In this document: positions 1-28,185 of the stretch, one piece after another | How the letters are laid out: every line of letters begins with the position of its first letter | How positions within the stretch are numbered: position 1 is the stretch's first letter | Assembly (NCBI GenBank): GCA_021808055.1 | Contig: JAKBCH010000025.1 | Location: 1-28,185, forward strand | DNA: 28,185 nt | Source of the DNA: Pseudomonadota bacterium | GTDB lineage: Bacteria; Pseudomonadota; Alphaproteobacteria; Acetobacterales; Acetobacteraceae | Reading direction: 5' to 3' | Position numbers and translations under genes: made by a program | The notes under the pieces: generated by a model | Databases searched by the model: none | What the model was told of the DNA's origin: nothing | What the model saw: only the letters and a program-made list of their open reading frames with translations

Positions 1-114
1 ACCAGAAAGGACAAATCCACAGCAGCTTGACCGTCTCGCGCAACGCGGGACATACCTTCAACCCGGGTCAATTCTCGATGAAAATCCCGGGTCAGATCTC
101 AGTGGAAATCAACA
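1..114 (-). mobile_element. Probable terminal segment of an IS21-family insertion sequence (partial, runs off the window)
   Basis: Read on the minus strand, the prophage fibre gene changes at position 114 into TGTTGATTTCCACTGAG followed by two tandem copies of a 25-bp motif ending in TGACCCGGG. IS21-family elements start with TG and carry several internal repeated transposase-binding sites near each end; the layout here fits. No transposase can be read: only about 60 bases lie inside the repeats. The minus-strand ATG at 53 opens a frame to the window edge, but 17 codons are too few to identify. The exact tip (114) and the family are inferred from the TG end, the repeats and the sudden truncation of the fibre gene. 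Confidence 0.55.
62..110 (-). repeat. Tandem 25-bp imperfect direct repeats (24-bp period) inside the IS end
   Basis: On the minus strand, copy 1 covers 110-86 and copy 2 covers 86-62, sharing one base. They match at 20 of 25 positions. Both begin GATTT and both end in TGACCCGGG; the middle differs at five positions. Such multiple end repeats are typical transposase-binding sites of IS21-type elements. Confidence 0.75.
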
Positions 115-427
115 CCGTGGGTGCTGAAAGGTTAAAATTCGTCGCCTTCAGATTAATACCCATTTTGACGATCTGATCCGTCACATCCGCCGCGAGCGAG
201 CCATAAGCGGTCGCATCGAGGGGCGAGAGCTGCGTGATGCTACCAGGGCCCACCACCACGGCAAGAGAGGCTGGCGCGGTTGGCGTACAAACCAACCCAT
301 CTGCTACCACGTTATTGCCCAACGTCGCGGCCGCCAGTGCCCCAAGCCCTATCATCGCGTTGCGATTCGTCGAAAGAATATCCGTATCAAGCGGGATGCT
401 ACCCGGATAGACAATATTACGATCCAT
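92..427 (-). pseudogene. Phage tail fibre / baseplate-fibre connector protein, truncated by the IS end
   Basis: The frame encodes 111 residues from ATG 427 (Shine-Dalgarno GAAGG 8 nt upstream). It begins MDRNIVYPGS and contains VVVGPGSITQ and a DQIVKMGINL segment. This resembles the N-terminal, virion-attached part of longer phage tail fibre proteins; that resemblance is from memory. The phage-like sequence stops at about residue 104. The last residues (LISTEI) and the TGA at 94-92 come from the IS-like sequence, so the receptor-binding part is missing. It lies 10 nt behind the tail I gene, where P2-type phages place fibre gene H. A particle made from this locus would lack a normal fibre unless the rest lies beyond the insertion. 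Confidence 0.7.
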
Positions 428-437
428 GAAAAAACCT

Positions 438-1094
438 TCAATTCGTGATTTTTGTCCAGGCAATGCTGGAAGTCGGAATAACCGAGGCGATTGTCGCGTA
501 AATCTCGGCGTCACTCACATTGCCCGCCAATTCGGCCGCCGATGCGTAGAACATTGGCGCCTCATCATAACCTCCGGGCCCCGCGCCATATCCGCCCGCA
601 TGGTCTGCAGGCAAATCATTTGGCCGGTACACTGTCAGCAAGAATTGATATGGCATCGAAGATGAACCATATCCTCCCGCTACGCCGTAACCTGCATTTA
701 TATTGTAGCCGCCAGTATCACTTGCATTCAGCGGTTCAAAAACAACAGGGCTCCGGCCAGTCAGGTTTGTTATGGCTTCAACTAAACCAAAGCGGGTTGC
801 CCTCGGTGCCAGCAAGTTCAACCGCAACCGCGCGCTGAACGCTGTGTCAGCTTCGCCCGCGCGGCGCGGCAAACCTATGCCGCAATAATCCTGCGATGCG
901 ATATCGAGAAACACCCCTCCCGCCGTTATCAGTCGCGTTTGTGCCTGCATTTGTTGAAGCAGCGCATAAACCGTAGCCCATGCCTGGCCCAATCCGCTCA
1001 AAATGGCATCCAAAACCGGCGCTTCATCCGAAAACCATCTTGCCGGCAGCATTTGTTTAATGCGCCCAGCCATATCGGAAATGTCACCAATCAT
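438..1094 (-). CDS. Phage tail protein I-like (gpI / Mu gp48 type) baseplate protein
   Basis: A 218-residue protein. ATG 1094 is chosen because the upstream baseplate J gene ends TGA at 1098-1096, giving TGAGATG. Position after J and before the fibre gene is that of P2 gpI, which closes the baseplate and links it to tail fibres. The N-terminal half is helical (MIGDISDMAGRIKQMLP; LDAILSGLGQAWATVYALLQ) and then has DYCGIGLPRR, as in the gpI/YmfQ-type family. The second half has Gly-Tyr-rich stretches (around residues 130-145 and 165-180 with GGYG, GGYD) that look like a flexible surface loop. The function rests mainly on gene order. Confidence 0.75.
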   Translation of the reverse strand: MIGDISDMAGRIKQMLPARWFSDEAPVLDAILSGLGQAWATVYALLQQMQAQTRLITAGGVFLDIASQDYCGIGLPRRAGEADTAFSARLRLNLLAPRATRFGLVEAITNLTGRSPVVFEPLNASDTGGYNINAGYGVAGGYGSSSMPYQFLLTVYRPNDLPADHAGGYGAGPGGYDEAPMFYASAAELAGNVSDAEIYATIASVIPTSSIAWTKITN

Positions 1095-1095
1095 C

Positions 1096-2220
1096 TCAGG
1101 ACACCGTAACAACGCCAGTGCGCACCGCACCAAACGATCCCGGATTTAAATCCGCCGTCGCGCCATTCAACAACAGCCCCGAAATATTCGTTACTGTACT
1201 AGCGCCATCATAAGCAAGTTGCGCCAGCCTGGTGTAACTCAAAGCTCCACCCACAGGCAGCGCTCCAACATATGCCTCTATCGCTGTCGCTACCGCGGCT
1301 ACGGCCTGCGCGTGGTCGGCTGGCGCATCCGTCATCAGCGTCATGGAAATATTTGCCAGCGTTACCACGGGCCCTTGCACCGCAAAGCTGGTTCCCACAG
1401 GCCGAATTGCATCCACCGCCTGCTGCACCGTCGCAAGCAAATTCGCAGAAGGGTCGCCCGTTCCATCATCTACAGTGACAACAAAATGGCCCATCTGCGC
1501 AGCACCTGCCTGGTCAATATTTTCGACCACCGAGTAGCTTAGCCCTTGCATAATTGCTGAAATCGCATTGCCAATCGCTGTATTAGTCGCCTTTGATAAT
1601 CCCGCCAGATAAGTACCAAATCGGGCCTTAAACGCCGTGTCGCTTTCGGCATCCAGCCCGCCCGTCAAGGCAGCCATGTTGCTTACCGTATCCACACCCG
1701 CAATGGCCGAACTCATAAGAGAGATCGCGCCTGGCTGCACATTTCCCGCCGCTCCGGCAGTAGCTGCCACCACAGGCACATTAACCGAAGCAATATTCGC
1801 CGCCAGCACATATCCATTCTGTGCTGCGCTGTATGCCGGATTCATCGGATCCGCGATAATCAAAAAGCTTTGCGTGTTCGTGGCCGTAGATATCAAACTT
1901 CCAACGGGTATCAATGCTTGAAGACTCGGCGTAAATCTGGAGAATACCACCTGCCCGCTCGCAGTCACAGCCGGCAGCCTTGCGAACCCAAAATCAGCGC
2001 CGAAACTGTCGCAATCCGCGCCGCTGCTTGTCGCGAGCCTAGTCGTGCTCAAAACCTGCACAATCAACCACTGTAACCACAAAGCCAGGGACGCATTCGC
2101 CTCCAAAATCGCACGCAGAACAGAGCCAACTGTCAAATCCAACAACGTCGTAGCCGCGCCTTGAACAGACGCGGCCATTCCCTCCACAATCGTGGAGAAA
2201 TTTTGCAGCGATAATTTCAT
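1096..2220 (-). CDS. Baseplate assembly protein J (gpJ family)
   Basis: A 374-residue protein from ATG 2220, 6 nt after the gp25-like gene. The N-terminus shows the gpJ-family pattern TLLDLTVGSVLRAILEA followed by a run of hydrophobic helix (SLALWLQWLIVQVL) and a GADCDSFGADFGFAR segment. The middle has the typical SAIAGVDTVSN and TGGLDAESDTAFKARF motif of the Baseplate_J family. In P2 and Mu the J protein forms the wedge that surrounds the hub. Length is within the usual 300-400. It overlaps nothing and is followed at one base by tail I. Confidence 0.92.
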   Translation of the reverse strand: MKLSLQNFSTIVEGMAASVQGAATTLLDLTVGSVLRAILEANASLALWLQWLIVQVLSTTRLATSSGADCDSFGADFGFARLPAVTASGQVVFSRFTPSLQALIPVGSLISTATNTQSFLIIADPMNPAYSAAQNGYVLAANIASVNVPVVAATAGAAGNVQPGAISLMSSAIAGVDTVSNMAALTGGLDAESDTAFKARFGTYLAGLSKATNTAIGNAISAIMQGLSYSVVENIDQAGAAQMGHFVVTVDDGTGDPSANLLATVQQAVDAIRPVGTSFAVQGPVVTLANISMTLMTDAPADHAQAVAAVATAIEAYVGALPVGGALSYTRLAQLAYDGASTVTNISGLLLNGATADLNPGSFGAVRTGVVTVS

Positions 2221-2226
2221 TTCAAC

Positions 2227-2589
2227 CTATACAGAAAAGGAAAGAAGCGCGGTCTGGCCTGTCAAAGCGTCTCCATAGCTGACGGACGCCATCACCGTTC
2301 CATCATCCGCCACGCTGGCAGAAACTGAAGGTGCGGGAAACTGCATAACCTGCGGTTCAAGTCGCATCTGCGTGCGAATAACACCTGAAATCAAGTCCGG
2401 AATACCCGGCCTGCCAACAAATTGGCCCAATCCCGCCCCATATGTAAGCTGCCAGATATAATCACCAGGGTTGGTCAATAGCCGCCTTAACACACGCTGC
2501 TGCGTCAAATCCTGGGCATCGGCAACGGCAATATCGCCGGTTGGGCCAATCGTTAAATCACCGCCAAACAGCAAAGATAAATCCGCCAT
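2227..2589 (-). CDS. gp25/gpW-like baseplate wedge protein
   Basis: A 120-residue protein starting at ATG 2589, which overlaps the stop of the spike gene (TGATG). A TTG one codon upstream is possible but less likely. Residues around 30-55 carry the gp25-family signature: QRVLRRLLTNPGDYIW followed by YGAGLG. The gp25 fold is the core of the contractile baseplate wedge and initiates sheath assembly in P2, T4 and type VI secretion systems. Order V-W-J-I is the P2 order. Confidence 0.9.
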   Translation of the reverse strand: MADLSLLFGGDLTIGPTGDIAVADAQDLTQQRVLRRLLTNPGDYIWQLTYGAGLGQFVGRPGIPDLISGVIRTQMRLEPQVMQFPAPSVSASVADDGTVMASVSYGDALTGQTALLSFSV

Positions 2590-3131
2590 CAAACAATCTC
2601 CGTCGGCAATCCGGTTATTCCACCAGGGGCAGGATGAAGATGCTGATCATACACATTCCGCAATGCAGCCAATGTCCCATGGGCGCTGGCCTGGTCCGAA
2701 ATATCACCGCTCACAATCAAATTACCCTGCACATGCACAGTCGGTGCGTTCATTTGAATTGTCCCATCGGTCATCAATTTCAAAAAACTGCCTGATTGGT
2801 GCTGCAACCATAGCTCTCCAGCTGGTGCAGCCAATGGCTTGTCCTCAGATGACCATACAGCACTCGCAATCACGCCCTGTTCGGCATCGCCTTCCTGCGC
2901 CAGAATGACAACCTGCGTTCCCGGCGGCAAAGGTGCTGCCAATCCCCAGCCATTTCCCACCCAAGGAGACAAAACCGGTAACCAGCCGCTTTGCACATTT
3001 TCCGGCTGTATCATAACTTTCGCTGAAAACGTTGATGGATCAAAGCTCGATACAAGGCCAAACCGTACGGTTCCCGTTAACCCATCCAACCCGCCTGCCC
3101 CGGCTTTTATCATGTTCCAAAGCAGTTCCAT
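2589..3131 (-). CDS. Baseplate spike protein V (gpV family)
   Basis: A 180-residue protein from ATG 3131, which follows the hub gene's TGA with no gap. The N-terminal half has OB-fold-like strands (GTVRFGLVSSFDPS; VLSPWVGNGWG; PPGTQVVILAQEGD; GVIASAVWS), typical of the gpV/Mu gp45 spike. The second half is a repetitive beta stretch (LWLQHQSGSFLKL; IQMNAPTVHVQG; LIVSGDIS), consistent with a beta-helix needle. The C-terminus has DQHLHP; HxH motifs at the P2 gpV tip bind an iron ion. The protein should be the membrane-piercing point of the contractile tail. Confidence 0.9.
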   Translation of the reverse strand: MELLWNMIKAGAGGLDGLTGTVRFGLVSSFDPSTFSAKVMIQPENVQSGWLPVLSPWVGNGWGLAAPLPPGTQVVILAQEGDAEQGVIASAVWSSEDKPLAAPAGELWLQHQSGSFLKLMTDGTIQMNAPTVHVQGNLIVSGDISDQASAHGTLAALRNVYDQHLHPAPGGITGLPTEIV

Positions 3132-4112
3132 TCAACCAGCCACCGCGTAAGCTTTAACCATCTGTACAAAACCTTCTCGCCCGCTCAACCGGCACTGCAA
3201 AGACATCACAACATAGCTATCGTCCAGGCTGGAATTCGTGCCCGCCATCACTAGCGTATCCCCCACACCAAGCGTTGTGTCTCCCGGCATCCGACCAAGC
3301 AAAACCTTTCCATGCTGGCGCACCATGGCAAGAACTGAAGATGCATAATCGCCAGCCTGCGCCATCGTCATGTTCGGCCGCACAAGGTTTGTCGGCGTCC
3401 CTGCGCCAACACTTTGCTCCATCACCCTTTTGCTTCGTGTGTTCCATGACCGCACGGCAACCGCCGCTGGAATCATTGTCACCAAATCAACCTGTAACCC
3501 TGAAAAATTCTCAGGCGTCACCAAAGTCTGCGCCGCGGTGGCCATTGGGCCAAAGTTTAATGTGCCGTTGTTTACAGAAACACCAAATTGCTGCGCTTCT
3601 GCCAAACGGCAAAGCAGGTTCCACTCCGTCGTCGCCTTGGAACCAATGCTCAACGCATTCCGTGAATGATCAATCTGATAATATTGCCCTATCGGCTGCG
3701 CCGTCTCTGTCACATTCGGCGTCAGGCTGTGGCGCAGCGCAATCGTTTCCGCCACCTGGCTCGCCGTCTGATTCAAAAAGCTTTCGGCAATTTCGGTATC
3801 AATCAATAACGCAGTCTGGTCGCGCCCTTGCAGGGTTGCGGTATTCGCGACCACATCAATTCGAATATTTTCAACCTGCCCAACCAATATAACAACAAAG
3901 CCAACTCCGTCGGTTGAGATTTCAATCGTTACCGGCACATTGCCCAACGCCGCGTACGCGCTAATACCCAGCGCAGGTGCCGTCCCCATGGCAAAAACCG
4001 CGCGAAACCGTCCAGCAACAAACGGCCCCGGTGCCTGCACTTCCAAGTCAACTAGCCCACCAACCGGCACACCATCCAGGCTTACCCGGCCGCGCGGCTG
4101 CTCAAGAGGCAA
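3132..4112 (-). CDS. Baseplate hub / late control D-like protein (gpD family)
   Basis: About 326 residues. No ATG is available. The chosen start is TTG 4112, because GGAGGTGG ends two bases before it; TTG 4124 in the same frame is the alternative. It overlaps the end of the LysM gene. Middle segments such as GQVENIRIDVVANTATLQGRDQ and SFLNQTASQVAETIA, then SRNALSIGSKATTEWNLLCRLAE, resemble the hub proteins of Mu/P2 tails (gp27/VgrG-like), which form the ring joining tube and spike. Position between the LysM protein X and spike V supports it. Confidence 0.82.
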   Translation of the reverse strand: MPLEQPRGRVSLDGVPVGGLVDLEVQAPGPFVAGRFRAVFAMGTAPALGISAYAALGNVPVTIEISTDGVGFVVILVGQVENIRIDVVANTATLQGRDQTALLIDTEIAESFLNQTASQVAETIALRHSLTPNVTETAQPIGQYYQIDHSRNALSIGSKATTEWNLLCRLAEAQQFGVSVNNGTLNFGPMATAAQTLVTPENFSGLQVDLVTMIPAAVAVRSWNTRSKRVMEQSVGAGTPTNLVRPNMTMAQAGDYASSVLAMVRQHGKVLLGRMPGDTTLGVGDTLVMAGTNSSLDDSYVVMSLQCRLSGREGFVQMVKAYAVAG

Positions 4113-4290
4113 TGCCACCTCCAACGGCGGGGTTTATCTCTGGCAGCACCAGCGTATTCACACCCTGCAAAACCGGGTCGGAAAGATTATTCGCCTGGGC
4201 AATTCTTATCCATTGCGTCGCATCTTGAAGATACTGCGCTGCCAGGGAGAACAGGTTTCCGCCTGCCACTACAATAATCCTGCGATTCAT
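4102..4290 (-). CDS. Tail protein X with a single LysM domain
   Basis: A 62-residue protein from ATG 4290, overlapping the gpU-like gene's stop as ATGA. Nearly all of it is one LysM-type module: IIVVAGGNLFSLAAQYLQDA, then TQWIRIAQANNL, then VLQGVNTLVLPE. Small LysM proteins of this kind (P2 gpX, Mu-like tail X) sit beside gpU/gpD and are thought to stabilise the hub or contact peptidoglycan. A longer frame upstream to 4371 is only the shadow of the neighbour's 3' end. Confidence 0.85.
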   Translation of the reverse strand: MNRRIIVVAGGNLFSLAAQYLQDATQWIRIAQANNLSDPVLQGVNTLVLPEINPAVGGGIAS

Positions 4291-4985
4291 GGTAACTCCA
4301 ACCCGAGATTTGTCGCCGCCCGGTTCACATAACCAGACATTCCAGAAAGTCCGGCCAATTGCGCTGTGCAACTGCCAATCTGCCCCAATGCAGCAATGCC
4401 CATCGTTGGTGTAACCGCATTGTTCAAAACAGATGCCACTCCCGTCAGCGTACCACCGCTCGTCGCCATTGCATCGGAGATTTCGCCCTGCACAACACCC
4501 AACGCCGCCAGGCTCGCGCCCGTCAGGCCCATGGCTGAAATCCCCGCCTGTCCACTCAGTGCTGATGCCGCCGCCAAATCACCGGAGATCAAATTCGCGA
4601 CAGGCGCCACGACATTCACAGAAGCTGAAAGCGGGTCGGTCACCACCACACATTTAATCGTAAACGGAATCAGATTCGGCTTGCGGTACTCAGCGCTAAA
4701 CCCGGCAATCACGACAAGATAATAAAACCCCTGCCATACCAGCGGCAGCTGTGCGCCCAACGCCCGCGCCGTATCCAAAAGCTGCGCGCGAGAGGCCGCG
4801 TCAGATCCCGAAAAAATTCCGGAAAACGAAATCTCTCCATCGTCAATGCCCAGCGCTTCAACAATCCGTCCGCCACCGATGATATTCTGCACCGCTAGGC
4901 GCTGCTTGCCACCGAAGCTGATCTTTTCCGGCACCTCCATGTCACGAAAGGCCACATCACCCAGCGAAAGTACGACACTGCTCAT
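4287..4985 (-). CDS. gpU-like tail/baseplate protein with an Ala/Gly-rich C-terminal extension
   Basis: A 232-residue protein. ATG 4985 is chosen because the -1 frame of the chaperone gene ends TGA at 4989-4987, giving TGAGATG. Residues 1-117 have the strand pattern of P2 gpU (F..MEVPEKISFGGKQRLAV; ALGIDDGEISFSGIFSG; LPLVWQGFYYLVVIAGFSAEY; IPFTIKCVVVTD), seen by eye from memory. P2 gpU sits at the tail tip or baseplate. Residues 118-232 are low-complexity Ala/Gly/Ser/Leu, probably helical and mildly hydrophobic. The gene occupies the place where a tape-measure gene would be expected after the chaperone. Whether the extension substitutes for a tape measure is speculation. Confidence 0.7.
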   Translation of the reverse strand: MSSVVLSLGDVAFRDMEVPEKISFGGKQRLAVQNIIGGGRIVEALGIDDGEISFSGIFSGSDAASRAQLLDTARALGAQLPLVWQGFYYLVVIAGFSAEYRKPNLIPFTIKCVVVTDPLSASVNVVAPVANLISGDLAAASALSGQAGISAMGLTGASLAALGVVQGEISDAMATSGGTLTGVASVLNNAVTPTMGIAALGQIGSCTAQLAGLSGMSGYVNRAATNLGLELP

Positions 4986-4986
4986 C

Positions 4987-5160
4987 TCATTCGCTCCAGC
5001 AAAGCTTCGTCCAATCAAACGCGTGACCTTCAAGCGTTCCCATTGCCACTATGAACGCCAGCCGCTCCGCCTCGTCCAAATCAAATGCTACTTCGTAAGG
5101 CACCCCGCACCGCACCAGATACAAACAATCCGTAAGGGCAGGGTGCCGGCTTAGTTTCCC
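4987..5160 (-). CDS. -1 frame extension of the tail assembly chaperone (E'/GT-type, made by frameshift)
   Basis: In the -1 frame relative to the chaperone ORF, reading is open from GGG at 5160 through to TGA at 4989-4987. After the slip it adds 55 residues that begin LSRHPALTDCLY, include VPYEVAFDLDEAERLAFIVA and end in AFDWTKLCWSE. The fused product would be 156 residues. There is no ribosome-binding site or ATG at the start of this frame, so it is expected only as a fusion to the upstream 101-residue protein. P2 E/E' and lambda G/GT use the same arrangement; there the extended form binds the tape measure and recruits tube protein. The frame stops one base before the next gene. Confidence 0.82.
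   Translation of the reverse strand, partial: GKLSRHPALTDCLYLVRCGVPYEVAFDLDEAERLAFIVAMGTLEGHAFDWTKLCWSE
5099..5160 (-). promoter_or_regulatory. Programmed -1 ribosomal frameshift signal (slippery heptamer plus stem)
   Basis: The heptamer GGGAAAC lies at 5160-5154 in the phase G GGA AAC of the chaperone frame, directly before its TAA (5153-5151). After a 6-nt spacer a 10-bp stem can form: GGCACCCTGC at 5147-5138 with GCGGGGTGCC at 5108-5099, one G-U pair and a 29-nt loop. Heptamer type, spacer and stem all fit a standard -1 signal. Confidence 0.85.
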
Positions 5161-5456
5161 GCTTCAGCGGCCAGGTCGCGTTCCTCGTTTTCCATCAGCG
5201 CCTCGCCCACGGCATCAACGCCTTGCTCGCCCAACCGCTCCAGCGCTGCTTCAATCGCCTTCTCATGGGCCGGGAAGGGCAGGGGCACGCCATCCACCAT
5301 CGCCACGGCAGCCGCCACCCGCGCCAGGCCCATATAGGCCCGGTTTTCTGAAAGCTCCGGCCCCAGCGCCTTAAACAATTTTAGCTGCTCCAGCACGCCC
5401 ACGCGCCGCAGCTCCAGCACCCGCCCGGCTTTGTCCGTCACACTTTGCGGCATCAT
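5151..5456 (-). CDS. Tail assembly chaperone, short form (P2 gpE / lambda gpG type)
   Basis: A 101-residue, acidic, helical protein beginning MMPQSVTDKAGRVLELRR (the second ATG at 5453 could also serve). It overlaps the tail-tube stop (TAATGATG). Size, position just after the tube gene, and the -1 frameshift site at its last codons identify it as the tail assembly chaperone. In relatives the short and frameshifted forms together keep the tape measure soluble and load tube subunits. Here the usual next gene, the tape measure, is missing. Confidence 0.85.
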   Translation of the reverse strand: MMPQSVTDKAGRVLELRRVGVLEQLKLFKALGPELSENRAYMGLARVAAAVAMVDGVPLPFPAHEKAIEAALERLGEQGVDAVGEALMENEERDLAAEAGN

Positions 5457-5884
5457 TACACTTTCGTCCGCGTCGAAGCATAAAAGTCCAGCTTCTGCGC
5501 GACCGCCGCATCGCCTTTATACGATCCTGCAGATGTCAGCTTGAACACCACATTGTTGAACTGATAGGTCGAGGTCGACCCATTCGGCTCATTCACATAC
5601 TGGTATAGCGTTCCACCATTAATCGCCTGGCCATTATGGTAAGCCGCCTCAATCTGCGCGATGAAATCATCCACCGCGGAAGATCCTCTGTCCAGCGCGA
5701 AACTTCCGTTCCAGCCTTTCGGCAGCTCAGCCGCAAGCTGCACGCCGTCCAACCGATCAACCCGCAATGGCTGCGTCACCTGGCTTGCCTCAAACCCGGT
5801 CACATGCGCCAAATCCACGCGCCCAAACGGGCCCATCACCACAATCTGGCAATCACTGCCAACAGTGAATGTATTAAACGGCAT
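5456..5884 (-). CDS. Contractile tail tube protein
   Basis: A 142-residue protein from ATG 5884, following the sheath gene by 17 nt. Size and place (sheath, tube, chaperone) are those of the contractile tube protein. The sequence is beta-rich: VGSDCQIVVMGPFGRVDL, then WNGSFALDRGSSAVDDF with IAQIEAAYHNGQ, then YQYVNEPNGSTSTYQFNNVV and KLDFYASTR at the end. It should stack as hexameric rings inside the sheath and form the DNA channel. Confidence 0.9.
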   Translation of the reverse strand: MPFNTFTVGSDCQIVVMGPFGRVDLAHVTGFEASQVTQPLRVDRLDGVQLAAELPKGWNGSFALDRGSSAVDDFIAQIEAAYHNGQAINGGTLYQYVNEPNGSTSTYQFNNVVFKLTSAGSYKGDAAVAQKLDFYASTRTKV

Positions 5885-5901
5885 CTTCTACCACCCTTAC
5901 T

Positions 5902-7455
5902 TCAAGCAGTTGCTGGCACGGTCTGGCTGCTCACCTGCACCGTCTGCCCGCCCTGAACATTCACAATGAATTTCTCGTTAATCGCCTGATACTGCACCTG
6001 CACATCCGCCTGCACATAGCCCAGGCCGGTGCGGCTGACGGGATTGTTGCTGGCATCGCACACCACAGCAAATGGCACGCTGCCATTGGTGCTACCCAGC
6101 ATCCCCTGCTGCAACAAGCCATTTAAAAAGGCCAGCAGTGTCGCGCGAATATTCTGAAACAACGTTGAATTTACCAGTTGCCCCACATACCCGCCCATGC
6201 CTGCCTGCAACGTCGCGGCAATGTAGTTGGTCAACCGCGTATAATTGTCACCATTCACCGCGGCAGAGGACGAACTGTTATGCCCACCTCGCACACCCCA
6301 GTAGGCCCCGCCCGGCTGCGGGTTGGCAATCACGTCAATCCCTGCACTCAACAGCGCGCTCAAATCCGCGCTGGCGTAAGAGGTCGCCGTCGCCCCGCCT
6401 GGCTGGCCAGATTTCTGCGTGCCCACCACCCCATAAAGCGGCTTGTTCAAGGATGATTGCTCAGGCGACAAATTCGCCAGCCGCCCCGCCACAAACCCTT
6501 GCGGCGAAACCAGCCGGGTCATCGCATTGGTCTGGTCAAACCAATACACCCAATCGCCAAACAGCATCTTGGCAGCGTAGGAATCAATCCCCGCCTCACC
6601 CTTCACAATCACCGCATTTTCAATTGTGTCGCCCGCCGGGCCGGTCAAAATCATATAAACGCTTTCGGAGAGGCCAAACTCCATCTGCACGCTCCACTGC
6701 GTGGCATCGTCGGTATCGGCCAACAGCGCAATCGCACAACCCTGGCTGCGCAGCGCATACATGCCCCGGCGCGGTAGCACATCGCTGCCCACCAACGCAG
6801 CCGCATTCACTCCATTCGCGCCATCGCTACCCGGTGTGCCGGAAGCAAACAAATACACCCCGGCCACCGGTGCTGCCTGAACAGATTGTGCTGTGGCAAC
6901 CACAAGCTGCGAAGGCCCGCGCAACACGCCATTCCCAACATTCACCGCATCGGCAATATTTTGCCAAAACAGCGCTCCAGTTCCGATTATGTTATCAAAC
7001 ACCTCCGGACTCTGCCCAGGCAGCGCAATCGTCAGCCGCCAGCTATTGGCGGCGGAACCGGCGGAAAATGTCAGCGTCAGATCATTACCTGTGCTGCCTG
7101 TATAAATCGCCGTAAACGTAACCGCCCCCAGCACGGAAAGGCTGGCCGCCGTATCGCTTCCATCCGTTACGAGAACACAACGGAAGTTCGCGGCCCCTTG
7201 CTGTACGGCGGTCGCCACCTGCGTGCCCATGTCATATTTGCGCGCCATCACCGGGCCAAATGCAGCGGCATAATCGCTCATGCTGCCAATCACCGTGGGT
7301 TCGCCAACAGGCCCCCAGCTCGCCGTGCCAACAACACCCAAAACATCCGTCGGCACGCCGTTCAGCAGTAAACTCTGCGGCGGCACAATCTGCACGTAAA
7401 GATCAGGCACCACCAGCGCGGTGGTGTTGATCGCGCCTTGTTGTACAATCGGCAT
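5902..7455 (-). CDS. Contractile tail sheath protein
   Basis: A 517-residue protein from ATG 7455. The N-terminus (VVPDLYVQIVPPQS, then VLGVVGTASWGPVGEPTVI) is the standard sheath opening, followed by FGPVMARKYDMGTQVATAV. A middle beta domain (FTAIYTGSTGNDLTLTF) and the C-terminal domain (GGAYWGVRGGHNSSSS; YTRLTNYIAATL; TGLGYVQADVQVQYQAI; KFIVNVQGG) are also typical of the Mu/P2 sheath family. The sheath polymer contracts to drive the tube through the envelope. Its presence rules out a siphovirus-type tail such as that of the Rhodobacter gene transfer agent. Confidence 0.95.
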   Translation of the reverse strand: MPIVQQGAINTTALVVPDLYVQIVPPQSLLLNGVPTDVLGVVGTASWGPVGEPTVIGSMSDYAAAFGPVMARKYDMGTQVATAVQQGAANFRCVLVTDGSDTAASLSVLGAVTFTAIYTGSTGNDLTLTFSAGSAANSWRLTIALPGQSPEVFDNIIGTGALFWQNIADAVNVGNGVLRGPSQLVVATAQSVQAAPVAGVYLFASGTPGSDGANGVNAAALVGSDVLPRRGMYALRSQGCAIALLADTDDATQWSVQMEFGLSESVYMILTGPAGDTIENAVIVKGEAGIDSYAAKMLFGDWVYWFDQTNAMTRLVSPQGFVAGRLANLSPEQSSLNKPLYGVVGTQKSGQPGGATATSYASADLSALLSAGIDVIANPQPGGAYWGVRGGHNSSSSAAVNGDNYTRLTNYIAATLQAGMGGYVGQLVNSTLFQNIRATLLAFLNGLLQQGMLGSTNGSVPFAVVCDASNNPVSRTGLGYVQADVQVQYQAINEKFIVNVQGGQTVQVSSQTVPATA

Positions 7456-7458
7456 GGT

Positions 7459-7599
7459 TCAGTTCCCCTTCGCCATTACGCGCACAACTGAGCCTGCATT
7501 CGCGCTACCCAGAATCTTCTGCACCGTCGCGGCATCCGTAATCAGGTCTCCCCGTTTGAAACTGCCAAACGGCTTCAACACCACCAGATGAAAATTCAT
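7459..7599 (-). CDS. Small phage protein of unknown function (46 aa) between tail terminator and sheath
   Basis: The frame runs from ATG 7599 to TGA 7461-7459 and is 3 nt from the sheath start. A good ribosome-binding site (GAGG, about 6 nt upstream) precedes it. The product begins MNFHLVVLKPFGSFKRGDLI and ends in SVVRVMAKGN. It is basic and has no cysteines. Many Mu-like phages have a tiny gene here (the DUF2635 position), but no convincing family motif is visible. It fills what would otherwise be a 150-bp hole in a tightly packed operon, which is the main reason to trust it. Confidence 0.75.
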   Translation of the reverse strand: MNFHLVVLKPFGSFKRGDLITDAATVQKILGSANAGSVVRVMAKGN

Positions 7600-7606
7600 A
7601 TTTGCC

Positions 7607-8437
7607 TCAAACTTGATAATTTCCGAGCACCGTCGTGTTCACGGTGGCCGCCATTGTTCCAAAAAGCATCGCGGACGTTTGTTGCGCCATGGTCGTCGGA
7701 TATTCGACCGTATAAATCAGGTCCCGCCGGTAAAGCGCCGCATTAGCGCTTTCATCAATCGTCATCCCGTTTACAAATCTTATGCGGCCGTAAGACCCAT
7801 CGGCCAGCGGGATAAAATCATTCGCCATCAGCGCCGCATCCAAAACCGGAGCCATCACATCGCGCAGGGCAGGGCAGGGGCACCACATCGCAATACGGAA
7901 TTCCTGCTGCTGGCGCCTTATCTCCTGCAACGCGCCAGCGCCCGCCACCACCCTTGCCGTAAAATGCGTGGCCTCAGGCACAACCAGCTTGCTGCCATTA
8001 TACTCAACAATCCACCCGCCCTGGCGTAGCATCGCCGCCAGGTTGCTCGCCACCGTCGCCGCACTGTCATTGGCCTGCACAGCGTATGGGTAAGTCTGCC
8101 CATCCACCAACACACCCGCCAACAACCCCGTCGAGCATGTACCAAAAAAACTTGCGCCTAAACCTTCTACGCTCGCCGTCAGCGTTCCCGTGGCAGGCGT
8201 TAAGTTCTGCCAAATCCTTGGGTATCGCGTCACATTTTTCGCCGCCGCATCGGTAACGCTCACGGAAACATGCGCCATTCCCGTCGCCAGATCCGCATCC
8301 AATACCGGCGCCACCGGCCAACCGCGATAAATCTTAACCGCAGCTCCCACCGCACTCGCGCCGGCAGTACCTGAAGGATAAATTCCGTTCGCCGCAATCG
8401 CCGCCAGCGCCGCTTCAACATCCGCCTGGTCCGCCAT
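7607..8437 (-). CDS. Phage structural protein at the tail-terminator position
   Basis: A 276-residue protein. ATG 8437 is chosen because it overlaps the upstream stop (TGATG); the in-frame codon at 8470 would overlap too far. It begins MADQADVEAALAAIAANGIY, with YRGWPVAPVLDADLATG next, then a beta-rich centre and a C-terminal DLIYTVEYPTTMAQQ. The last gene before a sheath is usually a tail-completion or terminator protein, which caps the tail and binds the head connector. The protein is longer than typical terminators (about 140-200), so it may include an extra domain. Function is inferred from position only. Confidence 0.65.
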   Translation of the reverse strand: MADQADVEAALAAIAANGIYPSGTAGASAVGAAVKIYRGWPVAPVLDADLATGMAHVSVSVTDAAAKNVTRYPRIWQNLTPATGTLTASVEGLGASFFGTCSTGLLAGVLVDGQTYPYAVQANDSAATVASNLAAMLRQGGWIVEYNGSKLVVPEATHFTARVVAGAGALQEIRRQQQEFRIAMWCPCPALRDVMAPVLDAALMANDFIPLADGSYGRIRFVNGMTIDESANAALYRRDLIYTVEYPTTMAQQTSAMLFGTMAATVNTTVLGNYQV

Positions 8438-9081
8438 CAACGCACCGCCTGCACGGCGGAAAGCCGCCACACACCAGCCATCTCTTCAACTGACGTTACC
8501 GCATAGCGTTCATTTCGTTCATTAATCAAAATATCTGCCACCTGCGGCACCACCCCATCCACCACCGGCAGCAGCGCGGTAAACCCAGGCACTTTGGTAT
8601 CATCGGGCAGCCCGTTGCGCGTCCTGTCCCCAGTCCCGCCCGCCAACAAGCTCGCCGGAAATCCGCTCCGCACCGGCATGTCCGTTCCCGGTCCCACTGC
8701 GCCATAGCCGGTCAACCCAGCCTGCCCCAAGGCCCCAGGCCGCACCAAAGCCAGCGTCGCATTGGTCATCACCACCAGCATCGGCTTCGGCGGCTCTATG
8801 CTCGCCACAAACACCACCCCCTCCGGCCCGGCCAGATAATCCCCCGCTTGCAAGTAAGACCAATCCGCCCAGGCCTGCCGAAACGGCACGCCAAACACGC
8901 TCGGCCCGCTCACAGCCCCGCCGGGCAGCACAAAAGCCACGCACAACCGCAGAAACCGGTTTTCCAACTCCAGCGGCTCACACGGCCCCGCCGGGCGGTA
9001 CGCGTCGTGTAAAAACCCCACCCGCCGCCCGGCACACCCGGCACCATAGGCCAGCCTGTCCGCCAACCGCAGACCATCCAT
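8437..9081 (-). CDS. Phage protein of unknown function, possible head-closure/neck protein
   Basis: A 214-residue protein from ATG 9081, one base after the previous stop (TGAGATG). It begins MDGLRLADRLAYGAGCAG and has proline- and glycine-rich loops, with LQAGDYLAGPEGVVFVASIEP in the middle and DILINERNERYAVTSVEEM near the end. The QAGDYL...VFVAS and RYAV patterns resemble small beta-barrel neck proteins of other phages, which is a weak hint. Its place between a connector candidate and a tail-terminator candidate suggests head closure. No catalytic motif is seen. Confidence 0.6.
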   Translation of the reverse strand: MDGLRLADRLAYGAGCAGRRVGFLHDAYRPAGPCEPLELENRFLRLCVAFVLPGGAVSGPSVFGVPFRQAWADWSYLQAGDYLAGPEGVVFVASIEPPKPMLVVMTNATLALVRPGALGQAGLTGYGAVGPGTDMPVRSGFPASLLAGGTGDRTRNGLPDDTKVPGFTALLPVVDGVVPQVADILINERNERYAVTSVEEMAGVWRLSAVQAVR

Positions 9082-9082
9082 C

Positions 9083-9481
9083 TCACACCACCAGGCTTAT
9101 GCCGCCAGACTGCGCCAATGCAGGCCCAGGCGGCACGCCCAGAAACCCGCATAAACGCCGCCGCCAGCCATCGAACAAATTCATCCTGTCGCGCAGTTCA
9201 TCCGCATTATGCGTCCACGCCGCAGCACTCTCCGTATCCAGATTATCGGAGGTCATCGGCACCGCCGCCTCCAGCGAGGCAAGCGTGGAGATATATTGCA
9301 GCGTCACCGCTACCTCGGCGGCAGCCAGATTATTCAGCCGGTACTCCAATGCCCCAAAGGCCTGGAAAAACCGCCATGAATCAAAACCCGCCGCCCCCGC
9401 TCCATAGGCCGGATACCCGCAGAACCGCCGGATATCGGCCTTCTGCCCATCGGTAAACGCAACCGGCAGGGTGTCGGACAT
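9083..9481 (-). CDS. Phage protein, possible head-tail adaptor
   Basis: A 132-residue protein from ATG 9481, overlapping the upstream stop as TGATG. It is mostly helical: TDGQKADIRRFCGYPAYGAG, EYRLNNLAAAEVAVTLQYI, LRDRMNLFDGWRRRLCGFLG. Small helical proteins placed two genes after the capsid gene are commonly the adaptor that sits beneath the portal. No family was recognised with certainty. Confidence 0.6.
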   Translation of the reverse strand: MSDTLPVAFTDGQKADIRRFCGYPAYGAGAAGFDSWRFFQAFGALEYRLNNLAAAEVAVTLQYISTLASLEAAVPMTSDNLDTESAAAWTHNADELRDRMNLFDGWRRRLCGFLGVPPGPALAQSGGISLVV

Positions 9482-9789
9482 CAGTATGTGTCCCCATCGC
9501 CACGGGTGAAATACACATTGCCCGTCCCGGTGCTCAGCACCACGGCGGCATTGGTCACAAACGGGCCCGCATCCACCAGCATCCGGCTACCCGGCGGCAC
9601 CGGCGTGTCGCTCAGCCCCGCCACCACGCCAGAAGCTGCCGCCAGCCGGAAAAACGCAACGGCAGTGCTGGCATTATAAACCAGCACCGCTTGGCCGCCG
9701 CCGGCCAGCGCCACATTGGCACTGGTCGTGGAAGCAGAAGCCCCCACCGTCCCGGCAGGACGGAATGGCTGTGTCGAACCTGTCGCCAT
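9481..9789 (-). CDS. Small phage protein next to the capsid gene, unknown function
   Basis: A 102-residue Ala/Ser/Val-rich protein from ATG 9789 with a strong Shine-Dalgarno (GGAGG) upstream. It begins MATGSTQPFRPAGTVGASAS and contains QAVLVYNASTAVAFFRLA and VPPGSRMLVDAGPFV, a pattern like a small beta-sandwich. A capsid decoration or stabilising protein is possible from its position directly after the major capsid gene. The sequence alone does not prove this. Confidence 0.6.
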   Translation of the reverse strand: MATGSTQPFRPAGTVGASASTTSANVALAGGGQAVLVYNASTAVAFFRLAAASGVVAGLSDTPVPPGSRMLVDAGPFVTNAAVVLSTGTGNVYFTRGDGDTY

Positions 9790-9800
9790 CCTCTGCCTCC

Positions 9801-11123
9801 TTAGCCCACATGCTCAAGCAGCACCGCCCGCTTAAAATTCGCGTTGGTCGCGGTCGGCACGGTCAGCGGCGTGGTGGTGGTGTCAGAAGGCGCACAGAAC
9901 CCGCCAATCCAGTACCAGCTCTGCGCGATAATCTGCTGCAACCGGTCAATCGGCTCGCGGGTCACCATCGCCACACCATCGATCATCTGCACCAGGCTAT
10001 CCTTCGGTGCCACGTCATCAGCAGCCATCCCGGCAAAATCACCTTCAATCAGCGCACCCTGGCCGCACACAATCGGTCGGCGCACGCTCAGGCCAGAAAT
10101 GCTGGGATGCGCCTGCACATAAGCCTCGGTGGTGGTGATAAACCGCAGCCCCAAGAAGTCGCTCACCATGCCCTGCTGGAACACCGCATTGGCCGAAGTC
10201 GCACCCTGGAATAATTGCTTGAAATCCGCATCAGAGAACAACTGCCGTGCGGAAACCGGGTCGAGATAGCAGTTGTAAACACCCTCAACGGTCGGCACCG
10301 CATTGCGGCGCAGTAACGCCACCGCATCAAGCAGGCTGCCCATGGTCAGCGTGTCGGTCGCCTGCAAAGCCGCGGTGGTCAACCGGCTCGCTGGCCGTAC
10401 AATCGCGCTGGCCGTCGCCGCCTTCACTGCATTACCCGCGGTGCCATCCGCCACGGTCACGCTGGTCGAGAATGTCAACTGGCCAGAAATGCCCCACGGT
10501 GCGGTGGAGGCATTGGTCGCATCCGCCACAACGCCCACCAGCGTGTAAAGATCGCTATTCACACTCACAGAAAGCGGTGCACCCGCCGAAACGGGAACCT
10601 GCACCCCATTCACGAACACAGTCTGAAAACCGCGAATATCATCCACTTCAACTACCGGCCCGGCGCTGGCCAAAGTCGTGGCAACTCGGGTATTCCCGCC
10701 GAAATAAGGCGCAAACAGCGCATTGCGCGCCAATTCATCAAGGCTCCGCGCCGCCTGCTCGCCATTGGTGGCTGCATTCAGCAAAAACTGCGAGGCAATG
10801 CCAACACGGCTCGTCACCATGTTCAAATCCTGCGTCGCCGCATAAAAATTCAACGCGATGGTATATTGCTCCACCCCAAAATTGCCGGCGGCCAAGCCAT
10901 TATCCAAATTGGTGTTGCTCGCGGCTGCCAGCGGCGTCGTCACGCTCGGCTTCAGGCCAGCGCGCGTCTTGGTCAGCGTTTCACCAATCCCCACGGCAAA
11001 TTCTTCGCGGTCCGCAATCATCCGGTAGCCAAGGCGAGATTTCAGCGCGGTCTCAAACTCCCGTTCCAAAAACCCTTGTTGAATAATCGGCTGCAACGCA
11101 GCCGGGAAGTTCTGAATACCCAT
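9801..11123 (-). CDS. Major capsid protein
   Basis: About 440 residues. ATG 11123 is preferred: GGGGA lies 10 nt upstream, whereas the TTG at 11153 has no such site. It begins MGIQNFPAALQPIIQQGFLE. Segments such as TATQDLNMVTSRVGI-like helix, RSLDELARNALFAPYFGGN, and VEGVYNCYLDPVSARQLFSD with FKQLFQG fit the capsid family found after portal and scaffold genes, with an inserted beta domain around residues 160-250. The C-terminus (IDRLQQIIAQSWYWIGGF) fits the end of such proteins. It should have the HK97 fold, though that is inferred from context. No protease gene is present, so maturation may use no cleavage or a host protease. Confidence 0.82.
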   Translation of the reverse strand: MGIQNFPAALQPIIQQGFLEREFETALKSRLGYRMIADREEFAVGIGETLTKTRAGLKPSVTTPLAAASNTNLDNGLAAGNFGVEQYTIALNFYAATQDLNMVTSRVGIASQFLLNAATNGEQAARSLDELARNALFAPYFGGNTRVATTLASAGPVVEVDDIRGFQTVFVNGVQVPVSAGAPLSVSVNSDLYTLVGVVADATNASTAPWGISGQLTFSTSVTVADGTAGNAVKAATASAIVRPASRLTTAALQATDTLTMGSLLDAVALLRRNAVPTVEGVYNCYLDPVSARQLFSDADFKQLFQGATSANAVFQQGMVSDFLGLRFITTTEAYVQAHPSISGLSVRRPIVCGQGALIEGDFAGMAADDVAPKDSLVQMIDGVAMVTREPIDRLQQIIAQSWYWIGGFCAPSDTTTTPLTVPTATNANFKRAVLLEHVG

Positions 11124-11211
11124 TCTCGTAAAATCCCCAGAATATAAACGCAATTTTCCATCCGCGCCCGCATCCTCGCAGGCACGTCGATCAACATGTC
11201 AGACCAAAAGT

Positions 11212-11595
11212 TTACCTGCGCTTCAGCAGTGCCGCTCTTGCGCTCAACCACTCATCGCGGCTCATTTCACTCGCCATTCTCTGGCGGAGCGGCTCTGGTT
11301 TCGGCGCGTTCGCGGCGGCGGAAGAAGACTTACCGCCCCCAAACAGCCATGGCTTCGCGCGCTTCAGCTTCGCCAGCACGGCGGGCGCATCTTCCACGTC
11401 ACCATCCTCGTTCACCTGCAACGCGCTGACTTCAATCAGCTTCAACCCGTCCAGATCCACCATCCCGGCCTTCACCGCCTCGGCCTTCAACTCGGCACGA
11501 ATAATCCGCGCTTTCGCCTCCGCCCCTGCCTGCTCCAACGCCGCCTCCGCCGCTTCAGCCCGCGCCCGCCAATCTTCGGTCACTTCATCATTCAT
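11212..11595 (-). CDS. Probable capsid scaffolding protein
   Basis: A 127-residue charged protein from ATG 11595, overlapping the portal stop as ATGA. The N-terminal part is a long helix (EDWRARAEAAEAALEQAGAE and AKARIIRAELKAEAV), then VDLDGLKLI and a lysine-rich tail (LAKLKRAKPWLFGGGKSSSA). Coiled-coil N-terminus, the KPWLF motif and the place between portal and capsid are typical of phage scaffolding proteins such as the GP20/DUF4355-like ones. The scaffold would guide capsid shell assembly and then leave. Confidence 0.78.
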   Translation of the reverse strand: MNDEVTEDWRARAEAAEAALEQAGAEAKARIIRAELKAEAVKAGMVDLDGLKLIEVSALQVNEDGDVEDAPAVLAKLKRAKPWLFGGGKSSSAAANAPKPEPLRQRMASEMSRDEWLSARAALLKRR

Positions 11596-12986
11596 GCCGC
11601 ACTCTCACCAATCGCATTCAACTCGGCCTCCACATCGTCGATGTCATTCATCGCCGCCGTCGCCTTCACTCCCGCCTCACGAGACATCTGCCCAGCATTC
11701 ACCAACGCCGCCACCGCCTGCGCTTCTTTCAACCGGTCATCGGCAGAAAGCGGATACCAGCGTGGCCAGCGTAAACTCAGCCTCTGGCTCATATCCAAGG
11801 GCGGCACCGCTTCGCCACGCACCGTCAGCGGAAACATCTGCGAAGCTCGCACCACCATTTTTGCCAATGCCAAAATTCCGCCATCGCCATATGAAATCCG
11901 CAAATTATCCGCTAACCAGATCAGCCCCTGGTTCATCAGCTCCAGCGCCCGGCCCGATTGCGGTGCCCCCAGCTTCTCCGCACTCGCCCAGTTGCCGTGC
12001 ACGCTCTCCAGCGCAAACTCTCGCAATGTCCTCACGTAGGAAATCACCGCCTCTGCCGCGGTGCCGCCAATCTCCAGCAACTTGGCATCGCCTTTTTCTG
12101 AAACCACCAAGGCATTGCCCGCACCTTTCACAATCTCACTGTCGCTGGTCGCAGGCTCCTTAATCAACAACGTCGGGTCAGAACTATATTTCAGCCCTCG
12201 CCCGGCCTGGCTCAATTGGTAGTCGATCTCGATATTCGTATCGATTGCACATTTAAACGTGCACGCGCCATCAACCCCATCCCCACCGGGTAGATTTTTA
12301 ATCCACACCAGCGGCACAAACCCCAACCCATGCGCCACGCTGCGGCTCTCATCGATAACCGGCTGTGCCAGAGCATCATCCACCGCCCAAGGCAAATACC
12401 AGGTCTCGCTTTGCGTATCCCAAACCCGCTGGAACCAATAAAGCCCCGCCGGGTCCACATCCTCGTAACCCTGCGCGGCCAAATCCGCGCCGCTCACCTT
12501 ATATTTCTCAGTCACCCTGGCCAGCTCGTCCGGCGCCTGCGCGCTCCAAACCGGCGTCAGATACAAACTCTCCAGCACCGAGAAAAACACCCGCCCGCCA
12601 AGCACCCTGAACAACACGGCCACCGAGCCCACAGCCCCACGCAACGCCGCGTCAATCATCACCTCATTCAACCGCGCCTCGGCGAACACATCCGCCAAAG
12701 CCTGCCCCATGGCTCCGTCCGGCACATCGACCGCGGGGAAATGCCCTGCGCTGAACAGCAACGCCACAGAATCCTCAACCACCACCCGGCATAACCCATA
12801 ACGCACGGATGGCTTACGCAACCGCAGCGGAATATACTCGCCCGCCCCATTCCGTTCCTCATGAAACTGGTACGGCAGATTATCGTAAAGCGTACCATCC
12901 AGCATCCGCCTTAACGCCTCCAGCCGCGCCACGCGCGTGGGCATCTGCCCATCCACAGGAATGGCAGCACAAATCGTATCGAACAT
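11592..12986 (-). CDS. Phage portal protein (SPP1 gp6-like)
   Basis: A 464-residue protein from ATG 12986, 21 nt after the terminase stop. The N-terminal region has LRKPSVRYGLCRVVVEDSVAL and the middle IDYQLSQAGRGLKYSSDPTL, then SVHGNWASAEKLGAPQSGRA and LELMNQGLIWLADNLR. These fit the Phage_prot_Gp6 portal group. Twelve copies form the DNA-entry channel at one capsid vertex. The order terminase-portal-scaffold-capsid is the usual one. Confidence 0.88.
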   Translation of the reverse strand: MFDTICAAIPVDGQMPTRVARLEALRRMLDGTLYDNLPYQFHEERNGAGEYIPLRLRKPSVRYGLCRVVVEDSVALLFSAGHFPAVDVPDGAMGQALADVFAEARLNEVMIDAALRGAVGSVAVLFRVLGGRVFFSVLESLYLTPVWSAQAPDELARVTEKYKVSGADLAAQGYEDVDPAGLYWFQRVWDTQSETWYLPWAVDDALAQPVIDESRSVAHGLGFVPLVWIKNLPGGDGVDGACTFKCAIDTNIEIDYQLSQAGRGLKYSSDPTLLIKEPATSDSEIVKGAGNALVVSEKGDAKLLEIGGTAAEAVISYVRTLREFALESVHGNWASAEKLGAPQSGRALELMNQGLIWLADNLRISYGDGGILALAKMVVRASQMFPLTVRGEAVPPLDMSQRLSLRWPRWYPLSADDRLKEAQAVAALVNAGQMSREAGVKATAAMNDIDDVEAELNAIGESAA

Positions 12987-13007
12987 GGATCGTCAGAAAC
13001 CTTCCTG

Positions 13008-14450
13008 TTAGCGGCTCAACAACGGCACGTTCAGCCGCCTGGCCGGCGCCTGCACCAATGTCGCCAAACTATTCACAGCGCGTGAAAGCGCGTCGATCTG
13101 GTCGTCATGCACCCCATGTGGAAATTCTCGCATCTCCGCCACAAACGCATCATTCCAGCCCCCCGCCACAATGGCAAAATTCCCTGCATCCACCTGCGTC
13201 GCCGCTGGCATCGCCCGCACCAGCTTGGCATCACGCTCGGGGCTTGAAACAACCCTGAACCCCAGCAACCCGCGCGTCAGCATCGCAATCTGCGCCGCTC
13301 CCGCCTGGCCTGGGTCCTGCGGCAATGAAATCATCGTGCCCGTGCCATCCAGCCGCGCGGTGTCCTTAATCGCCGTCTCCACCTGTGCGGGCGAACCCTG
13401 CAATCGCCGCACATCCAGCACCACCAGCCGATCATCTTCGGTCATACCCAGCTTCAGCCCAACGGTGTAATCCGGCCGACGCCCTGGCCCTGGCTGGCTC
13501 GCCGCCAAATCCCAGGCCCGCACGCTCATCTTCACATCCGGCGCCGCCGCCAGCCTGGTCACCGCGCCCATACGGAACAATCCGCTATCGCGCGCCTTCG
13601 GTGCCTGCTGATACATGGCCGCGAAAGCCCGTTCGCCCACTTCGCGGCGGCGCCGTTCCAAATCTTCCACGTTCTGCAATTCTGGCCACAACGCTTCGCC
13701 AACGCCGCGCCCCAACTCATCACCGGCCTCCGCCAGCGCTGGCAGCCGCAAACACCGCCACCCACCTTCCGTCGCCAGCAACCGCCCGGCCAGATCATCC
13801 TCGTGCCAGCGCGTCATAATCAGCACAATCCGCCCGCCCGGTTTCAACCTCGCCGTCAACTCCGCCCGGTACCAGTCAAACAACATATCCCGCTGCGCCT
13901 GGCTTTCAGCGTCTGCCCAGTTCTTCACCGGGTCGTCGATCACGATCAGATCCGCTCGCCGCCCCGTAATCGGCCCGCGTACCCCGGCGGAGAAATACTC
14001 TTCCCCACCGGCTAGTGAGAACTTTGACGACGCCTTCGCGGCTTTTGCAATCTCCACACCCAGAAAATCACCGTGCTTCGCCAAAATGCTACGCACGCGC
14101 CCGCCGAAATAATGCGCCAGAGACGCCGTATGCGCCGCCGCAATCACCTGCGCGCCCCGGCACCTCGCCATAAACCAGGCCGGAAACAACACCGAACCAT
14201 AAGTGGACTTCGCCGATCCCGGTGGCATCTGCACCATCAACCGGTCGCATGCCCCATTGGCCACATCCTGCAAATGCCGGATCAGTAATTCATGATGCGG
14301 GGCGGGGCTCTGCCCCACATCGCTCATTGCACAGCGGGAGAATTCTAAAAACCCTGCCGCTTCGCTTAGCCTGTTGATGAAGTCCCCGCTGTGTTCAGTA
14401 GAACCATTGTGAAAAGATGTATACGTCAAACCGGGGCAGATGGGCAACAA
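13008..14450 (-). CDS. Terminase large subunit (DNA-packaging ATPase/nuclease)
   Basis: A 480-residue frame from TTG 14450. The ATPase has Walker A PPGSAKST at about 76-83 and Walker B LIVIDD at about 168-173. A coupling-type motif IVLIMTRWHEDDLAGRL follows. The nuclease part has RAWDLAAS at about 311-318, an LDVRRLQGSP strand and a HDDQIDALSRA end, the usual acidic cluster. It cuts and pumps phage DNA into the capsid through the portal. The start is uncertain: the first ATG is at 14327, which would remove a stretch that looks coding (INRLSEAAGFLEFSR), and no good Shine-Dalgarno lies before the TTG. Confidence 0.93.
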   Translation of the reverse strand: MLPICPGLTYTSFHNGSTEHSGDFINRLSEAAGFLEFSRCAMSDVGQSPAPHHELLIRHLQDVANGACDRLMVQMPPGSAKSTYGSVLFPAWFMARCRGAQVIAAAHTASLAHYFGGRVRSILAKHGDFLGVEIAKAAKASSKFSLAGGEEYFSAGVRGPITGRRADLIVIDDPVKNWADAESQAQRDMLFDWYRAELTARLKPGGRIVLIMTRWHEDDLAGRLLATEGGWRCLRLPALAEAGDELGRGVGEALWPELQNVEDLERRRREVGERAFAAMYQQAPKARDSGLFRMGAVTRLAAAPDVKMSVRAWDLAASQPGPGRRPDYTVGLKLGMTEDDRLVVLDVRRLQGSPAQVETAIKDTARLDGTGTMISLPQDPGQAGAAQIAMLTRGLLGFRVVSSPERDAKLVRAMPAATQVDAGNFAIVAGGWNDAFVAEMREFPHGVHDDQIDALSRAVNSLATLVQAPARRLNVPLLSR

Positions 14451-14474
14451 GAAAATAACATATTGTTAGAAAAA

Positions 14475-14882
14475 CTATCTTGCCGCCAAACCGTCAAGAA
14501 TCATCTTAATCGCCTGCCCATGCCACCGCTTCACCGCTTTATGGTCCGCGCCCAGAATCTCCCCCAACTTGCGCCAAGCATAAACATGTCTGCCCGTCAG
14601 CGGGTGCACCAGCGCCCGCGCTCCCACAATCCGCCGTAGCACATATTGTTTTTCAGGAATAAAAAGTAACCAGCCAAACGTCTCATCCATCCTCGTTACC
14701 ATATCGGCTGTGGGCGCTGGCGGCTTCATCTTTCTACCCTCCCAACCATAAGCTTCCAATGCGGTATGCACCACATCCAGCTTCGTCATCCGCAACCCCG
14801 TGGAATACCCGCGCGATGGCATTGCCAGCATCGCACCCCCTGCCTCTTCAAACCGCTCCACAATCTCTTCCACTGTCATCAT
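14475..14882 (-). CDS. DUF6362-type phage protein, possible small terminase subunit
   Basis: A 135-residue protein beginning MMTVEEIVERFEEAGGAM (ATG 14882 or 14879), overlapping the preceding gene's TGA. The C-terminal third (GRHVYAWRKLGEILGADH, then KAVKRWHGQAIKMIL) looks like a helix-turn-helix. Similar proteins labelled DUF6362 occur directly in front of the large terminase gene in alphaproteobacterial prophages; this is from memory. Position and DNA-binding look make it the best small-terminase candidate, but the HTH gene upstream is an alternative. Confidence 0.75.
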   Translation of the reverse strand: MMTVEEIVERFEEAGGAMLAMPSRGYSTGLRMTKLDVVHTALEAYGWEGRKMKPPAPTADMVTRMDETFGWLLFIPEKQYVLRRIVGARALVHPLTGRHVYAWRKLGEILGADHKAVKRWHGQAIKMILDGLAAR

Positions 14883-15169
14883 ACCTCTTCTCCTTCAGGA
14901 AACGGCGCATCGGTCAGCAACCCCCAGGTCAGCGGATGTCCTGCCCGCAATGGTGCCCTGTTAGGGTCGCCCAACCCGTCTTCATCCCGGCTTTTCATCA
15001 CCAGTGCCGGGCGCAACGGCAGCGTCGCCTTCAACCGCCGCCCCCGCTCAATAATTGTATTTCTGGAAAGCCCCAGCTCCTTGCCAATCGCCGCCCACGT
15101 CGCCCCGCCCTGGCGCATATCCAGAATCACCCGGTCGGCTACCTGCGTCCAAACCCTTGCCTGCGGCAT
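14879..15169 (-). CDS. Small HTH protein with GcrA-like N-terminus, first gene of the virion operon
   Basis: A 96-residue protein. ATG 15169 is preferred because GGAGGGTGAG stands directly before it; ATG 15181 and the TTG at 15211 lack such a site. Residues 7-45 (WTQVADRVILDMRQGGATWA, then AIGKELGLSRNTIIERGRRL) resemble the winged HTH of GcrA, the alphaproteobacterial cell-cycle co-activator that works with sigma-70. The rest is short and without a clear domain. It could be a late-gene activator or a small terminase subunit. It is the first gene behind the divergent repressor-controlled promoter, about 17 nt from the predicted transcript start. Confidence 0.75.
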   Translation of the reverse strand: MPQARVWTQVADRVILDMRQGGATWAAIGKELGLSRNTIIERGRRLKATLPLRPALVMKSRDEDGLGDPNRAPLRAGHPLTWGLLTDAPFPEGEEV

Positions 15170-15192
15170 CTCACCCTCCATCGGTTTGATGC

Positions 15193-15221
15193 ATGTTAGA
15201 AATACTAACAATCTGCGTCAA
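15193..15221 (-). promoter_or_regulatory. Predicted promoter of the virion operon (minus strand)
   Basis: On the minus strand, TTGACG at 15221-15216 (five of six bases of the -35 consensus) is followed after 17 bp by TAACAT at 15198-15193 (four of six of the -10). A transcript would start near 15186 and reach the ATG at 15169 quickly. Both elements overlap operator-like repeats, so repressor binding would block it. Confidence 0.6.
15194..15210. promoter_or_regulatory. Operator O1: perfect palindrome TGTTAG-N5-CTAACA
   Basis: The sequence TGTTAGAAATACTAACA has perfect 6-bp inverted arms around AAATA. It covers the -10 element of the minus-strand promoter. It is the strongest of three related sites between the divergent repressor and HTH genes and is presumably bound by the XRE repressor dimer. 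Confidence 0.75.
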
Positions 15222-15233
15222 GAAATACTAACA
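15217..15233. promoter_or_regulatory. Operator O2: same site with a degenerate left arm
   Basis: Reads GTCAAGAAATACTAACA. The right 12 bases equal those of O1 while the left arm is weakened. It overlaps the -35 of the minus-strand promoter and ends one base before the -35 of the plus-strand promoter, a position from which a bound repressor could block one promoter and help the other. Confidence 0.65.
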
Positions 15234-15261
15234 TTGAGTTTGCGCCTCTTCATGTTAGAGT
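15234..15261 (+). promoter_or_regulatory. Predicted promoter of the repressor gene, possibly giving a leaderless mRNA
   Basis: TTGAGT at 15234-15239 (four of six -35) and TAGAGT at 15256-15261 (four of six -10) are 16 bp apart. The expected transcript start is close to 15268, the A of the repressor ATG. No Shine-Dalgarno is visible before that ATG. Maintenance transcripts of lambda cI are also leaderless. The elements are weak, so this is a prediction. Confidence 0.5.
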
Positions 15262-15269
15262 AGCTGTAT
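15253..15269. promoter_or_regulatory. Operator O3: half-site TGTTAG overlapping the repressor start
   Basis: The left arm TGTTAG is complete but the right arm is poor (CTGTAT). It covers the -10 region of the plus-strand promoter and the first bases of the repressor gene, so it could mediate autorepression at high repressor level. Confidence 0.5.
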
Positions 15270-15600
15270 GGGATCTAAAAAACAGCTACCCGCAGAAACC
15301 GTTGGCGCCCGAATCCGGGCGTTGCGCCTTGCCGCCGGCATGACCCAGGATGAATTTGCGGACAGGCTTAACGTCTCCCGCTCCGCCATCGCCCAGTGGG
15401 AGACCGACCGTGCCGGGCAGATCCGGGAAAACATGGAAAAAATCGCGAAGATTCTAAATACTTCGCTGGGTTACCTGGTTTCTGGTGAAACCGGCTCCCT
15501 GCTGGGGGACGAGCTTGCCCTCATGCGGCTTTATCGGGCCTGTTCAACGGAAGATCGTCGAATGCTGCTGCTCACCGCCCGCCGTCTGGCACGTAGCTAA
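15268..15600 (+). CDS. XRE/Cro-CI family phage repressor
   Basis: A 110-residue protein from ATG 15268. Residues about 12-60 form a standard Cro/CI helix-turn-helix (VGARIRALRLAAGMTQDEFA, then DRLNVSRSAIAQWETDRAG). A short C-terminal part (LLGDELALMRLYRACSTEDR) may dimerise it; there is no LexA/CI-type peptidase domain, so induction would not work by RecA-stimulated self-cleavage. It diverges from the virion operon and likely binds the TGTTAG/CTAACA sites between them. Its stop codon is one base from the stop of the convergent glycosyltransferase gene, so the prophage meets chromosomal genes here with no visible spacer. Confidence 0.88.
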   Translation: MGSKKQLPAETVGARIRALRLAAGMTQDEFADRLNVSRSAIAQWETDRAGQIRENMEKIAKILNTSLGYLVSGETGSLLGDELALMRLYRACSTEDRRMLLLTARRLARS

Positions 15601-15601
15601 C

Positions 15602-18130
15602 TCACCCCTCTCCAGGTTGTAGCAACCGCAATTCCCGATATACCCCGCCCTCACGCGAAAAATTCTTGTTATAATAAGGGTCTTTCGCCAGCACCGCTTC
15701 ATGGCGCTGTCGCATCACCTCGTTTTCCAACATAAACCGCGCGAGCTTGGCATGGTTAAAATCATCGCCACGGCTCACACTTTCCCGGTGTTCCGCTACA
15801 GTATCAGGCATGTAAATAATCTTCATCCCGGCCATGCGTAACTTCACACATAAATCCACATCGTTGAAGGCAACGGAAAGCTCGCGCTCATCAAATCCGC
15901 CCACCGCTTCAAAAGCGGCTCGCCGCACCAGCATACAAGCCGCCGTCACAGATGAAACCTCCTGCGCCGTTATCGCGTGCGCCATATAACCCGGCGCTTC
16001 AGCGCCCAAGCCGCGGAAGGCATGGTCCGCCACCCCGCCAACCCCCAGCACCACACCGGCATGTTGCACCGTTCCGTCCTCGTAGAGCAGCTTTGCCCCC
16101 ACCGCGCCCACGGCATCATCGGCCAGCGCCTCGTCCAGCATCCGGCGCAGCCACCCCGCCTCATCGACAAACACGTCGTTATTCATAAACAGCAGAAACT
16201 CATGTTTCGCCGCCTGCACCCCAATATTATTGATCCGAGAATAATTAAACGGCTCTGCAATCCGCAGCACTCGCGTGCCCTCAATATTCGCCTGCGCCGC
16301 AGCAAACCGTTCCGCCTCCGGTGTGATGGACCAGTTATCCAGCAGAATAATCTCGTAGCTCACCCCTTTGCTGTGCGTCCTAATCGCGTCCACGCATTCC
16401 TGGGTCATCTCCACATGGTCGCGGTACGGAATTAAAATCGAAACCCCGGCCTTCTTCACCTGCGCCGCCGGAAATTTCCAATCCACCTTATAACAGGTCA
16501 GGCTCCCGCGCGGTGCCACTTTCGCTGGCAGCCCCCGCCGCTCTAGATGCGCCGCCACCGCCTTGGCTCCGGCCAGCCCCGCCTTCGGTTTCGCAATCGT
16601 CCCAGCCGCGGCGGTTGAGCTCGCGGTCTTGCGCCAATGATACAAAATCTCCGCCACGTGATGAACCTGCCCCGGCTCCAACGCCTCCACCAGCCGCAGC
16701 AGCAAATCATGGTCCTGTGCGCCATCCATCTCCGGGTCCAACCCGCCCGCCGCGCGCAGCGCCTTCGCCTCCACCATCACCAGATGGCAGATATAATTAA
16801 TATCCAGCAGGAACCGATGGTTGAAGTCCGGCTTGAAATGCGGCTCGCTGAACGCCCCGCCGCGCTCCACCTTATCCTCATCTGAATAAAGCAGCTTCGC
16901 CCCCGTCGCCGCCTGGGCCAGCAGCATAATCTCCAACGCACCCGGCTCCAACAAATCATCATGGTCAAAAAACGCGACAAATTCCCCCGTCGCCGCCTTC
17001 AGCCCATCATTCGTCGCCCTGGCAATGCCGCCATTCTTCTTTCGCGGCAGCAGCTTTATGCGCTCCTCCTGCGCCGCCAAATCCTTCATCACCGCCGTCA
17101 ACGTCGCATCGCCCCCGGCATCGTCAATCAGCAGCAGCTCCCAGTTCTCATGGGTCTGCGCCCGCACGGAATCGATCGCCGCCAGAAAATCCCCCACGCC
17201 GGGCCGGTAAACCGGGCAAATCACTGAAACCTTGGAGGCCGCCACGTCACTCGCCCCATAACGCGCCCTGGCGCGGGGCAAGGCCAAGGGTCGCGCCGCC
17301 AACGCCCAGCGCGGATAATCCGCCAGCAAAAACCGCTCCCTCGGAATCGCCGCCTTCAATTCCTTCCTTAAATGATAGGCAAAGCTGAACAGCTCATCTG
17401 TCCGTTTAATCAACGCCTCTATCTTTTCCCGGGCCGAATCTCCCGGAAAGCTAATCTCCAGCGGGCTGCCACCCAGCTCCTCATGCTCCGGCAAGGCAAA
17501 AAATTTCAGCGTCACACGCTCGCGGCGGCGCAACTCGGGCGGTGGGGCAAACGCAAAGCCGCAGGCCGCATCAGCACCCACGGCGGTCGCCACATCGCCC
17601 CTAAACTGGTCCGCCAGCAGCTCTGCCACCGGCTGGCCCTCATGCGTCACCAACACGCGCACACCACCAAGCTTGGTCCCAGCCTTGTCATCGACTCGCA
17701 GCGCCCAGCCCTGGATCAACCCGTCCACCATGCCGTCCACCACGGCCATCAACCGCACCGGCTTCTCCAGCACAAAGCTGTATTCCTCAACCGCACCGCC
17801 GGCGCGCGAGCTTATCGGCAACGCCACCCCGTCCAACGTCGTAAAGCGCAACACGTGGCGCACGCCGTCCCAATATCTCTCAGGTATCCGGTAGCTAAAC
17901 CCAATCCGGCTATTCACCAGATTCACCAACCGGCTATCATCGCGGTGCAAGTCGCAGCTCACCACCTCCTCAATCGCCCCATCTATCATCACGCGCATCT
18001 TCAGGCTTTCGGCGGGCTTGTCGAAATCCACCGCCCAGCCACCAATCTCGGCCTTGTCCGTCTGGTCCAGAAAGCACAACAGCTTGCGCTCTTTGCGCGG
18101 CGTCTCAGCCCTTGCCCTGGAATTTTTCAC
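15602..18130 (-). CDS. Large tandem GT2-family glycosyltransferase with duplicated N-terminal domain
   Basis: An 842-residue protein from GTG 18130, which overlaps the upstream stop (GTGA). Residues about 25-240 hold two copies of one beta-rich module (GGWAVDFDKPAESLKMRVMI and IQGWALRVDDKAGTKLGGVR, each ending in a GF.F...LKF-type strand). A first GT-A domain starts near residue 310 (VSVICPVYRPG, then WELLLIDDAGGDATL, with DHDD as the metal-binding motif). A second GT-A domain starts near 570 (VSILIPYRDHVEMTQECVDA, EIILLDNWS, with FMNNDVF). Such proteins extend O-antigen, capsule or other surface glycans, one domain per linkage. No membrane segment is visible. The acceptor is unknown. C-terminus looks natural, so the prophage has not cut it. 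Confidence 0.87.
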   Translation of the reverse strand: MKNSRARAETPRKERKLLCFLDQTDKAEIGGWAVDFDKPAESLKMRVMIDGAIEEVVSCDLHRDDSRLVNLVNSRIGFSYRIPERYWDGVRHVLRFTTLDGVALPISSRAGGAVEEYSFVLEKPVRLMAVVDGMVDGLIQGWALRVDDKAGTKLGGVRVLVTHEGQPVAELLADQFRGDVATAVGADAACGFAFAPPPELRRRERVTLKFFALPEHEELGGSPLEISFPGDSAREKIEALIKRTDELFSFAYHLRKELKAAIPRERFLLADYPRWALAARPLALPRARARYGASDVAASKVSVICPVYRPGVGDFLAAIDSVRAQTHENWELLLIDDAGGDATLTAVMKDLAAQEERIKLLPRKKNGGIARATNDGLKAATGEFVAFFDHDDLLEPGALEIMLLAQAATGAKLLYSDEDKVERGGAFSEPHFKPDFNHRFLLDINYICHLVMVEAKALRAAGGLDPEMDGAQDHDLLLRLVEALEPGQVHHVAEILYHWRKTASSTAAAGTIAKPKAGLAGAKAVAAHLERRGLPAKVAPRGSLTCYKVDWKFPAAQVKKAGVSILIPYRDHVEMTQECVDAIRTHSKGVSYEIILLDNWSITPEAERFAAAQANIEGTRVLRIAEPFNYSRINNIGVQAAKHEFLLFMNNDVFVDEAGWLRRMLDEALADDAVGAVGAKLLYEDGTVQHAGVVLGVGGVADHAFRGLGAEAPGYMAHAITAQEVSSVTAACMLVRRAAFEAVGGFDERELSVAFNDVDLCVKLRMAGMKIIYMPDTVAEHRESVSRGDDFNHAKLARFMLENEVMRQRHEAVLAKDPYYNKNFSREGGVYRELRLLQPGEG

Positions 18131-18891
18131 GCCACGCTCTCCACATCCAATGCCTTCAACGCCTCAGGCAAAAGCCGCGCCAACCGCTCTGCCCACTCCA
18201 CTTGCCCAGCTTCCTGGGCAATCAAATCCTGCCGTATTTCAATTTCCAGATAATCAAGCTTGTTTTTCTCGGCATGCACCGGCACGCCGTAATCGGTCTC
18301 GTCGCTCACGCGGTAGGGCGCATTCTCCTCCACCACCAGCCCAGCCTCTTCCCGCAATAGCCCCGCCAGAATCTTAGAAAGCCGAGGGTTGCGGTTATAC
18401 AAAACCGCCACATGCATCGGCCGCGCCGCCGCCAGATAAACCGGCGTAAAGCTATGCATCGCCACATAAACAATGCGCGTCCGCGCCGCCACCAACCGGC
18501 CAATCGCGCCGTGGTAGGGGTCGAAAATCGCTGCCCGCCGCGCGGCCTTCCCTGCCTCGTCCAGCCCCTCATTACCGGGTATCCGCGTCGCCTCGCTGGT
18601 CTTGGGAAAGGCGCTGGCCCAGCTAGGGTTGCGGTTGCAATCAATCACCAGCCGCGAATAATTCTGCAAAATCGCAGTCGCATCCAACGACGCGCTCAAG
18701 CGCCGCGTCACCCCCGCAATGCCAATATCCCAGGCAATATGCCGGTCCATCTCCGCTTTCGGCACGCCCAAATCCCCCAGCGCGCGCGGAATCAACCGCC
18801 CGGCATGGTCCGCTGTCAGCAAAAACCGGCTCTCGCCCCCTTCGCGCAGCAATTCATAAACCGGCGCCTCACCCTCTTGCAGCAATCCCAT
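18127..18891 (-). CDS. N-formylglutamate amidohydrolase family protein
   Basis: About 254 residues from ATG 18891 (GCGAGG upstream); a TTG start at 18915 would overlap the previous gene. Family motifs are FLLTADHAGRLIPRAL near the N-terminus, IAWDIGIAGVTRRLS, NYSRLVIDCNRNP and VAMHSFTPVYL. The family hydrolyses N-formyl-L-glutamate to formate and glutamate (last step of one histidine degradation route), but many chromosomal members have no proven substrate. No other hut gene is nearby, so a different N-acyl amino acid is possible. It is joined by an overlapping stop/start to the glycosyltransferase gene and lies 11 nt behind the phosphatase gene. Confidence 0.88.
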   Translation of the reverse strand: MGLLQEGEAPVYELLREGGESRFLLTADHAGRLIPRALGDLGVPKAEMDRHIAWDIGIAGVTRRLSASLDATAILQNYSRLVIDCNRNPSWASAFPKTSEATRIPGNEGLDEAGKAARRAAIFDPYHGAIGRLVAARTRIVYVAMHSFTPVYLAAARPMHVAVLYNRNPRLSKILAGLLREEAGLVVEENAPYRVSDETDYGVPVHAEKNKLDYLEIEIRQDLIAQEAGQVEWAERLARLLPEALKALDVESVA

Positions 18892-18902
18892 GTGCGCCTC
18901 GC

Positions 18903-19457
18903 TCAATGCCGCCAATCAATCCGCGTCGGCCGCATCCCGGCGGGCTGAAATTCCACCCACTCGCCATTGCCAACGGAAATTCCGGTCAACGCCAAAATAA
19001 ACCCCCAATGGCTTACCAGCAGCGTCCTGTGCTCATCCTTGCGCCGCCGCATCTCGGCCCTGAACGCATCCGCCCTGGCCACGGTTTCCGCCTCGCTTTC
19101 CTGGCTTTCATGCCACCAATGGGCTGGTAAATGCCCAAATTCGTGGTGCGGAAACCGGGCGGCGAGCACATGCGGGGCGCTGCCGATATCGCAAGCAAAC
19201 GCCGTCCGCTCGCGCACCTCATGCATCACCTCCACGCTCACCCCTGGCAGCGCCCGAAACGGCTGCGCGGTCTGCAATGCACGCATATAAGGTGACACAA
19301 TTACGCGGGTAATTCCGGCCCCGGCCAACGCCTCCGCGGCGGCTTGTGCCTGGGCGTGGCCCAGCTCCGTCAGCTCAGGGTCCTCAATGCCGGGGTCGCG
19401 ACGCGTTTCGGTAAAATGCAGGTTAAAATAGCTTTGTCCGTGGCGCAGCAGGAACAT
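18903..19457 (-). CDS. Histidine phosphatase superfamily protein (phosphoglycerate mutase-like)
   Basis: About 184 residues from ATG 19457 (GAAGGGTG upstream). The catalytic RHG motif is at the very N-terminus (MFLLRHGQSYFNLHF). DPELTELGHAQAQAAAEAL, IVSPYMRALQTAQPF and the second histidine in LLVSHWGFILALTG complete the active site; a glutamate in HEVRERTAFACD may be the general acid. Substrate cannot be told from sequence: this branch includes phosphoglycerate mutase-like and broad phosphatases. It heads a three-gene operon. Confidence 0.88.
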   Translation of the reverse strand: MFLLRHGQSYFNLHFTETRRDPGIEDPELTELGHAQAQAAAEALAGAGITRVIVSPYMRALQTAQPFRALPGVSVEVMHEVRERTAFACDIGSAPHVLAARFPHHEFGHLPAHWWHESQESEAETVARADAFRAEMRRRKDEHRTLLVSHWGFILALTGISVGNGEWVEFQPAGMRPTRIDWRH

Positions 19458-19594
19458 AAAACACCCTTCAATTTTGCCCGGCTTGTCGGTCTGCCCTATT
19501 GCAACATATGTCTGGCTGCGCGCCAACAGGCACCTCGCCGCAACAGCATCCGGTCAGCCGGGTTGCGCGGCGGGGCTGGTTGCGCCAAGCTGTA

Positions 19595-20293
19595 ATGGAA
19601 CTGAGGATAACCGTGGCCGGTAACGTACTCCAATCCCTCGGCGGCTTTCCCGTCGTCCTGGTCATTTTCGCGGGCATTGCGCTCTTTCTTGTCCTTCGGC
19701 TGCGCTCGGTCCTGGGCAAGCGCGTCGGGTTCGAAAAACCGCCCTTTCAGCCGGGCGCCGCACCGGGCTTGCAGCCAGGTCGGGTCATAGAAGGCCGGGC
19801 CTTGCCCGCCGCTACCCCCAGCCGCTCCATCCCCGACCCACAATCCGCCCTTGGCCAACGCCTGATGCAGATCGTCAACCGGGACCCTCAGTTCGACCCG
19901 CCTGATTTCCTTACCCACGCTGAAGCCGCATTCCGCGCCATCGTTGCCGCCTTTTCGGCGGGGGACCGTGCAACGCTGCAATCTCTGCTCACCCCGCATG
20001 TCTACCAAACTTTTGAAGCCGCCATTTCCGCGCGTGGCGGTGCGGCTGATCCATCCCATACCGAAATCAAATCCATCCTCTCCGCGGGAATCGAAGATGC
20101 CGAGATCTCCGGAGACCTCGCCGCAATCATCGTCCGTTTCGTCTCTGCTCAATCTACCCAAACGCTGGATGCCGCGGGCAACCCCATCCCCGGCCGCAGC
20201 GAGCAAGCCGATATCTGCGACATCTGGACCTTCGAGCGCGACCTGCGCGGCAAAGACCCCGCCTGGCGGCTCTCGGCGGCCCGCAGCGGTTAA
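19595..20293 (+). CDS. Tim44-like domain, membrane-anchored protein (TimA type)
   Basis: About 232 residues from ATG 19595; an in-frame extension to 19499 overlaps the divergent promoter region and is less likely. Residues about 15-35 are one membrane segment (GFPVVLVIFAGIALFLVLRL) with a basic stretch after it. The rest has the Tim44/MBA1 pattern: FLTHAEAAFRAIVAAFSAGD, RATLQSLLTPHVYQTFEAAI, VRFVSAQSTQTLDAAG, DIWTFERDL and WRLSAARSG. Alphaproteobacterial relatives sit beside mltA, as here (4 nt spacing). They are thought to act at the inner membrane, but the bacterial function is not settled. Confidence 0.87.
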   Translation: MELRITVAGNVLQSLGGFPVVLVIFAGIALFLVLRLRSVLGKRVGFEKPPFQPGAAPGLQPGRVIEGRALPAATPSRSIPDPQSALGQRLMQIVNRDPQFDPPDFLTHAEAAFRAIVAAFSAGDRATLQSLLTPHVYQTFEAAISARGGAADPSHTEIKSILSAGIEDAEISGDLAAIIVRFVSAQSTQTLDAAGNPIPGRSEQADICDIWTFERDLRGKDPAWRLSAARSG

Positions 20294-20297
20294 CCTC

Positions 20298-21398
20298 ATG
20301 CGTCATTTTTTAACGGTCGCCGCCACCTTGGCGCTGGCTGCCTGCAGCCTCCAGCAGCAGCCGCAAACCGGCGCTTTTGCGCCCCCAGGTCGCACATTCC
20401 CCATCACCCAACTGCCCGGCTGGCAACAGGACAATACCGCCGCCGCCCTCGCCAGCTTTGTCACCAGCTGCAAGGCCATCCTGCTGATGCCGCCAGATTC
20501 GCCCCTTGGCGGCTCCGGCCTTGCCCAACGGCTCGCCGGTCAAGCGGGGCTATGGCAACCCGCCTGCACCGCCGCTCAATCTACCGCCCCTGGCAGCAAC
20601 GCCGCCGCGCAGCAATTTTTCTCAAGCTGGTTCACAGCCTATGCCATTCCCGGCCAGGCGCTCATCACCGGCTATTTCGAACCCGAAGTTCCCGGCTCGA
20701 AAAACGAACGCCCCGGCTATCACGTGCCGCTCTACGCCATGCCCGCCACCGCCGCCCTCGCCAGCCTGCCCCGCGCGGCGATCGATGCCGGTGCCCTCCA
20801 CCGCAAAGTGCCAGTCACCGCCTATGTCACCAACCCGGTTGATGCCTTCATGCTGCAAATCCAGGGGTCTGGCCGTATCCTCTTGCCTGATGGCAACATT
20901 CTGCGCGTCGGCTTCGATGGCCAGAACGGCCAGCCCTACACCCCCATTGGCCGCGTGCTGGAACAAATGGGCGCGCTCCAGCCAGATCAAGTCAGCTATC
21001 AATCCATCTCCGCCTGGCTGAAATCCCACCCGGATCAAGCCCAGTCGGTCATGGAACAAAACGCCCGCTATGTTTTCCTGCGTCCGCTCGGTGCATTACC
21101 GGCAGATGAAGGTGCACCCGGCGCGCTTGGCGTACCCCTCACGGCTGAACGCTCCACCGCCATCGATAAATCCGCCCTGCCTCTCGGCGCCCCGCTCTTT
21201 ATCTCCACCACAGACCCCATCACCGGCGCTGCGATGAACCTGCTCACCATCACGCAAGATACTGGCGGCGGCATTCACGGGCCCAACAGGGCGGACATCT
21301 TTTTCGGTGCCGGGCCAGAGGCCGAGCAAACCGCCGGCTCCATGCGCCAACCCGGCCAGCTTTATCTGTTGCTGCCGAAAGCTTCGCCTTCACCCTAA
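20298..21398 (+). CDS. mltA: Membrane-bound lytic murein transglycosylase A (MltA)
   Basis: A 366-residue lipoprotein from ATG 20298. The signal peptide MRHFLTVAATLALAAC has a lipobox ending at Cys16, so the mature protein should be anchored in a membrane, normally the outer one. The MltA domain (LITGYFEPEVPGSKNERPGY, then FMLQIQGSGRILLPDG) is followed by the 3D domain (LLTITQDTGGGIHGPNRADI), which carries the catalytic Asp in ADIFFGAG. It cleaves glycan strands to 1,6-anhydromuropeptides. It follows the Tim44-like gene by 4 nt. The unusual Gly-rich Asp region is intact, so the enzyme should be active. Confidence 0.95.
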   Translation: MRHFLTVAATLALAACSLQQQPQTGAFAPPGRTFPITQLPGWQQDNTAAALASFVTSCKAILLMPPDSPLGGSGLAQRLAGQAGLWQPACTAAQSTAPGSNAAAQQFFSSWFTAYAIPGQALITGYFEPEVPGSKNERPGYHVPLYAMPATAALASLPRAAIDAGALHRKVPVTAYVTNPVDAFMLQIQGSGRILLPDGNILRVGFDGQNGQPYTPIGRVLEQMGALQPDQVSYQSISAWLKSHPDQAQSVMEQNARYVFLRPLGALPADEGAPGALGVPLTAERSTAIDKSALPLGAPLFISTTDPITGAAMNLLTITQDTGGGIHGPNRADIFFGAGPEAEQTAGSMRQPGQLYLLLPKASPSP

Positions 21399-21467
21399 CC
21401 CCCGGCGGCCTTGTCCGCCCCAGGCCATATGACTAGAGCCTGTCATGATGACAATAAGGAATGACTG

Positions 21468-23360
21468 ATGTCCTCCAGCCCGGTTCACCAACACGGAGCA
21501 TCTGAAAAACTCCGGCTCACCGCGCTCATCGGCGTCCTCGGCGTAGTCTACGGCGATATCGGCACCAGCCCGCTTTACGCGCTGCAAACCTGCCTGTCTT
21601 ATTTCAACGGCAACCATCTGGTGCCAGAGGATGTTCTCGGCGTCCTCTCTCTCATTACCTGGGCGCTCATTCTCACCGTCACGCTCAAATATGTCACCTT
21701 CATCATGCGGGCCGATAATAACGGCGAGGGCGGCACGCTGTCCCTCATGGCGCTGGCCAGCCGCGTTGCCCGCAGCGAACGTACGCGCGTCACCGTCGGG
21801 TTGGTCGGCATTATCGGTGCCGGGCTGTTCTTTGGCGATGGCGTCATCACCCCAGCCATCTCCATCCTCTCGGCGGTTGAGGGCATTGAGGTTGTCGCAC
21901 CTAATTTAAGCGCCATCGTGCTGCCCATCGCCATCGCCGTCATCATCGCGCTGTTCGTCATCCAGCGTTTTGGCACCGCCGCCGTTGGCAGGGCCTTCGG
22001 GCCAGTCATGGCGGTCTGGTTTCTCTGCCTCGGGGCGCTCGGCCTAGCCCAGATCCTTCAGCATCCCGGCGTCATCACCGCCCTTAATCCTTATTTCGGC
22101 CTCAACTTCATCATCCGGCACGACCGCATGGCCTTCCTGGTTCTGGGCGCCGTCGTGCTGGCCGTCACCGGAGCTGAGGCGCTGTATGCGGATATGAGCC
22201 ATTTTGGCCGTCGGCCCATCCGCATCTCCTGGCTGTTCTTCGTGCTGCCCTGCCTGCTGTTAAATTATTACGGCCAGGGCGCGCTGGTCATCGCCAACCC
22301 CGCCGCAGGCAGCAACCCGTTCTACAAGCTCGCCCCGCACGTCCTGCAGGCGCCGCTCATCCTGCTGGCCACATTGGCCACGGTCATCGCCAGCCAGGCC
22401 GTCATTTCCGGGGCTTTCTCGGTCGCGCGCATGTGCGTGCAGCTCGGCCTGCTGCCGCGCATGGAAGTGCGCCACACCTCGGAAACCGAGCAGGGCCAGA
22501 TCTACGTGCCCCAGATCAACACCATCCTCGCCATCGGCGTGCTGCTGCTGGTGCTCACCTTCCGCTCCTCCGCCAATCTCGCCTCGGCCTACGGCATCGC
22601 CGTCACCGGCACCTTCCTGTGCGACAACACGCTCGCCGCCTTCGTCTACCGCCGCCATTTCGGCTGGTCGCGCGCCTCCACCCTGGCCGTATTCGGCCTC
22701 ATCGGCGTAGTGGACCTCGCCTTCTTCTCCGCCAATTCGCTCAAAATCGTTGAGGGCGGCTGGGTCCCGCTGGCCATCGGATTTTCCATTATCCTCATCA
22801 TGACCACATGGCGGCGCGGGCGTAATCTCATCCTCGCCCGCTGGATGCAGGACAGCCTGCCCCTCGCCACCTTCCTCAACCGGCTGCCGCAATCGCGCAT
22901 CGTCCGCGTCCCTGGCACCGCCGTATTCATGACCGGCAATCTCGACTACGTGCCCAATGCGCTCTTGCATAACCTCAAGCACAACAAGGTCCTGCACGAT
23001 CAGGTTTTCTTCGTCACCGTCCGTAATCTCGATGTTCCGCAGGCCGACCCCGGCAGCCGCGTGCAGGTCGAAGAAGCCGCCCCTGGCATCTACAAGGTCA
23101 CGCTCTATTACGGCTTCATGGAAAGCCCGAACGTCCCCCGCGCGCTGGAAAGCCTCACCGCTCAGGGCATCGAGTTCAAAGCCATGCAAACCAGCTATTT
23201 CCTGGGCCGTGAAACCGTGGTCCCGGCTTCCGTGCCCAAGCTGCGCTTCATCCGCCGCTGGCTGTTCCTGTTCATGGCCCGCAACGCCCTCACCGCCACG
23301 GAATTCTTCCGCATCCCGTCGGACCGGGTGGTTGAGCTCGGCGTCCGCATCGCGGTTTAA
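21468..23360 (+). CDS. kup: Kup-family low-affinity potassium transporter
   Basis: A 630-residue membrane protein from ATG 21468, with AAGGA about 8 nt upstream. The N-terminal half is a run of about twelve hydrophobic segments. [16 protein letters not shown] and the [20 protein letters not shown] segment are Kup hallmarks. [20 protein letters not shown] and [16 protein letters not shown] residues follow. The last about 180 residues form the cytoplasmic domain ([16 protein letters not shown]). It takes up K+ with H+. It follows mltA by 70 nt, and its stop lies inside the convergent palindrome shared with the CCA gene. Confidence 0.96.
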
Positions 23361-23366
23361 ACCGCG
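23351..23366. repeat. Perfect 16-bp palindrome that holds the stop codons of both convergent genes
   Basis: CGCGGTTTAAACCGCG. On the plus strand it encodes the last residues Ala-Val-stop of Kup, and on the minus strand the last Ala-Val-stop of the CCA-adding enzyme. The two TAA stops overlap in TTTAAA (23358-23360 and 23359-23357). It is loop-less and lacks a U-tract, so it is not a standard terminator. Confidence 0.9.
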
Positions 23367-24484
23367 AAATCCCGCGCCCGCGCCAAACACGCTGTCTTGT
23401 CCGCCACGCATCCGCCTTCCAGCCACCAGCGCCGCGCCTCTGCCAAAACCACTCCCATGCGCGGCCCCGGCTCCACACCCAGAGCCATCAAATCCCGCCC
23501 CTGCAACGGAAACACTGGCCTCGCCATGCCTGCCAGCCGCGCCCGTAACCCGGCCCCATCGCCATCCCACAGCCAGCTTTGGCCAATCAGCACCTCATGC
23601 GGTGCGTCCGCCAGCGCCCGGCGTAGTGCTGCATCACCGTCGCCTTCCTTCAGCACAAACGTCTCACGCCAACCCGCCAGCAGCGCCGCTTCTGCACTGC
23701 TCAACCGCAGCCGCGCCGCCAAATCCTCATCGGTCAACGCCGCCACCCGCAATAACGGATCAACCGGCGCGCCCTTCGCCACCAGCGCCGCCAGCCGCGT
23801 CACATCCGCCCCCGGCAGCACAATTCCCAGCACCCCGGTCTTTTGCATCAGCGCCATCGCCGCCAGCGGGGCAGGGGCGGCCAAAATCTTCTTCACCTCG
23901 CTCCATACGCGCTCCACGGAAAGCTGCCGCAACCCTTCTCGCCCGGCCGCAATCGCCGCCACCGCCTCGGCATCCGCCGCGCCCTTCCCATAGCGGGCAA
24001 AAAATCGGAAGAACCGTAAAATCCTTAAATAATCTTCGGCAATCCGCGCGCCAGGCGCGCCCACAAACCGCACAACCCCAGCGGCCAGATCCTCCCGGCC
24101 ACCGAAATAATCGAAAACTTCCCCGTCCCTGGCGCAGCTCATCGCATTCATCGTGAAATCCCGCCGCGCCGCATCCTCGCGCCAGTCATCGGTGAACTGC
24201 ACCACCGCGTGCCGCCCATCCGTCTCCATATCCCGCCGCAACGTTGTCACCTCAAACCCGCGGCCTGCGGCAATAATTGTCACCGTGCCATGCTCAATTC
24301 CGGTCGGCACCGCCTTCAACCCCGCGGCCTTCGCCCGCGCCATCACCGCCTCGGGCTTCAACGGCGAGGCAAAATCAACATCAGCCACCTCATAGCCCGC
24401 CAGCATGTCGCGCACGGCACCGCCCACCACCCGCGCCTCCGGCAGCGCCGCCCAAACCTTGTCCATGCCGGGCACTTCAATCAC
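23357..24484 (-). CDS. cca: CCA tRNA nucleotidyltransferase (class II)
   Basis: About 375 residues from GTG 24484, right after the Nudix stop; ATG 24466 is the other candidate. The nucleotidyltransferase head has [20 protein letters not shown] with the DxD metal site in ADVDF, then [27 protein letters not shown] and [18 protein letters not shown], the standard class II set. The C-terminal helical part binds tRNA. It adds or repairs the 3' CCA end of tRNAs. It is the last gene of the DUF1285-Nudix-cca operon and ends convergently with kup. Confidence 0.95.
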
Positions 24485-24485
24485 A

Positions 24486-25040
24486 TCACCCCCGCAACCG
24501 CTGCGCCAGCCGATACAAAATCTCCGCCGTCGCACCCCAGATCACATGGTCCTTATGCGGCCACACCCAGAACTCCCTCACGCCCACCTGCCTGATCGCC
24601 TTCCGCCGGATCGGGTATTCGGCGTTCAACAAATCCGCGAAGGGCAGAAGAAACAACTCCGCCACCTCCTCATCGGCAGGCCGCAAAGCCACCTTCTCGG
24701 GCACCAGCGCCACCACCGGGGAGATATGGAATTGCGTAACCGTCAACACGTAATCATCCATCCGGCCCAGAATTTCCACCTGTGCCGGGTCCAGCCCCAC
24801 CTCTTCCTGTGCCTCGCGCAACGCCGCGGCCTCAGGGTTGGCGTCAAACGGCTCAATTTTGCCACCGGGGAAGGAAACCTGGCCAGGATGCGAGGTCATC
24901 CTGGCACTGCGCCGCGTCAGCCACACGCCTTTTTCGGGCTCCAGCGCCACCAGCACCGCCGCCGCGCGCAAATGCCCCTGTTGTAAATTTTTATACAAAA
25001 AGCTTGGCGGAAACGCCTTGCGTAATGCCTCGGCCTTCAT
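24486..25040 (-). CDS. Nudix hydrolase, CoA pyrophosphatase type (NudL-like)
   Basis: A 184-residue protein from ATG 25040. The Nudix box is complete: GGKIEPFDANPEAAALREAQ followed by EEVGLD. HPGQVSFPGGK just before it is the CoA-hydrolase (UPF0035) signature. The family splits CoA or acyl-CoA to 3',5'-ADP and phosphopantetheine. It lies 12 nt behind DUF1285 and one base ahead of the cca start, an arrangement frequent in alphaproteobacteria. Confidence 0.92.
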   Translation of the reverse strand: MKAEALRKAFPPSFLYKNLQQGHLRAAAVLVALEPEKGVWLTRRSARMTSHPGQVSFPGGKIEPFDANPEAAALREAQEEVGLDPAQVEILGRMDDYVLTVTQFHISPVVALVPEKVALRPADEEVAELFLLPFADLLNAEYPIRRKAIRQVGVREFWVWPHKDHVIWGATAEILYRLAQRLRG

Positions 25041-25052
25041 GCCACACCCGGC

Positions 25053-25637
25053 TTACGCGCACTCAGCATCCTGGCAATTCGGCATATCCCCCAACGGGAA
25101 GAACACACCCTGGCTCCAAACCCCCAGCGCTTTGCGGCCATTGGCCATGCCTGGCTCGGCCAGCGCCACCAACTCATAATAGGTCGCGCGGTTAATCCGC
25201 GCCTCAATCGGAAATTTGCCTTTGCCATCACGAATATGAAGATAGGGCGTAGGCTCGCAACTCAGCAAATCATGCGCGATCCGAATAGGGTGCTCGCGCC
25301 CCGCCGTCACGCATTGGTCCACATTTGTGCGGAAACACAGCACCTGATCCTTGCCGCTGCCGGTCCATTCCAGCTCCACCGCCAGAAAGGGTGCGTCCTC
25401 CACCTCTATCTGCCCGCGCTCCGCGGGGGTCTCCAGAATATATTTGCCCGCTGCATCCCTCGTCAGCACGGTGGAAAACAGGCAGATCATCGGCTTGCGG
25501 GCAATCGGGCTGCCCTTATACAGCCAGCTTCCGTCGCGCTTGATCAGAAACGGCAGATCACCGCAATCCGCGGCGGGGCGTGCCTCTGCGCCCTTCACGC
25601 AAACCCGCCCTTGCTCTGCCCTCGCCCCCTGCTTCAA
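25053..25637 (-). CDS. DUF1285 family protein
   Basis: About 194 residues. No ATG fits; TTG 25637 has AAAGGAG about 10 nt upstream, while GTG 25598 (about 181 residues) is also plausible. Family motifs are CGDLPFLIKRDGSWLYKGSP and IARKPMICLFSTVL, then ERGQIEVEDAPFLAVELEW and FRTNVDQCVTAGREHPIRI. The family is common in alphaproteobacteria next to the Nudix-cca pair; its biochemical role is not known to me. It diverges from mnmG across about 170 bp. Confidence 0.85.
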   Translation of the reverse strand: MKQGARAEQGRVCVKGAEARPAADCGDLPFLIKRDGSWLYKGSPIARKPMICLFSTVLTRDAAGKYILETPAERGQIEVEDAPFLAVELEWTGSGKDQVLCFRTNVDQCVTAGREHPIRIAHDLLSCEPTPYLHIRDGKGKFPIEARINRATYYELVALAEPGMANGRKALGVWSQGVFFPLGDMPNCQDAECA

Positions 25638-25808
25638 CGCGCCAAAACTCCTTTCTATCCCCGTGATATAGGTGCCTGCCCAGGCGGTTCAAATGCCTAA
25701 ACATGCATGGGAAGCGCATCTTGCATCGATATGGCAACTTTAAGGCCCCAGGCTTACCAACACCTGAAAGCCTTGGCATTTTTGTCCGGCTTTCGCTAAA
25801 CCCCGCGC
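25638..25808. other. Intergenic region between DUF1285 (-) and mnmG (+)
   Basis: 171 bp that must hold the start signals of two divergent transcripts. The mnmG ATG at 25809 has no strong Shine-Dalgarno. It is visibly more AT-rich than its neighbours around 25690-25760. I see no convincing promoter pair, riboswitch or RNA gene in it. Confidence 0.6.
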
Positions 25809-27518
25809 ATGGAATACGATGTCATCGTCATCGGCGGCGGCCATGCAGGCACGGAGGCTGCGGCGGCATCCGCGCGTTATGGTGCCCGCACGGCCCTGGT
25901 TACCCAAAACGCCGCGCGCGTGGGCGAGATGTCATGCAACCCGGCCATTGGCGGCATCGGCAAGGGCCATCTGGTCCGCGAGATCGACGCGCTGGATGGC
26001 CTCATGGCCAAAGCGGCAGATGCCGCCTGCATCCATTTCAAACTGCTCAACCGTACCAAGGGCCCTGCCGTGCGCGGCCCCCGCGCCCAGGCAGACCGCG
26101 CGCTCTACCGCAACGCCATCCAATCCCTGCTCGCCGCCCAGGCCAACCTCACCATATTGGAAGACGAAGCCGCCGGATTCGAAACCCAAAACGGCATCCT
26201 CTCCGGCGTCAAACTCGCCTCCGGCAAAACCCTGCTTTGCGCCGCCGCCGTGCTCACCACCGGCACCTTCCTCAACGGCGTCCTGCATTTCGGGCAAGAC
26301 ATGCAGCCCGGCGGCCGGGCAGGGGATGCGCCCTCCCGCGCCCTGGCGGCAGACCTCGCCCGCCTCAATTTGCCCTTGGGCCGGCTCAAAACCGGCACGC
26401 CCGCGCGGCTTTCCAAAGCCAGTATCGACTGGGAGGGCCTGCCGGAAGATAAAGGCGAAAACCCGCCGGAGCCATTCTCCGCCCTCACGCCCGAAATCAC
26501 CAATCCCCAAATCTCCTGCCGCATCACCTCCACCGCTGAGGCGACGCACGCAGTCATCCGCGAAAACATCCATAAATCAGCGGTCTATGGCGGCAACATC
26601 GCCGGGCGTGGCCCGCGCTACTGCCCTTCCATCGAGGATAAAGTTGTCCGCTTCGCGGAAAAACCCGGCCACCAGATTTTCCTGGAACCCGAAGGGCTGG
26701 ACGACGACACAATCTACCCCAACGGCATCTCCACCTCCTTGCCGCTGGATGTGCAATATGCCCTTATCCACACCATTCCGGGCTTAGAGCACGCCGAAAT
26801 CCTCCGCCCCGGCTATGCGGTGGAATATGATTATGTCGACCCCCGCGCGCTGGACCATTCCTTAAGCCTCAAATCCCTGCCTGGGCTTTTCCTGGCTGGC
26901 CAGATCAACGGCACCACCGGATACGAGGAAGCCGGTTCCCAAGGTCTCATGGCGGGATTAAACGCCGCGCGCCGGGCAGGGGGTGCTGATGCCGTGCAGC
27001 TCTCCCGGTCAGATGCCTATATCGGCGTCCTCATCGACGATCTCGTCACCCAGGGCGTCACCGAGCCCTACCGCATGTTCACCTCCCGCGCTGAATACCG
27101 CCTGTTGCTCCGCGCCGACAACGCCGAGCTCCGCCTCACACCAAAGGGCCTGGAATGGGGCTGTGTCGGCTCCGCACGCGCAGAATCCTTTGCAAATCTC
27201 CAGGCAGAGATTGCGTCTTTTGCAAACAAGCCGGAAGGTGAGGGCAGGGCGGCCAACATCCTCCGGGCCGATCTACTCTATTCCGGCTACATCGCCCGCC
27301 AAACTTCCGAAATCCGTTCGCGGGAGAAAGATGAAGCGGTCAAAATCCCCAGCGATTTCAATTATATGCAGGTCGGCGGCCTCTCCACGGAGCTGCGCGA
27401 GAAGCTGGAACGCAGCCGCCCACAAACCCTCGCCGCCGCCGGCCGCATCGAAGCCATGACCCCCGCCGCTCTGGGTGCCATTTTCGGTGCCTTGCGAAAA
27501 GCCCAGCGCGCCGCATGA
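25809..27518 (+). CDS. mnmG: tRNA uridine-5-carboxymethylaminomethyl modification enzyme MnmG (GidA), with a shortened C-terminal region
   Basis: A 569-residue protein from ATG 25809. The FAD-binding motif is [40 protein letters not shown], with the catalytic-region Cys, and [14 protein letters not shown] follow. The C-terminal helical domain is present ([38 protein letters not shown]). With MnmE it modifies U34 of tRNAs; mnmE is not upstream. The usual length is about 620-630. The missing 50-60 residues lie between ESFANLQ and the [12 protein letters not shown] segment, where relatives carry about 90 residues. Start of an operon with rsmG and parA. Confidence 0.95.
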
Positions 27519-28087
27519 ACGAAGACAAATTGCGGGCTTTCGCGGCGCTGGTTTTAAAATGGTCCCCCCGAATCAATCTTGTTTCGAAGTCGGACCAAAA
27601 CCATATCTGGGAGCGCCATGTGCAAGACTCCCTGCGCCTGCTCCCTTACATTCCCAGGAATACCGAACGCGCCATCGATCTCGGCTCAGGTGCCGGTTTT
27701 CCCGGCCTCGTGCTCTGCATCGCCACAGATATTCCGTTCGACCTCATCGAATCCGATGCCCGCAAAGCCGCCTTCCTCATGGAAGCCGCCCGGCTTACCG
27801 GCGCCCCGGCGAAAATCCATAATTGCCGCATAGAAGCCGCCCCGGTTAAACCCGCCTTGCTCATCACCGCCCGCGCTTTGGCTCCGTTGGAAAAACTTCT
27901 GGCCCTGGCTGCACCTTTGCTAACACAAGAAGGTTTTTGTCTGTTTCCGAAAGGCAAAGGCTGGCAAGATGAATTGACGCTCGCCACCCCCCTCTGGCAA
28001 ATGAACACTGAGCGCCTTTCCGCCCCCGGCTGGGGCGAAAGCTGCATCCTGAAAGTGAGCCAGATCCGTCATGCCGGAGCCGCATAA
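27515..28087 (+). CDS. rsmG: 16S rRNA (guanine-527-N7)-methyltransferase RsmG (GidB)
   Basis: A 190-residue protein from ATG 27515, which overlaps the mnmG stop as ATGA. The SAM-binding motif is [19 protein letters not shown], with [12 protein letters not shown] before it and [18 protein letters not shown] after it. [17 protein letters not shown] follows. It methylates G527 of 16S rRNA; loss gives low-level streptomycin resistance in many bacteria. Slightly shorter than E. coli RsmG (207). Confidence 0.94.
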
Positions 28088-28185
28088 GAAGCCACGCATC
28101 ATCGCCATCGCCAACCAGAAAGGCGGGGTCGGCAAAACCACCACCGCCATCAACCTCGCCGCCGCCCTGGCCGTCGGCGGCATGA
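28071..28185 (+). CDS. parA: Chromosome-partitioning ATPase ParA (5' end only)
   Basis: From ATG 28071, overlapping rsmG by 17 bp. It opens [20 protein letters not shown] and continues [22 protein letters not shown] is the deviant Walker A of ParA/MinD ATPases. With ParB it separates replicated origins. The window ends after about 38 codons, so only the first motif can be judged. Confidence 0.92.

What the first reader, a model, noticed from the sequence alone, without database searches (positions are those of the whole stretch)
4987..5456. Complete -1 frameshift cassette in the tail assembly chaperone
The short chaperone ORF ends G GGA AAC TAA. The heptamer GGGAAAC (5160-5154) is in the exact phase for a -1 slip. 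A 6-nt spacer is followed by a 10-bp stem (5147-5138 with 5108-5099, one G-U). The -1 frame is then open for 55 codons and stops one base before the next gene. Lambda G/GT and P2 E/E' are known to use -1 slips here; the stop codon placed directly behind the heptamer, with the stem beginning 3 nt after it, is an unusually compact form.
Basis: partly seen in the sequence, partly recalled or inferred. Interest (0 to 1): 0.75.

Follow-up and report, generated by a model that had tools for sequence, protein, structure and literature searches.

The report
Phage tail chaperone frameshift cassette
A prophage tail gene ends in a slip site, a stop codon and an RNA hairpin that should let some ribosomes change reading frame and make a longer chaperone protein; the trick is known from other phages, but this tightly packed form is shared by a wide group of related phages and is a good test case for what a stop codon beside a slip site does.

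Summary
Confirmed, and stronger than first claimed. On the minus strand a 101-aa ORF behind the tail-tube gene ends G GGA AAC TAA; three nt later a 10-bp stem begins, and the -1 frame runs 55 codons to one base before the next gene. Relatives were collected by tail-tube homology, not by the cassette. Of 313 loci examined (window included), 307 carry an in-phase X XXA AAN heptamer and in 290 a 0-frame stop abuts it. Named hosts include Acetobacteraceae, Pantoea, Aquitalea and Paraburkholderia. The stem covaries: pair 15-59 is C-G, A-U, G-C or G-U in 211 of 215 distinct sequences. The -1 frame evolves as protein (pN/pS 0.24). The predicted fold of the 0-frame protein resembles tail assembly chaperones, with modest scores. 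Best explanation: a lambda G/GT-like chaperone made by programmed -1 frameshifting. Unusual are the stop touching the heptamer (15 nt away in lambda, 18 in P2), the nearly exclusive AAC/AAA second codon, and the stem 6 nt on, a layout like some plant RNA viruses. No fusion protein has been measured.

The parts
5151..5456 (-). 0-frame tail assembly chaperone ORF (gpG-like, 101 aa, ends ...EAGN)
   Evidence: 91 homologs, 87 ending AGN; PHROG 20383, unknown function, E 6.3e-17; AlphaFold2 pLDDT 93, fold nearest to known chaperones with modest scores
5154..5160 (-). slippery heptamer G GGA AAC, in phase for a -1 slip
   Evidence: X XXA AAN in 307 of 313 loci examined
5151..5153 (-). 0-frame stop TAA directly abutting the heptamer
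   Evidence: a stop abuts in 290 of 307 loci
5138..5147 (-). 5' arm of the stem (starts 6 nt after the heptamer)
5099..5108 (-). 3' arm of the stem
   Evidence: Gly and Val codons nearly frozen here in 134 distinct sequences
4987..5154 (-). -1 frame extension (T-like domain, 55 codons, stop TGA 4989-4987)
   Evidence: 11 invariant residues in 61 aligned representatives; pN/pS 0.24; AlphaFold2 pLDDT 92
5456..5884 (-). upstream gene, tail tube protein by position (142 aa)
   Evidence: PHROG 12993, unknown function, E 8.2e-40; bait for the relatives
5902..7455 (-). contractile tail sheath gene
   Evidence: PHROG 23 tail sheath E 3.6e-47
4287..4985 (-). gene after the extension (232 aa, in the place where a tape measure is expected)
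   Evidence: PHROG 21362 and 36820, unknown function

Best explanation
This is a programmed -1 ribosomal frameshift that makes two tail assembly chaperones from one gene in a contractile-tailed prophage. Most ribosomes read GGA AAC and terminate at the abutting stop, giving the 101-aa G-like protein. Some, held by the hairpin 6 nt downstream, slip one base back on G GGA AAC and read 55 more codons, giving a 156-aa GT-like protein. By analogy with lambda, the G part would coat the tape measure and the T part would recruit tail tube subunits. Shown by sequence: heptamer, stop, stem, conserved -1 protein. Predicted: a chaperone-like fold. Inferred: that slippage happens, its rate, the roles in assembly, and that the abutting stop gives a clean G end and perhaps adds a pause.
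Against: No protein or reporter evidence. No sequence similarity to P2, lambda or Mu proteins by hhalign; Pfam and NCBIfam give no chaperone match. Fold matches are weak: one BFVD hit under E 0.001, itself unnamed; Gemini chaperone E 0.011, Mu E 0.13; T4-like baseplate hub proteins also listed. The part of the module inside the window has no recognisable long tape measure. 17 of 307 loci lack the abutting stop. L329 has no X XXA AAN heptamer and no stem that I can see. L401, L404, L406, L407 and L408 form 4 or fewer of six core pairs. The window's own stem is only moderately better than synonymous recodings (31 of 1000). The sequences are related, which inflates all counts.
Confidence: 0.95

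Rival explanations
1. The -1 ORF is a separate small gene, initiated on its own behind the chaperone gene, with no frameshift.
For: phiKX1 is annotated so, the second gene starting at an internal ATG, and Pantoea sp. Lij88 lists a small gene there. Val17 GTG is invariant in 134 of 134 distinct sequences of the first set and could in principle be a start codon.
Against: No ATG, GTG or TTG lies between the upstream -1 stop and the conserved His in 141 of 160 loci, the window included. Residues before Val17 are conserved with synonymous changes. An independent gene does not explain the in-phase heptamer, the abutting stop or the covarying stem.
Confidence: 0.02
2. Transcriptional slippage on the A-run, not ribosomal slippage, makes the frame change.
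For: Many relatives have A AAA AAC or A AAA AAA, runs of six or seven A.
Against: The window and 121 of 215 distinct sequences have GGGAAAC with only three A. A downstream RNA stem and an abutting stop are not expected for it (inference).
Confidence: 0.02
3. The frameshift is real but the abutting stop has no function of its own; it is where the 0-frame ends and is inherited because the -1 codons keep it.
For: 17 of 307 loci lack it and have the stop 1-13 codons later. The family is related by descent. For BYDV full-length RNA, stop-to-sense had no such effect (PMC4737148, section 16).
Against: The stop is kept through three stop codons and several -1 residue pairs (LS 113, LA 26, LT 15 of 160), whereas comparable pairs elsewhere make such a stop in 165 of 827. 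Where the stem is weak or gone (L401, L404, L406-L408) the abutting stop stays. [quoted passage not shown]
Confidence: 0.4

Closest known systems
Phage lambda G/GT tail assembly chaperone frameshift
   Same: Gene position after the tube gene; G GGA AAN heptamer near the end of the first ORF; -1 frame C-terminal extension (PMC5009743, passages)
   Different: Lambda uses G GGA AAG with the stop 15 nt further; here the second codon is AAC, the stop abuts and a covarying stem follows. No sequence similarity found
Phage P2 E/E'
   Same: Contractile-tail phage; annotated -1 shift near the ORF end; extension of nearly the same size
   Different: T TTT TTG, stop 18 nt further; no sequence similarity found
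Phage Mu gp41/FS-gp41
   Same: Order sheath, tube, chaperone; fold match at rank 15 in BFVD, E 0.13
   Different: Annotated as a -2 shift and followed by a long tape measure
Luteovirus/dianthovirus/umbravirus -1 cassettes (BYDV, RCNMV, GRV)
   Same: Stop codon immediately after the slippery site and a structure about 5 nt downstream (PMC4737148, section 16)
   Different: Plant RNA viruses making polymerase; unrelated. A resemblance in layout, not kinship
Haloarchaeal virus HCTV-1/-2 chaperone shift sites
   Same: G_GGA_AAC and A_AAA_AAC heptamers in g-t expression (PMC5009743, passages)
   Different: Stop position and stem there not examined; the source paper is not held

Membership tests
Tail assembly chaperone expressed by programmed -1 frameshift (lambda G/GT type) | Lies directly behind the major tail tube gene | tested here: met
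   sheath 5902-7455, tube by position 5456-5884, then this ORF
Tail assembly chaperone expressed by programmed -1 frameshift (lambda G/GT type) | In-phase slippery heptamer near the end of the first ORF | tested here: met
Tail assembly chaperone expressed by programmed -1 frameshift (lambda G/GT type) | -1 frame extension conserved as protein | tested here: met
   pN/pS 0.24; 61-sequence alignment
Tail assembly chaperone expressed by programmed -1 frameshift (lambda G/GT type) | Chaperone fold | tested here: inconclusive
   known chaperones are among the best hits, but scores are modest
Tail assembly chaperone expressed by programmed -1 frameshift (lambda G/GT type) | Sequence homology to a named chaperone family | tested here: inconclusive
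   none by Pfam, NCBIfam, or hhalign to single P2, lambda and Mu proteins
Tail assembly chaperone expressed by programmed -1 frameshift (lambda G/GT type) | Followed by a tape measure gene | tested here: inconclusive
   window: 232-aa gene of unknown PHROG family; phiKX1: 742-aa gene with weak tape-measure PHROG matches (best E 1.3e-06) after a 171-aa gene
Tail assembly chaperone expressed by programmed -1 frameshift (lambda G/GT type) | Fusion protein made at a fixed ratio and required for tails | not testable with these tools
   needs reporter, mass spectrometry, mutants
Stop-abutting -1 cassette as in BYDV/RCNMV (layout only) | Stop directly after the heptamer and a structure 5-6 nt downstream | tested here: met
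   comparison from PMC4737148, section 16
Stop-abutting -1 cassette as in BYDV/RCNMV (layout only) | Stop codon contributes to slippage | not testable with these tools
   inference only

The most novel reading that the evidence does not exclude
These phages use a termination-assisted -1 shift: with AAC in the P site and the stop in the A site, slow release-factor decoding and the hairpin favour slippage of the E- and P-site tRNAs. That would explain why a bacterial system keeps AAC/AAA second codons, reported as much less slippery than A_AAA_AAG in E. coli, and why the stop is kept through all three stop codons even in a clade where the stem has decayed. The GT:G ratio would then respond to release-factor supply.
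Probability: 0.3. Interest if true: 0.72.

Novelty: new variant of a known kind. Interest (0 to 1): 0.55.

Why it matters
It proposes functions for two PHROG families listed as unknown (20383 as the chaperone, 12993 as the tube by position), and supplies 215 distinct natural versions of one frameshift cassette: a natural experiment on what a stop codon beside a slippery site does in bacteria. In the records looked at, the fusion is not annotated: phiKX1 lists the extension as a separate small gene, and of seven plasmid stretches one lists a small gene there and six list none (that gene table is incomplete).

Tried and rejected
Pfam, PHROGs and NCBIfam scans of the 0-frame protein and the extension gave no chaperone name. 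PDB sequence searches with both profiles gave only matches at E 0.3 or worse. The single-sequence viral scan with the chaperone found nothing. No genome is held for this window. Shine-Dalgarno-like stimulator upstream of the heptamer: 72 of 134 have a match of 4 bases or more, and 72 of 134 in a control stretch; rejected. A pseudoknot was not modelled; synonymous use outside the stem is mostly near background. Stop readthrough: 144 of 160 loci have another 0-frame stop within 50 codons and the conserved protein lies in the -1 frame; rejected. Comparators for stop distance: of four phages fetched, lambda and P2 gave a near-end X XXY YYZ heptamer; my scan found none near the end in HK97 (annotated -1) or Mu (annotated -2).

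Print: searches listed no title about a frameshift in this family. The paper on the phiKX1 genome, PMC8566455, has no 'frameshift' or 'chaperone' in its main text (find and passages only). Most subscription papers are not held; Xu et al. 2004 is known to me only from the reference list of PMC5009743 and from recall.

Limits of the counts. One search kept 80 of 92 relatives, 80 of 405, both the best by score. Dropped: L002, L074, L308, L323 (contig ends inside the ORF), L329 (no X XXA AAN in the last 20 codons), L396 (no chaperone beside the tube fragment). One search printed 156 abutting of 160; two of these (L117 CCCGGGC, L152 AAATTTT) I reassigned to the GGGAAAC/GGGAAAT upstream, leaving 154. 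In one search the heptamer in L288-L438 was the last GGG/AAA + AAA match in the final 20 codons, which favours that form; searches list all X XXY YYZ candidates. Some loci are overlapping pieces of one contig (L108 and L312), so the 215 distinct 64-nt sequences are the safer count. One search used 61 of the 69 representatives listed.

Full report
What is there. On the minus strand a contractile tail module runs sheath (7455-5902), tube by position (5884-5456), a 101-aa ORF (5456-5151), then a 232-aa gene from 4985. The 101-aa ORF ends GCG GGA AAC TAA. The local fold is -29 kcal/mol, z -3.04. By itself this is suggestive only: GGGAAAC occurs twice in the window against 3.4 expected, and 31 of 1000 synonymous recodings fold as well.

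Relatives chosen without reference to the cassette. With the tube protein as bait, 80 bacterial contigs (of 92 relatives) and 80 viral contigs (of 405) were fetched, plus phiKX1. With the window this makes 162 loci, 2 of them cut short. In 160 of 160 there is an in-phase heptamer at or near the end of the chaperone ORF, and in 154 the 0-frame stop abuts it (140 GGGAAAC, 13 AAAAAAC, 1 AAAAAAA; TGA 113, TAG 24, TAA 17). The exceptions are L051, L059 and L117 (stop 6 codons later), L109 and L115 (1 codon later), and L152 (GGGAAAT TTT TAA). Independently, 87 of 91 database homologs of the ORF end in Ala-Gly-Asn although the residues just before vary; three more have AGN followed by one to six residues, and one does not have it.

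Reach. Tube homologs on plasmids of Pantoea, Aquitalea, Paraburkholderia and Rhodovastum and further viral contigs extend this to Beta- and Gammaproteobacteria. Of 313 loci in all, 4 are cut short, L396 has no chaperone beside the tube fragment, and L329 has only CCCTTTG. The other 307 have X XXA AAN, and 290 of them an abutting stop. In distinct 64-nt sequences it is 204 of 215, with TGA 110, TAG 63 and TAA 31. The 17 without it have the stop 1-13 codons on; L309-L311 among them keep AAAAAAC and a stem shifted by about one base. In all 215 the residues Gly-x-Pro fall at the same distance from the heptamer, so the register never changes.

The stem is RNA structure. In 134 distinct sequences of the first set the Gly and Val codons of the 3' arm are GGG in 130 and GTG in 134, and His of the 5' arm is CAC in 127, far above background use, while Pro18 just outside varies freely. 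With the protein fixed, the median z of the fold is -2.8, and 83 of 134 are matched by at most 1 of 100 recodings. When the stem changes, both arms change: where base 15 is A, codon 3 is mostly AAC and codon 17 is GTT in 37 of 38; where it is G, codon 17 is mostly GTC or GTT; and L120, L123, L127 and L130 have a C-G to G-C swap with a synonymous GGG to GGC. By named record the pair is C-G in Acetobacteraceae, A-U in Pantoea and Aquitalea, G-C in Paraburkholderia. Pair 15-59 forms in 211 of 215 in four types, pair 18-56 in 206 of 215. Over eight core pairs 94.8% of cells pair, against at most 89.5% in 500 shuffles and 56.7% when slid. Relatedness inflates such counts. Against: L401, L404, L406, L407 and L408 form 4 or fewer of six core pairs at this place, L407 one, yet keep heptamer and abutting stop.

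The -1 frame is protein. In codons 20-47 pN/pS is 0.24, as in the chaperone ORF (0.24), while the other frames give 1.37 and 2.18. In 141 of 160 loci no start codon lies between the upstream -1 stop and the conserved His, so independent initiation is unlikely, although phiKX1 is annotated that way. The extension is 54-68 aa, 55-57 in 130 of 158, and an [FY][DNE][WFY] motif lies in its last 35 residues in 158 of 158.

What is different. The distance from heptamer to stop is 0, against 15 nt in lambda and 18 in P2 and a mean of 26 nt in a phage training set (PMC10885494, passages). The second slippery codon is AAC in 132 of 134 distinct sequences of the first set, and AAC or AAA in 213 of 215 overall. 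[quoted passage not shown] haloarchaeal HCTV viruses also use AAC. In luteo-, diantho- and umbraviruses the stop lies immediately or 3 nt after the slippery site at the base of the stem; [quoted passage not shown] The same paper argues that a release-factor pause would come too late to help directly and suggests ribosome stacking (passage). So whether the stop acts here by E/P-site slippage, by queueing, or only by giving a clean G terminus stays open.

Verdict. It is a new variant of a known kind: a wide, well-conserved, stop-abutting -1 cassette in a chaperone family that PHROGs lists as unknown. Nothing here measures frameshifting.

Noticed in passing
window 4985-4287(-): The gene where a tape measure is expected is only 232 aa (PHROG 21362/36820, unknown). 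In L075 a 631-aa gene carries the same domain at residues 385-627, and phiKX1 has a 742-aa gene with weak tape-measure matches, so the window group may have a very short or displaced tape measure.
   Followed up: partly
L001:5354-5533 (phiKX1, LC644975): The -1 extension is annotated as a separate hypothetical gene from an internal ATG; no fusion is annotated.
   Followed up: yes
L401, L404, L406, L407, L408: A clade keeps A AAA AAC/A with an abutting TAG but has a weak stem, or none, at this place.
   Followed up: partly
L329:2938-3480 (Rhodovastum plasmid RHOApd): Chaperone and -1 extension are present, but the only in-phase heptamer near the end is CCCTTTG and I see no stem; the shift site may have been replaced.
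   Followed up: partly
window 4371-4102(-): 89-aa LysM protein that matches the C-terminal part (258-318) of PHROG 21362, whose N-terminal part matches the preceding 232-aa gene: a gene split or fusion within the family.
   Followed up: no
L330, L437, L438 (Pantoea megaplasmids): Relatives of this tail module sit on large Pantoea plasmids typed rep_cluster_1232.
   Followed up: no
window 15268-15600(+): 110-aa ORF, by eye a helix-turn-helix repressor-like protein, facing away from the late genes.
   Followed up: no
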